Notes under the pieces: model-generated
Told to the model about the DNA's origin: nothing
What the model saw: the letters and a program-made list of their open reading frames with translations, nothing else
Database searches by the model: none
Shown here: piece by piece, positions 1 through 64,000 of the stretch
Layout of the letters: every line of letters starts with the position of its first letter
Position numbering within the stretch: the stretch's first letter is position 1
Program-made: the position numbers and the translations under genes
DNA from: Frankia sp. AiPs1
GTDB lineage: Bacteria > Actinomycetota > Actinomycetes > Frankiales > Frankiaceae
Length of the DNA stretch: 64,000 bases
Reading direction: 5' to 3'
Assembly (NCBI RefSeq): GCF_023716945.1
Contig: NZ_JAMQQF010000001.1
Coordinates: 1 to 64,000 of the forward strand

Positions 1-11
1 GGGATGGGCGC

Positions 12-1310
12 ATGGTTATTTTTTTTATACCAGACAGGGCCGCCGCGCGGCTGTGCGGCGCGCCGGCCGACCTGCGGGTGTCGCCGGAGTGGGCGGCCTG
101 GGCCAACGGTGTCGCCGTGCGGGAACTCGACTTCCACGACACCTACCTGGCCGCCGACTACTCCCACCCGGGCGACAACATCCCGCCCGTGCTCGCCGTC
201 GCCCAGCACCTGGGCCTGGGCGGTCGCGCGCTGGTGCGCGCCATCGCCACCGGCTACGAGATCCAGGTCGCCCTCGTCACCGGGATCTGCCTGCACAGCC
301 ACCGGATCGACCACATCGCGCACCTCGGCCCGTCCGCCGCCGCCGGCATCGGCACCCTGCTCGGCCTGCCGACCGAGACCGTCTACCAGGCCGTCGGGCA
401 GGCCCTGCACACGACCACGACGACGCGGCAGTCCCGTAAGGGCGAGATCTCCAGCTGGAAGGCGTACGCCCCCGCTTTCGCCGGCAAGCTCGCCGTCGAG
501 GCCGTCGACCGGGCCATGCGCGGTGAGGGCGCCCCGTCCCCGGCCTACGAGGGGGAGGACGGGTTCATCGCCTGGCTGCTCGACGGACCCGGCGCCCGGT
601 ACGTGGTCAGCCTGCCGGCCTCGGGTGAAGCCAAGCGCGGCATTCTCGACACCTACACCAAGGAGCACTCCGCGGAGTACCAGAGCCAGGCGCTGATCGA
701 CCTGGCTCGCCGGCTCGGGCCCCGGATCGGGGACTTCTCCCGGGTCCGCTCGATCGTGATCCACACCAGCCATCACACGCACCACGTGATCGGCTCGGGG
801 GCCGGCGATCCGCAGAAGTACGACCCGTCGGCCAGCCGGGAGACCCTCGACCACTCGATCCCCTACATCTTCGCCGTCGCCCTGCAGGACGGCGACTGGC
901 ACCACGAACGCTCCTACGCCACCGAGCGGGCCGCCCGGCCCGACGCCGTCGCCCTCTGGCAGAAGATCACCACCGTCGAGGACGAGGAGTGGACGCGCCG
1001 CTACCACTGCGCCGATCCGGCGGAGAAGGCCTTCGGTGGACGGGTCGTCATCGAGCTCGACGACGACACCGTGCTCACCGACGAGATCGCCGTCGCCGAC
1101 GCCCATCCGCTGGGCGCGCGTCCGTTCGGCCGGGACGCCTACGTCGCCAAGTTCCGCCGGCTCGCCGACGGCATCATTCCCGCCGCCGAGCAGGACCGTT
1201 TCCTCGACACCGCCACCCGTCTGCCGGACCTCGGCCCGGACGAGCTGGCAGGGCTCACCCTCACCCCGCAGCCCGCGTTCACCGGCGGACACACCCACGG
1301 AATCTTCTGA
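12..1310 (+). CDS. prpD: MmgE/PrpD family 2-methylcitrate dehydratase, 5' truncated
   Basis: Probable 2-methylcitrate dehydratase of the methylcitrate cycle, which removes propionyl-CoA-derived carbon in the cytoplasm. From about base 38 the translation follows the MmgE/PrpD family: an N-terminal '[16 protein letters not shown]' block, a '[18 protein letters not shown]' helix region and a lyase-like C-terminal half. Family members are usually 480-500 residues. Here only about 430 are readable, so some 60 N-terminal residues are missing. The first codons (MVIFFIPD) come from a T-run (T8 near base 20) that does not look like the family or like this genome, so the apparent ATG at 12 is probably not a true start. 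The intact prpB follows 94 bp downstream on the same strand, which supports the assignment. Known of the family: Fe-independent dehydration of 2-methylcitrate. The truncation may be a contig edge or a real rearrangement. Confidence 0.85.
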
Positions 1311-1404
1311 CCCTCCCACCAGGCTTCCCCACCAGGCTTCCCCACCAGGCCTGCCCGGCCAGTAGACGCCCCGGCGATCAGCCGGCGCAGGAAAGGAACC
1401 GCAG

Positions 1405-2298
1405 ATGCTGCACGCGACGAAACCGGTGCATGACAAGCGCGCGCACTTCCGCGACGAGCTGCGTTCCGGCAGGCTCCTGCGGCTGCCCGGCGCGTTCAAC
1501 CCGCTGACCGCGGTCCTCATCGCCGAACTGGGCTTCGACGGGGTCTACGTCTCCGGTGCGGTCCTCTCCGCCGACCTGGCACTGCCCGACATCGGCCTGA
1601 CCACCCTCACCGAGGTCGCCGGGCGCGCCGGCCAGATCGCCCGGGTCACCGACCTGCCCACCCTCGTCGACGCGGACACCGGCTTCGGCGAGGCGATGAA
1701 CGTCGCCCGCACCGTCCAGCTCCTCGAGGACGCCGGGCTCGCCGGCTGCCACCTCGAGGACCAGGTCAACCCCAAACGATGCGGGCATCTCGACGGCAAG
1801 TCCGTCGTGGCGACCGAGGAGATGGTCCGCCGGATCCGCGCCGCCGTCGCCGCGCGGCGTGACCCGAACTTCGTCCTCTGCGCCCGCACCGACGCCCGCG
1901 CCGTCGAGGGCCTGGCCGCCGCCACCGAGCGGGCCCGCGCCTACGTCGACGCCGGCGCCGACATGATCTTCCCGGAGGCGATGGCCGACGCCGCCGAGTT
2001 CGCCGCCGTGCGCAAAGCCGTCGACGTGCCGATCCTCGCGAACATGACCGAGTTCGGCAAGAGCGAGCTGCTCACCGCCGCCACCCTGGAATCCGCCGGG
2101 GTCAACCTGGTCATCTACCCGGTCACCCTGCTGCGGATCGCGATGGGAGCCGTCGAGGACGGGCTGCGGCGCCTGCTCGCCGACGGCACCCAGGCCGGCC
2201 TCGTCGACCGGATGCAGACCCGCGCGCGACTCTACGAACTACTCGACTACGCCGCCTACAACACCTTCGACACGAGCATCTTCACCTTCCGGCTCTGA
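1405..2298 (+). CDS. prpB: Methylisocitrate lyase (isocitrate lyase/PEP mutase superfamily)
   Basis: Cleaves 2-methylisocitrate to pyruvate and succinate, the last step of the methylcitrate cycle. The 297-residue protein has the expected length and a TIM-barrel pattern: 'LPGAFNPLTAVLIAELGFDG' near residues 29-48, 'DADTGFGEAMNVARTV' with metal-binding Asp residues near 92-107, and the catalytic 'KRCGH' loop near 124-128. 'ARTDAR' and 'PEAMAD' follow further on. A good ribosome site (AGGAAAGGA) lies about 7 bases before the ATG. It sits directly downstream of prpD, so the two are probably one operon. Function is assigned by family and context; no odd features seen. Confidence 0.92.
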   Translation: MLHATKPVHDKRAHFRDELRSGRLLRLPGAFNPLTAVLIAELGFDGVYVSGAVLSADLALPDIGLTTLTEVAGRAGQIARVTDLPTLVDADTGFGEAMNVARTVQLLEDAGLAGCHLEDQVNPKRCGHLDGKSVVATEEMVRRIRAAVAARRDPNFVLCARTDARAVEGLAAATERARAYVDAGADMIFPEAMADAAEFAAVRKAVDVPILANMTEFGKSELLTAATLESAGVNLVIYPVTLLRIAMGAVEDGLRRLLADGTQAGLVDRMQTRARLYELLDYAAYNTFDTSIFTFRL

Positions 2299-2330
2299 TT
2301 CCGGCTCTGTGCATCCGGTGTCGTCGTCGG

Positions 2331-2606
2331 TCACCGCTGCGGTGGCCCGACGGGCAGGTTTCCCGGTTCCACCCGGTCCACCTCGACCACCACGGCCTCG
2401 GGCAGTCCCGACCTTCTCGCAGCGGCCCAGACAACCTCGGCCGTCGGCGCCTCGAACAGACAGTACGACTTGCGCTGGTCCGCGCTCAGGAACGAGAACA
2501 CCCAGCGCAGACCCTCCTCGACGTCCTGGGCGTCGAGCGCACCCAGGCCGAGCTCGGCCAGCTTCATCTGCTCGACGTATTCGCGCTCCACCAGGAACAG
2601 CGGCAC
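2331..2606 (-). CDS. DUF4242 small protein (SCO4226-type)
   Basis: A 91-residue protein beginning MPLFLVEREY with the pattern of DUF4242 family proteins: a small ferredoxin-like alpha/beta fold with a conserved N-terminal strand, a central 'WVFSFLSADQRKSYCLFEAP' strand pair and 'AARRSGLP' helix. Some relatives bind nickel; function here is unknown. It starts with GTG preceded by AAGGAGAG, a strong ribosome site. It lies 57 bp downstream of, and co-directional with, the large LuxR regulator, so it could be read from the same transcript. It converges with prpB, with only 32 bp between the two stops. Confidence 0.75.
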   Translation of the reverse strand: MPLFLVEREYVEQMKLAELGLGALDAQDVEEGLRWVFSFLSADQRKSYCLFEAPTAEVVWAAARRSGLPEAVVVEVDRVEPGNLPVGPPQR

Positions 2607-2663
2607 GAGCTCTCCTTCTCCAGTTCAGGTCGTCGTTTCTTCGCCGCCAGGTCGGGTCGCTCG

Positions 2664-5600
2664 TCAGGCCTGGTGGTCGGCCTCGCCGGCGAGCCCGTTG
2701 CGGTAGGCGAACGAGGCCGCCTCGGTCCGGTTGGCGGACGCCGTCTTCATCAGGATGCTGCGGACATGGTTCGCGGCCGTGTTCTGGCTGACGAACAAGG
2801 CCTGGCCGATATCGCGATTGCTGTGCCCCCGGGACAGCAGTCGCAACACCTCGATCTCCCGTTCGGTCAGCCCACAGGGCGCCGGGTCCCACCGGGAGAT
2901 CCGCCCCGCGCCGGCCGGCGCCGTCGCCACCGCCTCCGCCGCCACTGCCGCCTCCGCCTCCGCCACTGCCGCCTCCGCCACTGCCACCGCCGCTGACCGC
3001 TCGGACAGCGCCGCCACCTCGTCCAGGATGGCGGTCAGGCCGTAGCGGACCCCGACCTGGCGGGCGGCGGCAAGCTCGCCGTCGGCCCGTTCGAGGTCGC
3101 CCCGACCACGCCGGGCAATCAGCATCCGAGCGTGACCACAACGCGTCCGGGCCAACCAGGTCCGCGCGCCGATCCGACTGTTGATCTGCACAGCGGCCTG
3201 AAAATGTCGTTGCGCGTCGTCCCACCTCTGCGTGCAGGTGGCGAGCGCGGCGAGGTACCGGTCCGCCGCGCCGTGACAGGCGACGAGACCAGCGACGATG
3301 ATCACGCTGCCGGCAAGCGGCAGCAGCTCGTCGTAAAGCTGGCTGGCGTGCTCGGCGTCCCCGAGCGTCCCGCAGGCGTCGGCGAGGTAGGTCAGCGCCG
3401 CGACCCGAAGCGAGTCGTGCGGCAGCTCGGCGAAGTCGTCGGCGCACAGCCGGCCGATCTCCGCCCGCGCCTGGTCAGCCCAACCCAGTTCGGCGTACAG
3501 GACGGCGAGCGCCGGCCGCCACATCGTCCCCGCATCCCGTCGCGCGGCGAGCAGCCGCACGACCGGTGCCAGCTCGCCGAGGCGGGCCTGTTCCCGGCGT
3601 ACACCGAACATCTGGATGCCGTGGGCGCCGGAGGCATCGTATCCCTCGGCCCGGCTCAGCTCGAGCGCGCAGTCCGCCGCGGCGGCGGACTCGGCGAGGC
3701 GGCCGTCCGCGAGCGCGACGGCGGCGGCGGACTGCTCACAGGCGTAGAGGTAATGGTGCTGGCCGAGTCGCTCGGCGAGGGCCCGGTACGCCACGATCTC
3801 GCGCCGCAGGTCGTCGAGGCGGCCGAGTTCGGCGAGCACGGGCAGCCGCCACGTCCGGATGGAACAGCCGAGGTCGTCGTTCCCGGTCTCCTCGGCCAGC
3901 GCGAGGGCCTCGTCCATCGCGGTCAGCACCTGCTCGCCGCCGCGGTCACCACGACCCCAGTAGCTCTGAGCCAGCGCCCAGGCCAGTGACTGCCGGTCGG
4001 ACTGGGAGCGGGCGAGTGCCACCGCGTCCGCCAGCGCCGCGGCCGCCCGCTGCCGGTCACCGCGGTATCCGTGCGCCCGAACGAGCGCGGCCAGCAGGCG
4101 CACCCGCAGACCCGCGGCCCGGTTCCCCAGCGCGCCCAGGGCTTCGAACAGGACGGCGGTCGTTGCGGCGTCCACGATCCCCGGCCGCCAGCAGGTCTCC
4201 TCGAGGCCGAGGGCGCCCTGGGCAAGCAGGACGGCGTCCTCGGCGTCACGGGCGACGTCGACGGCGGCCCGGTAGCAGGCGAGGGCTTCCCGCCAACGGC
4301 TGGCCGCCCGCAGCGCGTCGCCGGCCCGAAGCTGCACCCGGCCCTGCTCGGCCGCCGGGACCCCGAGGTCCAGCGCCGAGCGCAGCAGATCCGCCGCCCG
4401 ATCAAACGCACACTGGCGAAAGGCCAGCTCCGCGGCTCGCAGACTGTAGGTGACGGCCTTGTCGGCCGGCCCCAACGGGGCCGCCGCGACGAAGTGCGTG
4501 GCCAGCTCAACCGTTCGCCGAGCCTCGTCACCCGGGGTGAGCTCGACGGCCTCGGCCACCCGCAGATGCAGCAGCGCCCGCCTGATGTGGGTCAGCTGGC
4601 CGACGACGGCGCGGCGCACCAGCTCGTGGGTGAACCGGTAGCGGTGGTAGGAACCCGGTACCGGTACGAGGGTGGCGCTGGCCAGGGCCTCGTCGAGGGC
4701 CGCGAGCAGCGCCGCCTCGTCGAGGTCGGTGGCCGCCCGCAGCAGTCCCAGGTCTGTTTCGGGCCCCACGGTCGCGGCCACCTCGAGCAGGGCCCGGGTT
4801 GCGGGTCCGAGCCGGGCAAGGCGGTGCGTGACGACCTCGCGAACGCTGTCCGGGCTGCCGACATCGGCCAGCGGACCGGCCAGCCGCCATCCGGCCACCG
4901 TGCGGTCGGCGACACCGGTCTCGACCATGCCGGTCTCGACGATGCCGGTCTCGACGAGGTGACACCACAGCTCCCCGAGCAGGAAGGCATTGCCCCGTGT
5001 GAGCGCCCGCATCGTCCTGGTCACGGCGATGCGATGGTCGTCGAGGGCGGCTCCGCCGGCCCGGTCGACGAGCTCGGCGACCATCGCCTCGTCGAACCCG
5101 CCCAACCGCAACCGGACGACCGCGTCGACGCGGGCCAGGTCGGCCAGCGTGTCCGCGAGAGGTTCACCCAGTTCGGCGGTGTCCCGGAACACCCCGATCA
5201 GCAGCACTCGCGCGTCGGCCCGGGCCCGCAACAGGGTGCGGACGAGAAGCAGCGTCGACTGGTCCGCCCATTGCAGGTCGTCCAGGATCAGCAGCACCGG
5301 CCGGCGTGCGCTCGTGTTGGCCAGCAGGTCGACGAGTGCGGTGTGAAGCCGGTGCCGTTCGGTCTCGGTCGACGACGTCTCCGGCACCGACAGCCCGCCC
5401 ACCCGGCGTGGCAGGTCCGCGAACAGCCGCGTCAGCTCGCCGCCGAGCGGCCCCACGTCGACCGCGAGTTCGTCGGAGTCGGCGTACCGCAGCAGGTGGC
5501 CCAGCGCCTGCGCGACCGACTGGTAGGGCATCGGTGCGGTCGGGTCGCAGACGCCGTAGAGGACCTGGCCGCCGGCCGCCGCCACCTCGTGGGCGAACTC

Positions 5601-5918
5601 CCGGACCAGTCGGCTCTTACCGGCGCCGGGCTCACCGCTGACGAGAGCGACCCGGTGGCCGGCCTGGGACTGCTCCCAGAGCGCGCGCAGCCGAGCCAGC
5701 TCCGCCGCCCGGCCCACGAAGCCGAAACGCGGTACGACCTGGAGCGCCGCGGGCAGCAGAGGTTGCTCGCGTTCCATCCTCACCACCGTGTCGACCTTCA
5801 TCACCGTGTCGACCTTCACCGCTGCGTCGACCTTCACCGCTGCGTCGACCTTCACCGCCGTCTCGACCACCCTTCGCGGGCCTGCGTCGACAGTGCCCGG
5901 CCTCCTGGCGGGTGACAA
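2664..5918 (-). CDS. Large LuxR-family transcriptional regulator with AAA/STAND ATPase domain
   Basis: A 1084-residue LAL-type regulator: an N-terminal P-loop ATPase (Walker A 'GEPGAGKS', Walker B-like 'VLLILDDLQWAD'), a long alpha-helical TPR-like middle, and a C-terminal LuxR HTH ('LTEREIEVLRLLSRGHSNRDIG') followed by a short tail. Such proteins couple ATP and ligand binding to activation of nearby operons; the ligand is unknown. The start is uncertain. The first ATG is residue 48 (5775-5777) but has GGTGAGG directly against it; earlier TTG/GTG codons lie in or before a tandem repeat encoding AVKVDA hexapeptides. Just before the HTH there is an Ala/Glu-rich repeat linker. It is divergent from the acyl-CoA dehydrogenase-like gene, a plausible target. 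Confidence 0.85.
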   Translation of the reverse strand: MSPARRPGTVDAGPRRVVETAVKVDAAVKVDAAVKVDTVMKVDTVVRMEREQPLLPAALQVVPRFGFVGRAAELARLRALWEQSQAGHRVALVSGEPGAGKSRLVREFAHEVAAAGGQVLYGVCDPTAPMPYQSVAQALGHLLRYADSDELAVDVGPLGGELTRLFADLPRRVGGLSVPETSSTETERHRLHTALVDLLANTSARRPVLLILDDLQWADQSTLLLVRTLLRARADARVLLIGVFRDTAELGEPLADTLADLARVDAVVRLRLGGFDEAMVAELVDRAGGAALDDHRIAVTRTMRALTRGNAFLLGELWCHLVETGIVETGMVETGVADRTVAGWRLAGPLADVGSPDSVREVVTHRLARLGPATRALLEVAATVGPETDLGLLRAATDLDEAALLAALDEALASATLVPVPGSYHRYRFTHELVRRAVVGQLTHIRRALLHLRVAEAVELTPGDEARRTVELATHFVAAAPLGPADKAVTYSLRAAELAFRQCAFDRAADLLRSALDLGVPAAEQGRVQLRAGDALRAASRWREALACYRAAVDVARDAEDAVLLAQGALGLEETCWRPGIVDAATTAVLFEALGALGNRAAGLRVRLLAALVRAHGYRGDRQRAAAALADAVALARSQSDRQSLAWALAQSYWGRGDRGGEQVLTAMDEALALAEETGNDDLGCSIRTWRLPVLAELGRLDDLRREIVAYRALAERLGQHHYLYACEQSAAAVALADGRLAESAAAADCALELSRAEGYDASGAHGIQMFGVRREQARLGELAPVVRLLAARRDAGTMWRPALAVLYAELGWADQARAEIGRLCADDFAELPHDSLRVAALTYLADACGTLGDAEHASQLYDELLPLAGSVIIVAGLVACHGAADRYLAALATCTQRWDDAQRHFQAAVQINSRIGARTWLARTRCGHARMLIARRGRGDLERADGELAAARQVGVRYGLTAILDEVAALSERSAAVAVAEAAVAEAEAAVAAEAVATAPAGAGRISRWDPAPCGLTEREIEVLRLLSRGHSNRDIGQALFVSQNTAANHVRSILMKTASANRTEAASFAYRNGLAGEADHQA
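5790..5861. repeat. Four 18-bp tandem repeats at the 5' end of the LuxR gene
   Basis: Four consecutive 18-bp units of the type GTCGACCTTCACCGCTGC (plus strand); units 2 and 3 are identical and units 1 and 4 differ at a few positions. Read on the minus strand they encode a repeated KVDAAV hexapeptide, if translation starts upstream. Each unit contains GAAGG followed by GTG or ATG on the minus strand, so the array could also offer several weak initiation sites. Copy number changes would not break the frame. Confidence 0.9.
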
Positions 5919-6061
5919 GGCTCTGTCGGCAACCAGCCAGCCCCGTAGTCAGATCTGAACCTGCGGCCGAAGGCCGGGGCGAACCGCCGCCTCCGATGAC
6001 GGTCAACGCTGGTCATGGCAGGACGACGCGGTGCTCCTAGCGTCGGTGGCGACCAGTCACG

Positions 6062-6113
6062 GCGCCGAACCGCAGCGCCGAATCGCAGCGCCGAATCGCA
6101 GCGCCGAACCGCT
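6062..6113. repeat. Four 13-bp direct repeats upstream of the acyl-CoA dehydrogenase-like gene
   Basis: Four head-to-tail copies of GCGCCGAAYCGCA occupy the leader just before the ribosome site of the gene starting at 6132, inside the divergent promoter region shared with the LuxR regulator. Units 2 and 3 are identical; units 1 and 4 differ by one or two bases. An operator/iteron role for the neighbouring regulator is possible but is inference; 13 bp is not a whole number of helical turns. Confidence 0.9.
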
Positions 6114-6131
6114 GCATCGAGAGGAAGTCCG

Positions 6132-7367
6132 ATGACCACTACTGCTGCCCCCACCACGCCACCGCCCGGCACGGCCGAATCCGGAGCCGGCATCCCGGCC
6201 GCGGCCGGGATCCTCGACGAGGAGATGCTGGCCCGCTTCGACCGTCGTGCCCCCAGCTACGACCGGGAGAACCGGTTTTTCACCGAGGACTTCGACGAAC
6301 TCAGGGCCTGCGGCTACCTCGACCTGGCACTGCCCGCCGAGTTCGGCGGCCCCGGCCGCACCCTCGCCGAGATCGGCCAGGCCCAGCGCCGGCTCGCCTA
6401 CCACGCCCCGGCCACCGCGATCGCGGTCAACATGCATTTCTACTGGACGGGGCTCGCCGCCGACCTGCTGCGCGCCGGCGACCGGAGCTGTGCCTGGATC
6501 CTCGAACGAGCCGCCGCGGGGGACGTGTTCGCCGCCGGCCACGGCGAAGCCGGCAACGACGTGCCGATCCTGGCGTCGACGACCACGGCCGAGCGGGTCG
6601 ACGGCGGCTGGGAGTTCACCGGCCACAAGATTTTCGGCAGCCTTTCGCCGGTGTGGGACTGGTTCGGCATTCACGGCACCGATCTGAGCGACCCCGCGAA
6701 CCCGAGGATCGTGCACGGCTTCATCCCGCGCAGTTCCAGGGGCTACCGCATCGAACCCACCTGGGACGTTCTGGGCATGCGGGCCACCGAAAGCAACGAC
6801 ACTCTGCTCGACCACGCCTTCGTCGCCGACGAGCACGTCCCGTTGGTCTGCCCGGCCGGGTTCGCCGGCGCGGGACCGTTCCAGGTCGGGATCTTCGCCT
6901 GGGCACTGCTGGGATTCGCCAACGTCTACGCCGGGATCGCGCAGCGCGCCTTCGACCTCACCGTGGCGAAGGTCCACCAGCGCACCTCGATCGCGCTCAC
7001 CCGGTCCATGGCCTACCACCCCGAGGTGCAGCACGAGGTCGCCGAGATGCGGATGGATCTCGAGACCGTGGACGCCCTGCTCGCCAAGGTCACCGGCGAC
7101 TGGTCCACCGGTGTCGACCACGGTGCGGACTGGCCCCTGAAGATCATCGCCGCGAAGCATGTGGCGGTCACCAGGTCCTGGCGGGTCGTCGACACCGCGC
7201 TCGATCTCACCGGCGGTGCCGGGGTCTTCCGCCGCAACCGGATGGAACAGCTGTTCCGCGATGCCCGGATGGGCCGCTTCCACCCCGCGAACTCCGCTCT
7301 CACCCACGAACTCGTCGCGAAGTTCTCCCTCGGCATCAACCCCGACGAACAGCCGCGCTGGGGCTGA
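6132..7367 (+). CDS. Acyl-CoA dehydrogenase-like flavoenzyme
   Basis: About 411 residues from the ATG at 6132, chosen because AGAGGAAG lies directly upstream; an in-frame ORF extends further 5' through the direct repeats but has no ribosome site. The protein shows the acyl-CoA dehydrogenase fold: N-terminal helical domain ('ALPAEFGGPGRTLAEI'), middle beta domain ('WEFTGHKIFGSLSPVWDW') and C-terminal helical domain ('DLTGGAGVFRRNRMEQLFRD'). The end reads 'GRFHPANSALTHELVAKFSLGI', as in the actinobacterial subgroup that includes DszC-like flavin monooxygenases, so it may be either an acyl-CoA dehydrogenase or a flavin-dependent oxygenase. Substrate unknown. It is divergent from the large LuxR regulator and converges with the MMPL exporter. 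Confidence 0.82.
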   Translation: MTTTAAPTTPPPGTAESGAGIPAAAGILDEEMLARFDRRAPSYDRENRFFTEDFDELRACGYLDLALPAEFGGPGRTLAEIGQAQRRLAYHAPATAIAVNMHFYWTGLAADLLRAGDRSCAWILERAAAGDVFAAGHGEAGNDVPILASTTTAERVDGGWEFTGHKIFGSLSPVWDWFGIHGTDLSDPANPRIVHGFIPRSSRGYRIEPTWDVLGMRATESNDTLLDHAFVADEHVPLVCPAGFAGAGPFQVGIFAWALLGFANVYAGIAQRAFDLTVAKVHQRTSIALTRSMAYHPEVQHEVAEMRMDLETVDALLAKVTGDWSTGVDHGADWPLKIIAAKHVAVTRSWRVVDTALDLTGGAGVFRRNRMEQLFRDARMGRFHPANSALTHELVAKFSLGINPDEQPRWG

Positions 7368-7376
7368 TTCCGACCC

Positions 7377-7407
7377 GCCTCAGGCCCACCTCCGACTCGC
7401 CTGAGGC
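7377..7407. terminator. Candidate bidirectional hairpin between convergent genes
   Basis: A perfect 9-bp inverted repeat (GCCTCAGGC / GCCTGAGGC) with a 13-nt loop lies 9 bases after the acyl-CoA dehydrogenase-like stop and 17 bases before the stop of the convergent MMPL gene. There is no T-tract, as is common in GC-rich actinobacteria, so this is a candidate only. Confidence 0.45.
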
Positions 7408-7423
7408 CCGTCTCAGGACCGCC

Positions 7424-9694
7424 TCAGGAGCGGTGGGCCAGTTCCCGTTCGTCTTCAGGTCGGTCGTCGTCGAAGGGGCCGGTGCCCGCGCCCGTGGCGT
7501 GGGTGACGGCCTCGTCGGCCGGTTCGACCGAGACGTGCGGGGTGATGCGTTCCAGCCACCTCGGGAGGTACCAGTTGGACTTGCCGACAATGTGCATGAC
7601 CGACGGCACGAGCATCGTCCTGAGGATGAAGGCGTCGAGGAACACGGCAGCGGCGAGGCCGGTGCCGAAAATCTTGATCGGCCGGCCCGGGCTGATCACG
7701 AAACCGAGGAAGACGGCAATCATGATGATGGCGGCGGCCGTGATGATGCCGCCGGTCTCGCCCTGCCCGACGGTCACCGACCGCCTGTTGTCGCGGGTGT
7801 GCACCCATTCCTCGTGCATGCGGCTGACCAGGAACACCTGGTAGTCCATCGACAGGCCGAACAGGATGGCGAACAGCATGACCGGGATCCAGGCGTCGAT
7901 CGGCCCGCCGGGACCGGCGCCCATGGCGTCGGACAGCCAGCCGTACTGGAAGATCGCCACGACCAGGCCGAACGAACCGCCCGCTGCCAGCAGGTTCATC
8001 ACCGCGGCGGTCAGCGGAATGACCAGGCTGCGGAACGCGATGAGCAGCAGGAGGAACGACAGGCCGACCACGACCGCGATGAACAGCGGCATCTTCCGGG
8101 CGAGCACCGAGGCGAAGTCGACGTTGATCGCCGTGTCACCGAAGGTGTAGATGCGGTTGGCCGTGCCGTCGTACAGCGGCGGCAGGGTGGTCGAGCGCAG
8201 GTGCCGGACCAGCGTGTAGGTCTTCTCCGACTGCGGTGACGTGGTCGTCTTGAACGTCACGAAGGCGATGTCCCTGGCCAGCGGGACCGTGCCCAGGCTG
8301 GCCGGGTCGATGCCCGGGACGGCGGACAGCGTCTTCGTCACCCGCTGTAGGTAGGCCTGGTCCGAGGCGCCCGGGCCACTCACGACGGCTTCGAGGGTGG
8401 AGTTGTAGCCGACGCCGAAGTCGGAAGCGATCAGGTCGTAGCCGGCGCGGGTCGTGAAGCTCTTCGAATCGCTGCCCTGATCGCTGGCGCCCAGCTGTAG
8501 CGAGAAGAACGGCAGGGCGATCACGACCATCACCGCGGCCGAGACGATCGCGACGACGACACGGCGCCTGGCGACGAACTGCGACCAGCGGGCCCAGTAC
8601 CCCACCGGACGGTCATCGATGAACTGGCCGGCCCGCACCGCCGCCCGCTGCCGGCGGGGCAGCACCTTCAGACCGAACAGGCTGAGCAGGGCGGGCAGCA
8701 GCGTGAGCGAGGCAATCATGGTGAAGCCGACCGCGAGCGCGGTCGCCACCGCCATGCCGTTGAAGAAACTCACCCCGAGCGCGATGAGGCCGAGGATGGC
8801 GATACACACGGTCGTACCGGCGAACAACACCGCCCGACCGGAGGTGTTGATCGCGTTGACGATCGACTCCCCGACGGGCATGCCGCGCCGCAGATTGCGG
8901 CGATGCCGCGTGACGATGAACAGGGCGTAGTCGACGCCGACCCCGATCACCATCAGCTCGGCCAGATACGGGGTGATATTGGAAACGTTGATCGCATGAC
9001 TGAGGATGTAGATCACGCCGAGGCCGCTGACGAGCGCGACCACGGCACTGGCCAGCGGCAGCACCGTGGCGGCCACGGTACGGAACACCAACGCCAGGAT
9101 GATGAGCGCGGCCGCGAATCCGATGAACACCGACGAGCCCGAACCGCTGCTCTGCCCGATGCCCGCGAAGGCGTTACCGGTGAACTCGACCTGCAGCGAG
9201 TCGCTGCGCAGGGTCTTCAGCTGGTCGTAGACGTTCTTGAACAGCTCGGCGTCGTAGTGATCGTTTTCCCAGGTGATGGTGACCAGCGCCGTCGTGGAGC
9301 CGCGCGCACTGTTGAGCAGCCCCGGGTTTCCCGGCGCGGTAGCAGCACTCTTCGAGCAGTCGATCGACTCCCACGGTGACGCGACCAGCGCCACATGGTT
9401 ACCCGAGGCGCACACCTTGGCCAGAGTCGACTTCAGTTGCGCGGGTGACGCGGTGAACGCCCCGGTCTTGTTCTTGAGCACGACCGTGCCCAGGGCGCCG
9501 TTCTGATTGTCCAGGCCGGCGTCCTCGAGCAGATGCGCCACGGACGCGGTCTCGGTGTGCGGGAGGCTGAACGTGTCCTTGTACGAGGCCCCGCCCATCG
9601 CCCCCGCGATCCCCTGCGCTGCGACGACGAAGATGACCCAGCCGATGACGACGAGCCATCGGCGACGGACAGCGAGTTCGGCGATCCGCTTCAT
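7424..9694 (-). CDS. MMPL/RND family membrane exporter
   Basis: A 756-residue inner-membrane protein of the MMPL (RND superfamily) type, which in actinobacteria exports lipids or small molecules using proton force. It shows the two-fold design: a first membrane helix (about residues 12-30, 'WLVVIGWVIFVVAAQGIAG'), a large outer loop, a five-to-six-helix bundle with 'LMVIGVGVDYALFIVTRHR', then a second outer loop and helix bundle ('FAILFGLSMDYQVFLVSRMHEEW'). The start at 9694 is preceded by GGGAGAA; an upstream in-frame extension lacks a ribosome site and is not hydrophobic. The C-tail is acidic (PADEAV, DDDRPEDE). The cargo cannot be told from sequence. Confidence 0.88.
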   Translation of the reverse strand: MKRIAELAVRRRWLVVIGWVIFVVAAQGIAGAMGGASYKDTFSLPHTETASVAHLLEDAGLDNQNGALGTVVLKNKTGAFTASPAQLKSTLAKVCASGNHVALVASPWESIDCSKSAATAPGNPGLLNSARGSTTALVTITWENDHYDAELFKNVYDQLKTLRSDSLQVEFTGNAFAGIGQSSGSGSSVFIGFAAALIILALVFRTVAATVLPLASAVVALVSGLGVIYILSHAINVSNITPYLAELMVIGVGVDYALFIVTRHRRNLRRGMPVGESIVNAINTSGRAVLFAGTTVCIAILGLIALGVSFFNGMAVATALAVGFTMIASLTLLPALLSLFGLKVLPRRQRAAVRAGQFIDDRPVGYWARWSQFVARRRVVVAIVSAAVMVVIALPFFSLQLGASDQGSDSKSFTTRAGYDLIASDFGVGYNSTLEAVVSGPGASDQAYLQRVTKTLSAVPGIDPASLGTVPLARDIAFVTFKTTTSPQSEKTYTLVRHLRSTTLPPLYDGTANRIYTFGDTAINVDFASVLARKMPLFIAVVVGLSFLLLLIAFRSLVIPLTAAVMNLLAAGGSFGLVVAIFQYGWLSDAMGAGPGGPIDAWIPVMLFAILFGLSMDYQVFLVSRMHEEWVHTRDNRRSVTVGQGETGGIITAAAIIMIAVFLGFVISPGRPIKIFGTGLAAAVFLDAFILRTMLVPSVMHIVGKSNWYLPRWLERITPHVSVEPADEAVTHATGAGTGPFDDDRPEDERELAHRS

Positions 9695-9953
9695 CAGTTC
9701 TCCCGCTCGACGACTGGCAACTGGCAACTGGCCCGGCACCGGCGACCGAATCCGAGTCGACCTCGGCCTCACCCGCGCTGGCGGGCTGACGGTATCCGGT
9801 TGGAGCACAGTGACCGGCCGATCGACGCACTCCCAGAACCTGTTGATCGAATCTACTCGACCGGGTCGACGGCATAGTTATCACACCGCGGTCGCTCCAG
9901 ACGACCGCTCACTGTCTGTCAGGATGGCGAACAGACCGCGCGGACGGTTCTCG

Positions 9954-11090
9954 TCAGCCGTCGTAGGGATTCCTCAGGATCATGGGCGTGCGCGCGATGT
10001 CGCGTGCCGGCTGCGGGAAGCGGGGGCCTGCTGTGTAGTAGCGGGCTCGGGTTCGACCGACCGGTTCCAGGATCTGGGCGATGGTGAGGTCGCGGAGATC
10101 CCGTTGCGCCTGCTGCAGGCTCAGGCCCTCGGCCCGCTCGTAGCGTGAGCGGCGGACGCGTCCAGTCATGGCCACGTCGTGCAGGGCAGTGACCACTCGC
10201 TCGTCCAGACCGGTACTCTCGGCGAATTCGTCGAGTGCGCCCCCTACCCGCCTGGAGCGGTCGAGGCGACCTTGGACGGTCTGGGCCTGCTGATGATAGG
10301 CGGTCAGGTTGAAGCGGATCCAGCTGGCGACATCCTGGTCGGGAAGGTACTTCGGGCCCCGGTCGGCGAGTTCGCGATAGTACTCCCAGGTATTTCCAGG
10401 GCGGCCGAGCCACGCCTCGATGGACGAGAACTCCGGGGCGAGGACGCCTTCACGTGCGATCATGAGCGTCTGCAGTGAACGGGACATCCGGCCGTTCCCG
10501 TCGGCCCAGGGGTGGATGGCGACAAGGTGCAGATGTGCCATCGCTGCGCGCACCAGCAGATGGGCGCCGTCGGCGGCGTTGAGCCAGTCGACAAGTTCCC
10601 CCATCAGCGCCGGGACAACATCGGCGTCCGGGGCTGTATAGGCGGCGACGCTGGGGTCGCGGGCGTCGGTGACGTACACGGGGCCCCGGCGCCACTGTCC
10701 GGCCGGTTTGCGCACCTTGTGACGGTGGCCTTGCAACATCCAGTGCAGAGCGTTGAACAGGCCTTTGCTGTAGCTGAAATCCTCGATATCGTGAAGCGTC
10801 TGAATATACGTCATCAGCCGCTGATAGGCGAGAGTCTCCTCGCGGTTCTCGTCCGAGACCTCGACATCTCGCTCGCCATCCATCAGGTCTTCGACGTCGG
10901 TTGTGGAAACCTTGAAGCCCTCGATGGAGTTCGAGGCTGCAACGGCATCAGCGGTCAGGAATTTCCGGAGCCCCCCAGTCCACTTCGATGGCATGTTCCG
11001 GAGCTGGTGCCGCAGCTCCGTCCGCATGCCGTCGACCTCGCCGAGCACCTGCCAGTCGGTAGGTCCGAGAGCGGGAGTGGGATAGAGCAT
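9954..11090 (-). CDS. Fic family AMP-transferase, class II self-inhibited
   Basis: A 378-residue Fic protein. The catalytic motif HPWADGNGR is at residues 193-201, a fit to HPFx(D/E)GNGR; Fic enzymes transfer AMP (or related groups) from nucleotides to hydroxyls of target proteins. An S-x-x-x-E-G inhibitory motif (SNSIEG, residues 53-58) lies N-terminal to the Fic core, the class II arrangement in which Glu57 would block ATP. After the core comes a winged-helix-like C-terminus ('GLSLQQAQRDLRDLTIAQIL'). The ATG at 11090 is preferred because a promoter-like pair lies just upstream (leaderless mRNA); ATGs at 11111 and 11117 are alternatives. No partner antitoxin gene is adjacent, consistent with intramolecular control. 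Confidence 0.9.
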   Translation of the reverse strand: MLYPTPALGPTDWQVLGEVDGMRTELRHQLRNMPSKWTGGLRKFLTADAVAASNSIEGFKVSTTDVEDLMDGERDVEVSDENREETLAYQRLMTYIQTLHDIEDFSYSKGLFNALHWMLQGHRHKVRKPAGQWRRGPVYVTDARDPSVAAYTAPDADVVPALMGELVDWLNAADGAHLLVRAAMAHLHLVAIHPWADGNGRMSRSLQTLMIAREGVLAPEFSSIEAWLGRPGNTWEYYRELADRGPKYLPDQDVASWIRFNLTAYHQQAQTVQGRLDRSRRVGGALDEFAESTGLDERVVTALHDVAMTGRVRRSRYERAEGLSLQQAQRDLRDLTIAQILEPVGRTRARYYTAGPRFPQPARDIARTPMILRNPYDG

Positions 11091-11096
11091 GCACCG

Positions 11097-11125
11097 ACGA
11101 TAGATTAACATAGTCATAGCGTCAA
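11097..11125 (-). promoter_or_regulatory. Candidate leaderless promoter of the fic gene
   Basis: On the minus strand TTGACG (11125-11120) and TATCGT (11102-11097) are separated by 17 bp; six bases later comes the ATG at 11090. This spacing would place the transcription start at or next to the start codon. The stretch is more AT-rich than its surroundings and no Shine-Dalgarno sequence precedes the ATG. The -10 matches the TATAAT consensus at only four of six positions. Confidence 0.45.
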
Positions 11126-11337
11126 GCAACCAGCCCATGCTCGCCGTCGGGAGTCTGGACGCGATCACACCCCGACCAGGGGTCGGTGGAGATGTCCGCG
11201 GCGGGGACCTTCGCCCACACCTCACGACGCGGCTCCGGCGATCCGATCCCGGCCGAAGGGCGCCGCGGATGCGCTGCACCCAGATCACGGACGTTCGACT
11301 TCCATGGACATCCGAGTCGTCACATGGAGCTGAGTTG

Positions 11338-12309
11338 TCACATGGAACGGAGGACCCGTACGCGGTCGGCCACGGCCCGGCGCGCGGCGGCGCTCTGGTA
11401 AGCGATGGCGTCGTACTCGTGCGGGGCGCCCGGCGTGAGGTGAAGTTCGACCGGCACACCGCCGCGGCTGAGTAGCAGCGCGAAGGCCAGATCCTCGTCG
11501 CGGAAGATGTCGAGCTGGCCGACCTCGATGTAGGCCGGTGGCAGCCCGGACGCGTCCTCGAGCCGCGCGGGAGCCGCGAGTGCCGGTACATCGGTGCCAC
11601 CGGCACGCGCGCCGAGGAAGGCCTGCCAAGCGGTGATGTTGTCCGCGTAGGTCCAGGCGGCATAGGGCTCGATGTGCGAGTCCGCAACCGTGTTGCGGTC
11701 GTCGAGCATCGGGAAGATCAGCAGTTGGTGCACGATGGCCGGTCCGCCGCGGTCGCGGGCGAGGATCGACACCGCAGCCGCCAGGCCACCGCCCGCGCTG
11801 TCGCCCATGACGGCGATGCGGGTCGGATCGACACCGAGCTCGGTGGCATGCTCGTGCAGCCACTGCAGCCCGGCATAGACGTCCTCGACCGGAGTGGGGA
11901 ACGGGTACTCGGGGGCGAGGCGGTAGTCCACCGCGAGGAAGGGCACGCCGCTGCGTGACACCAGGCGGCTGACCGCGCCATCGTTGATCGGCACACCCCC
12001 GAGGATCATGCCGCCGCCGTGGAGGTAGAGCACCGCGGGGCCGGGCGTGGCGTCGTCGGTGTCGGTGTCGGTGTCGGCGGTTCTGTACCAGCGCAGGAGC
12101 AGCCTGGCTCCGTCCGCGGTGGTCAGCTCGTGATCGCTGATGCGGACGTCGTCGGCACCGGGCTGAAGCCGGTCGACGGTGGCGAGCATCGCGTTCATGA
12201 CGACGCGGCGGCCGTCGACATCGCCGACCGGCGGCGGGGCCACATCGGCCAGCCCGGCTACGAACGGGCCGAGCGCCTCGGCGATCTGCGGATCGAGTTC
12301 AAGCGTCAT
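11338..12309 (-). CDS. Alpha/beta hydrolase, hormone-sensitive-lipase type esterase
   Basis: A 323-residue cytoplasmic esterase/lipase of family IV. The oxyanion motif HGGG is at 97-100, the nucleophile in GDSAGG at 169-174 (Ser171), the acid in 'GQLDIFRDED' (Asp267), and the histidine in 'GAPHEYD' (His297), giving a complete triad. The start at 12309 follows GGGAGGA by about ten bases; the ORF runs further 5' without family similarity. A DTDTDT run at 80-85 is encoded by a short GTCGGT-type repeat. Substrate is unknown; these enzymes hydrolyse short acyl esters. No obvious operon partner. Confidence 0.87.
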   Translation of the reverse strand: MTLELDPQIAEALGPFVAGLADVAPPPVGDVDGRRVVMNAMLATVDRLQPGADDVRISDHELTTADGARLLLRWYRTADTDTDTDDATPGPAVLYLHGGGMILGGVPINDGAVSRLVSRSGVPFLAVDYRLAPEYPFPTPVEDVYAGLQWLHEHATELGVDPTRIAVMGDSAGGGLAAAVSILARDRGGPAIVHQLLIFPMLDDRNTVADSHIEPYAAWTYADNITAWQAFLGARAGGTDVPALAAPARLEDASGLPPAYIEVGQLDIFRDEDLAFALLLSRGGVPVELHLTPGAPHEYDAIAYQSAAARRAVADRVRVLRSM

Positions 12310-12618
12310 TGGTCCGACGTCCTCCCATGTGCCCGAAGAGTGGATAGGCGCCGCGACGGGTCGGTAGGTCGGGGAGCTCTTCGAGCCTAGGCGCACCCGC
12401 ATTCGGCACGTATTCGTCCGCTTGCTGAAAACGTGATCCCTGTTGCGGCCGTCGCGTCTGGCAGGATGTTCAGATTCGCGACGCATCATCGGAGGAGTCG
12501 GTTGTTCGTGGGCCTCGGGATCTCGCTGCACACCGGAGCAACCCCCGTCAGCGGGGAGGTCTCTTTGTACTGATCCGGGCGGGAGCATCGGGGACGGACT
12601 CCGCGGCGCGGGTCGGCG

Positions 12619-13263
12619 TCAACTCCGTGGGCCACCCGGCAGGGACGGCACGAGGCCGGGGAGCTCGGTAAGCCGCGGTGCGAAGATGTTGGTGATCGGA
12701 TGGACCGCGATATCCGTCCTCCGATCGATACGTAGCTCTTCGGTGGCGGGCGCGAGACGGCGCTGCAGGAAGGCCTCGAAGTGCTTGGCCGCGTCCCACA
12801 ACTCGACGATCCGGTAGCCGATTGCCGACGGGGTGCAGATGTGCAGGAAGATGCCCGGGTCTGGATTCTTTTCCACGTCCAGGTGATCGATGAGGGCGCG
12901 GTACTCCTCACCCGTGAGGCCATGTACGTCCAGGGTGGTGACGACGCCACCCGGGCGGGCGGGCAGGTCGGGGATCTCGTCGAGACGTGGCGCGAAGAGG
13001 TTGAAGATCGGTTCGACCGCGATGTCGGTCTCCCGCTCGACCCGGACCGCCTGGGTGGCCGGGATCATCCGGTCCAGCAGGAACGCCCGAAATCCCGGCT
13101 CCTGATCCCACAGCTCGGTGATCCGCATTCCGTTGTCGGTCCGAGTGGCCACGTGCAGGTAGATGCCAGGCGAGGGCCGGGTCTCGACCGCCATGTGGTC
13201 GAGCACGGTGCGGTAGTCATGCGGATCGAGTTCGACCACGTCGAGGGTGGCGACGACGCTCAT
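12619..13263 (-). CDS. Tandem-duplicated small alpha/beta-barrel protein
   Basis: A 214-residue protein made of two copies of a unit of about 105 residues (1-106 and 107-214). The copies share 'TLDV..L...DYR..(L/I)DH..VE..P.PGI(Y/F)LH', 'R(I/V).ELWD....F.AFL..R..PAT...R..R.TDIAV.PI.N.FAPRL.E.P.L'. The pattern suggests a dimeric ferredoxin-like barrel (antibiotic-biosynthesis monooxygenase/ Dabb-like fold) with both halves fused into one chain. No catalytic residues are certain. Start ATG is preceded by AGGAG. It lies downstream of the LuxR regulator on the same strand. No function is claimed. Confidence 0.7.
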   Translation of the reverse strand: MSVVATLDVVELDPHDYRTVLDHMAVETRPSPGIYLHVATRTDNGMRITELWDQEPGFRAFLLDRMIPATQAVRVERETDIAVEPIFNLFAPRLDEIPDLPARPGGVVTTLDVHGLTGEEYRALIDHLDVEKNPDPGIFLHICTPSAIGYRIVELWDAAKHFEAFLQRRLAPATEELRIDRRTDIAVHPITNIFAPRLTELPGLVPSLPGGPRS

Positions 13264-13449
13264 ATCGGTGCTCCTGATCGGCTTGGCGGGTCTGCCCGAT
13301 CAGGCTAGGGCCGGTCCGGCCAGCGCGAATCCGTCACGCATTAGGTAGTCGGTGACCGGCGGAACTGCCGTCGCCGTTGGCGACCACGGGCCAGCCGAGG
13401 TGCCCGGTGGGCCGGCGCAGCGGCGGCTCGATCGCGCGGGTGAGCTGAG

Positions 13450-16158
13450 TCAGCCGGTGGTCGGACCGCCCAGCGCCAGCCCGGCGAGTTCGGCGCGCGA
13501 GCGCACGCCGAGCTTGTGATACGCCTTGTTCAGGTGGTAGCCGACGGTGCGGGGGCTAAGAAAGAGCTGTGCTGCGATATCCCGATCCGACAGGCCCTCG
13601 GCGGCCAGCCGACCGACCTGGAGCTCCTGGGGTGTGAGCCCGGTGCCGGCGGCGGATCCGGACGACGGACGGCTCTGGGTGGCCCCCAGCTCGGCTGCGG
13701 CACGCCGCACCCAGAAGCGTGCGCCCAGATCCTCGAACGCGCCGAGCGCACGCGACAGCGGCGGGCGGGCATCCGCCTTCCGACGGCGGCGCCTGAGCCA
13801 TTCGCCGTACAGCAGTGCCGTCCGCGCGTGTTCGAAGGGCCTCGGAGCCAGCTCATGCAGGTCCAGCGCGGCACGGTAGTGATGCTCAGCGGTGGCGTCG
13901 CTCGCCAGCAGGGCCTGACACCGACGGACCAGTGCGTCGACGGACGGTTGCTCGATGTGCGAGGCCCAAACTTCGAGTCGCGCAAGGGTCGCCGCCGCCT
14001 GCGGCCCTCGGCCCAGCCGGACCCATGCCTCGATCGCGTCCGGGATGCCATGGAGGAGCGGCGGGTCGAGCCGGGCCGGCCCGGCGGCGGTCAGGTCCAG
14101 TCGGCCGACCGCGGCACCGGGCCGGCCTGCGCCCAACTCGAGGATGGTGAGCGCCCAGTCGGCCCATGAGCCGCCCAGCGGCTTGACCACCTTGACGGGG
14201 CTGTCGAGCGCGTCGGCGGCGAGCGCGCGACAGGCGGTCTCATCACCGGCTACCGCGGCGAGGTAAGCCAGAATTCCCCTGACATAGCCAATCCACCGAG
14301 TCTGCCCGGTATCCAACGCGAGTTGCAGCGCCTCCTGCGCGACGACCCGGGATTCCCGGTGCTCGCCGAGCAGGACCTGTGCGGCGGCACCAAGGCTGAG
14401 CATCGCGGTCAACCAGCCCACGCGGCCGTGGAGCCGGCTCTCGGCGGCCACGGCCGCCGCCACGTCCCGGGTTTCCCGTTCGTGTCCTGCGATGAGGCCG
14501 CCGAAACCGATGAGCGAAAGGTCATGGGGGCAGCCCAGCGACGACTCCCGAGCCTCCGTGACGACGCGGCCGAGCGGTGGCCACTCGGTGCCCGTCCGTT
14601 CCAGGGCGAGCGAGGTCATCCAGATCAGGAACGTGCGGATCGGTGTCATCCGATCGTCCGGCGCCAGCTGGAGCCCGTCCAGCCTGCTCGCGGTGACGGC
14701 CAGCAGGCCCAGGTCGTCGGCGGACCAGGCGGCGTTCACCGCGGTCAGCTGCATCCGCAACTCAAGGTGGACGTGTGTGTCGGCCACATGTCGCGCGCCA
14801 GCGGTGAGCAGGGCATGGGCGGCTCGCGGCCGACCCTGCTTGAACTCGACGGTCGCGCGGACGCGGGCGGCCCTGGCCTGCAACAGCGGCTCGCGGGTAA
14901 GGACCGCCGCCTGTTCGGCGACCATCCGCGCCTCGTCGAGGTGTGCCGACTCGACGGCCGCCTCGCCCGCAAGGGTGAGGCGGCGGGCTCGATCCGCCAG
15001 GTCCGGACTGAGCCGCGCCGCCTGCCGGTAGGCCGCCGCCGCGGCTTCCAGACCGTTGCGGCGCACCGCTCGGGCCGCACTGCGCTCCAGCTCGGCCGCG
15101 ATGTGCTCGTCGGCCCCGGTGGCCGCCCTCGCGAGTTGCCAGGCGCGACGGTCCACATCCCGTGGTTCGACCAACACGGCGGCGAGCGCCCGATGTGCCA
15201 CGATCCGTTGCGCCAGCGTCGCACCCTGATAGACGGCCGTGGCGACCAGTGGGTGCCGGAACATCACCTCGACACCCGTCACACGCAGCAGACCGGCCCG
15301 CTCGGCCGGTTCGAGATCCGTCGCGGCAAGCCCCAGGGTCCGGGCCGCGGCGAGCACCACGCCGAGGTCGCCACCGCCCTCCGCGGCGACGATCAGCAAC
15401 AGCCGCGCAGCAGGCTCGGGGAGACTGCGGACCTGCCCCAGGAACGTTTCACGAAGTCGCTCGGTCAACGGTGTCGATTCGGTATCCGGATCGAGTTCGC
15501 GCAGCGCCAGCGGATTGCCCGCCGCAGCGGCGAGCACCTTTCCACGCGCCGCCGCGGTCAGCGAGTCGCGCCGTTCCAGCAACACCGCGGCGGCGCTCGC
15601 GCCGTCCAGGCCACCCAGCTGGATCGCCGGTAGGCCGGCAGCGGGAAAAGGGTGAACAGGATCCTCGCGGACCGCGAACACCAGGCCGACTCCCTCCGCG
15701 CGGAGCCGGCGAGCAACGAACAGCAGCGTCGCGGCCGAGGCGTCGTCGAGCAGATGAGCGTCGTCGACCAGGCACAGCAGCGGTTCTTCGGTGGCCTCAC
15801 CCAACAGCGTGAGCACAGCCAGGCCGACGAGGAAGCGCCCGTCCGGCTCCACCACCCCCTGTCCGAACACGGCCTGGAGGGCGGCGCGTTGCGGACCTGG
15901 AAGGATATCGACCCGATCCAGCAACGACCCGAGCAGCAGATGCAGCGCCGCGTACGGCAGGTGCCTCTCCGCTTCGACTCCGGCGCTGCGCAGCACCGGG
16001 AAGCCCCCGGCGGCGGCGGCAGCAGCGGCGTGCTGCAACAGGGCGGTTTTGCCAATCCCGGGTTCACCCCGGATGACCAACGCACCGCTGTGGCCGGCGG
16101 GCAAACCGCTGACCAGCGCGTCGACGACAGTCAGCTCGACATCCCGGCCGTGAAGCAT
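13450..16158 (-). CDS. LuxR-family regulator with AAA/STAND ATPase domain
   Basis: A 902-residue LAL-type regulator from the ATG at 16158. Walker A GEPGIGKT is at residues 31-38, and a Walker B-like 'LLCLVDDAHLLDD' follows. Next come a long helical repeat region and a C-terminal LuxR HTH ('LTPQELQVGRLAAEGLSDRDIA... LFLSPRTVGYHLNKAY'). An in-frame extension reaches 16284 but adds residues unlike the family; no clear ribosome site exists for either start. It is a second member of the same regulator class as the gene at 2.7-5.9 kb, but the two differ clearly in the ATPase and HTH. Targets unknown. Confidence 0.87.
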   Translation of the reverse strand: MLHGRDVELTVVDALVSGLPAGHSGALVIRGEPGIGKTALLQHAAAAAAAGGFPVLRSAGVEAERHLPYAALHLLLGSLLDRVDILPGPQRAALQAVFGQGVVEPDGRFLVGLAVLTLLGEATEEPLLCLVDDAHLLDDASAATLLFVARRLRAEGVGLVFAVREDPVHPFPAAGLPAIQLGGLDGASAAAVLLERRDSLTAAARGKVLAAAAGNPLALRELDPDTESTPLTERLRETFLGQVRSLPEPAARLLLIVAAEGGGDLGVVLAAARTLGLAATDLEPAERAGLLRVTGVEVMFRHPLVATAVYQGATLAQRIVAHRALAAVLVEPRDVDRRAWQLARAATGADEHIAAELERSAARAVRRNGLEAAAAAYRQAARLSPDLADRARRLTLAGEAAVESAHLDEARMVAEQAAVLTREPLLQARAARVRATVEFKQGRPRAAHALLTAGARHVADTHVHLELRMQLTAVNAAWSADDLGLLAVTASRLDGLQLAPDDRMTPIRTFLIWMTSLALERTGTEWPPLGRVVTEARESSLGCPHDLSLIGFGGLIAGHERETRDVAAAVAAESRLHGRVGWLTAMLSLGAAAQVLLGEHRESRVVAQEALQLALDTGQTRWIGYVRGILAYLAAVAGDETACRALAADALDSPVKVVKPLGGSWADWALTILELGAGRPGAAVGRLDLTAAGPARLDPPLLHGIPDAIEAWVRLGRGPQAAATLARLEVWASHIEQPSVDALVRRCQALLASDATAEHHYRAALDLHELAPRPFEHARTALLYGEWLRRRRRKADARPPLSRALGAFEDLGARFWVRRAAAELGATQSRPSSGSAAGTGLTPQELQVGRLAAEGLSDRDIAAQLFLSPRTVGYHLNKAYHKLGVRSRAELAGLALGGPTTG

Positions 16159-16428
16159 CGATTCGGAGGTTACCCCAGCCCAAGCCCGACAATGTGCGGG
16201 AGTCCGGAACAGGTCATCCCGAGCCCCTGACGGATGGTGCCCGCGCTGTGGCACGCATCGCGGACACCCCGAAAGGGCGCCCATTGGAACTCGAAAGAGA
16301 ATTGGCGTCGATCATGCGCGGCATGCTCAGGACATCCCTGGGGAGGGATCGACATGACCGCAGCCGAAACCGCGGACTATTGATTCTTATGGCGATCTGA
16401 TCTTACCACGGGCAGGATTTCGGCCCGT

Positions 16429-16896
16429 TCATGATCCGCTCGACGAGGGTTGAGCGGCCCCCGCGGCCGGTGGCGTCGCGACCAGGTGGAGATCGCCCTT
16501 CCGACGCTGGATGCGCCAGCCCTCGGGCGTCCGGGACAGCCGGTCCAGGTGCCGCCCGAGCAGGGATATCCCCAGCCCGCCATCGGGGCGCCGTTCCACC
16601 ACCGTCCACATGACCTCCGCCGTCGCGGTATCACCGGCCAGGATCACGTCGGGGCTGGAAATGATGTGGAACGAGGTGCCGAGCCCGGCCGTGAGGGTCC
16701 GGGCCATGAGTTCCTGGATGGCCTCGGGTCCCTTGGCCCGCCCCATCGGTCCCAGGAGGACCTCACCGTCCTCGGCGAACAGGGCCGCCAACCGCGCCCA
16801 GTTGCCCTGATCAAGATGCCGGCCGTAGTCGACGAACAACTGATGGATCGCATCGCGGTCCTCGAGCCGTTGCAGACGGTCCTCAAGACTCTCCAT
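16429..16896 (-). CDS. SnoaL-like/NTF2-fold protein
   Basis: A 155-residue protein of the NTF2/SnoaL-like superfamily: 'LEDRDAIHQLFVDYGRHLDQGNWARLAALFAEDGEV' near the N-terminus is the classic opening helix pair, followed by a cone-shaped beta sheet ('FHIISSPDVILAGDTATAEV', 'WRIQRRKGDLHLV'). Members are small hydrolases, isomerases or binding proteins; no active site is identified here. The start at 16896 has GAGGTGA upstream. The Ala/Ser-rich C-tail (PAAGAAQPSSSGS) is probably disordered. Confidence 0.8.
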   Translation of the reverse strand: MESLEDRLQRLEDRDAIHQLFVDYGRHLDQGNWARLAALFAEDGEVLLGPMGRAKGPEAIQELMARTLTAGLGTSFHIISSPDVILAGDTATAEVMWTVVERRPDGGLGISLLGRHLDRLSRTPEGWRIQRRKGDLHLVATPPAAGAAQPSSSGS

Positions 16897-17184
16897 GGTC
16901 ACCTCGCACTGTCGAAACGTCTGAGCAGCGCTGACCATCATCAGCGTCGCACCGCCGGGTGCAGCGTCTCCCGAGATCGTGGCGAGATCGTGGCGAGGTC
17001 ACCGCCCAGGTCGCCAACGCTGGACACGCTAAGTGGTCATGGCATTTTCGGGCAACCGAATCCTGGGAGGATCCGCTCCGGCGCCGCGGGCGGCGTTCGG
17101 GCAGCCCCCGGCCCGGGCGGCGGCCACGGTGCCGGTCTTCGTCTCCCAGCTGCGCCGCCCCTCGCACCCGAGCGTCCCGGCTCG

Positions 17185-17472
17185 TTACACGCCCGGCACG
17201 ATGCGCATGTCACGAACGGCGCCACCGTCGAGGACGGCCAGGGCCTTCTGGTAAGCGGGGCTGTCGTGCGCGGCCCGGGCAGCCTCGACCGAGTCGAACT
17301 CGATGAGCACGGTGCGGGTCTTCTCCCCGGCCTCGTACGTCTGCTCGGGAAGACCCCGGGCCACGAAGGTGCCGCCGGCCGCACGCAGCGCCGGACCGGC
17401 CAGCTCGGCGTACGCCGCGACCTTCCTCTCATCGACGATCTCCTGGTAAATACTGATCCAGTACGCAGTCAT
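17185..17472 (-). CDS. DUF1330 family protein
   Basis: A 95-residue protein with the DUF1330 signature: 'AYWISIYQEIVDERKVAAYAELAGPAL', 'GGTFVARGLPEQTYE', 'RTVLIEFDSVEAARAAHDSPAYQKAL'. The fold is a dimeric alpha/beta barrel; no reaction has been fixed for the family. The ATG at 17472 is chosen since the family begins at this point and GCAGGATGG lies upstream; the upstream ORF extension is arginine/proline-rich shadow sequence. It lies 92 bp downstream of the substrate-binding protein gene and may be co-transcribed. Confidence 0.82.
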   Translation of the reverse strand: MTAYWISIYQEIVDERKVAAYAELAGPALRAAGGTFVARGLPEQTYEAGEKTRTVLIEFDSVEAARAAHDSPAYQKALAVLDGGAVRDMRIVPGV

Positions 17473-17564
17473 GACGCCATCCTGCCCGAGGACGGCACAC
17501 ACACGGGTCTCAGCCCCTGGGCGATCAGGGCCACGGACCGGCCCTGGAGCCTGGGCCTCCGCTT

Positions 17565-18746
17565 CTACCGGAGGGCTGTGGACTCGGCGATGTCGAAGAA
17601 GTCTCCGTTCTTGGCCGCCTTCAGATCGTTCACGGTGTACGTGATCCCGTAGTGGTTGAACAGGCGCTTGTAGGCCGGGTTGTCCACTTCGACCGACGAC
17701 CACGGGTGAATGACGCCCAGCATGTCCACGTCGCGCAGCCCGTTGAGCGCCGTCGTGAGCGACGCCGCGGTTACCGGTCCCGGCACCTTGGGCAGGGCCG
17801 CCTCCAGCAGCCTTGCCCCGATCCAGGTGATGATGCCGTTCGAGGTGACCGGGTCTTTCGAGCCCTGCGCGGCGATGGCGGCCTTGATCCGGGCAATGCC
17901 AGGATTGTCGTCCGCGCTGTTGAGCTGGGAGTCCACCACCACGAGGCCGTTGGTCAGGGCCGGGCCCAGGGAGTCGATCAGCTTCTGCGTGAAGACCGCC
18001 GAGACGCTGCCGACCGTGAGGTGCTTGCCGCTCTGCCTGATCGCCGTGAGCGCCTGGGCCGCGGAAGTCGGGGCAAGGCTCACGGCCACGCAGTTCGCCC
18101 CCGCTCCGGTGATCTTGGAGATCGCCGGAGTGAGGTCAGGCGCGTTGAGGGCGATCGGGGACCGCGCGACCTCGGTTCCGCCCTTGGACTCGATGCCTTT
18201 CCTGACCAGGTTCGCGAGGAAGTCGGTGCCGTCGTAGTAGACGATGCCCATTTTGGTGCAGCCGGCGTTGGCCAGGCCGATCCCGATGGCTGCGAACTCC
18301 GCGTTCGCCGAGGCGGTCGCGAACGAGTTGGGGCTGGCGGTGTCGGACTGGCCGAGGACCGGGATTCCCGCCTTCGTGAGCGGGGCCTGGTCCGCGGTGA
18401 GGAGGTTGCCGCCGTTGATCACCGCGGCGACGTGGTCCGCCACGGCCTTCTGCTCGCACACCAGGACGCCGCTCGTCGTGCCCTTGCTGTCACAGGTCTC
18501 GACCTCGACGTTCGGGAAGCCGCGCAGCTCGCCCTTCACGATCGGAACGACCTCGGGCATCGTGAAGACGTTTCCGGTGATGTCGCCAATCACCAGTATC
18601 TTGGCAGCAACGCTGCTGGTGGCGGTCGGAGCGGCGACAGCCGGCGGCGGGTTTCCTGACGACGAGTCGCTTGCGCACGCCGAGAGAACAAGCATGGCAC
18701 CGAGTCCGACAGCCAGTAGGGCACCGGCCGGTCTGGCGCTGATCAT
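17565..18746 (-). CDS. Branched-chain amino acid/urea-type ABC substrate-binding lipoprotein
   Basis: A 393-residue extracytoplasmic solute-binding protein of the type I periplasmic-binding fold (LivK/Peripla_BP_6). The N-terminus has a lipoprotein signal ending in LSAC (residues 21-24, lipid on Cys24), then a Ser/Pro/Ala linker. 'ILVIGDITGNVFTMPEVVPIV' opens the first lobe, and 'GIPVLGQSDTASPNSF' and 'MGIVYYDGTDF' are typical later blocks. The start at 18746 follows AAGGGAG. No permease or ATPase genes are next to it, so it is an orphan. The gene immediately upstream (40 bp) is the tannase-like/PKD protein, suggesting that its ligand may relate to that protein's substrate. Confidence 0.85.
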   Translation of the reverse strand: MISARPAGALLAVGLGAMLVLSACASDSSSGNPPPAVAAPTATSSVAAKILVIGDITGNVFTMPEVVPIVKGELRGFPNVEVETCDSKGTTSGVLVCEQKAVADHVAAVINGGNLLTADQAPLTKAGIPVLGQSDTASPNSFATASANAEFAAIGIGLANAGCTKMGIVYYDGTDFLANLVRKGIESKGGTEVARSPIALNAPDLTPAISKITGAGANCVAVSLAPTSAAQALTAIRQSGKHLTVGSVSAVFTQKLIDSLGPALTNGLVVVDSQLNSADDNPGIARIKAAIAAQGSKDPVTSNGIITWIGARLLEAALPKVPGPVTAASLTTALNGLRDVDMLGVIHPWSSVEVDNPAYKRLFNHYGITYTVNDLKAAKNGDFFDIAESTALR

Positions 18747-18786
18747 GCCTGCTCCCTTGAGCCGGTTGATGTCGACGAAAAGGCGT

Positions 18787-20880
18787 TCAACGGACGACCA
18801 CCCGAACCCGGCCGAGGTTGGGGACCAGCCGGCTCGTGGCCGACACGTCGCCGTCTCGGTGGCTCCTGACGCGGACCGCGGGAAAGTACGTCCCGGGCCG
18901 GTCGAAGGCATGGGTGGTGGTGAGCTGGACGGGGTTGGCCTGACCGTCGATTCCCGCGAGCTCGGACGCGAACGTCCCGCTGCCGTCGAAGTCCCACGCC
19001 GCGCTGACGACCGCACCGGCACCGGGCGGCACCTCGGCGGTCACCTCGAACGTCACCGGCTCGCCGGCCGACACCTCGGCGCGTACCGCCCCGTTCGCGG
19101 CCACCGTGACGACGGCCTGAATTCCGCCGCGGGTTCGCGCGTCCGGGGCCAGGGCCAGCCGTCCGCCGGTGTAGTCGTAGGCGGTGTCGACGGGAGGCGT
19201 GCCGTTCTCGACCCACGCGGCGAGGTCATGAAGGCTCTGCTCGACGAGCGGGTTGTAGTCGATGTAGCGGGTACTCATCGACACCCCGCCGGCCGAGGGC
19301 AGGAAGGAGCCCGGGATGTTCTCCGCGTTCTCCATCCAGCGAAGCCGCAGCCGATCCGCCGCGGCGCCGCCCTGCACCCGCCGAATATGGTCGGCGAGAG
19401 CGTCGGCACGGCCGGGCCACACGTTCGCGTCGTGCGTTCCGGGCAGCAGAAGAAGTTTCCCGCCGAACGAGCCGGACGCCGGGCCGCCACCGAGTGCGAA
19501 GGCCGTCGGCAACCCGTGGCGCGGATAGACCGGCCGACCGTCGACGAACGTGGCGACGGACTCGCGGTCCCACTCGGCGACCTGATGCCGGTACGCGTAG
19601 CAGAACGCCAGGAAATTCCGGTTGTCGATCAGTACTTCGTCGCCGGGAACGACGTCTGTCATCCGCAACGTCCCGGATTCGGCGGCGCCGTCGACGTAGA
19701 GCGTGTTCTCGCCCACGACGCCGGCGACAACCAGGCTCCGGCCGGTGGCCTCGCCGCTGACGATCTTGATGGACGCGCCCAGCAGGTAGCCCGCCACGTC
19801 GGTGTCGAGCTCCAGCGCGCAGGGATACTGCGCTCCCTTCATCCCGATCGTGAACTTCGCGATCGCGCCCAGCCCGGCGAGGCCGGCCGCGCGGGCGGCG
19901 AGCTGTTCGGCGGTGACCACGGCGCGGACGCGCGCGCTGGCCTGCACACGATGGGGAGCGAGCAGCTCGGGGAAGTCGTGGCCCACGTGTCCGGGCTCGG
20001 ACCAGAATCCCTCGAAGAACTCCGGCAGCTCCGCCAGCATGTCGTCGGCGAGCCACGACCACGCCGACACCGGCCCTACCGGCTCGGCAATCATGATTTC
20101 GGAGCCACGGGAGAAGCCGAGCCGGTAAAGCGCGGCCAGCTCCTCCCGCTGGTGGGTGTCCAGACCGGCGAAAACCTCGCCACTGCCCCCCGGTTCCACG
20201 GCGTCGATGACACCTCGGACCTTGTCGCCGAGCAGGCGCTGGACGTTGAGCACCGCGCCGAAGGTCGCGAGCGAGGCCGTCTTCAGCAGCCGCCGGCCGG
20301 GGGGTAGCTCGTACGTCGCCTCGTCCATGGTCGCCGCGATCCCGACGTAGGGCATGGCACCGTCGAACACGTCGCTGTTCTCCAGGCACAACTGGGCACG
20401 CATGCCGCCGCCCCCGCCGCCGTAGGCGTAACTCGCCCGGGGCGGAGTGCCGTAGATCTGGGTCGCGAGGTGTTTGGAAAAACGCGCCGATTCCGTGTGC
20501 GCGCGATAGCCGTAGAGCGACGGGTCCGGACCGGCGCGGAGGTCGAGCTCGACGCCGATGTGCCCGGCGTTCGACTCGACAATGTAGGCGCCCAGCCGGA
20601 ATCCGATACCGAGCTGGTCGAGCAGCAGGCCCTGCACGGTCCCGCAGGTGTCCTCGTACCCCCCCAGGCCGCCCTCGACCGGAAAGAGCATGCGACCGGC
20701 CCAGTCGTCGGCGGGAGGAAAGTAGCACGATAATCGGGTGTCGGTGTCGGCGAAGCCGCCGTGCACGAAGCGGTACTTGTAGGCACCCACCGGCGCGGTA
20801 CGCCACTCGTCCACGTCGATGTACGGCTTTCCGAAGAAGGCGTCGGTGACCTCGTACCCGGACAGATCGATTGCGCTCAT
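18787..20880 (-). CDS. Tannase-like alpha/beta hydrolase-fold protein with C-terminal PKD-type domain
   Basis: A 697-residue protein. The N-terminal part resembles tannase/feruloyl-esterase-type hydrolases in layout: 'GLGGYEDTCGTVQG', 'YGYRAHTESARFSKHLATQIYG', then a nucleophile-elbow-like stretch 'SYAYGGGGGGMRAQLCLENSD'. Here all central positions are Gly, so the usual nucleophilic Ser seems absent. Later 'LLLPGTHDANVWPGRADAL' could carry the acid. Residues about 600-697 form an Ig/PKD-like beta domain ('AAWDFDGSGTF', 'THAFDRPGTYFPAVRVRS'). No secretion signal is visible at the ATG used. Family placement is moderate; it could instead be a non-catalytic member. The neighbour downstream is an orphan ABC-binding lipoprotein, 40 bp away. 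Confidence 0.6.
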   Translation of the reverse strand: MSAIDLSGYEVTDAFFGKPYIDVDEWRTAPVGAYKYRFVHGGFADTDTRLSCYFPPADDWAGRMLFPVEGGLGGYEDTCGTVQGLLLDQLGIGFRLGAYIVESNAGHIGVELDLRAGPDPSLYGYRAHTESARFSKHLATQIYGTPPRASYAYGGGGGGMRAQLCLENSDVFDGAMPYVGIAATMDEATYELPPGRRLLKTASLATFGAVLNVQRLLGDKVRGVIDAVEPGGSGEVFAGLDTHQREELAALYRLGFSRGSEIMIAEPVGPVSAWSWLADDMLAELPEFFEGFWSEPGHVGHDFPELLAPHRVQASARVRAVVTAEQLAARAAGLAGLGAIAKFTIGMKGAQYPCALELDTDVAGYLLGASIKIVSGEATGRSLVVAGVVGENTLYVDGAAESGTLRMTDVVPGDEVLIDNRNFLAFCYAYRHQVAEWDRESVATFVDGRPVYPRHGLPTAFALGGGPASGSFGGKLLLLPGTHDANVWPGRADALADHIRRVQGGAAADRLRLRWMENAENIPGSFLPSAGGVSMSTRYIDYNPLVEQSLHDLAAWVENGTPPVDTAYDYTGGRLALAPDARTRGGIQAVVTVAANGAVRAEVSAGEPVTFEVTAEVPPGAGAVVSAAWDFDGSGTFASELAGIDGQANPVQLTTTHAFDRPGTYFPAVRVRSHRDGDVSATSRLVPNLGRVRVVVR

Positions 20881-21151
20881 TAGACAGCTCCGCCCTGATC
20901 GCCCTCGAGTCCGGCCCCACTCGGGTGGCAGCAGCCTCGCAGAGCATCCAGGACGATGTCAACGATGTTCACCGAATGGTCTGGCGCGACCCGTCGACCG
21001 GCTTCGACGACCGGCGACCTCCCCACCCCCCGCACCTGCTCGGAGTCCGCCGCCGGTGCCACCGGCCGGGCATCGGCCGCGACGTCACAGCCTCCGACCC
21101 CCTACCCGACGATCTCCAGGAGGAGCAGCGTTGGCAGGCCAGCCTCCATGA

Positions 21152-22504
21152 TCATGATCTCGACCCCTTGGGCAGACGGGCGAGGCGGGTTGGCAGCGGT
21201 GCCTGGGCGGCTTCGCGGATCTCAGGGTGGCGCGCTGCCGCGGCCGCGTACCAGCGTCCGTAGCGCCGTGCGCCCCACGGCGCGGAGATGCCGTGCAGAA
21301 CCACGCTCATCCCGACAGTGAGCATCACCACCGGGACGATCTGGTGCTGTTCGGGCAGATTACTGGTGGCGACCAGGTCCGCGAAGACGATCGACGCCAG
21401 TCCGCGTGGCCCGAACCAGCCGACATACGCCACGGTCTGGGGCGCGACCTTTGATCCACACAGCGAGACGGCGACCGGGATCATCCGGATGACAGTGAGG
21501 CTGAGCAGCCCATAGATGACCGCCGTCCAGGTCGTGTGTTCGAGGGCTGGTGCCAGGAACAGGGCGCCGAACAGCACAAAGCTCACGGAGACACCGAGCT
21601 GGGCGACATCCTGCGGCATCTGCTGCGCCGCGGCCAGGTTCTCGCGCGCGACCAGGCCGGCCACGAGGCCGGCGGCCCATGCCGCGATGAAGCCGCTACC
21701 GTCGATCAGGTCCGCCAGCGCGTAGGCCAGCGTCGCCGTGGCGAGCAGCGCGACCGACTGCCACGGCCGGCTGGACCATCCCCTCTTCATCGACCACCGT
21801 AGGGCCAGGGCGCCACCGGCGCCCAGCGCCATCCCGATGGCGCCGGAGGCCACCAGGGCGCGCAGAAACACTGACACGGCGTGTCCGCGGCCGGCGGTTT
21901 TTTCTTCCTCCTGCGCCAGGGCCAGGAAGATGGTCACGAATGGCAGGGCCAGGCCGTCGTTGAGGCCGCCTTCGACATTCAGTGCGTGTCGGATCAGCGG
22001 AGGAACCCGCTGGTTGCTGATGACCGGCAGCCCAAGCGCCGAGTCGGTGGGCGCCAGGATGGCCGCCAGCAGCGCCGCCTCCCACAAGCCGAGGCCGGGG
22101 AACAGTGCCGACGCCAGCACCCAGCCGACGGCGATGGTCAACGGGAACCCGATTCCCAGGAGCCGGCCGGGCAGCGGTGCCTCCGTCACCCAAGGGCCCA
22201 GGCCGGCCCCCATGGCGTCGGTGAACAGCACGATCACGAGGGTCAGTTCCAGGACGGCGCCGGCGCCGCGCTCACCGACGGACGAGGTGATCAGTCCCGC
22301 GACCTGTTCACTGGCCAGCAGGCCGGCCGCGGTGAACACCAGCGCACCGCTGATCGGCGTCTGCCGCAGGCGCCGATCCACCAGCGCGTAGGTCATCAGC
22401 GTCACCGCCACGACCGCGACTGCGGAGTCCAATGCTGTGCTCCTGTCCGGCGGCAACTGCGCGACCATCGTGTGGCTGGTCGAGTAGGGCCGCAAGACGA
22501 TCAC
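21152..22504 (-). CDS. CPA1-type sodium(cation)/proton antiporter
   Basis: A 450-residue integral membrane protein with 12 or so hydrophobic segments. Motifs fit the NhaP-like CPA1 family: 'AAILAPTDSALGLPVI', 'NVEGGLNDGLALPFVTIFLAL' (the Asn-Asp pair that binds the cation) and 'WFGPRGLASIVFADL'. It exchanges Na+ or K+ for protons at the cytoplasmic membrane. The start is uncertain: GTG at 22504 gives the longest form, ATG at 22468 (Met13) is an alternative; neither has an ideal ribosome site. Divergent from the amidotransferase gene, with a 188-bp shared promoter region. The C-terminal tail is short, without a regulatory TrkA domain. Confidence 0.88.
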   Translation of the reverse strand: MIVLRPYSTSHTMVAQLPPDRSTALDSAVAVVAVTLMTYALVDRRLRQTPISGALVFTAAGLLASEQVAGLITSSVGERGAGAVLELTLVIVLFTDAMGAGLGPWVTEAPLPGRLLGIGFPLTIAVGWVLASALFPGLGLWEAALLAAILAPTDSALGLPVISNQRVPPLIRHALNVEGGLNDGLALPFVTIFLALAQEEEKTAGRGHAVSVFLRALVASGAIGMALGAGGALALRWSMKRGWSSRPWQSVALLATATLAYALADLIDGSGFIAAWAAGLVAGLVARENLAAAQQMPQDVAQLGVSVSFVLFGALFLAPALEHTTWTAVIYGLLSLTVIRMIPVAVSLCGSKVAPQTVAYVGWFGPRGLASIVFADLVATSNLPEQHQIVPVVMLTVGMSVVLHGISAPWGARRYGRWYAAAAARHPEIREAAQAPLPTRLARLPKGSRS

Positions 22505-22692
22505 GGCTCCGCTCAGACGTATTTCAGTACCGAACCGACATCACGACCTGTTTCCTCGACCAAACTGGCCTGGCCCTCGATCCAGAGCCCCCGTGGCCAG
22601 ACCCTGACCAGTCAAGATTTGTACTGGCTGTGAAAGCGGCGATTGCCTCGATGTCTCGTGGGCACCTCTGCCGTAGTTGACGGGAGGGTGAC

Positions 22693-23523
22693 ATGTGCAG
22701 GTGGATGGGGTACCGCGGCGAGCCGATCGTCCCACGCACGTTGTTGTACGAGCCGGAAAGATCGCTGATCGCCCAGAGCGTCAGACATGGGCCGGACCTG
22801 CTTGAACCGAACGGCGACGGGACCGGGCTGGGCTGGTACAGCCGGCGCCGTATCCCGGCCATCTTCCGCAGCGACTCACCCGCATGGGGTGATGAGAACT
22901 TTCGGGAACTGGCCGACGAGATCTGCTCTCCGATGTTCCTCGCGCACGTGCGGGCAGGTACCGGCACGCCGGTACAGAAGACGAACTGCCATCCGTTCCG
23001 CTACCAGAAATGGCTTTTCGTGCACAACGGATACATCGACAGCTTCGACTCGCTTCGCCGCGACCTGCTGATGGCCGTCCGCCCCGACCTGTTCGGTAAC
23101 ATAAAGGGCTCTACGGATTCCGAGGTGATGTTCCATCTTGCCCTGACTTTCGGCCTGGAGGAAGACCCCATCGGGGGTTTGGAACGAATGGCCGGTTTCG
23201 TCGAGAGCGTCGGAGCCGCCGCGGGTGTTGCCGAGCCCCTGCAGATGACGGTCGGGCTGGCCGACGGTGAGACGATGTTCGCGGCCAGATACGCCAGCGG
23301 GCCGGTGGTCAACACTTTGTACATGAGCGAGAGCGTCGACGCGATCCGGATGCTTTATCCCGAGCACGAACGGCTGCGGCGCATACCCGCCCACGCCCGC
23401 GCAGTCCTCTCGGAACCGCTGAGTGAGCTACCCGGGGTGTGGCGGGAGATACCCCCGTCCACGGCACTCGTCATCACCGACACGCCACACCAGCGCGCCT
23501 TCCGTCCACAACCGCCCGGGTAG
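22693..23523 (+). CDS. Class II glutamine amidotransferase (YafJ/EgtC-like)
   Basis: A 276-residue stand-alone class II (Ntn-type) glutamine amidotransferase. Met1 is followed by Cys2, which would be the N-terminal nucleophile after Met removal ('MCRWMGYRGEP'). Other family blocks are 'FLAHVRAGTGTP', 'NCHPFRYQKWLFVHNGYI' (glutamine pocket and oxyanion) and 'STDSEVMFHLAL'. The enzyme class releases ammonia from glutamine or hydrolyses gamma-glutamyl amides; the real substrate is unknown. A strong GGGAGGG ribosome site precedes the ATG. It is followed by the GH15 gene on the same strand after 168 bp. Confidence 0.87.
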   Translation: MCRWMGYRGEPIVPRTLLYEPERSLIAQSVRHGPDLLEPNGDGTGLGWYSRRRIPAIFRSDSPAWGDENFRELADEICSPMFLAHVRAGTGTPVQKTNCHPFRYQKWLFVHNGYIDSFDSLRRDLLMAVRPDLFGNIKGSTDSEVMFHLALTFGLEEDPIGGLERMAGFVESVGAAAGVAEPLQMTVGLADGETMFAARYASGPVVNTLYMSESVDAIRMLYPEHERLRRIPAHARAVLSEPLSELPGVWREIPPSTALVITDTPHQRAFRPQPPG

Positions 23524-23691
23524 GAAGAGTGCGGCTGCCCCGGCTTGTCGGTGGCGCCGTCCGGTGGTTGTCGCGGGCGGCCGTCCCTGCCACCTGCGGT
23601 GAAGGTGCGGCGATGGTCGGCGGGACGGACGATGGGCGCTGGGGGCTGCCGGTCCTGCTCATGGTCTGCGACGTTCGCGGGAGGAACCACC

Positions 23692-25545
23692 ATGAACAAC
23701 TACCCACCGATCGCGGATCACGGCCTCGTGGGCGACCTGCAGACCGCGGCGCTGGTCGCCGCCGACGGGACCCTGGACTGGTGGTGCACCCCGCGGTTCG
23801 ACTCGCCGAGTGTGTTCGCCTCGTTGCTCGACAGCGATCGTGGTGGTCACTGCCGCCTGGCCGCCGATCTCGGCGAGGCCGACGAGGCCGCTGTCCGGCA
23901 GCTCTACCTGACCGATACCGCCGTGCTCGTCACCCGGTTCATGGCCCCGGGCGGGGTGGGCGAGGTGCTCGACTTCATGGAGCCCGACCCGTCGACCACC
24001 CCGTCGGCGCGGCATCGGCTGATCCGGGTCGCCCGGGTGGTTCGCGGCAGTCTGCCCTTCGAGCTGCTGTGCCGGCCACGGTTCGACTACGGTCGCGCGC
24101 CCCACACGTTGCGCCATCTTGACGACGGGTCGGTGGTGTTCCACGGTCCTGACACGGATCTGCACGTGCAGGCGACCGCCCCGATCGTGCTCCATCCGGA
24201 CGGCCACGACGTCTCCGCCCGCTTCACCCTCGACGCCGGCGAACTGGCCGCGGTCGTCCTCACCAGCGACAGCGGTGACGCCGCCGCCCGCGGCGGACGC
24301 CCCGGCGGTCCGCCGCCCACCGTGCAGGCGATCACCGCCGCGTTCGACGCCTGCCGCGCCTTCTGGCTGACCTGGCTGCGCGCCTGCCGCTACCGAGGCC
24401 GGTGGCACGAGATGGTCACCCGCTCGGCGATCACCCTGAAACTGCTCACCTACGCTCCCACCGGCGCTCCCATCGCCGCTGCCACGATGGGTCTGCCCGA
24501 GCAGATCGGCGGCGAACGGAACTGGGACTACCGCTACACCTGGATCCGCGACGCCTCCCTGGCGGTCCACGCCCTGACCACTCTGGGCTTCACCGACGAC
24601 GCGAACGCCTACCGTCGCTGGCTACGCGAGCGCCTCGACGCGGGCTGGACCGCGTCCGGCGAACCGCTCCAGATCATGTACCGCGTCGACGGGGAACCCC
24701 ACCTGACCGAGGAGATCCTCGATCATCTGGAGGGCTACCGCCGCTCCGCGCCGGTCAGAGCCGGCAACGCCGCCGCCGACCAGATTCAGCTCGACATCTA
24801 CGGCGAGGCCGCCTATGCCCTCGCCGAGGCGAGAGACATCGGCGGAGTCCGCGGCTGGAACGCCTTCACCGCCGTCATCGACTGGCTCACCGACCACTGG
24901 GACCGCCCGGACGAAGGTATCTGGGAAACTCGCGGCGGCCGGCAGAACTTCACCTACAGCCGCCTCATGACCTGGGTCGCGTTCGACCGGGCCATCGGTC
25001 TCGCGACCGCCTATTCCCGTCCCGCCGACCTCACCCGCTGGCAGACGGCCCGCGACACCGTCTTCCGGCAGATCATCGACCGCGGCTGGAACGACAAGCG
25101 CCGTGCCTTCGTCCAGCACTACGACACCGACGTCGTCGACGCCTCCCTGCTGCTCATGCCCCGCGTCGGTTTCCTCGCCCCGAACGACCCCGACTGGCTG
25201 AGCACGCTCGACGCGATGAACGACGAACTCGTCAGTGACAGTCTCGTCTACCGCTACAACCCCGCCGCCTCCCCCGACGGCCTGCGGGGCTCCGAGGGCA
25301 CCTTCAACCTCTGCAGCTTCCTCTACGTGCAGGCCCTCGCCCGCGCCGGCCGCCTCGACCAGGCCCGCTACGCCTTCGACAAGATGCTCACCTACGCCAA
25401 CCACGTCGGCCTGTTCGCCGAGGAGATCGGACCGTCCGGTGAACAGCTCGGTAATTTCCCCCAGGCCTTCACGCACCTCGCGCTCATCGACGCCGCCATC
25501 GCCCTCGACGAGGAGCTCGACCGCGCCGAGCACCTGGCCCGCTGA
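23692..25545 (+). CDS. Glycoside hydrolase family 15 (glucoamylase/trehalase type)
   Basis: A 617-residue GH15 protein. The N-terminal domain begins 'PPIADHGLVGDLQTAALVAA' and 'GTLDWWCTPRFDSPSVFASL', typical of bacterial GH15 of the trehalase/glucodextranase branch. The (alpha/alpha)6 barrel contains 'ERNWDYRYTWIRDASLAVHAL' near 277-297 and 'DEGIWETRGGRQNFTYSRLMTW' near 408, holding candidate catalytic acids. The start at 23692 follows GGGAGGAA; the ORF extends 147 bp upstream without support. Cytoplasmic, no signal peptide. It is followed after 39 bp by the MFS exporter, so the two may be co-transcribed. Substrate (trehalose or maltodextrin) cannot be decided. Confidence 0.88.
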   Translation: MNNYPPIADHGLVGDLQTAALVAADGTLDWWCTPRFDSPSVFASLLDSDRGGHCRLAADLGEADEAAVRQLYLTDTAVLVTRFMAPGGVGEVLDFMEPDPSTTPSARHRLIRVARVVRGSLPFELLCRPRFDYGRAPHTLRHLDDGSVVFHGPDTDLHVQATAPIVLHPDGHDVSARFTLDAGELAAVVLTSDSGDAAARGGRPGGPPPTVQAITAAFDACRAFWLTWLRACRYRGRWHEMVTRSAITLKLLTYAPTGAPIAAATMGLPEQIGGERNWDYRYTWIRDASLAVHALTTLGFTDDANAYRRWLRERLDAGWTASGEPLQIMYRVDGEPHLTEEILDHLEGYRRSAPVRAGNAAADQIQLDIYGEAAYALAEARDIGGVRGWNAFTAVIDWLTDHWDRPDEGIWETRGGRQNFTYSRLMTWVAFDRAIGLATAYSRPADLTRWQTARDTVFRQIIDRGWNDKRRAFVQHYDTDVVDASLLLMPRVGFLAPNDPDWLSTLDAMNDELVSDSLVYRYNPAASPDGLRGSEGTFNLCSFLYVQALARAGRLDQARYAFDKMLTYANHVGLFAEEIGPSGEQLGNFPQAFTHLALIDAAIALDEELDRAEHLAR

Positions 25546-25584
25546 CCGCCGGCGGCGCGACGGGAAGCGAGGTACGCGGCGACC

Positions 25585-27042
25585 ATGACCGAGCCGACGC
25601 CCGACGCGGACCCCCGCACCCCGCCACGGTCGGCCGGCGCCGACCGACGAGTCCTGGCACCGCTCGCGCTCGCGCAGTTCATCTGCAGCTTCGCCGGGTC
25701 GAACATGAACGTGATGATCAACGACATCAGTCGCGACCTCGACACGACCGTCCAGGCCGTTCAGGTCGTCATCACGGTCTTCCTCCTGGTCATGGCCGCG
25801 TTGATGATCCCCGGCGGCAAGCTGACCGACCTGCTGGGCCGCAAACGCTGCTTCCTCATCGGGCTCGCGGTGTACGGGACGGGGGCTGTGCTCAGCGCCG
25901 TTGCGCCGGGCGTGGGTGTGCTGCTCGTCGGCAACTCGATCCTGGAAGGCATCGGAACCGCCCTGCTGATCCCCCCGGTCTACATCCTCACCACGTTGCT
26001 GTTCACCGACCTCACCGCCCGCGCCCACGCCTTCGGGATGATCATGGCTGCTGGTGGGCTGGGGGCGGCGGCGGGCCCCCTCATCGGCGGCCTGATCACC
26101 TCGGCGATCAGCTGGCGGGCGGCCTTCGCCTTCCAGGCCCTGGTCATCGCGCTCATCATCGCGCTGAGCCGGTCCGTCCCCGACCCGCTCCCGCCGGACC
26201 CGCACCGTCACTTCGACATCCCCGGCGCGGTCCTGTCCGCAGGCGGCCTCACCCTGATCGTCATGGGCATCCTCGCCGCCGACAACAGCCTGGCCCTCAC
26301 GGCCGCCCTCCTCGCCGCCGGCATGCTCGTGCTGGCCGGATTCCTGCACTGGGTACGCGTCGAGGAGCGAGCCGGCCGGGAGCCGCTGCTGTCCACCAGT
26401 CTGTTCCGCAACCGAAACTCGAACCTCGGCCTGGTCACCCAGAACATTCAGTGGCTGCTGCTCATGGGCTCGTCCTTCACCGTCGCCGCGTACCTCCAGG
26501 TGGTACGCGGCTACGACGCCGTCAGGACCGGCCTCATCTTCACCGCGGCCACCGTCGGTCTGCTCGCCTCGTCGCTTGCCGCCGAGCGGCTCGCGAAACG
26601 ACGCTCCCAGGGCACTCTGATCACGGCCGGATTCGCCCTGACCATCGCCGGAATCGTCCTGCTGATCGGCCTGGTCGCCGGATCACGCAGCCCGTGGGCG
26701 TTCGTTCCCGGGCTGTTGCTGATCGGTCTCGGCCTCGGCGTGATGCTCACCCCCTCGGTCAACGTCGTCCAGTCCTCCTTCTCCGAACAACGCCAGGGCG
26801 AGATCTCCGGCCTCTCCCGCAGCATCTCGAACCTCGGCTCCTCCTTCGGCACCGCCATCGCCGGAACCATCCTCGTCGCCGGCCTGACCACGAACGCCTA
26901 CGCCACCGCCATGGCCGCACTCGCCGTCATCGGCGTCCTCGGCCTGGTCGCCGCCGTGCTGATGTCCCGGACCACCGCCGGGGCCGACACGCCGGATGCG
27001 GATGGCGGCCGGCCCGACGTCAGCGCCCGCAGGCCTGACTGA
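25585..27042 (+). CDS. MFS transporter, DHA2-type drug efflux
   Basis: A 485-residue major facilitator with about 14 membrane helices and the DHA2 pattern: 'LALAQFICSFAGSNMNVMI' (helix 1), the motif A loop 'GGKLTDLLGRKRCFLIGL', and motif C-like 'GAAAGPLIGGLI' in helix 5. A proton-driven drug/metabolite exporter by family; the substrate is unknown. The second half ends with 'SISNLGSSFGTAIAGTIL', as common in actinobacterial EmrB-like proteins. The ribosome site is weak. It converges with the SHOCT protein gene, with 14 bp between stops. Confidence 0.87.
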   Translation: MTEPTPDADPRTPPRSAGADRRVLAPLALAQFICSFAGSNMNVMINDISRDLDTTVQAVQVVITVFLLVMAALMIPGGKLTDLLGRKRCFLIGLAVYGTGAVLSAVAPGVGVLLVGNSILEGIGTALLIPPVYILTTLLFTDLTARAHAFGMIMAAGGLGAAAGPLIGGLITSAISWRAAFAFQALVIALIIALSRSVPDPLPPDPHRHFDIPGAVLSAGGLTLIVMGILAADNSLALTAALLAAGMLVLAGFLHWVRVEERAGREPLLSTSLFRNRNSNLGLVTQNIQWLLLMGSSFTVAAYLQVVRGYDAVRTGLIFTAATVGLLASSLAAERLAKRRSQGTLITAGFALTIAGIVLLIGLVAGSRSPWAFVPGLLLIGLGLGVMLTPSVNVVQSSFSEQRQGEISGLSRSISNLGSSFGTAIAGTILVAGLTTNAYATAMAALAVIGVLGLVAAVLMSRTTAGADTPDADGGRPDVSARRPD

Positions 27043-27056
27043 TCTCATGTCGGGGT

Positions 27057-27440
27057 TCAGGTCAGAACGCGAGACTTCGCCCGCTGGAAGTCCTCCTCAC
27101 TGATCTCGCCGTTCCGGCGCAGGTCGGCCAGCTTCGCCATCTCGTCGGCGACCCCCTGGGACTGCACCGCGGACGGCTGGAACCCCTGGTACACGGCCTG
27201 CTGGCGCTGCCGGTCCGCAAGTGCCCGCTCACCCATCGAATCGCCACGGAAGATGGTGTACGCCAGCACGCCCAGAAGCGGGAGCACGATGACGGCGGTC
27301 AACCAGCCGGCCTTCCCCCAGCCGGAGAGGTCGCGACTGCGAAAGATGTCAGATATGACGACGAAGAGCAGGTACAGCCACAGCATGAACCCGAAGAACA
27401 GCAGCATGGTCCAGAAGGCCGAAAGAAGCGGATAATCCAT
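27057..27440 (-). CDS. PLDc_N/SHOCT small membrane protein
   Basis: A 127-residue protein with two N-terminal membrane helices (about 7-32 and 42-63, 'GWLTAVIVLPLLGVLAYTIF' being the second, in the style of the cardiolipin-synthase N-terminal PLDc_N domain). A cytoplasmic tail ends in a SHOCT motif ('ELADLRRNGEISEEDFQRAKSRVL'-like, about 100-126). SHOCT tails mediate oligomerisation. GAGGGGG precedes the ATG. Function unknown; such proteins are common in actinobacteria near stress genes. Confidence 0.8.
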   Translation of the reverse strand: MDYPLLSAFWTMLLFFGFMLWLYLLFVVISDIFRSRDLSGWGKAGWLTAVIVLPLLGVLAYTIFRGDSMGERALADRQRQQAVYQGFQPSAVQSQGVADEMAKLADLRRNGEISEEDFQRAKSRVLT

Positions 27441-27630
27441 GATGAAACCCCCTCGCGCAGGTCGCCATCGGATACCGGCGATGTCTCGTTGAGAGGCTTA
27501 CCCGAACTGTGCGTCACCACACGTTTCGCGGTCCTGGCGGGGAGTGGGCGAGAATCGGAATCCGTCGCCGGCGTCGGGGTGGATCGACGCACATTTCAGG
27601 GGTGTGATCCATGAGCGGCCACGGGCGCGT

Positions 27631-28494
27631 TCACCTGGCCGCGGATCTCGCGCGTCGCCTGAATGCGCGGAGGACGGACAGGCCCTGCTCGTTGTACCAG
27701 CCGCCGACGATCGCCCCGCCGGTGAGAACGACCCCGAGTCCGATCAGCCACGAAAGAAGCGTGAAGACGACGCCGATCTCGCCGTAGTTCCGTTCGTTCT
27801 CGACGATCGACGTCGAGAACAGCAGCCGGCTCACCACCCCGAGGCCGGTCAGGCCGATCGTGGTGAACACGGCCACGGGCAGGATTTCCCGCCAACGCAG
27901 CCGGCCGCGGACAAGAATCCAGGTGCCGATCCAGAACAGCAGCACCATCGCGGCGACGACGATCAGGCCCTGGCAGATCTGGCCGACGACCGTGCCGGTG
28001 AGCACCGCCCCGGTGGCGGTGGTACCGGCAAGAAAGACGATCAGTCCGGCGAGCCAGACCACCTGAGCCGGCACACCGCGCAGGCCGAACGCCGGAAGCC
28101 GGAAGACCCGCAGGTACACCGACTGCACCGCTCCGGCCAGGCTCAGTCCGCCCAGCGTCAGCCAGAGCGCGCCGAGGACCGTCCACCCGGACTGCGCGGA
28201 TCCGCCGCCGCCGCCGTCGGGGGTGAAGAGACGCTCGACGGCCATCGCGGCGTCGTGGTTCAGCCCCATCCGCCTGACGATGATCTCCGCCGCGCCGCCG
28301 GGGCGCAGTGGTGACACCGCGGCCAGGGTGATGATGAACGGGAAGAACAGCATCAGGATAAGTGCGGCAAGCGTCATCGCACCGTTTATCAGATCGCTCT
28401 CCCGCAACTGGCGGGTCAGGTCCTCCGCCGACGAATCGCGCCATCTGTCGCGAAACCCACCGCGCGGTCGAACCACACCTGCAGCATTACTCAA
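27631..28494 (-). CDS. YihY/BrkB-like membrane protein
   Basis: A 287-residue membrane protein with roughly six hydrophobic helices: about 39-60, 108-128, 145-170, 175-193, 208-228 and 243-265. Features of the YihY/virulence factor BrkB family include a cytoplasmic amphipathic start followed by 'LINGAMTLAALILMLFFPFI' and 'GVVFTLLSWLIGLGVVLTGG'. The role of the family is not settled. The annotated TTG start (28494) has no ribosome site; GTG at 28476 (codon 7) is an alternative. A poly-Gly loop 'PDGGGGGSAQ' lies near residue 93. Confidence 0.72.
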   Translation of the reverse strand: MSNAAGVVRPRGGFRDRWRDSSAEDLTRQLRESDLINGAMTLAALILMLFFPFIITLAAVSPLRPGGAAEIIVRRMGLNHDAAMAVERLFTPDGGGGGSAQSGWTVLGALWLTLGGLSLAGAVQSVYLRVFRLPAFGLRGVPAQVVWLAGLIVFLAGTTATGAVLTGTVVGQICQGLIVVAAMVLLFWIGTWILVRGRLRWREILPVAVFTTIGLTGLGVVSRLLFSTSIVENERNYGEIGVVFTLLSWLIGLGVVLTGGAIVGGWYNEQGLSVLRAFRRRARSAAR

Positions 28495-28568
28495 AGTGAG
28501 TGTCGGCGCATCCCGCCGGCCCGAGGCGGCGACCGCCGCCCCGGCGGGCGGGTCCCACCCCCGCCCGT

Positions 28569-30044
28569 TCAGACTGCCGTGCTGATCCGTCCGGACCGCG
28601 CGGCCTCGGCGAGTGCCGCGTGATCGCGTTCGTTCTGGTCGGCGTAGGCCTCGGCGAACCGGGTGATCGCCTGGTCGAAGGCGTCTCCGGCGCCGAGGTA
28701 GGCCGCGATCGCGACGCGGTCACCCGAGCGGGCGTGGGCCCGGGCGAGGGTCGCTCCGCACAGCCTCGCGAACAGGGCGAGCCCGTCGGGGTCCATGCGT
28801 TCGGGGAGCACGACGCCCTTCCAGTCCTGCAGCTGGCGGACGTAGAAGTCGCGGTGCCGCCCGTCGATGCCGCCCGCCCGCTGCCAGCCGAGGAGGATGT
28901 CCCCGACGGCCTGCATCAGACGTTGTCCGGCGACGACCCGCTCCCCCTGGTTGCCGTACCGGCTGGCGGGCAGGTGATCCGCCAGGACCGACGCCTGCGC
29001 CTCCTTGACCTGCAGCAGCAGCGGATCGTCGCGGTCGCGGCCGAGCAGCAGCGCCACCCAGCAGCGGGTTCCCACGCTGCCGACGCCGACGACCTTGCGT
29101 GCGACGTCGACGAGCCGATACTGGGCGAGCAGCGACCGCCGGTCGTCCGTCAGGGTGGCGCCGTACTGGTCGATGATGGTGGTGAGCTGATCCGTCAGCA
29201 GGTCGCGCTCAGCTCCGTGGAGCAGCTCGCGGACCGGGACGAGCAGCGGCGGGTCGGAGACGAAACGCGGATGGCCGTCCGTAACCTCCGTCAACCGGGC
29301 GAAGGCCCGTAGCCGGTCGCGGGACCGGGCGGTGGTGGCCGCGCGGGACAGGCGCCGGGTGTAGCGCCGCCCCAGCACGTCGGCGAGCTGGGCCCGCAGC
29401 TGGTCCACGTCGACGTGGGCGTACCAGACGTCGAGGTTGGTCATGGCCGCGAACCGGCGCATCCAGGCCCGGTACGCACCGATCGCCGCGGTGACGGCGG
29501 CCCGTCGCCGCGCCGGCGTGAACCCGTTGCCACGGCCGGCAATGACCAGGCTCGCGGCCAGCCGCTTCACATCCCATTCCCACGGGCCGGGAAGGGTCTC
29601 GTCGAAGTCGTTGATGTCGAACATGAGGTGCCGCTCGGGGGAGGCGAGCAGGCGGAAGTTGAGCATGTGCGCGTCGCCGCAGAGCTGGACGCCGATCCCC
29701 GAGACCGGGGTGCCGGCAAGGTCCGCCGCCATGATGGCGGCAGCACCACGAAAGAACCGGAACGGTGACTCCAGCATGCGCTGGTAGCGCAGCGCGACGA
29801 GCTCGGGCAGCCGGGTCTGCGACTGCCGCTCGAGCACGTCGACGGGATCGGCCCGGCCCGACGTCGGCGCGTACTCGCCGTGGGTCCGGCGCGGGGCGAG
29901 GATCCTCGTGCCCTTGCCCCAGGCCGCGCGTTCGGCCGGCGTGAGCTGTTCGGACCTCGCCGACAGCCGTGACTGCTCGGACCTCGCGGACAGCCGTGGC
30001 CGCGAACCGGCCGCGACCGGCGACGGGCTGACGACCGCTGCCAT
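28569..30044 (-). CDS. DUF2252 family protein (kinase-like fold)
   Basis: A 491-residue DUF2252 protein. Its landmarks are 'RYQRMLESPFRFFRGAAAIMAADL' near the N-terminal third, 'VQLCGDAHMLNFRLLASPERHLMFDINDFDETLPGP' with the 'GDAHxxNF' and 'DINDFDE' motifs that resemble the catalytic and Mg-binding loops of aminoglycoside-phosphotransferase-like kinases, and 'WEWDVKRLAASL'. The family is probably a small-molecule or protein kinase; substrate unknown. The ATG at 30044 has GAGGTG upstream and is preferred over the GTG at 30056. A nine-residue repeat (SRLSARSEQ twice) near the N-terminus comes from a 27-bp DNA duplication. Confidence 0.85.
   Translation of the reverse strand: MAAVVSPSPVAAGSRPRLSARSEQSRLSARSEQLTPAERAAWGKGTRILAPRRTHGEYAPTSGRADPVDVLERQSQTRLPELVALRYQRMLESPFRFFRGAAAIMAADLAGTPVSGIGVQLCGDAHMLNFRLLASPERHLMFDINDFDETLPGPWEWDVKRLAASLVIAGRGNGFTPARRRAAVTAAIGAYRAWMRRFAAMTNLDVWYAHVDVDQLRAQLADVLGRRYTRRLSRAATTARSRDRLRAFARLTEVTDGHPRFVSDPPLLVPVRELLHGAERDLLTDQLTTIIDQYGATLTDDRRSLLAQYRLVDVARKVVGVGSVGTRCWVALLLGRDRDDPLLLQVKEAQASVLADHLPASRYGNQGERVVAGQRLMQAVGDILLGWQRAGGIDGRHRDFYVRQLQDWKGVVLPERMDPDGLALFARLCGATLARAHARSGDRVAIAAYLGAGDAFDQAITRFAEAYADQNERDHAALAEAARSGRISTAV
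29946..29999. repeat. 27-bp tandem duplication inside the DUF2252 gene
   Basis: Two adjacent 27-bp units with only a few differences (for example CTGTTCGG versus CTGCTCGG). They encode two copies of SRLSARSEQ near the N-terminus, in frame, ahead of the conserved domain. Confidence 0.9.
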
Positions 30045-30065
30045 GCTCCACCTCACCCCGCTGCC

Positions 30066-30116
30066 GTTACTCCGGGTTCTCGGCCAGGATCGTTACTCCG
30101 GGTTCTCGGCCAGGAT
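30066..30116. repeat. 26-bp period duplication of a gene 3' end
   Basis: A 25-bp sequence starting GTTACTCCGGGTTCTCGG occurs at 30066-30090 and again, identical, at 30092-30116. The right copy encodes the last residues and the TAA stop of the CMD-like gene on the minus strand; the left copy is the duplicate just past its stop. The period of 26 would shift frame, but it lies outside the coding region. Confidence 0.93.
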
Positions 30117-30440
30117 TTCGTCCAGGCCGAGCGCGCGTAGGACGTTCCCGGCCGCCGACACGACCCGGGCACTTCCGACGATCGGTGCGATGGCGGTGGT
30201 CACGCCCTGCGCGTCGGCGGCGGTGAGGCCTGCCTCCTGGGCCGCGGCGAGGTGCATCAGATAGGAAGCGGGCGCCGAGTCCACGGCGACGAGCGCCGCC
30301 AGGCGCACGAGATGGTAGGTGCGCTCGTCCAGGCCCGAGCGCTCACGGGTGTCCAGGTGCATCTGTACGATCTCTTCGAAGACCGGCGCGTCACCGTGCG
30401 CGATCGCGCCAAGTGTCCGCTCAGGAGCCTGTGTCGTCAT
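30093..30440 (-). CDS. Carboxymuconolactone-decarboxylase-like protein lacking the Cys pair
   Basis: A 115-residue all-helical protein with the layout of the CMD/AhpD fold: 'LDERTYHLVRLAALVAVDS', then 'APASYLMHLAAAQEAGLTAADAQGVTTAIAPIVGSARVVSAAGNVLRALGL'. Where redox members carry C-x-x-C-x-x-x-H, this protein has S-A-P-A-S-Y-L-M-H, so only the His is kept and no thiol chemistry is expected. Function unknown. The end of the gene is duplicated just downstream. It lies 48 bp upstream of the DUF2252 gene on the same strand. Confidence 0.75.
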   Translation of the reverse strand: MTTQAPERTLGAIAHGDAPVFEEIVQMHLDTRERSGLDERTYHLVRLAALVAVDSAPASYLMHLAAAQEAGLTAADAQGVTTAIAPIVGSARVVSAAGNVLRALGLDEILAENPE

Positions 30441-30695
30441 TACTCTCCCCTTGTTTCGACCACTTGCGTTTCAGGGATATTTTCCTCCTATTGGCTGCCC
30501 GAGACCGACGGACGCAAACCTACAACGTCAACGGATCGAGGCAGAGGAAGCGGATTTCGCTATTTTTCGGAGTTTCTCGGCGTCACATTCCCGAGCCGTC
30601 CGCCGGCAGTTTATGGCTACCCCTCGCCGGGAAGGACGCGCACCGCGGGACCGTGATGGCGGCCGCCCCGGGCCGAAAGCAGGAGGGCTGCGCTC

Positions 30696-32096
30696 ATGGT
30701 TGCCAGTGCTGGCGGCGGCTCCAACGGTCCGTCGCGTCCGGACGACAACCGTCCCCTGGTCGTCGGGGAGCGGGCGGAGTACGAGCGGCTGCGCAGCGCG
30801 GCGGCGGTGCGCCACGACCGGCTACGGAGTGTCGGGGCATCCGTCCTGCTCCTGCTGGCCGCCGTGCTGGCGCCGCTCGCCGTGGTCGCCACCTGGGCCC
30901 ACACGACGATCTCCGACTCCGACCGGTACGCGGACACCGTCGCCCCGCTCGCCACCGACCCCGCGGTGCAGAACCTGGTGATCGACCGTCTGACCGAACA
31001 GGTCGTCAGCAACGTCAACGTCGATCAGGTCGCCGCGTCGCTTGCCGGCGTCCTCAAACGCAACGACGCTCCCCCCGCTGTCGTGGACCACGCCGACGCG
31101 CTGGCCGGTGCGCTGAAAACCGCCCTGACCAGCGCGGTGCGTCAGGTGGTTCAGGGGGTGGTCACCAGTGAGCAGTTCCCGCTGATATGGGAAAACGCGA
31201 ACCGGCGCGCACATGCCGCCGTGGTGAAGGTTCTGACCGGTAAGGGCGGCAGCGCCGTGCAGGCCAAGGACAACACGATCGTGGTGGACATCGGCCCGGT
31301 CGTCGACAGTGTGCAGAAACGGCTGGCCGACGCCGGCTTCGAAAAGGCCGGCAGGATTCCCGACGCCGACCGACAGATCGTCCTGCTGCGGACGGACAAA
31401 CTCACCAAGGCGCAGGACGCCTTGCGCCTACTCGCCATCCTCGGCCGCTGGCTGCCGGTCGCCGTGGTGGCCCTCGCCGCGCTGGGCGTGTGGCTGGCGC
31501 CCTCGCACCGCGCCGGACTCATGGCCACGGGCATCGGAATCGGCGCGACGATGATCGTGCTTCTCGTCGGACTGGCCGTCGCACGCCAGGTCTATCTGGA
31601 CTCCGTCCCGCCCGACACCCAGCCGCGGGACGCCGCAGCGGCCATCTACGACACTCTCGTCCGCTTCCTGCGAGACAGCGCGCTTACCTGGCTGACCATA
31701 GCCGTCATCATCGTGGTCGCTGGATATCTCTACGGGCCGGGACGCGGCGCCCGGGCCGTCCGCTCCGGCGCCGCCCACGCCACCGGAGCCGTCGGTCGGG
31801 CCGCGGGCCGGGTGGGTGTGCGTACCGGCGATGCGGGCCGCTGGTTGGACAGGCATCGCCGCCTCACCAACGGGATCGTCATCGGGGCCGGGGCGCTGGC
31901 CCTGGCGCTGTGGAACTCCCCGTCCCCGTCCTCGGTCGCCCTCGTCCTCGTGCTGGTTCTGGTCACCCTGGCTGCGCTGGGTGTCCTTGCCGCCGCCGGC
32001 ACCACCTCCACTACCACTACCACTACCACCCGACCCGATCCCGGGCGCCCCGATGGCGGGCCCTACGACGGCATCGTGGGGCCGCCGAGCAGCTGA
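30696..32096 (+). CDS. Actinobacterial four-helix membrane protein, unknown function
   Basis: A 466-residue membrane protein. A helix near 47-67 ('ASVLLLLAAVLAPLAVVATWA') is followed by an extracytoplasmic domain of about 170 residues ('DRYADTVAPLATDPAVQNLVIDRLTEQV'), then helices near 245-265, 272-292 and 330-350. A basic cytoplasmic stretch and one or two further hydrophobic segments follow before a Thr-rich tail (TSTTTTTTT). This layout is common in actinobacterial proteins of unknown role. AGGAGGG precedes the ATG. It is divergent from the CMD-like gene and converges with the lipid-kinase-like gene. Confidence 0.75.
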   Translation: MVASAGGGSNGPSRPDDNRPLVVGERAEYERLRSAAAVRHDRLRSVGASVLLLLAAVLAPLAVVATWAHTTISDSDRYADTVAPLATDPAVQNLVIDRLTEQVVSNVNVDQVAASLAGVLKRNDAPPAVVDHADALAGALKTALTSAVRQVVQGVVTSEQFPLIWENANRRAHAAVVKVLTGKGGSAVQAKDNTIVVDIGPVVDSVQKRLADAGFEKAGRIPDADRQIVLLRTDKLTKAQDALRLLAILGRWLPVAVVALAALGVWLAPSHRAGLMATGIGIGATMIVLLVGLAVARQVYLDSVPPDTQPRDAAAAIYDTLVRFLRDSALTWLTIAVIIVVAGYLYGPGRGARAVRSGAAHATGAVGRAAGRVGVRTGDAGRWLDRHRRLTNGIVIGAGALALALWNSPSPSSVALVLVLVLVTLAALGVLAAAGTTSTTTTTTTRPDPGRPDGGPYDGIVGPPSS

Positions 32097-32131
32097 CGCC
32101 CACGCCGCTACGCGATACGCACGGGCACGGT

Positions 32132-33481
32132 TCAGACCGGCGGGCGGCCGACGGCGATGCGGATCAGCGCGGGGAACATCCCCCAGACGCCCGGCCGCGC
32201 GGCCGGGACCCCGGGCGCGTGCAGCGGAATCCGAACGCGCACAGCCGCCGGCAGCAAGCGGAGATCCAGCGGTGGCGGCAGGCGCAGCGCCTCCCCGTCC
32301 ACGCCGACGCTGACCGGTCGTGCGGAGTCGATGCGCATGGTGGGGCTGGTCCACTGGCGGAAACCGCGGAACCGGCTGATGGCACCCATGGACTCGAGCG
32401 CGACGAGGGCGGGTAGGTCGCGGGCGCGATCGACGCGCAACGCCGCCACGCCAAGCCGGCCGCTGTCGAGCCGGGGCCGGGTACCGAAACCACCAAGGCT
32501 GTGTAGCTGGTAGGCGTTGTTCGACACGAGTAGGACGTCCGCGGTCGATCCGGCTCGACCGTCCGGGCCGGTGAAGCGAAGATCCGGCGCAGCGCGGTCC
32601 ACGCCCAGCAGGTCGGGCAGCATCGCGGCCGCCGTTCCCATCTTGGCCTCACGGTAGCTGTCGGACTGCACGATCTCGGCGTAGACGCCCAACGAGACGT
32701 TGTTGACGAACACACGCTCCCCGAGCTGACCGAGGTCAACGCGCTGCTCGACGGCGGGATCGAACGCGTCGAGCGCCCCCGCCACATCCTTCCGGTCGAG
32801 GCCGAGGTCGAGGGCGAAGTGGTTACGAGTACCGGCTGGGACGCAGACGAACGCCATCCCTCGCCGCCGCGCCACGTCCGCGACCAGTGCCTGCGATCCA
32901 TCGCCGCCCGCCATGCCCACCACGTCGGCTCCGCGGTCGGCGGCGTCCTCGGCGAGGGAACGCAGATCAGCGCGTTCGGTGAGGGTGACGACCGCGATCC
33001 CCCGCCGGGCGGCCTCCTGGGCGAGATGGTGGCGGTCGGCGGCGCCACCCCCGGAGCGCGGGTTCACCAGCAGGACGCCGCGCCGGGCGGCTCCCACCAG
33101 GAGCCCCTTCGGTCGGTGCCGTCCGAAGGCGCCGCGCGCCGCGGTTCCCGACGTGACGAGCAGGCCCGCGGTGACCAGCACGGTGGTCAGGCCGACCACC
33201 CCCCCGAAGGCGATCAGGCCGCCGAGCGTGCAGGCCGCCACGACAGCCGCGCTCACGCGGCGCAGCCCCCGTCCGACCAGCGCCGTCCAGCCCGCCACCA
33301 ACGCGATCGTCACAGCAGCGACCGAAACCGGCAGAGCAATCGGCCGATCGATCAGCCGGGCGACGATGACAGCGACCGCCGCGGCGAAGCTCACCAACGC
33401 CGCGCACGCCGCCACCCGCCGGGGGCGGGACACCGGTGCTCCCGCCCGCCACCCCAGCCGGTGAACCATCCAGGAAAGCAC
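32132..33481 (-). CDS. Diacylglycerol kinase-like (LCB5/YegS) lipid kinase with N-terminal membrane helices
   Basis: A 449-residue protein: four membrane helices in residues 23-115, then a DAGK catalytic domain. The domain shows 'VLLVNPRSGGGAADRHHL' near 136-153, the nucleotide motif GGDGS at 192-196, 'PAGTRNHFALDLGL' and a C-terminal 'SVGVDGEALRLPPPL'. The family phosphorylates diacylglycerol, ceramide or related lipids at the membrane. A GTG start is used, with AAGGATGG about 8 bp upstream; ATG at codon 5 is an alternative. It converges with the membrane protein gene, with 35 bp between stops. Confidence 0.82.
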   Translation of the reverse strand: MLSWMVHRLGWRAGAPVSRPRRVAACAALVSFAAAVAVIVARLIDRPIALPVSVAAVTIALVAGWTALVGRGLRRVSAAVVAACTLGGLIAFGGVVGLTTVLVTAGLLVTSGTAARGAFGRHRPKGLLVGAARRGVLLVNPRSGGGAADRHHLAQEAARRGIAVVTLTERADLRSLAEDAADRGADVVGMAGGDGSQALVADVARRRGMAFVCVPAGTRNHFALDLGLDRKDVAGALDAFDPAVEQRVDLGQLGERVFVNNVSLGVYAEIVQSDSYREAKMGTAAAMLPDLLGVDRAAPDLRFTGPDGRAGSTADVLLVSNNAYQLHSLGGFGTRPRLDSGRLGVAALRVDRARDLPALVALESMGAISRFRGFRQWTSPTMRIDSARPVSVGVDGEALRLPPPLDLRLLPAAVRVRIPLHAPGVPAARPGVWGMFPALIRIAVGRPPV

Positions 33482-33870
33482 GATGACCCATCCTTCCGAG
33501 CCTCACGGCGCCGAATGCCGGCGGACGCCGAGGAGGGGGAGGACCAGCGCGCGGAAAGCCACCCGACCTTCGTATCCGCTCAGTTTCCGGTCACGGAATT
33601 GCTCGATGAGATCCAGGAAGGAAGTAACTCATCTCCCACCCTCTTCCCGTATCGACCCCTCCACCGTCCCATCCCGTGACCTGGGTCAGCAACTCGATCA
33701 GGAGCGGAAAACCAACCGATACGGGCGAAGAGGGCGCGGTCTCTCGTCGCGTCCGCCTCGAAGGCCGGAAGTGCCACGCGGGACCGGCACGGCATGACCA
33801 GTGGCTTGAGTGACCTGTAGCCGGATTGCGGTGGGCGCGGCCGGCGTCAAACCCGGGCGTTTCACGCTGG
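33482..33870. other. Intergenic stretch without recognisable gene
   Basis: About 390 bp between the lipid-kinase gene start and the AAA-lid remnant. Several short ORFs exist but none shows family features or consistent codon bias. It may contain the promoter of the lipid-kinase gene; nothing else is seen. Confidence 0.6.
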
Positions 33871-34338
33871 TCAGGCGAGTGACACCGTCCAGTCGCCGTA
33901 CTCGCGGGCCACGTCGGTGACCGTCAGGGTGCCCGACCGGGTCGGGCCGTGCGTGCTCAGGGCCTGCTCGAGCGGGGTGATCAGCATGTTCTCGAGCGCG
34001 GAGCCGACGCCGTGGTCATCGGGGTGCAGGTCATCGAGGTGCAGGTCGGCGAGGTGCAGGTCGGCGGTGAGCTCGACGAGGAGGCGGGCGCGGGCGCGCG
34101 GGCCGAGGGTGAGATCGATGCCCTGTTCGGTGCGGATGCGGGCGACGAGCCGGCCGACGAGCAGATCGACGATCCGCTCGATGTCGGCGCGGTCATTATG
34201 GTTCGGCACCATACAAGTGTCGCCGGGGATGGTGAAGCTCCGGCCGGTTCGGGCCAGGTCGATCAAGACCCACGTCCTTCGCCAAGCGGACCGGCTCGTG
34301 ATCCACATGGGCCTCGGCACCACCGCATTACCGATCAC
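33871..34338 (-). pseudogene. C-terminal lid-domain remnant of a Clp/AAA-type ATPase
   Basis: The 155-codon frame has, from about residue 45, the look of the C-terminal small domain of actinobacterial Clp-like AAA ATPases: 'IERIVDLLVGRLVARIRTEQGIDLTLGPRARARLL', then 'HGVGSALENMLITPLEQAL' (compare 'GxRxL...I..PLA..L') and a final beta segment. No Walker motifs or large AAA domain precede it; the frame ends next to the stop of the SDR gene only 7 bp away. A degenerate repeat (DLHLADLHLDDLHPDD) encoded by about 15-bp units sits in the middle. Most likely a decayed fragment, though translation from the ATG at 34212 is possible. Confidence 0.5.
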
Positions 34339-34344
34339 GGTCGA

Positions 34345-35052
34345 TCAGACCCGCTTGGCCAACTCCGGATAGATCGCCGCCACCCCGCCGGACAGCCCGG
34401 CCAGCAACTGCACGCTGGTCTCGTCCACCAGGATCTCGAACGCCCCGGCCTGCACGCCGTCCAGCGTGATCTTCGCGGCGGACGCCGGGTCCAGCTTGGG
34501 CAGGTCGATCCCGCGGGTCATGTCCGTGTCCATCAACCCGACGTGCACCCCCGTGACCGCGGTGCCCTGCCCGGCCAGCCAGATCCGCTGCGCATTGGTC
34601 AGCGACCACTGCGCCGCCTTGGACGCCGCGTACGGTGCGATGGACGGCTCGCTGAACCAGGACGCCGCGGACAGGATGTTGACCACGGCACCGGTCCCGG
34701 CCGCCGCCAGCTGCGGCGCGAACGCCCGCGTCACCGCCAGGGTGCCGAAGTACTGCACGTCCATATGTGCCCGGATGTCCCCGATCGACCCCGACTCCAG
34801 CGACGCCCCGTTGGCGATCCCGGCATTGTTGATCAGCACCGTCACATCCCCGGTCGCGGCGACCGCCGCCGCGATCGACGCCGGATCGGTGACGTCGAGC
34901 TGGACCGGGATTGCCCCGGGCAGATCCACCGACGCCGGGGTCCGGGCCCCGACGTACACCTTCGCCCCGCGGGCCAGCAGATGCTCGGCCAGCTGCCGGC
35001 CGAAGCCGCGATTGCCGCCGGTTACCAGGGCCGTGCTGCCCAACAATTCCAT
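34345..35052 (-). CDS. Short-chain dehydrogenase/reductase
   Basis: A 235-residue classical SDR. The cofactor motif TGGNRGFG is at 11-18, NNAG at 75-78, and the catalytic Tyr and Lys in YAASK at 141-145 with Ser near 128-131. It is a Rossmann-fold NAD(P)(H) oxidoreductase with unknown substrate. The ATG at 35052 is used as it starts the family (MELLGSTALVTGG); the upstream ORF extension is not family-like. It is divergent from an AraC-family regulator, so regulation by that protein is likely. Confidence 0.88.
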   Translation of the reverse strand: MELLGSTALVTGGNRGFGRQLAEHLLARGAKVYVGARTPASVDLPGAIPVQLDVTDPASIAAAVAATGDVTVLINNAGIANGASLESGSIGDIRAHMDVQYFGTLAVTRAFAPQLAAAGTGAVVNILSAASWFSEPSIAPYAASKAAQWSLTNAQRIWLAGQGTAVTGVHVGLMDTDMTRGIDLPKLDPASAAKITLDGVQAGAFEILVDETSVQLLAGLSGGVAAIYPELAKRV

Positions 35053-35240
35053 GATCTGCCCCAGGAGAATGACGGGCTCCTCAGCCCGTGACGATTGCCG
35101 ACAGCAATCACCGTATGGACCGCCCCTGCACCGGTCGATGCTCGAAAGCAGCAGGAAAATATCCGTCTGACTCATCCTGAGCCACCCGTACGACGCAACG
35201 GCACCCGATGACCCCGGCCGCGCTCGCTACCCTGACCGGC

Positions 35241-36209
35241 ATGGATCTCCTGGCCGACGTACTCGCCGTCTCCGGCGTCCGCGGCACCCTCGGCGCTCGC
35301 ATCGAAGCCGGTCAGGACTGGGCGGTGTGGTGGAGCGACTGCCCCGGCGCCGCCTTCTACGCCGTCACCACCGGCACCGCCTGGCTCACCCTGCCTGGCC
35401 ACGAACCCTGCCAGCTCCTGCCCGGCGACGTCGTCCTGCTGCCCACCGCCAGCGGCCACACCCTCGCCAGCCACCCCGAGGCCACCGCCCCCGCCTGCGA
35501 CGCCACCGCCGCCGCCGCCGACCACGCCCGCCGCCACAGCGACGTCCTGCGCTTCGGCACCGGCCCGGTCCAGACCCACATCCTCGGCGCCGGCTACGAC
35601 CACGACCCCGCCGTCACCACCCAGGTCCTCGCCCTATCCCCCGCCCTATCCCCCGCCCTCGTTCACCTGCGCGCCGACCACGGCACCCCCCTCGACGACA
35701 CCGTCCGGCTCCTGGCCCGCGAACTGGCCCACCCCCAGATCGCCTCCGTCGTCGTCCTCAACCGCCTCGTCGACATCCTGCTCGTGCAGCTCCTGCGCGT
35801 CTGGCTGTCCACCGAACCCGCCCACTGCCAGGGATCCTGGCTCGGCGCCCTCAGCGACCCGATCATGAGCCAGGCCCTGACCAAACTCCACCAGGACCCG
35901 GCCCGCCCCTGGACCACCGCCGACCTGGCCGCCGAAATGGCCGTCTCCCGGGCCACCCTCACCCGTCGCTTCCGCGCCGTCACCGGCCAGACCCCCGGTG
36001 CCTACCTCACCCAATGGCGCATGGACCTGGCTGCCCTGCGCCTGCGCGACACCGACGACCCCCTCGAGACCATCGCCGCCGCCGTCGGCTACACCTCCGT
36101 GTACGCCTTCAACCGCGCCTTCAACCGCGCCCGCGCCCAACCTCCCGGCCGCTACCGGATCACCTCCCGGCAACCGACCCCCACCGGGGCCCGCACCAGC
36201 TCCGGCTGA
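35241..36209 (+). CDS. AraC-family regulator with cupin sensor domain
   Basis: A 322-residue AraC/XylS regulator: an N-terminal cupin_6 domain ('MDLLADVLAVSGVRGTLGARI', 'LPGDVVLLPTASGHTLASHP') and a C-terminal double HTH ('WTTADLAAEMAVSRATLTRRF', 'DPLETIAAAVGYTSVYAFNRAF'). The first Met at 35208 is possible, but the family normally starts at MDLL (35241). It is divergent from the SDR gene with a 188-bp spacer; this arrangement is typical of a regulator controlling its divergent oxidoreductase. A nine-bp duplication encodes SPALSPAL. Confidence 0.87.
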   Translation: MDLLADVLAVSGVRGTLGARIEAGQDWAVWWSDCPGAAFYAVTTGTAWLTLPGHEPCQLLPGDVVLLPTASGHTLASHPEATAPACDATAAAADHARRHSDVLRFGTGPVQTHILGAGYDHDPAVTTQVLALSPALSPALVHLRADHGTPLDDTVRLLARELAHPQIASVVVLNRLVDILLVQLLRVWLSTEPAHCQGSWLGALSDPIMSQALTKLHQDPARPWTTADLAAEMAVSRATLTRRFRAVTGQTPGAYLTQWRMDLAALRLRDTDDPLETIAAAVGYTSVYAFNRAFNRARAQPPGRYRITSRQPTPTGARTSSG

Positions 36210-36233
36210 ACGACAACGCCCACTTGTCGCTTT

Positions 36234-37715
36234 TTGTTCCAGGTACCAAGATCTGGGATGCTGTGTTCATGGCGGACGGAGGACGTCGTAGAACGTTCGG
36301 CAACTGCACGATGGGCGGCCGTAGAAGGTGTCCGAAAGGTTTGGGGTTCCGGTGCGGATCGCGCATGGGGTGGCGCCATCACTAGCCTGGAGCAGCTGCG
36401 AGGCTTCATCCTCGAGGAGGTACTGGCCCGGCTCCTTTACGAGAGCGGGTACCGCCTCCTGGTGTCCGAGACACAGGACCCCGAGGCGCTCAGACGGGGC
36501 GCGCACGGGCTCCTCGTTCGAGGCCGAGGCACCGATCACCAAGCCGACGTGCTCGGCGAGTTGACGTTGCCCGTCCCCTTCTCGCTACCACTGCGCGTGT
36601 TTGTCGAAGCAAAATATCGCGCCGCGAAGACGGGCCTCGGTGACGTGCGGAACGCGCATGGAGTCATTCACGACGTCAACGAGCACCACTCGACAGCCTC
36701 AGCGGGTACCCGCGCAATCCCGATGCGGCGTTACCACTACCGGTACGTTTTGTTCTCCACTTCCGGGTTCACCAAGCCGGCCCAGCAGTTCGCCCTCGCC
36801 CAGCAGATCTCCCTTGTGGACCTGTCGAGCCCAGGATTCGCCGGGCTGTTGGGCGCCGCCGACAGGGTCGCGCAGGGGCTCTATGGCCTCGCTGAAGAAG
36901 CGCAGATATCACCGTTTCCGACCGGGCAGGTCCGCACCGCTCTCAGGCTGGCGTTCGGCACCTGGACCGACAGGGAATCCGACGATATCGATGACGTAGA
37001 CACCGATGATGCGGTCAGCTTCCAGCGGCGCACGAGTCGAGCCCGATGGGCAAACCAGCTGAACCCGGCGCAGCGGGAGCTTCAAACACTTCCCCTAGAT
37101 CGTCTGGAGTCTCTCGCGGCCGAGCTCGCCGGACGGCTCGGCGAAAATTTGGTCTTCGCCTTCCCGTCTGCGCCCTTTGTGCTGGCTCTGCGGCCCTCCG
37201 ATCTCTCCGCGCTCGACACCTACGTCGCTCGCAATGGCTCCGAGGTAGACGTGAACATCCTATTCGTGACCCGACGCGAGGTCACCGGAGACTGGATGAT
37301 CGTGCCCGCCGACGGTTCACGATCCTTTCAGCTCCAGTTCTCGTTACCGGCGCTACTCGAAGACTGGATTCTTCACGACGAGCGCACAGCGGCGCGTCGC
37401 GCACGCGGCATCAAGGCCGAACTGCTGTCCTCGATCTCGCTGTTCCGAAACGGCCGCCTCATCCGGCTACAGTACGAACGCCATGGCGGATCTCGCGTTC
37501 CTGATCTGGGCGACATCCCGGGTGATCATGGCAACCTTCGACGTCGCTCCCGAGGCCTGGCGACGCCACCTCGACCTCCACCTGGATGGGTTGCGCCCCG
37601 AGGCGGCGCACCCGCTGTCCGTTCCACCGATGACCGCCGAACAGGTCGCGACCGCGCTGCGTGCCGGCTAACTCGGTCTATTTGCACAGGTCAGACGGTT
37701 CGTGGCGCAGCATAG
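36234..37715 (+). CDS. Mrr-like PD-(D/E)XK restriction endonuclease, C-terminus fused to foreign frame
   Basis: A 493-codon frame. Residues 50-130 look like the nuclease core of type IV/Mrr-like enzymes: a helix 'LEQLRGFILEEVLARLLYESGY', then Asp105 in 'DHQADVLGEL' and 'VFVEAKYR' with Glu125 and Lys127, giving D...E-x-K. A long middle follows ('YVLFSTSGFTKPAQQFALAQ' and others). From about base 37470 the frame loses gene-like character and overlaps a TetR remnant in another frame, so the last 75 or so residues are probably read-through after a recombination joint. The true start is unclear; none of the ATGs has a good ribosome site. Base composition is less GC-rich than neighbours, suggesting transfer. 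Confidence 0.62.
   Translation: MFQVPRSGMLCSWRTEDVVERSATARWAAVEGVRKVWGSGADRAWGGAITSLEQLRGFILEEVLARLLYESGYRLLVSETQDPEALRRGAHGLLVRGRGTDHQADVLGELTLPVPFSLPLRVFVEAKYRAAKTGLGDVRNAHGVIHDVNEHHSTASAGTRAIPMRRYHYRYVLFSTSGFTKPAQQFALAQQISLVDLSSPGFAGLLGAADRVAQGLYGLAEEAQISPFPTGQVRTALRLAFGTWTDRESDDIDDVDTDDAVSFQRRTSRARWANQLNPAQRELQTLPLDRLESLAAELAGRLGENLVFAFPSAPFVLALRPSDLSALDTYVARNGSEVDVNILFVTRREVTGDWMIVPADGSRSFQLQFSLPALLEDWILHDERTAARRARGIKAELLSSISLFRNGRLIRLQYERHGGSRVPDLGDIPGDHGNLRRRSRGLATPPRPPPGWVAPRGGAPAVRSTDDRRTGRDRAACRLTRSICTGQTVRGAA
37483..37671 (+). pseudogene. TetR-family regulator C-terminal remnant
   Basis: A 62-codon frame overlapping the end of the nuclease frame. It reads like the last helices of a TetR repressor: 'VIMATFDVAPEAWRRHLDL', 'HLDGLRPEAAHPLSVPPMT', ending with 'AEQVATALRAG'. 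No HTH part is found upstream, since the nuclease gene occupies that space. The remnant marks a breakpoint near 37470-37500. Confidence 0.6.
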
Positions 37716-37716
37716 C

Positions 37717-37785
37717 GGACCATGCGTACCAGCATCCGAACTGTTCGATCTTGGTTGTCGTCCCTGAAATCACTGTCCGACCGGT
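37717..37785. repeat. Dispersed 69-bp repeat, copy A
   Basis: About 87% identical to 50942-51010 in the same orientation. On the minus strand both encode T-G-R-T-V-(I/T)-S-G-x-x-x-K-I-x-x-F-G-C-W-Y-x-W-S in frame, so the repeat is probably part of a coding region or the end of a mobile element. It lies between the TetR remnant and the HepT gene. Confidence 0.85.
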
Positions 37786-37871
37786 CACAGACCGGCCGAG
37801 GCTTGGAGACGCTTCCGTCGCCGCTCCATCGTCACCTGCCGCCGGACATAGAACGCGAGCCAGACGCGCGG

Positions 37872-38243
37872 TCAGTGCGGCTGGTCGAGTTGGCTGGCGA
37901 TGAATGGGAACTCGGCTTTGAGGAGCGTCAGCAGTTTCTCCCGGAGTTCCCGCAGCGCGGTCGTGGCGATCCGCCACACAATTGACCAATCGACCTCGAA
38001 GTACGCGTGAACGGCGATGTTGCGGAATCCGGTGACGGACCGCCACGGCACGTCCGGCCACCGTCCGCGGATCTCGGGCGATACTCGTCCGGCCGCCTCG
38101 CCGATCACCAAAAGTTTCTGCAGGACGGCACTCTGAATCAGATCGCTGTCCAGGAACGCGGCCTCGTCGACCTCCTGGACGAATGCCAGCGCGGCGACCG
38201 CGGCTTCGATCATATCGACGAGGTAGAGCTCATCACGCCGCAT
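37872..38243 (-). CDS. hepT: HepT-like HEPN ribonuclease toxin (DUF86)
   Basis: A 123-residue all-helical DUF86 protein. The RX4HXY ribonuclease motif is complete at residues 74-81 (R74, H79, Y81; 'GFRNIAVHAYF'). HepT toxins are RNases blocked by AMP-ylation by the partner MntA. It overlaps the MntA gene by 11 bp, with its ATG inside the MntA 3' end, so the two are translationally coupled. The antitoxin gene comes first, as usual for this system. Confidence 0.87.
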   Translation of the reverse strand: MRRDELYLVDMIEAAVAALAFVQEVDEAAFLDSDLIQSAVLQKLLVIGEAAGRVSPEIRGRWPDVPWRSVTGFRNIAVHAYFEVDWSIVWRIATTALRELREKLLTLLKAEFPFIASQLDQPH

Positions 38244-38523
38244 AAAGGACCCGAGCCTCCGCGAGCACTCGATCGCGGATGACCCACTTCAACCGGGACT
38301 TGGGCACCAGGTCGACACGGCGACCCACGATCTTTTCAAGATCATCCCGAAGGTCGACGATCTCGAAGCCAAGCGTCGAGTCGGGCGCCAGCACGTACAG
38401 CAGGTCGACGTCCGAGGAGTCGGTGTCCTCGCCGCGCGCCACCGAGCCGAAGACGGACAACTCGGCGACGCCATAGCGCCGGCACACCTCGGCAATCCGG
38501 CTGTCACGAAGATCGATGGTCAC
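38233..38523 (-). CDS. mntA: MntA-type minimal nucleotidyltransferase antitoxin
   Basis: A 96-residue minimal nucleotidyltransferase with the exact GSX10DXD motif (Gly26-Ser27 ... Asp38, Asp40; 'FGSVARGEDTDSSDVDLL'). By family it AMP-ylates HepT, silencing it. The GTG at 38523 is chosen because a perfect GGAGGTGAT ribosome site is 9 bases upstream; a longer frame from 38559 would include that site. The pair sits in accessory DNA next to the nuclease and excisionase remnants. Confidence 0.88.
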   Translation of the reverse strand: MTIDLRDSRIAEVCRRYGVAELSVFGSVARGEDTDSSDVDLLYVLAPDSTLGFEIVDLRDDLEKIVGRRVDLVPKSRLKWVIRDRVLAEARVLYAA

Positions 38524-38778
38524 ATCGCCATTATCACCTCCGGACAGCCACGACCGCACGACCCAGGCACCGCCTCACGCGCGACGCCCGCGGCGTCCTG
38601 CGAGTAGCCCTCCGTCAGTTCGGCGAGGCGGGGCGTACGGGCGCGGCCAGTGGCATGGCTCAGGGTTACATGACGCCTGTCGATCCTGCCACCGGCCGCG
38701 CGGGTGCTGCACACGGTATGGACACACCGTGGTCGTACACACCGTGATCGTGACGATGCTGGCCTCGCCGGGGGATTG

Positions 38779-39046
38779 TCAGGCGGTGGTGTTGGCGAAG
38801 GCTGCGCCGCGACGGACGTCATCGGGGTCGACGGCGGGACCGTTCACGTCCAAGGCTGCCATGAGTGCGGCCGTCGGAACCTGGTAGCGCCAGCCGAGTC
38901 GCATGACGCGGCACGGGAAGCGCTGCTCATGGACCAGCCTGTAGGGCGGTGCTGACGGAGATTCCGACGGCTCGTGCGGCGGTGCTCAGGTCCATCACGG
39001 TCGGCAGTTCGAACAGCTCGGGAAAGGTGAGTCGCCGGCCAGTCAC
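38779..39046 (-). pseudogene. Excisionase-type HTH protein broken by a one-base insertion
   Basis: From GTG at 39046 the frame reads 'LTFPELFELPTVMDLSTAARAVGISVSTA' and then stops after a few foreign residues. The next frame continues the family exactly: 'YRLVHEQRFPCRVMRLGWRYQVPTAALMAAL', ending at 38779. Deleting one G:C in the GGG at 38945-38947 would give an 88-residue MerR/excisionase-like HTH protein, as used by actinobacterial integrative elements. The GTG overlaps the upstream gene's stop as GTGA. It could be a true mutation, a sequencing error, or less likely a programmed +1 shift. No integrase gene follows downstream. Confidence 0.72.
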
Positions 39047-39744
39047 GCCGCTTTCCCATCGCCGTGGCGGTCGGCCTGGTCACGTGCCAGTTTCAGGCCG
39101 AGCCGCTGGGCGACTGCGCCGAGGCGCTCGCCCTCTATTGTAACCGGATCAACATCGCCGCTGCTTTTATCCATGGCGAGTGTACCGTCGCCGACCAGAC
39201 GCTGGAAAGCGGCAATCGCTCGCGACGCATCGAAGGGCGAGGCATCGAGCGCCCGGACGAGCTCGATGTCGGCGGTGGGGGTTTCCGGTCGTGGGCGTGA
39301 GACAGTGCGTCTAACATGACGGTACGTATTCCGCCAGAGTGTGCGGCCAAGGTCCGGCCGGTCCAGGTCCGCAACGCGGGCCGTCGCAAGAAAGGTGCTA
39401 ACGGCTTCGGCTTCCAGCTCTGCAAGATCAAACTGAACCCCGTGGCTACGGCAGCGCCAGCAGATCTTCCGGAGCCCGGGCGTCATCATCCAGATTGTGA
39501 TGACGTCCCAAGGATCGGTCTTTTCGCGGGCAAGCTGGAGGAGGCGCGACCAGATGCCATCGCGTAGGTCGGCCGGCGTGTCGGCGTTCAACATGATGTC
39601 ACGTAGCGCCTTTACCGAGTTTCGAAAAACCTGGTGGCCGCCGTCGGCCGCCGGGACCTCCAGGGTGAGGCTCGAGATGAGCGGTGAGTGGGAGACGTGG
39701 GCTTCGACAGAATCAAGAACGCGGGCGCAGAGCAGGATTGCCAA
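39043..39744 (-). CDS. Sigma-like HTH protein associated with excisionase
   Basis: A 233-residue protein starting at TTG, supported by a strong AGGAGGAA ribosome site about 6 bases upstream. It contains 'LRKICWRCRSHGVQFDLAELEAEAVSTFL', 'DLGRTLWRNTYRHVRRTV' and a C-terminal 'GERLGAVAQRLGLKLARDQADRH' that resembles a sigma region 4-type HTH. Similar proteins precede the excisionase gene in integrative elements of actinobacteria, where they probably control it. The stop overlaps the excisionase GTG (GTGA), so the two are coupled. Exact function unknown; not a canonical sigma factor. Confidence 0.55.
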   Translation of the reverse strand: MAILLCARVLDSVEAHVSHSPLISSLTLEVPAADGGHQVFRNSVKALRDIMLNADTPADLRDGIWSRLLQLAREKTDPWDVITIWMMTPGLRKICWRCRSHGVQFDLAELEAEAVSTFLATARVADLDRPDLGRTLWRNTYRHVRRTVSRPRPETPTADIELVRALDASPFDASRAIAAFQRLVGDGTLAMDKSSGDVDPVTIEGERLGAVAQRLGLKLARDQADRHGDGKAA

Positions 39745-39943
39745 ATCAGTTCCTCCTCGGTGCGGGCGACGGCCGTTTCTTCGTCACGTTCCGTCGTAGC
39801 AGCACTGCCCCAACATAAAGGCGACATGTGCCTCTTGGCGTGGTCCCGTCGTGAGCCTCGTGGCGCTACGGCGATGGGCCTCCGTGGCAGGGACCTCGGC
39901 CATCAAAGCCCCCCTGGCGGTGTGCGGGAGTGATTGTTCCCGA

Positions 39944-39973
39944 GCTGGTCGCAGCGAGGGGGCTGCGACCGGC
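39944..39973 (-). terminator. Hairpin terminator after the ECF sigma operon
   Basis: An 11-bp stem (GCTGGTCGCAG with CTGCGACCGGC, one G-T wobble) and an 8-nt loop lie about 10 bases past the stop of the CU044_5270-type gene. No T-tract. Position and strength fit termination of the minus-strand operon. Confidence 0.6.
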
Positions 39974-39983
39974 CGAAAGGGAA

Positions 39984-41060
39984 TCAACCGGTTTGTCCTA
40001 CCGCTGTGACCTGCCGCTCCACAGTGAACTGGGTGTAGTCGGCCACGGTGGGGCGTTTCGGCAGCTTCAGACCGGGCGGCGGAGAAGGAAGGTAGACGGT
40101 CTCGACGACCAGTTCCTCCCCATCGCCAGACAGCAGCAGATAACCGAACGCCGTGGTGAGGCTTTCCGGTCCGGACACCTGCACACCGACAGCCCGCCCG
40201 TCGCGCCCCGCCCGGTCGGTGACCCTCCCCGCGTCGAAGACACCGGGCGCCTCGGCGAGGACCTCGAACAGCGCCGCGTTCTGTGCGGCGGTCGTGTCAC
40301 CTTCACGCAGCCGGCCCAGCACGGCGAGGGCGACGTCGGTACCGCTCGGGATGCGACCCTGGGCCCGCACCGGTGCCTCAAGGGCGGCGCGCAGCCGACC
40401 GGGATCGGTGGGCAACGGAACCTCGCCTGCCTCGGCCGGTATCTCGGTCAGCCCATGCCGGGTCGGAGCGGGTTGCGGGCCACCGACATCGTGTCCGGCT
40501 CGGTCGACCTGCTGCAGAAGCCGGTCGACGTGCCGCGATCCGTCCGGTCGGCGCCATTCGGCCACAAGGTAGGTGGTGGCGGTCGTGGTGGCCTTCCGCC
40601 GAGCGACGGTCACGTCGAGGCCGTAGGTCTGACGCACCGTGTAGCGCACGGGTCCGACACCCACGACCGCGGCGGTCCGCTGGTCGCGCGCGGCAGCCAG
40701 CAGCGTCCCGACCGCCGCCTGCCGATCCCCACCGGTCACGGTCAGCAGCGGCGTCGGCAACAGCGGCGCCGCCGTGGCCGTGTCACGCCCACCGATCACG
40801 TTCACCGCGGTCAGCAGCAAAGCCAACACCACCACGGCGGCCGCGGAGGCGACCGTCGCCCGTGCCCGCAGCCGGCCCCGCCACCCAGGCGAGTACTCCG
40901 CTGAGACCCGCAACGTCCGCAACACCTCTGCCGCCCGCCGCCGCTGCGCACAAGTCGGTGGCCGCTGCGGAGACGGATCTGTGCCGGCCAGCAGCATCCG
41001 GACGGCCCGCAGGTCGTCCTCGGCAGCGCTGCCGTCGGTGTCGTGGTCGGTCGATGTCAT
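39984..41060 (-). CDS. CU044_5270-type membrane protein, ECF sigma partner
   Basis: A 358-residue protein with one membrane helix near residues 78-98 ('ATVASAAAVVVLALLLTAV') separating a cytoplasmic N-terminus (about 75 residues) from a long outer domain ending 'YTQFTVERQVTAVGQTG'. This is the layout of the CU044_5270 family, which is nearly always encoded after an ECF sigma factor and probably acts as its anti-sigma or sensor. The ATG overlaps the sigma stop (ATGA, 41057-41060), so the two are translationally coupled. Confidence 0.82.
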   Translation of the reverse strand: MTSTDHDTDGSAAEDDLRAVRMLLAGTDPSPQRPPTCAQRRRAAEVLRTLRVSAEYSPGWRGRLRARATVASAAAVVVLALLLTAVNVIGGRDTATAAPLLPTPLLTVTGGDRQAAVGTLLAAARDQRTAAVVGVGPVRYTVRQTYGLDVTVARRKATTTATTYLVAEWRRPDGSRHVDRLLQQVDRAGHDVGGPQPAPTRHGLTEIPAEAGEVPLPTDPGRLRAALEAPVRAQGRIPSGTDVALAVLGRLREGDTTAAQNAALFEVLAEAPGVFDAGRVTDRAGRDGRAVGVQVSGPESLTTAFGYLLLSGDGEELVVETVYLPSPPPGLKLPKRPTVADYTQFTVERQVTAVGQTG

Positions 41061-41650
41061 CGAGACCTTCCCAGGGCAGACGAAGACGGCGAAACGTCTG
41101 CGGGGACAGGCCCCTCGACGAGGGCCTGCAACCGGCGGCGGGCGCGGTGCAGCCGAACCTTCGCTGCGGCCGGGGAGACCGACAGCGCGGTCGCGAGCCC
41201 GGCCACGTCCAGGCCCTCCCACACCGCAAGGGTCAGGATCTCCCGGTCGTCCTCCGACAGACGTTCCAGGACGCGCACAGCCTGATCGCGGCGAATGGCC
41301 TTGTCGGCGACAACATCCACCCCGGCGGTCGAATCAGCCGTGGCCGCCGAACCCGTCATAGACAACTTGGCGGTGAGCCGAACGGCCCGAGCCTGCGACC
41401 GGCGGCGATTGCGTACCGCGTTACCCGCGATCGCATACAGCCATGGCAGTACCTCCGCGGCGTCGGCCGGCTGTTTCTCCCACGACCGCCACACCACCAG
41501 GAAGGTCTCCGACACCACGTCCCAGGCGGCAGCGTCCTCACCGAGCCGGCGCCGCGCGAAACGCAGAACAGCCAGGTGATGGTCCTGGAACAACGCCTCG
41601 GACAGCGTCGCGGAGGAACGCGGCGGCACGGAAGATCCTTCCTCAGGCAT
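41057..41650 (-). CDS. ECF (extracytoplasmic function) RNA polymerase sigma factor
   Basis: A 197-residue ECF sigma factor. Region 2: 'LFQDHHLAVLRFARRRLG' and 'AWDVVSETFLVVWRSWEKQP' with 'EVLPWLYAIAGNAVRNRRR'; region 4: 'LSEDDREILTLAVWEGLDVAGLATALSVSPAAAKVRLHRARRRL'-type HTH. It directs RNA polymerase to a small stress regulon. The following gene is its coupled membrane partner. No clear autoregulatory promoter could be assigned upstream. Confidence 0.92.
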   Translation of the reverse strand: MPEEGSSVPPRSSATLSEALFQDHHLAVLRFARRRLGEDAAAWDVVSETFLVVWRSWEKQPADAAEVLPWLYAIAGNAVRNRRRSQARAVRLTAKLSMTGSAATADSTAGVDVVADKAIRRDQAVRVLERLSEDDREILTLAVWEGLDVAGLATALSVSPAAAKVRLHRARRRLQALVEGPVPADVSPSSSALGRSR

Positions 41651-41744
41651 CTCCCCTACAGGTCCGACCGGCAGTCAGAGTTACAACCCCACCCACCCGA
41701 CCACCACCTGTCGATCTTCACGGCGACCGGCCTGCCGCAAAAGG

Positions 41745-41981
41745 CTCACCGCCGACGTACTGACCACGCACCTGTGCGGCCAGACACACATCGGGCTGTA
41801 CCCCCTGCTCGACGGCGACCGGCGCTGGTCGCTCGCCGCCGACCGCGACTCCGCACTGACCATTCACGTAGTCAGCCTCGACCACATCATCCGCTCGAAG
41901 GAAACGCGAGCAGGACGCGTTGCTCGTCGGCGGGCAGCCGCGCCAGGCACGGCACCGCCGGGCCGCCGGCTCGGCCGGTAG
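41745..41981 (+). pseudogene. Scar joining a TOTE-primase fragment and a nucleotidyltransferase tail
   Basis: In one plus-strand frame the sequence reads 'LTADVLTTHLCGQTHIGLYP' followed by 'LLDGDRRWSLAADRDSA', which matches the start of the archaeo-eukaryotic primase domain of TOTE conflict proteins (typically H-L-x-G-x-x-x-x-G-x-Y-P-L-L ... L-A-A-D-F-D). It then switches within the same frame to 'LTIHVVSLDHIIRSKETR', typical of the C-terminus of nucleotidyltransferase-type proteins ('V..LDDI(I/V)RSKEA'), and decays. There is no room for either whole gene. This is a remnant of two accessory genes fused by deletion. Confidence 0.55.
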
Positions 41982-42003
41982 CTGTGTCAGCCACCGGCCG
42001 AGC
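41969..42003 (-). terminator. Strong hairpin downstream of the glycine-rich lipoprotein gene
   Basis: A perfect 11-bp stem (GCTCGGCCGGT / ACCGGCCGAGC) continues after one mismatch into four more pairs (GCTG/CAGC) with a TGT loop. It is 56 bp past the stop of the large lipoprotein gene on the minus strand, a good candidate terminator without a T-tract. Confidence 0.65.
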
Positions 42004-42058
42004 GCGGGGTCCTGTCCTGTTGTGGAGCGTTACTTCTGAGGGTCTGCCGTACGTCTGG

Positions 42059-45000
42059 TCAGGGCTTCGTGGCCAGCGCGGGCGTGGGGGACGGTGCCGG
42101 AGCCGGAGCCGGAGCCGGGCTCGGAGCTGAGGTCCCAGAAGAGGTCCAGGTGATCGTGACCTCTCCGTTGCCGCCGTTGACGGTGCCGGAGTTGACCCCG
42201 CTCGTCAGAGTCGGGTTCACGATGCTCGACGCGGCGAACGAGCTTCCACCAGCGCCCCCGCCCCCGGCGCCACCGTAGCCGCCGAAGGTGCCGCCGCCCC
42301 CGGCGCCGCCACCACCACCGAAGTAGCCGCCGCCCGCGCCGCCGCCTGCGCCACCACCGGAAGTGGTGGCGTTCGGGTCTGCGCAGGCCGGGGTGTAGGC
42401 CCCGTTGCAGGGCAGGTTCCCGGCTCCGCCGGTCCCGCCGGTCCCGGACCTGCCGTCAGTACCGTCGCCGCCGCAGCGCGGATCGGTCGACGGGCTACTC
42501 ACCGGGGGGTTTCCCGCGCCATGACGGCACGCGTTCAGCCCTCCGCTGCCTGCGACGGTCTGGGTTCCGGCCTTGCCCGGGACGCCGGCATTACCACCAT
42601 CCACGAGCGCCCCACCGTCGGTGTCGGCGTCGCCCCCGGCTCCGCCGAGCGCGTTGCCCTGACCGCCGACGCCGCCGGCACCGCCGCCGCCGCCGGCGAC
42701 CAGCACCCGGGCGGACAGGTCACAGGCAAGTGCGGCACACCCTGCCGCGGCCAGGCGGACGTCGGAGGAGCCGCCGCCACCGGAGCCGTTACCGCCGTTG
42801 GACGCGGTTCCGCCGTTCGCACCGGAGCCGTCACCAGGCCCGCCTGGCACGCCGGCGTCGGCCCCGCCGAATCCGCCGAGTGCTCCCGATCCGCCGGACG
42901 GGCCGTTACTCATCCCGCCCGAGCGTGATGCCGCAGTTCCATCGGCGCCTTTACCCGCCACGTCCACCTGTAGGACCTGGCCGCTCGTCAGACCCGTCAG
43001 GGTCCCGGATGCCCGGCCACCGCTGCCGCCGGGACGCCCGGTGATGTCCCCCGCCGGGGACGGGTGCGCCGCGTCACCAGCGACGAAGTAGTGCCCACCC
43101 TGGGCGCCAGTCACTGTGATCTCGACCGACTCCACACCCGCGGGCACGGTGAAGGTGTCCGATCCGGCTGTGTGATAGGTGCAGGTCATCGTCGTCGTGT
43201 CGGACTGCGCACCGGTCTTCCCGCACACTGGCCCGGCCGCTACGGCCCGCGCTGGGGCGATCGCGATCCCTACCGGTCGGTCACCGACGGAAATGGGGCT
43301 TCCGGGGGTGTTGGTGGCCACGTCGATCGGCGTCACCGAGTTACTGTCGCGATTAACAGCGTAGGCGGCTACGCCGTCCGGTGTAACCGCAATGGCGAAC
43401 GGCTCGACACCCCCCGTCGCAATAGTGGTGCCAGGGGTGTTGGTGGCCACGTCGATCGGCGTCACCACGTTGTCGCGCTCATTGGTGACGTACACGGTCT
43501 TTCCGTCGGGCGTGATCGCGATTCCGACTGGGCGGTCACTGACCGGAATGGCTTTCCCGGGAGTGTTGGTAGCCACGTCGATCGGCGTCACCGTGGAGCT
43601 GCCGGCGTTGGCGTTGTCGGTGACGTACACGGTCTTTCCGTCGGGTGTGATCGTAACCCACTGCGGGTTGTTCCCGGCGGGGATCGGCGTGCCAGCGGTG
43701 TTGGTGGCCACGTCGATCGGCGTCACCGTGTTGCTCGCGGCGTTGGCGACGTAGGCGGTTCGACCATCGGGCGTGATCACGATGCCGTGCGCATCGTCAC
43801 CCACCGGGATGCGGGCGCCGGGAGTGCCCGTGGCCACGTCGATCGGCGTCACGTCGTCGCTGGCGTTGTCCACGACGTAGGCGGTCTTGCCATTGGGAGT
43901 CACGGCGACCCCGAACGGGAACTGGCCGACCGGGATCGGGGTGCCGGGCGTGTTGGTGGCCACGTCGATGGGTGTCACCGTGTTGTCGGCCCGGTTCGTC
44001 ACGTAGACGGTTCTGCCGTCAGGCGTGACCGTAAGCCCTCTGGGGCTCGCTCCGACCGGGATCGGAGTGCCGGCAGTATTGGTGGTCACGTCAATCGGAG
44101 TCACCGTGTTACCGAAATTGTTAATCACGTACGCGGTGGCCGCGGCCGGCTTCGTGCCAGGGCCCTGCGTTGGCCCCGACGTCGAAGTCGGAGTCGGAGT
44201 CGGGGACATGGGCGACTGAGAGGGACTGGTCGACGGGGTGGGGCTGGGCGACGCGGAGGTACCCCAGGAGATGGTGACCTGGCCGTTCCCGTTGTTGATG
44301 GTCCCGGTGTTGACACCAGTGGTCAGAACGGCGGAGCTCACCGTCGTGGCGGCGAAGGAGCTGCCCCCGCCGCCACCGGCACCTGCTCCGCCGCCACCGA
44401 TGCTGGTGCCACCGCCGCCCGAGCCTCCACCGCCACCGAAGTACCCGCCACCGCCACCGCCACCAGCGCCACCGCCTGACTCCGTGTCATCGGGGTTGCG
44501 GCAGGGTGGGTTGTGCTCACCCAGGCAGGCCTGGTTTCCTACCCCCCCGACGCCGCCCGTGCCGGCGGCGCCGTCGGCGCCGTCACCGCCGAAACGCGGA
44601 TCGTTGGGATCGGGGGGAGGCGGCGTCGCGTGCCGTCCGGGGTTGAGACCCCCGGCCCCACCTGCGGTCTGGCTGCCGCCACCCCCAGGAGCCCCCGGAT
44701 GGCCCCCGTCGACGAGGGCACCACCAGCAGCGCCGGCAGCACCGCCACCAGCGCCGCCCGCGCCGGGCAGCGCGTAGCCCTGGCCCCCGGTGCCGCCACC
44801 GCCGCCGCCGCCCGCACCGACCAGCGCTCGATCCGACAGACCGCACGTCAATGCCGCGCAGCCAGTAGCAGCGATCCGTACATCCGAGGAACCGCCGCCG
44901 CCGGCGCCGTTGCCACCGTTGTTACTCGCGGTCCCGCCAGCGGATCCGCCGGCGTCGCCCTTACCGCCGGCTACACCACCGTTGGAGCCGCCGAACCCTC

Positions 45001-45496
45001 CCACGGCCCCCTGCCCGCCGGACGGCCCGTTGTTCTTTCCGCCCGAGCGGCTGGCGGCAGTGCCGTCGGCGCCCTTACCGGCGATATCGACCTGCAGTAC
45101 CCGGCCTGCCGGCAGACCCGTGATCGTGCCGGCTGCCTGGCCGCCGCCCCCACCGGCGCGGCCGGTGATGTCTCCCACCGGTGAGCCGCCATGTGCAGCG
45201 TCACCGGCAACGAAATAGTGGCCGCCCTGGGCGCCGACCGCCGTGATCTGAACCCACCGTGCACCCGTGGGAATCGTGAAGGTGTCCGACCCGGCCGTGT
45301 TGTAGGTGCACGTAGTCCCGCTGAGGACACCCGATTTCCCACACGGCGACGGCGAAGAGGGCTCGCAGCCGGTCAGCCCCAGACTCAGCACCATGCCCAG
45401 CACCGAACCAGACCACGCGACGACATGACGACGTCGTAGGACGTTGCGCCTCCGCCGACAGCGTGTTCGCGAATTAAACAAACCTGCCAAGTTCAA
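42059..45496 (-). CDS. Giant lipoprotein: glycine-rich domain, seven-repeat YVTN propeller, second glycine-rich domain
   Basis: A 1145-residue exported protein. The basic N-terminus and hydrophobic core end in LTGC (41-44), a lipobox. Residues about 52-410 form a very Gly-rich domain beginning 'CTYNTAGSDTFTIPTGARWV' with 'GAQGGHYFVAGDAAH' and long GGG/GGGG tracts such as GGGGGGGYFGGGGG. A Ser/Pro/Thr linker (about 412-448) leads to seven repeats of about 42 residues ('TVYVTNRADNTVTPIDVATN'-type, about 450-748), a likely seven-bladed beta-propeller. A second copy of the Gly-rich domain (about 755-1110) and an Ala/Pro tail (APAPAPAP) follow. A surface or matrix-binding role is likely, but no ligand is known. 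The TTG start is tentative. Confidence 0.75.
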   Translation of the reverse strand: MNLAGLFNSRTRCRRRRNVLRRRHVVAWSGSVLGMVLSLGLTGCEPSSPSPCGKSGVLSGTTCTYNTAGSDTFTIPTGARWVQITAVGAQGGHYFVAGDAAHGGSPVGDITGRAGGGGGQAAGTITGLPAGRVLQVDIAGKGADGTAASRSGGKNNGPSGGQGAVGGFGGSNGGVAGGKGDAGGSAGGTASNNGGNGAGGGGSSDVRIAATGCAALTCGLSDRALVGAGGGGGGGTGGQGYALPGAGGAGGGAAGAAGGALVDGGHPGAPGGGGSQTAGGAGGLNPGRHATPPPPDPNDPRFGGDGADGAAGTGGVGGVGNQACLGEHNPPCRNPDDTESGGGAGGGGGGGYFGGGGGSGGGGTSIGGGGAGAGGGGGSSFAATTVSSAVLTTGVNTGTINNGNGQVTISWGTSASPSPTPSTSPSQSPMSPTPTPTSTSGPTQGPGTKPAAATAYVINNFGNTVTPIDVTTNTAGTPIPVGASPRGLTVTPDGRTVYVTNRADNTVTPIDVATNTPGTPIPVGQFPFGVAVTPNGKTAYVVDNASDDVTPIDVATGTPGARIPVGDDAHGIVITPDGRTAYVANAASNTVTPIDVATNTAGTPIPAGNNPQWVTITPDGKTVYVTDNANAGSSTVTPIDVATNTPGKAIPVSDRPVGIAITPDGKTVYVTNERDNVVTPIDVATNTPGTTIATGGVEPFAIAVTPDGVAAYAVNRDSNSVTPIDVATNTPGSPISVGDRPVGIAIAPARAVAAGPVCGKTGAQSDTTTMTCTYHTAGSDTFTVPAGVESVEITVTGAQGGHYFVAGDAAHPSPAGDITGRPGGSGGRASGTLTGLTSGQVLQVDVAGKGADGTAASRSGGMSNGPSGGSGALGGFGGADAGVPGGPGDGSGANGGTASNGGNGSGGGGSSDVRLAAAGCAALACDLSARVLVAGGGGGAGGVGGQGNALGGAGGDADTDGGALVDGGNAGVPGKAGTQTVAGSGGLNACRHGAGNPPVSSPSTDPRCGGDGTDGRSGTGGTGGAGNLPCNGAYTPACADPNATTSGGGAGGGAGGGYFGGGGGAGGGGTFGGYGGAGGGGAGGSSFAASSIVNPTLTSGVNSGTVNGGNGEVTITWTSSGTSAPSPAPAPAPAPSPTPALATKP

Positions 45497-45770
45497 GCAC
45501 CCTCTTAGCTATGCACCCCGAAATCAAACTCCAGGGGCCCAGAATTGTTTTTTCCAGATCCATCGACGAACGTGACGAAGCTGTGGGACGTGCCGAGCAG
45601 TCACGTCGGTTCGCCCTGTTTCTTGTGCCGACCAGAACGGTGAGATCCGGTCCGATCGGCGCGATAACAGATACAGGTTCAGTGCGCCGGCCGAGCCAGG
45701 CAGGGAGTACCGTCATCGCGCGGGCCGCGCCGCCGACGCCCCTGACAAGGTGCGCCCACGAGGTGGGTGA

Positions 45771-45808
45771 GTGCCTGTACCCGGCTCCGTCCAGCCGGGT
45801 ACAGGCAC
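45771..45808. terminator. Perfect 16-bp hairpin
   Basis: GTGCCTGTACCCGGCT and its exact reverse complement are separated by a 6-nt loop (CCGTCC). No T-tract follows on either strand. It may be a terminator for the secreted-protein gene on the minus strand or a structural/regulatory element ahead of the lipoprotein gene. Confidence 0.7.
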
Positions 45809-45855
45809 ACGGTGCGGTCTGATCGGTGCGCCGCACTCCTCGCCGGGAAATCGCC

Positions 45856-45900
45856 GGCCCGAAACGGCGCCGGCTGCCCCGTGCGGTGCCGTTTCGGGCC
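45856..45900. terminator. Perfect 13-bp hairpin
   Basis: GGCCCGAAACGGC and GCCGTTTCGGGCC flank a 19-nt GC-rich loop that can pair further. Second of three hairpins in the same gap. Confidence 0.65.
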
Positions 45901-45999
45901 GTCGGTCGCAGAATCAGGTACAGCTGACGAGCTGGCGGTGTCGTCGGTAACCGTCCAGGGTCAGGCGACGGTAGGACACCAGTCGGCGGACGATCCTTT

Positions 46000-46019
46000 C
46001 CGCGGTTCTGAAACCGCGG
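46000..46019. terminator. 8-bp hairpin close to the secreted-protein stop
   Basis: CCGCGGTT and AACCGCGG with a 4-nt loop, 82 bp past the minus-strand stop at 46102. Best-placed terminator candidate for that gene. Confidence 0.5.
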
Positions 46020-46101
46020 GTGCCGTCATGCGACAAAATTTCGGGCGGACCGCGCTTCGGTGCCGGGCGGCCCGCCTGCGGACCACAAGGTTCGGGTGTC
46101 C

Positions 46102-47172
46102 TCAGACGCCGTCGTTGGCGCACAGCGCCCAGACGTCGGAGTAGGTGCTCGGTGAGCTCATGCCCCCCGTGTGGGTGAAGGCTGTCCAGTACGCCGCCGC
46201 GGTGGTCCCGTCACTCACCGGATTACCGCTCGAGTCGCTGGGGAAGCTTCCGTTGAGGTGGTCGCCGCCCGAGCCTGGTCCGGTGAAGTCGGTCGTGGTC
46301 ACGCTGCCGCCGCTGATGGCAGCACCCCCGCTGATCAGTTTCCCGTCCCCGCTGGGGCAGTTGACCGTCACCTTCTTGCTTGTACTCCCCGTGGTCGGGC
46401 CACTCGCCTCGCTGTAGTGCACCTTCACGGTGACACCACTGATGTTGATGCCGCTTCCGCTGCAGATCGCGTAGACATAGGTCTCGTTGGTGCTGTTGGT
46501 GCCGTTGGCCCACCCGACGGCGGTCCAGGAGTCGGGATTGGTCTCGCCATCGGCCGCGGCCTTCAGACCGAAGTCATGCGCCGAGTTGTTGAAGGTCGGA
46601 AAACTGGCGATCGGCTTGAAGTCACCGACGCTGGCCGGAGTGGCACGCGCACCGCCGCCGAGCAGGATCGTGTTCGCCGGGCAGGTGGCCGTAACCCGAC
46701 CCACCGTTGTCGCCGTGGTGGGTGCGTTGACCTTGTTCATGACCACCTGGGTGTGATTGATCAGATTGCTGGTGAAGCACACCGCGAAGGGGGTCGTGGA
46801 GAAGGAACTGTCAGCCTGGCCACCACTTCCACCGATCCCGAGCCAGTGGGTCACGTCGGTGCCGACGACCCCGGTGGAACCGGTGTACTCGGAGGTACCG
46901 TTCGAGCTGGGCGAGGTACCCATCACATGGTTGCCATTGCCGGTACCGGTGGCCTGGTTGATTCCACCACCGGAGATCAGGCCGCTACTGCAGTCCGCAT
47001 GGGTCGAGATCTCGGAGTTCGCGGTCGAGGGGCCACTGGTAGCCCCGGGTGTCTTCACCGTGACGGCCACGGTGTTGGCGTAAGCCGCAGTCGGGATGGC
47101 CACGGCCAGCGCGGCACCCAGGACGAGGGCAGTTCCCGCTGTGCGCGCACGCACGGACAGATGTGCTCTCAC
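46102..47172 (-). CDS. Secreted protein with repeated C...GGG modules
   Basis: A 356-residue exported protein. The N-terminus is a Sec signal ('ARTAGTALVLGAALAVAIP', cleavage likely after AAYA). The mature part has three related blocks: 'DCSSGLISGGGINQATG', 'TCPANTILLGGGARATPA' and 'NCPSGDGKLISGGAAISGGS'. Each is a Cys followed by a L(I/L)xGGG-type turn, after which the chain returns to a 'SFP(S/T)' stretch ('IASFPTFNNSAHDFGLKA', 'LNGSFPSDSSGNP'). Repeats suggest a surface beta-structure. The GTG at 47172 was chosen because it opens the signal peptide; 60 codons upstream in frame lack signal features. Function unknown. Confidence 0.7.
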   Translation of the reverse strand: MRAHLSVRARTAGTALVLGAALAVAIPTAAYANTVAVTVKTPGATSGPSTANSEISTHADCSSGLISGGGINQATGTGNGNHVMGTSPSSNGTSEYTGSTGVVGTDVTHWLGIGGSGGQADSSFSTTPFAVCFTSNLINHTQVVMNKVNAPTTATTVGRVTATCPANTILLGGGARATPASVGDFKPIASFPTFNNSAHDFGLKAAADGETNPDSWTAVGWANGTNSTNETYVYAICSGSGINISGVTVKVHYSEASGPTTGSTSKKVTVNCPSGDGKLISGGAAISGGSVTTTDFTGPGSGGDHLNGSFPSDSSGNPVSDGTTAAAYWTAFTHTGGMSSPSTYSDVWALCANDGV

Positions 47173-47839
47173 GTCAACCTTCGCGTCAGGGGTGTGGAGG
47201 GGGCAGATGCACCCATGCACACCGGAAGGACCATGTCCGAGGGGGAAACGCAGGTTGTGCGACGCTGCACAAGGTCCGCAGATGCGGCCGCATCGGCAGT
47301 AATCGAGCCGCATCCACGTCGAACTTCTAGTCCGTGTGCCGCTCCGTGTCAAGAAGAGTCAAAGATCGGAACTATCCTCGATCATGCTGTCGGATCGCCT
47401 CGGAGGCCAGCGCGCCTGGTTGAGCAGCTGCTCGGGAGAGATCGCTACGGGTGCGGCGGGACCAGGCATGGATCTGGTTGTGATTATCACGGTCGTTGCG
47501 TCGCGACTGGGGCGACCGTACGTTTAGAACCTTGCGGATTATGTTGTGCTTGAGTTGATTAATTTGTGTCTGTCGATGGTCGGGTTCAGTGTCCGTATCC
47601 CGTCCGGTCATGGATGTAGTTCAAGGGTGCTGTGGCGGTTTTGTACGGGTGGGTAGTTGGCCCGGAGACGCCGGTGGAGTTTGGTGCCTGGCCGACGGTG
47701 TCCAACCAGCTCCGCCAAGGGCGGGACGCCGAGGTGTTCACGGCCCTGCCGGAAGACCAGATCGGTCAGACTGCCACGCGGGGAAACAAGGTGACCCATG
47801 GGACGGGGCCGGTCGCCATCGGTGCGTCGGAGAGAGCCC
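47173..47839. other. Intergenic/remnant region ahead of the methyltransferase pseudogene
   Basis: The first 350 bp is comparatively AT-rich and likely carries the promoter of the secreted-protein gene. From about 47632 a plus-strand frame of about 70 codons ('VEFGAWPTVSNQLRQGRD', 'FTALPEDQIGQTATRGNK') has gene-like composition but cannot be assigned; it may be a further fragment. Confidence 0.4.
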
Positions 47840-48445
47840 ATGGAGTGGCGCGCGCGCGCTGGGACGACGTCTACGGCCGACCAGCCGGTGAGCGACGTCA
47901 GCTGGTTCCAGCGTGAGCCGGCCGGCTCGCTCGACCTGGTCGCATCCGCGATCCGCGGGACCAGGGCCAAGCGATTCGGTCGTGGATGTCGGCGCACGCA
48001 CCGCCTCGGACCTCGTCGACCGGCTGCTGGAGCGTGGCGACCAGGACGTCACCGTGCTCGACCTCGCCGCGGACGCCTTGGCCGTCACCCACTCCCGCCT
48101 CGGGGCACGAGCCGACGGCGTGCACTGGCCGACCAGCGACCTCCTGGCCCGGCAACCGCCGCAACGCTACCGCCTCCGGTACGACCGGGCCGTGTTCCCC
48201 TTCCTCACCAACGCGCACGGCCAGGACCGCCACCTCGCGGCACTCAGCCAGGCCCTCGCCCCCGGGAGATAGTGATCATCGGAACGTTCGCCGCCAACGG
48301 CCCGCAAGCCTGCTCGGGGCTGCCTACCGCCCGCCACGATCCCGACGATCTGGCCGCGCAGTTCCCGAATCTCCGCATCGTGCGCACCAGCCGGGAAGAC
48401 ACCACACTCCGGCGGCACACGTTCAGCCGTTCACGTGACTCCTGA
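47840..48445 (+). pseudogene. SAM-dependent methyltransferase with several frameshifts
   Basis: Pieces of one class I methyltransferase occur in different plus-strand frames: MEWRAR at 47840, 'WDDVYGRP' in a second frame, 'VSWFQREPAGSLDLVASAI' back in the first, 'VVDVGARTASDLVDRLLERG' and 'VTVLDLAADALAVT' through 'AALSQALAPG' in a third. 'EIVIIGTFAANGPQACSGLP' to 'LRIVRTSRED' follows in the first frame, and the tail 'TPAAHVQPFT' in the second. The order is that of an intact enzyme of about 200 residues, so at least four indels have accumulated. The SAM-binding Gly motif is also damaged (VVDVGARTAS). Confidence 0.72.
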
Positions 48446-48577
48446 TGACCAACCGCTGACAACCGCGCGGCGAGGGGCGGCGCAGCAGGTGAACGCCGGG
48501 GCCGCGATCGCCGTCGCCGGCTGAGCCGGCCAGCCCCCGTCCTGCTCGTAGGCCTACGGCTGCGACATGGGGGCGGG

Positions 48578-48925
48578 ATGCGGGTCGGTTACGTGCGGGT
48601 CAGCAGCATCGAGCAGAACACCGCCCGCCAACTCGACGGGATCGATGTCGAACATATGTTCGTTGACCGGGTGTCGGGGAAGGCAACCGCGCACTACGCC
48701 CAGATCCGGGGCCGCCGTGGTGTGCAGAAAGCCGTCGGCGCGATCTGCCATGACATTCTCATCGCCTACTGGCACATCGTCTACGACAGCACCGAATATC
48801 GGGAACTCGGTGCCGGCTGGACGCAGCGACGACGCAGCATCGACGCTCAGCAGAAACGGCTCGTCGCGCAGCTGGAGAAACTCGGCCTGAAAGTCACCGT
48901 CGAACCCGAACAACCGGCGGCATAG
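48578..48925 (+). pseudogene. Chimera of serine resolvase N-terminus and IS110-type transposase C-terminus
   Basis: A 115-codon frame. Residues 1-37 are the start of a serine recombinase ('MRVGYVRVSSIEQNTARQLD', then 'FVDRVSGKAT'); the catalytic Ser is present but the rest of the catalytic domain and the HTH are missing. Residues 38-115 are the tail of an IS110/IS116-type transposase ('HYAQIRGRRGVQKAVGAICH', 'YRELGAGWTQRRRSIDAQQK', 'LVAQLEKLGLKVTVEP'). The joint is in frame near base 48690. Neither activity can remain; the joint records element insertion and deletion. Confidence 0.72.
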
Positions 48926-49116
48926 GGACCAGGCCCCAGCACCCGCGGTCGGGAACAGGGCCCACGCCCGGGACCGGACCACCCGGCGCGGTCTGGCGCG
49001 CCCGCGAACGATCCAGCCCAGACGCCGAATCCTCACCCAAGGTGAGGTGCGGACAGTGATTCGCACCTAGGACTCGGGTGGTTCCGGGACGGGCGGGGTC
49101 GTGTTCCTCGCGATGA

Positions 49117-49770
49117 TCAGACGGGCACAACGACCGTGTGCACGATCTTGTCGGCGAGCGTCTGCCGTTTGGCGTCCCACAGCGGGAACAGGAATCCGAC
49201 GTAACAGATGATGCCATCGACGAAGTGACAGAGATCGCGGGCAAGCGCCATCGCCGGTCCGATCGGCTGGCCGGTGACCTCGCTGACGAGTCGGATGTTC
49301 AGCGTCTTCTTGCCCAGCGACTGGCCAGTCCTGCCGCCCTGGATCCATCGGTTGTAGATGATCCAGCCGAGCGAGGCCAGCCAGAGGATCACCAAGAGCG
49401 CCACCGCCGGCCCGCGGAGTATCGCTCCGAACAGCCCCAACACGACGATCTGTGGCAACGCGTCGATGATGTACGCGCCGACTCGCTGGCCCCAGCTGGC
49501 GTAGGCGCCTGGCCCCACCGGCTGGCCGGGCCCGTACCCTGGCGCGGGCTGTGGGTACGGGTTGGGCTGGTAGTAGCCGCCCTGGCCGGGCTGCTGGTAC
49601 TGACCGGCCTGCGGGTACTGGCCGGCCTGCGGGTACTGGCCGGGCTGCGGGTACTGGCCGGGCTGCGGGTACTGGCCGGGCTGCTGGTATTGCGGGTACT
49701 GGCCGGGCGGGGGCTGCTGGCCCCACTGCGGGGGATATGACTCGGACGGGGGTGGGTTATAGCCGGTCAC
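49117..49770 (-). CDS. RDD-family membrane protein with proline/glutamine repeat N-terminus
   Basis: A 217-residue protein. The first 90 residues are a disordered Gly-Gln-Tyr-Pro tract ([11 protein letters not shown] repeats). The RDD domain follows ('[20 protein letters not shown]', Arg in the first helix, '[18 protein letters not shown]' loop and '[12 protein letters not shown]' end) with three membrane helices, the middle one near 120-140. RDD proteins are poorly understood; some act as ion transporters. Its gene follows the DUF2752 gene by 46 bp on the same strand; the two occur together in many actinobacteria. Confidence 0.85.
49591..49680. repeat. Five 18-bp tandem repeats in the RDD gene
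   Basis: Units of CTGCGGGTACTGGCCGGG type occur five times with few changes and encode the hexapeptide [12 protein letters not shown] on the minus strand. Copy number can vary without breaking the frame. Confidence 0.9.
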
Positions 49771-49816
49771 GATCGACCTTTCTGAGAAGAGCGATCCTGC
49801 ATGGATCGGCGATCGC

Positions 49817-50233
49817 CTAGATGAAGTGGTACCGATGCAGCTGAAAGAGCCAGCTGAGAGCTACGACGACGTATGCCGAGTACCGGGTCCGCGCACGCGC
49901 GGCGGCGGACCAGGGGCGTGGCGGTGGCGCCAGGCCGAGGAGCCGAGCCGCCAGGATCGGCGTCGTCGCGGTCACCAATGCGGCCGTGAGATAGATAAGA
50001 GGGCTGGTGCTGGCGGCAGCCGTCCATTCGCTATGGGTCAGCGCGACCGTCGCGGTCGTCAGCCCGCAGAACGGACACGGCAGGCCGGTCAGCGTGCGCA
50101 GTGGACAGGGAAGGCCCCGCCCGCCCGCGCGCGCCATGATCGTCGGATAGATCGCCCCGATCAGGCCCGCGCCCAGGCCGGCCATGGTGATGTGCTCGGG
50201 AACCGAGTACATCCTCCGCAGCATCGCCGACAT
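49817..50233 (-). CDS. DUF2752 membrane protein
   Basis: A 138-residue protein with three hydrophobic segments (about 18-38, 80-100 and 118-135) and the DUF2752 signature '[20 protein letters not shown]' (Cys43, Cys53, Cys56 with Pro-Cys-Pro-x-Cys-Gly). The cysteines sit at the membrane surface and may bind metal. Role unknown. Co-directional with and upstream of the RDD gene. Confidence 0.85.
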
Positions 50234-50589
50234 CCCCCCGTTTACTCCGCAGATGGCATTCGCCGCATGTTAGGTGCGGCCATGCCTATCTGCAATGTCA
50301 AAAATTTGACGTCTTCATGATTTACGGGGCGATCGGTGACCGCCGCGAGAACCGCGCCGACAACCAACCGATCATCGGCATATGTGGGTGACCTAGACTC
50401 GACTCATGGTCACGATGAGTGGCACCGGGTGCGGTGGTGTCGGTGGCTGGCCCCGAAGTAGCTGACGGCGTCCCTGGGGGACCGCCGGGATACGGCAGAA
50501 AGAGGCAACGGATGACCGTAGCCCCGGTGGCGGGACATATGGGGATCGCCGAGTAGCCTGTCGATCACTGTCGGGGCGCGGGGCGGTCG
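50234..50589. other. Intergenic region upstream of DUF2752
   Basis: About 355 bp. The part next to 50234 is AT-richer and probably holds the minus-strand promoter. The right half may belong to the decayed transposon that starts at 50590; no gene is seen. Confidence 0.5.
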
Positions 50590-50829
50590 GTGGCGTCGAT
50601 CGAGCGGACCTCGACGGGGCAGCATCGGCTGGCGCTGCTGGTGTTGTTGAAGTGCTACCAGCGGTTGGGCTACTTCCCGAACCTGACCACGGTGCCAGGG
50701 GACGTGGTCGGCTTCGTGTGCAGCCAGCTGGGACTGGCCGAGTCGGTGGCGGCGGAGCATGACGCGCCGCGCACGGTGACGTGCTGCCGCGCGGCTGCCA
50801 GGGCGAATATCGCTCTCTGTAGCCGTTAG
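50590..50829 (+). pseudogene. Tn3-family transposase N-terminal fragment (DUF4158)
   Basis: A 79-codon frame containing 'HRLALLVLLKCYQRLGYFPN' and 'VPGDVVGFVCSQLGLAESVA', which fit the DUF4158 N-terminal part of Tn3 transposases (LxFxxxLKxFQxxGxFP ... VPxxVVxxVxxQLG). The catalytic domain is absent, since the frame ends within 30 codons. A relic only. Confidence 0.65.
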
Positions 50830-50941
50830 CCAGGCCTTCAAGATTAATTGCTGACGCAGCGGCATCGCATGGGCATCACATCGACTACTCATCGATCTTC
50901 GTCCTGGCTGAGCCGTCACAAACGGCCTGGTCAGAGGGTGT

Positions 50942-51010
50942 GGACCATGTGTACCAGCATCCGAACCGTTTGATCTTGGCTGCTGGCCCTGAAGTCACTG
51001 TCCGGCCGGT
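50942..51010. repeat. Dispersed 69-bp repeat, copy B
   Basis: About 87% identical to 37717-37785, same orientation. The shared minus-strand peptide T-G-R-T-V-x-S-G-x-x-x-K-I-x-x-F-G-C-W-Y-x-W-S is kept in frame, and the differences include silent ones. It lies close to the Tn3 fragment. Confidence 0.85.
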
Positions 51011-51043
51011 TGCTACCCGGGCCCTGACCAGGGACGATGCCCA

Positions 51044-51853
51044 GTGACCGTGCCAGCAGCAACATCATCTAACCAATCGAACAGGTGTCCCGAATTCCTG
51101 GCGGTGTCGGACGTTTCGGCCCGCCTTGTAACGGTGATCGTCGGCGTGGTGGTCGCGTTGACGTTCCTTTTCGGCTTCGGGAATGTCCTTGCGCTTGGGC
51201 TGCGGCTCGGCGTTCCGATGTGGGTAGCGCCGCTGGTCGCTCCCGCTGTCGACCTATCGGTCGTCGGCCTGCTGCTCGGTAGCCGGTCACTCGCTGTGAA
51301 CGGCGGTCCAGTCGAGGTGGTGCGCTCGGCACGGAGGCTGCTCATCTTCGCGAGCATGGTAACGCTGGCATTGAACATCGCGGAACCCCTGATCGCCGGC
51401 CGTTACGGCAAGGCCGCGTTCGACGCCGTCGGACCGCTGCTTCTTATTGGGTGGGCAGAGGTCGGACCAGGTCTTCTGTACGCCATGCAGAACCCTGCGA
51501 GCGAGCGGCCACTCGCCGACTCACGGGACGCCGAGAGGCATTCGGGGGCCGTCGAGGGCCGGGACCCGCTGCCTACGCCCGCGGCCGAGCGGTCGCCGGG
51601 TGGGGCTTCCGGGAAGGTGTCGTTGTCCCATGAGGCCGCGCGCGAGGCGCGTAGGCAGGATCTTCTCCACCGGGCCCGCGCCGAGGATGTCCTGCACTGG
51701 CAGCAGCACCAGCGCCCGATCTCCGCTGAGACCCTCCGCAAGCGACTGCGCGTTGGGACGCCGACGGCGCGCGGTCTGGTCACGCAGCTCCGCTGCGATA
51801 CCCATTCCCAGATCGAAGAGAACACCCGGCTACCGACGCAACAGGACCTCTGA
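51044..51853 (+). CDS. Membrane protein with C-terminal HTH, similar to actinobacterial transfer-associated proteins
   Basis: A 269-residue protein with four hydrophobic helices in residues 26-150 ('RLVTVIVGVVVALTFLFGFG', 'MWVAPLVAPAVDLSVVGLLL', 'LLIFASMVTLALNIAEPL', 'AVGPLLLIGWAEVGPGLL'). A charged linker and a C-terminal winged-helix-like segment follow ('ISAETLRKRLRVGTPTARGL'). Proteins of this plan occur in conjugative and integrative elements of actinobacteria, near spread (Spd-like) and replication genes; this link is inference. The GTG start at 51044 has no clear ribosome site. No identified function. Confidence 0.5.
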   Translation: MTVPAATSSNQSNRCPEFLAVSDVSARLVTVIVGVVVALTFLFGFGNVLALGLRLGVPMWVAPLVAPAVDLSVVGLLLGSRSLAVNGGPVEVVRSARRLLIFASMVTLALNIAEPLIAGRYGKAAFDAVGPLLLIGWAEVGPGLLYAMQNPASERPLADSRDAERHSGAVEGRDPLPTPAAERSPGGASGKVSLSHEAAREARRQDLLHRARAEDVLHWQQHQRPISAETLRKRLRVGTPTARGLVTQLRCDTHSQIEENTRLPTQQDL

Positions 51854-52080
51854 CCGAGCCCGACGCACGGCGCCCCCGCTCCCAACGGCCCTCCGTCGGG
51901 AGCGGGGACAGCCAGGGCGCTTCTCGATCGCCCCTCGGCCCCGCGCCGTCTTGTTCCTTCACGGTGGCAGTCAGGCGCTACCGCCTGACCGGTCGCCTGT
52001 GGGGATGGTTCCGGTCGGGTGGTAAACATCTGGGTCGAAGTCATTCGCATGGGCGAAGGCCCTACGCTGGCGGAGGGTAG

Positions 52081-53742
52081 ATGGCGGGCCGGGGCCTGTT
52101 CACGGACAGGCAGGCACAGAAGATCATCGATGATATTGCTGCGGGTAGATGCACGCAGGCTGAGGCAGCTGCATTGCATCAAGTCTCGCCGGCAACGATC
52201 AGCAACCTCGTGCGCGGGCACACGTACCCGGACTTGCAGCGTGGCCCGACCGGACTCACCGACGAGCGGCGCTGGTATGGCCTGCCTGAAGTTCCGGAAC
52301 GTCGCCGCGCCGGCGTCGCAGCCTTTTGGGACCAGACGGCACGGAGCGGCGACAATGAATGCTGGCCGTTTCGCAGCGCCGCGCCCGGAGAGTACGGACA
52401 GGCCGCGCCTGCTCTCGTGGGAAGCCCGTCGGCACACGTCGTGGCCTACACCCTGGCTAACGGCCTACCCAGCCGTCCGCCGCGCGGTCGTGTCATCCGG
52501 CATCTGTGCAACAACCGCCCGTGCTGCAACCCGGCGCACCTGCTGGAAGGGACTGACGCGGAGAACAAGCAAGACCGGTTCCGCGCCGAACGCGCTGGAC
52601 TGGTGGGACCCATCGAGGTTACCGATCCGGTGAGACCGCCAGAGGGCGGGTGGATCATCGAAGTTGGGAACGTCGCCGAGCTGGAGCAGCTCGCCCGAAT
52701 CGCGGAGTTCTGGTCCCAGGTCGATCAGGCAGGCGGGCCGGATGCCTGCTGGCCCTGGACCGGCAAGACCATGCACAGCAGCGGCTACTACGGCCAGATG
52801 CGCTGGGACGGTCGCAACGCGGTACCGGCCCACCGCATCGCCTATGTCCTCAGGTACAAGATGGAGCTGTCGGACCTGTCGCCGGCGCAGCACGTCCGTC
52901 ACCTGTGCCCCGGCGGCGCGAACAGTCTTTGCTGTAACCCTGACCACTTGAAGATCGGAACGGCCGCCGAGAACCGGGCGGATACCGTGGCCGACGGCCG
53001 TGTCCCACGTGGCGAGCAGCATCACGCCGCCCAGATCTCGGACGCCGACATCGCCGCGCTGCGCCACGCCTACTGGTCGGTCGCCGAAGACAAGCGTCCC
53101 AAACTCACGGACCTCGCCCAGCAATACGACGTGAGTGTCTCCACGATCGGAAACTGGCTCGAGGGTACGAGCCGTCTCGACGCGGGCGGCCCCATCGGTC
53201 AGCTGCCCGTCAAACGGTTCCTGAACGCGGAACTCGCCCTCGAAATACGACACCGCCATCACGACGGCCAGGAGTCCATCACGAGCCTCGCAGCTGCCTA
53301 CGGAGTCGATCGCGAGACCATCGCGGACGCACTCAAGGGGCGGTCTTTCGCCGATGCCGGCGGCCCTCTCGGAGTGCGCCCGCAACGCCGCGGCATGTCC
53401 GAGAAGACCGTGTTGGAGATCAGGCACGCGGTCGCCGACGGTGAAACGGTCCGCGAGGTCGCAGCGAGACTCGGCGTCAGCGAGGACGCCGTCCGCAAGA
53501 CGGCGAGCGGCCGGACCCACCCGTCGGTCGGCGGACCGATCACCCGCGCTCAGCTCACCGACGCCCAGGCTCGTGCGATTCGGCAACGTCATGCCCAAGG
53601 CGAGTCACGCGCCACCCTCGCGGAAGCGTTCAGCAGATCACCAGCAACCATCGACGACGTCCTCGCGGGACGAACACACGCCGACGCCGGCGGCCCGCTT
53701 ACCGAGGTGATGCCCCGAGGCCAGTGGCGTCGGGATGCCTGA
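52081..53742 (+). CDS. HTH - two HNH domains - four HTH modules: modular nuclease-like protein
   Basis: A 553-residue protein with an unusual layout. An N-terminal HTH (about 26-47, 'QAEAAALHQVSPATISNLVR') is followed by two HNH_3-type zinc-binding nuclease domains. The first has 'ECWPF' at 93-97, 'AHVVAY' at 118-123, 'RHLCNN' at 140-145 and 'CCNPAHL' at 148-154; the second has 'ACWPW' at 222-226, 'AHRIAY' at 250-255, 'RHLC' at 273-276 and 'CCNPDHL' at 284-290. Four more HTH units follow (about 343-364, 400-421, 457-478, 512-533), each ending in 'AGGP' or 'VGGP'. HNH_3 proteins are often homing or phage nucleases. GGAGGG precedes the ATG. It converges with jetD. No partner is known. Confidence 0.8.
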   Translation: MAGRGLFTDRQAQKIIDDIAAGRCTQAEAAALHQVSPATISNLVRGHTYPDLQRGPTGLTDERRWYGLPEVPERRRAGVAAFWDQTARSGDNECWPFRSAAPGEYGQAAPALVGSPSAHVVAYTLANGLPSRPPRGRVIRHLCNNRPCCNPAHLLEGTDAENKQDRFRAERAGLVGPIEVTDPVRPPEGGWIIEVGNVAELEQLARIAEFWSQVDQAGGPDACWPWTGKTMHSSGYYGQMRWDGRNAVPAHRIAYVLRYKMELSDLSPAQHVRHLCPGGANSLCCNPDHLKIGTAAENRADTVADGRVPRGEQHHAAQISDADIAALRHAYWSVAEDKRPKLTDLAQQYDVSVSTIGNWLEGTSRLDAGGPIGQLPVKRFLNAELALEIRHRHHDGQESITSLAAAYGVDRETIADALKGRSFADAGGPLGVRPQRRGMSEKTVLEIRHAVADGETVREVAARLGVSEDAVRKTASGRTHPSVGGPITRAQLTDAQARAIRQRHAQGESRATLAEAFSRSPATIDDVLAGRTHADAGGPLTEVMPRGQWRRDA

Positions 53743-54047
53743 CGTCCGTCGCCCCCGAAGGTCGACCTAGCCGCCTCTGAGGACGGGTGGTCCTGGATGC
53801 GGGGTCCTGATCCCGAGGGTCGGTCAGGGCCTGAGAGCCGCGGTCGTGTTGCCGAGGCGACGGTGGAGCAGCGACAGCGTTGAGAACAGGTCCAGGGACT
53901 GCAAAGTTCTGACTTGTCGGCGTATGAGGCCCGCCGTGGGGACGCCCCGGCAGTCACTGCTGGAGCGAATGGCTAGTCCTCCCGATAAGTCAGGGCCAGT
54001 GTACCATTCCGAACTTGGGGGCAGCGATGGGCACTAACCGTTGGAAA
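53743..54047. other. Gap between the HNH/HTH gene and the Wadjet operon
   Basis: About 305 bp between two convergent genes. On the minus strand a short frame ('VPTAGLIRRQVRTLQSLDLF', 'STLSLLHRRLGNTTAALRP' at about 53840-53950) looks gene-like and could be the tail of an unknown lost gene. No terminator hairpin is obvious. Confidence 0.4.
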
Positions 54048-55253
54048 TCAAGAATTCGCACCGTCTACTGGAAGATCGGATGTCACCATCGGACCTAGCG
54101 GGTCGGACGAGTCCGGTCCCAGCAGAAGGTCCAGGAACGAGGCGTTCTCCTGGTAGACGGGCGTCTCAGTAACTCCGCCCCCGAACTGTGCGGGTACCGG
54201 CTTCAGGACGCGCGCGCCAAATCGCGTCCGTACGAGTTCTGAAATATTCTCACCAGAGGAGTCCTGATCTCCACTATAGAGAATTGGGACGCCGTCGTCG
54301 GCGAGGTATTGAAGGAACTCGTGGTCTACGGCCGCGAGGGACCCCGATGTGCATGCGAGGGGTTCTTGGCATCCGCGGATGATGGCCTCCTCGATCACCG
54401 AAGGATTCTCGACGACGAGGACGGGCCTGGCTGGCGAAATGTGCGGCCGATGCATGATCAAGTCGTAGAGGCTCAGGTGTAGAGGGCGCCTTGATGCTGT
54501 GGCAGCGCGTATAGCGTCGTCGATGGGTCCGTCGCCGGTGGCAACGAGGTTGAAGCCGATGACGGTGGAGCTGATCCGGTCCACGTGGATTCCACAGCGC
54601 GCGAGGAGCGCGGCTCGGCTGTTCGGCGCGATGGCCGTGCTCAACGGCTGGCCGGTGAGCTCGGCAACGAGCATGACGAGCTTGGCGCCTTGGCCGGGCG
54701 GGTTGAGGTCGAAGTAGTGGGGATCACCGGCGCAGTAGAGCGACAGCCGGGGCAGGGGAACCGGACGGTCGAGCGGTAGGAGCGTGTGGGCGCGGGCCAG
54801 AGCGTCGATGAGGCGGCGGCGGTCCTCGACCGAGTTCTCGGACAGGCCACCTGCGCGCAGGTACGCAAGGAGCTGAGGCGCGCCAGGTAGCACCGAGTGG
54901 GCGTAGGCCCACACGTCGGCCTTCATCGCGGCGAGCCGGCGGTTGGGCTGCAGCACTTCTGGGATGCCGACGGTCGTCTGCAGGATGTCGGCCAGCTCGA
55001 TGGTTGGCCCGAGGGCTTCCAGAACGCGGTCGATTGGTACCGTGACGCGCCCGTCTCGCGCCGTCAGGCGGGGGCGGCGAGTCCCGCGTGTGGTGCTCGG
55101 CGCGTAGGCGAGCCATCCGTTGATGCGAGCGAGACCCGTGCCGCTCAGGGTGACGCGCACGCTCTTGATTGCCGTGAGGTCCCCGGTGGCGACCCAGCGG
55201 TCTCGGATGGCTTCCCAGAGCGGTCGCACCTCCGGGTCGTGAAGGTCGCTCAC
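54048..55253 (-). CDS. jetD: Wadjet type II nuclease subunit JetD (DUF3323/DUF2399, TOPRIM)
   Basis: A 401-residue protein of the TIGR02679 group: an N-terminal DUF3323-type region ('RVTLSGTGLARINGWLAYAP', 'PIDRVLEALGPTIELADI') and a C-terminal DUF2399 TOPRIM-like domain. The latter shows Glu282 in 'VLVVENPSVIEEA' and the Asp pair in 'GDQDSSGE' (329, 331). By analogy with JetD/MksG it is the DNA-cleaving subunit, activated when the SMC complex extrudes small circular DNA. Its GTG overlaps the jetC stop (GTGA at 55250-55253), last gene of the operon. Confidence 0.9.
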   Translation of the reverse strand: MSDLHDPEVRPLWEAIRDRWVATGDLTAIKSVRVTLSGTGLARINGWLAYAPSTTRGTRRPRLTARDGRVTVPIDRVLEALGPTIELADILQTTVGIPEVLQPNRRLAAMKADVWAYAHSVLPGAPQLLAYLRAGGLSENSVEDRRRLIDALARAHTLLPLDRPVPLPRLSLYCAGDPHYFDLNPPGQGAKLVMLVAELTGQPLSTAIAPNSRAALLARCGIHVDRISSTVIGFNLVATGDGPIDDAIRAATASRRPLHLSLYDLIMHRPHISPARPVLVVENPSVIEEAIIRGCQEPLACTSGSLAAVDHEFLQYLADDGVPILYSGDQDSSGENISELVRTRFGARVLKPVPAQFGGGVTETPVYQENASFLDLLLGPDSSDPLGPMVTSDLPVDGANS

Positions 55254-58200
55254 CGTAGGTCGTCGGTGACGTCGTCGGAGGTCCGGGCAGCCTGTCCCGG
55301 GATGGAGATCCGTACGGCTTCGGGGAGGCCGGCGCCGCGCCAGATGTAGGGCATGGCGAACCGGGCGCCACTCGCACTCCTGATGATCTGGTGAATGGCT
55401 GTGGTCCGCAGTTCGGGAACGAGCAACTTGCCCATCGTTGGCAGGGTGGCTAGCACATCGAGGTCCCAGTCGCGCAGGAGCGCGAGCAGGGTGCGCATGT
55501 TGGTCTGGTCCACGGCCGCGTCGAGTTCGTCTATGAACGCCATCCGGGGCCCGATGTATCCGGGTGTTGAGTAGAAGGACTTCACTGCGGCGAGCAGCGG
55601 AAGCATGCTGGCCAGGCGTTTCTCGCCCGTCGACAGCGTGTCCAGCGGATTCTTTCGTTTGGTGATTTCACGGAAGACCTCGCCGGGGTGTGCCTCGTCG
55701 GAGAATGCCTTGTGGGTGACCTCCACGTGCCAGGTGTACCAGGTGCGGTAGTCGAAGACCCTCGCGGTGCGCTCTGACGCCGATTCCGCGGTCTCCTCGT
55801 CTGCCAGTCGCGCGATGAAGAACTCGTACATGTCGTCGAAGTTGCCGTCGACGTTGGCGGCTTGGACGTGGCGCCGCGCCTCCTGAGCGATGGGATCGTC
55901 GAGCCGTGGCTTCCAGCCGAGGCGGACCCCGACTCTCTCGACGCCGGTACGTACGCCCTGGAGCGTGGCGTCGATGGCGGTGACGATGCGCTCGGCGAGG
56001 TCTATGCGGGCGGCGATCTGTGTGCGTAGCTGGGTGAGGAGGGAGCCTTTGATCTCGGTGCGGAGCTTTTCGTCGTAGTCCTTCTGAAGGCCGTCGAGCC
56101 GCCGGCCGACGTCCGCGATGGCCTGCCGGAGGGGCCGAAGCCGGCCTGCTGTGTCAAGTGTGGCGTCGCTTTCGGCGACGACGATACGGCGGAGCCCGCC
56201 CGTGCCGAACTGGTCCTCGCTAATGTGACGGCCCATCCGGATGAAGACCTCGGCCACGGGGCGGACCTCGCCCGCGAGCCTGGTCGACTCCCGCTGCAGT
56301 TGTTCGCGGACGCTGCCTGCTGCCACCCTCTGGGAGAGGCGCCCGGCCGCGGTAACTGCTGCGGCGAGGTCATCGGGACGTTCGTAGCTGAGGCCGTCCT
56401 CGACGTCGGCGATCAGGCCATGGCCGAACAGTTCGAGGAGGCGGTCGAAGGCGCCTGCCCGGTCCTGGCGGGTTCTATCGAGATTCTCTGCCAGCGTGTC
56501 TGCTCGTACTTCGAGGCCGGCGAGGTGTCGTTCACTGGCCCGGGCGTTCGCCTCCTCTTGGGCGGCCAGGTCCTTGGCCTTCTGTTGCTCCGTACGGTTG
56601 TGCTCGTGCTCGCCGAACAGCTCCTGAAACGACTGCTCATGTACACGGCGTTCCTCGTCGAGCCTGTGCTGCTCGGTGCCGGCGTGCGCGGTCGTCTTTC
56701 GTTCGGTCTCGGTCGCGCTGTCTGCTCGCTCGGAGGCGGTGGTGGCGGCGCCTCGCGCAGCCTGCGCCTGGCGACGAATCAAGATTGTCCGCTCGGCGGC
56801 GCTGCTCCATCCCTCGATGGACTTCGCGAACCGTCCGACGGCGCCGCTGAACTCGTCGAGGTCGCTTTCGTTCAGCGGCAGCCGGCGTCCGTCCTTGGTC
56901 GTGGCGGCGGCGCGGCATAGCCGTCGTGCTTCCTCAGTAGCGTCCTGGCATTCCTCCAGGTCGCCGCGTGCGCGGGCTTCGTCTGCGGATACCCGCTCGA
57001 ATTGCTTCTCCGCTTCGTCGAGCAGAGCGAGGGCATCGCGTAGATCACCCAAGGGAGGCAGGTCATCCCGGGCCTGGTGCGCCTGACCATCTCGGGAGCC
57101 TGCTTCGTCTGCGGCTTCCTGCGCGGTCTCTGCAGCCTCGTCTGCCAGTCGCTTTGCCTCTGCCCAGTGGGCTTGGTCATCCAGCGCGCGGGCAACCGCT
57201 TCGGCCCGACTGCGGCTGGGGTGTAGGTGCTGGAGCAAGGCGGCGCAGGCGACCACAGCCGCGGCAACGCCGTCTGGGTCGGCGGGCGCGGATGCCTGCT
57301 CGCAGACGTCTGCGGCCAAGCCGTCCGCGGCCTGTGCGTCGTCGTGGCTCCCGCGTGCGCGCTGCGCGGCAGCGTCGTGGGTCGCGGTCGCGACGGTGAG
57401 CGCGGTCTGCGTCTCTGCGAGCGCGGTCCGCTCCGCGAGCAGGTCGCTGAAGTCGGGCAGGACCGCCTCGCGTACAAGGATTTCGATGTGATCTTTGGCT
57501 GTGTCGAACCTTGCGCACGCGGCCTTGATCTCCTGAGTGAGCGTAAGACGCCGTCCGTGGAGTTGTTCCAGCAGGCGTCGCCGTTGCTCGGCGCGTGCGG
57601 TCGCACCGATGAACTGCGGCTGCCAGCCGCCGGGGGCTGAGGCCGTAGCCCAAGCCGTTCGCAGTTGGTCACCGATGACGGCGATGTCGTTGGCGGTAGC
57701 GTCCGTGTTGTAACCGATCTGCGCGAGGACACCTGTGATGAACTCGGCGCCGATCGTGTCGGTGGGCTGAGCGATCAGGACATCCGCGAGGGTGCGACCG
57801 TCGGCGGGATCGCCGGGGCGTAGCAGCACCTCGCCGGCGATCGCGTTGCTGCTGGGATCCAGCCAGGCGTCGAGGATGCCCGCGGTGAGCAGCGTGCCCT
57901 CGACCACGGCGCGTTCCCTCTCGGGCAGGTCGGGTGCGAAGTCCACTAGCGCCCAGAGGGGTGCGCCCTCGCGTCCGGCGCGGTCAGCGCGCCAAGGCGG
58001 AGCCGAAGGCGGTAGCTCCTCTGATTCTGCCTTCGTGATCTCCTCGTTGAGTGCCCGTAGCTGCTCCTCCAGGCTGCGTACGTCACGTCTGGCGGCTTCC
58101 AGCGCTTCGCGCAGTGGGGACTCCGCCCTGTCGCGGGCGACGGTGGCGATCTGGGTCCGAAACGCGTAGAGGTCTCCCTCTCGGGCGTCGGATTCTTCGG

Positions 58201-60499
58201 GGATCTCCTGCGGCTCGAGGGCGAGGATCTGCAACGACACCGACCAGTTCGTCACGTTTTCGGTGTATGCGGCGACTGCGTTGTCGAGGCGGGACCGCTG
58301 ATGGGCATGGCGCCCTACGACCCGCGCCAGTTCTGCGGCTGCCTCTGCGGCGATCTCGGCCTCGGTGGTGGCACGGTCGCGGAGCTGGACCGCTATGGCC
58401 AATGCCTGTGCTGCCTGGCGCAGTATCTCGGCCCGGTCGGCTGCCTCCTGTACGGCTGCGTCCCCATGAGGCAGCCCGCTGAAGGAAGAGCCCAGACCGA
58501 GGTCGACCGCGTCGAGCGTGTCGATCCACTGCAGAACAGCCCGCGGTGGTGACGGCAATGCTGTGATTGTCTCTTTGATCGCGGCCGTCGCAGCTTGAAG
58601 CCGGCCAGCTGCGGTCGCGGTGACCCCTAGTGCTTCCTCGAGGTGCTCTCTGGCGGATCCGGCCGCCGTGCGCGCCGTGTCGTGCCGTGCGATGGCCCCT
58701 GCCCAGTCGATACGGCTGACAGCGCTCTGCAACGCCTGGTCCGCCCACGCGGTGACCGCGTCTGGGTCGATCGGCATGAGGGCGAGCAAATGCATTGGCA
58801 CGGGACCGAGGACCGGACTGTGCGCCTCGGTGAACGCCCGCAACGCCCGCGCTGCCTGCTCGTGGGCGCCTGCCACCTGCGCCTTACACGCGCTGAGGCC
58901 AGGTTCCGCCGCGCTGACCGCGTCCGCCGCCGCCGTATGTCTGGCACTCGCTTGTGCCTGGACACCCTCGCGGACTCCGACGTGGGCGAGGGCACTACCA
59001 ACCTGGCGAATGACTGTCTCGCGGTGCTGGACCCACGTCTTGCCAGGCTCAGCGACCGCGTGGAGGTCCTCCTCGACGAGGGTTTCGGGTTGTCCGAGGT
59101 CAGATGTGACCACGTCGGCCGCGGTTTGGAATGGCTCGGCGAGGATCTCCGCGCTGACCTCGTTCGAGTGTCTGCGCACCGAGGCCATGACGCTTACCAA
59201 GTGACGGCGCGTCGAGTCGAACGCCTCGACGGCCGTGTGCTCATCGCGCCTGGCTTGCTCGGCTTCCTCGCGTCGCTGCTTGGCAGTCTCGGTCGCGAGC
59301 CTGGCTGTGTCGTGCGCGGCCTCCACCGCGAGGGCGAGTGCGGGCAGGTGACTGCCGGGGTGGCCGTCAAGGCGGCGCGACAGCGCCTCCCCGGTGCTCC
59401 TCAGTTTGGTCAGGTGCTCGTCGGCGGCGATTTTGGCTGCCGTCGCGCGGTGGAGCCGGCCTTGGTAATCCGCCGTTTCGTCGGTCAGCCGGGCCGTGTC
59501 GCGCTCCACTCGCTCCACCGCGCCATGAGCGTCGAGCAGCGCATGCGCGGTAGCTGCCGCGGCGGTATCCGCGTAGCGGCCGTAGGCCTTGGACAGCCTG
59601 TTCAGCAGCTCATGCTCCTGCTTGGCCTTGTTGACCTTGTCGAGCAAGTCGTTGGACTGGGCGAGGTTCTTCGCCAGTAGCTCGACGTACTGGGTCGGGA
59701 CCGCCGGCAGGGCTGAGGTGAGCGTGTCCTGCATCTCGGCGGCGGTCATGCGGTCGTTGACGCGGACGCTGCGCAGGGCCCGCAGCACAGTGGTCAACGC
59801 GGCCATTTGATCGCGGTCGGTGCCGGGAAAGAGTTCTAGACGGACCGCATCGGCGTAGGCGGCCTCCTCGTTGACCGCGGCGCCGTGCTTGCTCGCCGCC
59901 TTCAGCAGCCGTTCCTGGCTGGTAAAGATCTGCGCGTCGCCCGGAGGCAGTTGTTCGCACAATCCGTCGATGTCGACGGGATCGCCCTCTGACTGCAGGT
60001 GAAGGTCGACGCCGACCCGACGTGATGTGACGAACCAGACCCGCTCCAGCGCTTCGGATTTCTGGCCTCGCCAGCGGATCCAGAGGCCGAGAGTCATCCA
60101 CCGCAGATCCCCGTCTGGGGTTTGGAATCCGAACTCAAGCCACCAGGCTCCGGTCTTCTCCCTGCCGGGGGTTCGGTTGTGATGGCGCTCGGCCAGGGTT
60201 CCGGCACCGCGTTGCGACATGGACAGGGCTGAGGTGCTGGTGTCCCCGTCGATCAGGGTGGGGAACCACTGGCCGCTTGTCAGTGACTTGCCTGAGCCGT
60301 TGGGGCCGACGAGGGCGCTCCAGCCGTCGTGGAACAGAAACTGCTCATCGACCCATGCCCAGGAGTTGACCACGCCCGCGCGCACGGGTTGCCAGCGTCC
60401 GACCGCGGTCGGCAGCGCGTCGACGGTGAGGGCGTTGGTGGCGCCGGTGCCGACGTCGAAGAGCGTGACGTCGACGCGGTTCTCACTGGGGTTGGTCAC
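55250..60499 (-). CDS. jetC: Wadjet type II SMC-like ATPase JetC (TIGR02680)
   Basis: A 1749-residue SMC/SbcC-type ATPase. Walker A GPNGSGKS is at residues 65-72. A very long Glu/Arg/Ala-rich coiled coil fills the middle, broken near 770-900 by a hinge-like globular part ('WRADRAGREGAPLWALVDFA', 'LLRPGDPADGRTLADVLIAQ'). The C-terminal ATPase half has the ABC signature 'LSTGEKRL' and Walker B 'RMAFIDELDAAVD', with 'LLALLRDWDLDVLATLP'. Family knowledge: the motor that extrudes DNA loops and recognises small circular plasmids. The GTG at 60499 (VTNPSENRVD) is preferred; it overlaps jetB by 17 bp. The longer ORF to 60592 reads through jetB. Confidence 0.92.
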   Translation of the reverse strand: MTNPSENRVDVTLFDVGTGATNALTVDALPTAVGRWQPVRAGVVNSWAWVDEQFLFHDGWSALVGPNGSGKSLTSGQWFPTLIDGDTSTSALSMSQRGAGTLAERHHNRTPGREKTGAWWLEFGFQTPDGDLRWMTLGLWIRWRGQKSEALERVWFVTSRRVGVDLHLQSEGDPVDIDGLCEQLPPGDAQIFTSQERLLKAASKHGAAVNEEAAYADAVRLELFPGTDRDQMAALTTVLRALRSVRVNDRMTAAEMQDTLTSALPAVPTQYVELLAKNLAQSNDLLDKVNKAKQEHELLNRLSKAYGRYADTAAAATAHALLDAHGAVERVERDTARLTDETADYQGRLHRATAAKIAADEHLTKLRSTGEALSRRLDGHPGSHLPALALAVEAAHDTARLATETAKQRREEAEQARRDEHTAVEAFDSTRRHLVSVMASVRRHSNEVSAEILAEPFQTAADVVTSDLGQPETLVEEDLHAVAEPGKTWVQHRETVIRQVGSALAHVGVREGVQAQASARHTAAADAVSAAEPGLSACKAQVAGAHEQAARALRAFTEAHSPVLGPVPMHLLALMPIDPDAVTAWADQALQSAVSRIDWAGAIARHDTARTAAGSAREHLEEALGVTATAAGRLQAATAAIKETITALPSPPRAVLQWIDTLDAVDLGLGSSFSGLPHGDAAVQEAADRAEILRQAAQALAIAVQLRDRATTEAEIAAEAAAELARVVGRHAHQRSRLDNAVAAYTENVTNWSVSLQILALEPQEIPEESDAREGDLYAFRTQIATVARDRAESPLREALEAARRDVRSLEEQLRALNEEITKAESEELPPSAPPWRADRAGREGAPLWALVDFAPDLPERERAVVEGTLLTAGILDAWLDPSSNAIAGEVLLRPGDPADGRTLADVLIAQPTDTIGAEFITGVLAQIGYNTDATANDIAVIGDQLRTAWATASAPGGWQPQFIGATARAEQRRRLLEQLHGRRLTLTQEIKAACARFDTAKDHIEILVREAVLPDFSDLLAERTALAETQTALTVATATHDAAAQRARGSHDDAQAADGLAADVCEQASAPADPDGVAAAVVACAALLQHLHPSRSRAEAVARALDDQAHWAEAKRLADEAAETAQEAADEAGSRDGQAHQARDDLPPLGDLRDALALLDEAEKQFERVSADEARARGDLEECQDATEEARRLCRAAATTKDGRRLPLNESDLDEFSGAVGRFAKSIEGWSSAAERTILIRRQAQAARGAATTASERADSATETERKTTAHAGTEQHRLDEERRVHEQSFQELFGEHEHNRTEQQKAKDLAAQEEANARASERHLAGLEVRADTLAENLDRTRQDRAGAFDRLLELFGHGLIADVEDGLSYERPDDLAAAVTAAGRLSQRVAAGSVREQLQRESTRLAGEVRPVAEVFIRMGRHISEDQFGTGGLRRIVVAESDATLDTAGRLRPLRQAIADVGRRLDGLQKDYDEKLRTEIKGSLLTQLRTQIAARIDLAERIVTAIDATLQGVRTGVERVGVRLGWKPRLDDPIAQEARRHVQAANVDGNFDDMYEFFIARLADEETAESASERTARVFDYRTWYTWHVEVTHKAFSDEAHPGEVFREITKRKNPLDTLSTGEKRLASMLPLLAAVKSFYSTPGYIGPRMAFIDELDAAVDQTNMRTLLALLRDWDLDVLATLPTMGKLLVPELRTTAIHQIIRSASGARFAMPYIWRGAGLPEAVRISIPGQAARTSDDVTDDLR

Positions 60500-61799
60500 T
60501 GGTGCCGTCCTGCTGGTCGAAGAGATTGTCGGCGAGAAGTGGCTGTTCGTCGTGTGGGTCGGCGGCCGTGACCCGCACCCGCCAGTAGGCATGAGCGCCG
60601 GTCGGAGTCCACAGGCGTGGTCGGTCGCTGGTCGGGGTTAGGACTCCGGCGGCGACCAGGATGGCGATGGCTTCCCTGGTGAGGGTCTTGAGCGCCGCGG
60701 TGGACCGGTAGGAGCGGGCCCACTCGGCGTTGTCGGCTTTGGCCCCTTCGATGACGGCCTGGAATGCGTCCACTGGGAGAGGCGCAGCGGAGTCGTCGGT
60801 GTTCAGCCAGTGCACGATGAGCAGCGCGGCCTGGCCGGCGAGGGACCGCGGCTGGGGGAACTCGAGATCGGTGCTGCGCCGGTCCGGGTCGCCCGTAAGC
60901 CACAGGTCGCGGCGGACGATACACGTCAGCCCGGCGGTGAGAGTCGCGTTCAGCGCCTGTCTGCGTCCGCCGGGCGAGGCCAGGTAGCGTGCCTCGCTGC
61001 GGACACCGTCGAGGACAACGACCGCGTCGTCGATCACTGTTCGCAGAGCGCGGTGCCGTCGCTGAAGGTCGCGTTGGTTCTCGGACACATGCTTAGGTAG
61101 GTCTTGCTGGTCCTCGCACAGTTTCGCGATGTGCGTCCGCGGCTCGCCGATGTCGATCTGTAGCTGGGAGATGGCCGGTGCCGCTAGCAGGTCGTTGAGC
61201 CGCTCAGGGTTGCAGGTGATCACGACGTCGTTGGCGGCTGCTGTGCCAGTCGCAGCCAGCGGTCCGTCACACGTGATGATCCGCCACTCCTGCAGGAGCT
61301 CAAGCGCCTCGACGAACGCGCGGCGATGCTGTTCCGCTCGCGCCCGCGGCTCGCCTGCCTGGGTAACGACGTTGAAGGCCGGCAGGTCGCCGCGGCTCGA
61401 CTCGGCCGCGCAGGTGCGGATGACTTCGCGCTGTAGGTCGCCAAAAGTGATCTCTGGGCGGCGCCAGAGTTGCTCGGCGGCCAGGCACAGCAGGATGAGG
61501 GCGAGCTTCGACGGGCTGCCTGCGTGCTCGCTGGGCAGGGGGCTCCGGTCGGTGGGCGGTCGGTCGCGACGCTTGAACAGGCGGACGTACCGGCCGAAGG
61601 TCGAGACCTTGAGGCGCCATCCCAAGATCGCCTGGAACCATTGCCGAAGGTCGTTCTCGTGGAGACGGGCCTGGCGGTAGAGGTCGGGCTCCGTCTCCTC
61701 GGTGAGGAACGGTTTGCGCAGCAGCGCTGCGATGACCGGTGTCAGATCGGTGAGCGTGTCGTCATCGTCGTCAACGAGGAGGTCCTCGACATCGGTCAT
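60483..61799 (-). CDS. jetB: Wadjet type II subunit JetB (DUF2398/TIGR02678, KITE-like)
   Basis: A 438-residue DUF2398 protein. The N-terminus is acidic (DVEDLLVDDDDD), then winged-helix segments with 'ALLRKPFLTEETEPDLYRQ', 'LRQWFQAILGWRLKVSTFGR' and 'LILLCLAAEQLWRRPEITFG', and 'SYRSTAALKTLTREAIAIL' near the end. It corresponds to the KITE-type dimer subunit that binds the kleisin. ATG overlaps the jetA stop (ATGA at 61796-61799), so translation is coupled. Confidence 0.9.
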   Translation of the reverse strand: MTDVEDLLVDDDDDTLTDLTPVIAALLRKPFLTEETEPDLYRQARLHENDLRQWFQAILGWRLKVSTFGRYVRLFKRRDRPPTDRSPLPSEHAGSPSKLALILLCLAAEQLWRRPEITFGDLQREVIRTCAAESSRGDLPAFNVVTQAGEPRARAEQHRRAFVEALELLQEWRIITCDGPLAATGTAAANDVVITCNPERLNDLLAAPAISQLQIDIGEPRTHIAKLCEDQQDLPKHVSENQRDLQRRHRALRTVIDDAVVVLDGVRSEARYLASPGGRRQALNATLTAGLTCIVRRDLWLTGDPDRRSTDLEFPQPRSLAGQAALLIVHWLNTDDSAAPLPVDAFQAVIEGAKADNAEWARSYRSTAALKTLTREAIAILVAAGVLTPTSDRPRLWTPTGAHAYWRVRVTAADPHDEQPLLADNLFDQQDGTSDQPQ

Positions 61800-63307
61800 C
61801 GACGTACCAGGGTCGCCGGTGCGCCTACGGGGGATATCTCAACTCGTACGTCAGGCGCTGTCAGCGTGCCCTCGGTTGTCGGGATCGTGACCACCTGGCC
61901 GGGTCTTCCGGTCGTGAGCCGCATACGACAGCGGAGCGTAAGTGCCTCGCCGAAGCCCAGATCGGCGTCGTAGCTGTCCAACGCCTCTTCGAGGAGGGCA
62001 ACCAGGACCTCCAGGTGAGCACCGTCGATCTCGGCGAAGTGCGCCAGCCCCACCATGCCGGGCGTTACCAGTCCGGCTGAGAGTTCCGCGAGCCGCGCCA
62101 GCTCCGCAGTCGCCGCCTGCTCCTCCGCTTGACGAGAGAGCTCCAGGTTTTCCATCCGCCGCGGCGCGCGAGGCGCCGCCGCGCTGCTGGCCCGGCCACG
62201 CAGGCTCACGGATACTGCTTCACGCGGGGCGGCTGCTGTGATGGCCGCGGGCAGGACGTCGTCATCGTCGATCGTGACCTGCGGATGCTGCGCCGCCCAC
62301 AGCCCGGTCGCGGCAGCGAACACCCCGTCGGCGTCCTCTGCGGATTCCTGTGCGTGTAGCAGCCGGGCTAGCTCGTGGAAGTCCGCTGCCAGGTCACTGG
62401 TGCGGTTGGACGCGTAGTAGCGACGCGTGATGGCCGACAGCAATGCGTCGATCGCGTACAGCGCAGAGTCGATGATCCTGTCGATGTTTCCGCCGGAGCT
62501 GAACCAGGCATCGAGGCTCTCCAGATCCGCGACGGCGTCGTCGATCCACGCTGCTGTACCGCCGGGTGCCATCGCCCCGATTCCCGGGGCGGCGGCCTCC
62601 GCGATGACGGCGTAGCCCGTGGCGCGGACGTCCTGCAAGCTGCGCCGCAACGGCGCGAGCCCTGCCTGGGTGTGCTGAACGAACTGGCGGAGCACGAGCA
62701 TGATCCGGGCGCGGCTCTCGCTGAATACTTCGTCGTCGGTGACATCCTGCTGGTTGAGCATCCGCATCGCGTCGTAGTAGTCGCCTGCGGCGTCGAGCAG
62801 CTGGCCCAGATGCGATCGCACGTGCGTGAGATCGAGTGCCACCCGCATCGGTCCCTCGTCGAGGTGGAGGAGGAGCTCGCGCAGTGTGTCCTGAATGGAC
62901 TCGATCAATTGCGGTGGCAGGGCGAGCACGCGGTCAAGGTCATTGATCGCGTCGCGGACCGACCGCACGATGATGCGGCCCTTCTTGCTCAGCGACCACG
63001 CTTCCTGGCGACGGTGGCCATCGCGCAGGTCCTCCCGGGCGGCCGTCGGGCTCAGGAACGGCAGGACGAGCCGCATCTGGACCAGGCCGTCCAGCCGGGA
63101 GCGCAGCTGCTCGGCGGGCATCGGCTCGCCGTATCCGTCCCGCCGCATCTGCTCGGCGATGTCTCGCATCGTGGACATCGGCGCGGAACCACTGAGCCGC
63201 AGGAGGGCGGAGAGGATCGCCGCGTAGTCCTCGCGCGCCTCGCCGAGTGGCTCGCCGACAAAACGCCACATATCGGGCTCGATGCCCCGCCACCAGTCGC
63301 TTCTCAT
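61796..63307 (-). CDS. jetA: Wadjet type II kleisin-like subunit JetA (DUF2397/TIGR02677)
   Basis: A 503-residue DUF2397 protein: 'WRFVGEPLGEAREDYAAILS' and 'MRRDGYGEPMPAEQLRSRLD' with winged-helix content, a helical middle ('MRMLNQQDVTDDEVFSESRA'), and a C-terminal beta-rich part. It corresponds to the kleisin that bridges the SMC heads. ATG at 63307 has GCAGGGGGGG upstream. It is the first gene of the operon; 145 bp separate it from the SbcC-like gene on the same strand. Confidence 0.9.
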   Translation of the reverse strand: MRSDWWRGIEPDMWRFVGEPLGEAREDYAAILSALLRLSGSAPMSTMRDIAEQMRRDGYGEPMPAEQLRSRLDGLVQMRLVLPFLSPTAAREDLRDGHRRQEAWSLSKKGRIIVRSVRDAINDLDRVLALPPQLIESIQDTLRELLLHLDEGPMRVALDLTHVRSHLGQLLDAAGDYYDAMRMLNQQDVTDDEVFSESRARIMLVLRQFVQHTQAGLAPLRRSLQDVRATGYAVIAEAAAPGIGAMAPGGTAAWIDDAVADLESLDAWFSSGGNIDRIIDSALYAIDALLSAITRRYYASNRTSDLAADFHELARLLHAQESAEDADGVFAAATGLWAAQHPQVTIDDDDVLPAAITAAAPREAVSVSLRGRASSAAAPRAPRRMENLELSRQAEEQAATAELARLAELSAGLVTPGMVGLAHFAEIDGAHLEVLVALLEEALDSYDADLGFGEALTLRCRMRLTTGRPGQVVTIPTTEGTLTAPDVRVEISPVGAPATLVRR

Positions 63308-63452
63308 GACCCCCCCTGCGGCCGACCGCCCTCCGCCACATAAGGATTACAGATGGGTACGACAGCCCGTCGGGATATTGGCGCTTCGCTGCACCATCGA
63401 TGCGCGCCCACTACGGCTTCGCGCCTGTGCGGCTGGAGCGGCCCGTTGGGGG

Positions 63453-64000
63453 TCATGGCAGGAGTCCCCCGTCGAGGTCCTCGTCGACGAGCCGGCCCCG
63501 CTCCAACATGGAGGCCCAGTGCGCCTGGCTTCCGGATTCGTCACGGGTCACGAGGAGCACGTCACCGATGTTCTCGGCCACGGCTCGCATGTGGCTGATG
63601 ACGGCGACGAGCCGTCCGCCCAGGGTCTGTCGCGACAGGGCAGCGAGTGCCTCAGCGAGGGTGTCGGCGTCGAGAGAGCCGAATCCCTCGTCGAGCAGAA
63701 GAGCGTCGGCGCGTCCACCGGCACGTCCAGCGAGGTCGACGACCGCCAGCGCCAGCGCCAGGCTGGCCAGGAATGTCTCTCCGCCGGAGAGCGTCCGTCC
63801 GTCACGTGGCTGCGACGTGTGCCGGTCGATGATGCGGAAGTCGGGGGAGAACGCGAACCGCCCGGCGGTCATGGCCAGCAGCTGGTCGGTAGCCAGTCCG
63901 AGGAGGGCCCGCTGCCGGCGCGCGACCACCGCGGCTTGGAAGCGGCCCGCGGCCAACAGCGTGGACAGTTCGCGGAGGGCGTCGACGAGCGGGGTCGCGG
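63453..64000 (-). CDS. sbcC: SbcC-type SMC ATPase, C-terminal part only (runs off window)
   Basis: The readable 181 codons cover the C-terminal ATPase half of an SbcC/Rad50-like protein: 'LLAMTAGRFAFSPDFRIID', the signature 'LSGGETFLASLALALAVVDL', Walker B 'LLLDEGFGSLDADTLAEALA' and the D/H-loop 'RLVAVISHMRAVAENIG'. The gene continues beyond base 64000. SbcC works with the nuclease SbcD, which would lie further along. The signature differs from that of JetC, so this is a separate ATPase, although co-directional and 145 bp upstream of jetA. Confidence 0.8.
   Translation of the reverse strand, partial: ATPLVDALRELSTLLAAGRFQAAVVARRQRALLGLATDQLLAMTAGRFAFSPDFRIIDRHTSQPRDGRTLSGGETFLASLALALAVVDLAGRAGGRADALLLDEGFGSLDADTLAEALAALSRQTLGGRLVAVISHMRAVAENIGDVLLVTRDESGSQAHWASMLERGRLVDEDLDGGLLP

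Follow-up and report, generated by a model that had tools for sequence, protein, structure and literature searches.

A type II Wadjet locus of a divergent actinomycete clade with JetC arms extended to either side of the hinge

The four-gene minus-strand locus described here raises the question of whether it encodes an ordinary type II Wadjet, a divergent relative with features of its own, or an SMC complex that has given up plasmid cleavage altogether. The window, i.e. the whole stretch of DNA analysed, comprises bases 1-64000 of a 128-kb contig (C315) of a 7.35-Mb actinomycete genome assembled in 1203 contigs. Within it, four open reading frames run from 63307 to 54048 in the order jetA-jetB-jetC-jetD, with successive overlaps of 4, 17 and 4 bp (Table 1); the coordinates and the ATGA, 17-bp and GTGA junctions given in an earlier, sequence-only reading of this DNA were correct. 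The longest mechanical frame for jetC would begin at an ATG at 60592, inside jetB, and encode 1780 aa; we prefer the GTG listed in Table 1, which agrees with the 17-bp overlap with jetB proposed in that reading. Third-position GC lies between 0.78 and 0.82 in all four genes, which is of the coding type for this region, and none of them is broken, so that the earlier description of four intact subunits stands.

Table 1. Features of the jetABCD locus (window coordinates)
Feature	Position	Strand	Description	Evidence
jetA	61796..63307	-	DUF2397 kleisin-like subunit, 503 aa	PADLOC JetA2 2.1e-45; Pfam DUF2397 1.5e-51, above cut-off
jetB	60483..61799	-	DUF2398 KITE-like subunit, 438 aa; 4-bp ATGA overlap with jetA	PADLOC JetB2 2.5e-50; Pfam DUF2398 4.4e-44
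jetC	55250..60499	-	SMC-like ATPase, GTG start at 60499, 1749 aa; 17-bp overlap with jetB	PADLOC JetC2 8.2e-167
JetC Walker A	60284..60307	-	GPNGSGKS	sequence
JetC N-terminal arm, core of extra hinge-proximal stretch	58364..58738	-	~ORF residues 619-743; borders uncertain in coil	unmatched in profile alignment
JetC hinge	57578..57967	-	~ORF residues 876-1005	aligns with canonical hinges
JetC C-terminal arm, extra hinge-proximal stretches	57077..57520	-	58 + 74 residues, within ORF residues ~1025-1172	
JetC signature motif	55619..55636	-	LSTGEK	sequence
JetC Walker B	55520..55537	-	FIDELD	sequence; Pfam SbcC_Walker_B 3.7e-10
jetD	54048..55253	-	DUF3323/DUF2399 TOPRIM nuclease (predicted), 401 aa; GTG start, 4-bp GTGA overlap with jetC	PADLOC JetD2 6.9e-45
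JetD TOPRIM acids	54261..54410	-	E282, D329, D331 (VVEN, YSGDQD)	alignment of 21 JetDs
JetD Q368-E369	54147..54152	-	E369 invariant; canonical EE replaced by QE in long clade	

All four proteins have a type II model (JetA2, JetB2, JetC2 or JetD2) as their top PADLOC match and stand closer to this type than to types I and III; type I models match only weakly (JetB at 9e-5, JetC at 5e-5). Pfam DUF2397, DUF2398, DUF2399 and DUF3323 are all matched above their gathering scores, in keeping with the domain assignments of the sequence-only reading, and JetC has the three ATPase motifs named there together with the coiled arms and hinge of an SMC-type protein. The adjacent JetA, JetB, JetC and JetD genes thus form the type II Wadjet set in the order claimed earlier. 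With the models TIGR02677-TIGR02680, which that reading had named for a check, each of the four proteins gives a match, but under the curated cut-off in every case (102 versus 166, 107.5 versus 124.65, 345 versus 463 and 112.5 versus 196 bits), from which we conclude that the type II identity is genuine yet divergent. Canonical actinomycete type II systems (TIGR02677-02680; PADLOC JetA2-D2; represented by L068, L039 and L048) agree with the window in their domains, their TOPRIM acids and the type II profiles that they match; some canonical systems (L041, L043 and L044) have the gene order C-A-B-D instead of A-B-C-D. Among solved structures, the nearest counterpart is PDB 9qe0/9qe1, which we take to be the Neobacillus vireti type II Wadjet nvJET by way of the structure paper cited in PMC12647877. 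It has the same four subunits, and its JetC and JetA chains are matched by sequence (JetC to 9qe0_A at 4.7e-25 with phmmer; the JetA profile to 9qe0_E at 3.7e-8).

The feature that sets the locus apart is the length of JetC. The sequence-only reading gave its ~1750 codons correctly and treated the system as an ordinary type II Wadjet, overlooking an excess of ~350 residues over the type II norm. When size is taken by profiles from the start of the N-terminal head to the end of the C-terminal head, which renders the choice of start codon immaterial, the window JetC spans 1704 residues, outside the canonical range of ~1330-1500. Six sister systems are similarly long (1625-1731), namely those of Streptomyces sp. 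ADI96-02 (L031), Nonomuraea antri (L032), N. deserti (L033, the same as L063) and the genomes G005 (L036), G218 (L064) and G264 (L065), the window and L031 having the longest JetCs. In contrast, 37 other type II JetCs, which take in those with the longest apparent frames from a scan of 394 genomes, span 1332-1498, with no overlap between the two ranges, and the solved nvJET JetC has 1371 aa against 1749 in the window. We also examined 20 candidates for very long JetCs elsewhere, drawn from the largest stop-to-stop frames in the 394 genomes; those whose length could be taken turned out to be JetCs of canonical length with upstream open extensions. Given that the assembly is in 1203 pieces and that the longest frame starts upstream of the likely start, the length might be suspected to stem from an assembly or gene-model artefact, such as a fusion or a duplicated stretch. 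However, the same length recurs in six independent assemblies, the head-to-head distance is the same whichever start codon is chosen, and profile self-comparison reveals no internal repeat; the relatives exclude an artefact, to which we attach a negligible probability.

The extra residues flank the hinge on both sides and lie in the hinge-proximal halves of the arms, the hinge itself being similar in length to canonical ones. In the N-terminal arm, the stretch listed in Table 1 has no counterpart in the profile alignment, with the canonical arm matched on either side of it, and the net gain is ~200 residues. In the C-terminal arm, the alignment opens gaps of 58 and 74 residues with respect to canonical JetC, a gain of ~110-130 residues that, if wholly helical, would add roughly 16-20 nm. 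In all, the arms exceed their usual length by about 110-210 residues. Since the N-terminal gain is larger than the C-terminal one, part of it may form loops or a side bundle instead of a longer coiled coil, and we do not claim all of it as paired coiled coil. An AlphaFold2 model of ORF residues 340-1500 (the middle 1161 residues; mean pLDDT 76, pTM 0.33) is mostly helical beside a small alpha-beta hinge; in it, the extra C-terminal stretches are predicted to be helical and the extra N-terminal stretch partly helical with low confidence. Internal duplication was considered as the source of the longer arms and rejected, for a sliding profile-profile comparison of non-overlapping windows within each arm stayed at coiled-coil background, with a best probability of ~7-10%.

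The seven long-armed systems form a single group with support of 100/100 in both a JetA tree and a tree of JetC heads, and all six sister systems share with the window the order A-B-C-D, the long JetC and the changes in JetD motifs described below, at ~34-44% protein identity in JetA and JetD. For the nearest outgroup (G690, L075), a search with the C-terminal part of JetC gave no match, the contig ending within jetB. This phylogeny bears directly on a serious alternative, to which we give a little less than an even chance, namely that the locus is an ordinary type II Wadjet in which JetC length reflects functionless drift of the coiled-coil arms. Canonical type II JetCs also vary in length (1332-1498), coil sequence diverges fast (arm identity is 19-27%), and in the type I system ecJET the elbow-to-hinge arms are unneeded for cleavage (PMC12647877). 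Drift would, however, have to account for the clean gap between 1498 and 1625 residues and for the extra residues on both arms. Moreover, all seven members stay long although the relatives aligned have JetA identities of only 37-39% to the window, which suggests that the length has been maintained after a single origin.

The clade is sparsely distributed: of 394 genomes sampled evenly across the class, with extra weight on the family of the window, 5 contain it. No JetA relative was detected in plasmid records or viral contigs, and on this ground we set aside carriage by plasmids or viruses. Small contigs of the window genome carry fragments of a further, canonical type II Wadjet with the order C-A-B-D (L073 on G000:C616, and G000:C455:245-1363), and G005, from the same genus, likewise holds both kinds, L036 being long-armed and L041 canonical. 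The pairing of a long-armed with a canonical system in these two sampled genomes is consistent with different target ranges.

In JetD, the acidic residues E282, D329 and D331 are at the positions named in the sequence-only reading and, together with E369, are invariant in the 21 JetDs aligned. Sequence searches for a solved relative of JetD returned spurious matches only, but a fold search found JetD itself: an AlphaFold2 model built from the 21 aligned JetDs (mean pLDDT 86.7) had Pseudomonas aeruginosa JetD (7til_A, E 1.3e-4) as its best PDB match in Foldseek, followed by Spo11, and Z scores by VIA-align were 11.7 for TopoVI-A, 9.4 for 7til and 8.9 for Corynebacterium glutamicum MksG. By fold, the window JetD thus shares the CAP-like plus TOPRIM architecture of the type I Wadjet JetD (7til) and of MksG (8b7f), whereas identity in the structure alignments is 13-19% and the window system is not type I by profile. 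In MksG, the Mg-binding residues E236 and D279 are required for cleavage (PMC10123090), and we take them to correspond to E282 and D329 of JetD.

Around these invariant acids, the sequence-only reading overlooked that the clade carries changes of its own. The canonical YHGDFD is replaced by YSGDQD in the window: at position 327, His gives way to Ser or Ala in seven of seven long-clade systems, and at position 330, Phe gives way to Q, H, L or I. At position 368, Glu is replaced by Gln, turning EE into QE, in the five long-clade members aligned there, and the C-terminal region of the window JetD is shortened. Such substitutions could alter or abolish cutting. Because the acids are conserved and neighbouring sites are changed, we consider JetD activity likely, not certain. 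Together, the substitutions and the shortened C-terminus invite the view that the locus encodes a DNA-binding or chromosome-organising SMC complex, akin to MksBEF, whose JetD has lost its nuclease activity. We regard this as improbable. In contrast to a nuclease-free MksBEF-like condensin, jetD is present and intact; its metal-binding acids and E369 are invariant; its overlap with jetC makes it look translationally coupled; and the sporadic occurrence of the locus, in an island of low third-position GC, is as expected for defence and not for housekeeping.

As for this island, third-position GC is mostly 0.72-0.85 between ~36 and 95 kb of the contig and mostly above 0.85-0.9 outside, and the lower values with respect to the flanks are consistent with an acquired segment. 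Flanking genes differ among the long-armed loci, which argues against a conserved accessory gene. Upstream of jetA and on the same strand, sbcC and sbcD follow after a gap of ~145 bp (contig 63453-67858, of which 63453-64000 lie in the window; L035:453-4858); among long-armed loci, SbcCD adjoins jetA in the window only. Beyond sbcCD, a divergent cassette of four genes on the plus strand (L035:4835-9559, contig 67835-72559) encodes, in order, an uncharacterised protein, a nuclease that is probably Cas4/RecB-like, judging by eye from EPD...EIK and a cluster of Cys residues, a second uncharacterised protein and an SF1 helicase. Among long-armed loci, this cassette is found near the Jet genes only here and in L065, where it directly precedes the Wadjet. 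L088, L089 and L090 have its last three genes in a cluster with no adjacent Wadjet, and two further genera of the family commonly contain the cassette, again with no Wadjet beside it, so we do not count it as part of the system.

A direct repeat of 84% identity over ~556 bp (50934-51489 and contig 73438-73994) brackets the Jet genes, sbcCD and the cassette. A shorter third copy lies at 37680-37786 of the window, and the repeats surround a repeated membrane-protein-like gene. Close by, on the minus strand at 37872-38559, a HepT-like RNase gene stands beside a nucleotidyltransferase-like partner (PADLOC PDC-S09), likely a HepT/MntA toxin-antitoxin pair. Beside jetD, on the plus strand at 52081-53742, a gene encodes a protein of 553 aa that combines HNH/His-Me endonuclease domains with several helix-turn-helix motifs; a partial inverted relative is found at contig 87094-87638.

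Taken together, we hold it very probable that the locus is a complete type II Wadjet (JetABCD) of a distinct long-armed clade, its role in plasmid removal being drawn from other Wadjets. In those systems, JetABC dimers extrude DNA and, on small circles, meet themselves, whereupon JetD cuts (reviewed in PMC10586767). We infer the same succession of loop extrusion, self-collision and cleavage for this locus. Together with JetA and JetB, JetC dimers would act as an SMC motor that uses ATP to extrude DNA loops; the two motor units would collide with each other when the DNA is a small circle; and JetD, as a Spo11/TopoVI-A-like TOPRIM nuclease, would then cut the circle. Since cutting would follow motor collision, plasmids could be removed with no need for sequence recognition, and jetABCD probably destroys incoming plasmids in this manner.

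What the longer arms might add is suggested by work on how Wadjets pass obstacles. Type I ecJET requires its elbow-to-hinge arms for bypass. In type II nvJET, the hinge has no channel and the complex cannot bypass obstacles, and SMCs lacking a channel tend to have longer coils, which have been proposed to thread obstacles through a bigger lumen (PMC12647877). It is speculative, but conceivable, that the longer hinge-proximal arms of the present clade enlarge the SMC lumen so that DNA-bound obstacles can be threaded, offsetting the channel-less type II hinge. The fuller scenario, in which a separate actinomycete branch has extended its elbow-hinge arms to thread obstacles that canonical type II systems cannot pass and has re-tuned the JetD site, we put forward tentatively and consider rather doubtful as it stands. 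Nevertheless, as the clade lengthens this same region further, the threading of larger obstacles is the most interesting testable reading of the data.

The kind of system is thus already known, and what is new is a little-sampled, long-armed branch of type II Wadjet, whose proteins escape the NCBI TIGR models when the curated cut-offs are applied. Type II JetCs ranging from ~1330 to 1730 residues, alike in their hinge and read out by the same nuclease, form a natural series. In it, plasmid cleavage assays could put to a direct test the proposal of PMC12647877 that channel-less SMCs acquired longer coils to thread obstacles, and so address whether step size, lumen size or obstacle tolerance is governed by the length of SMC arms.
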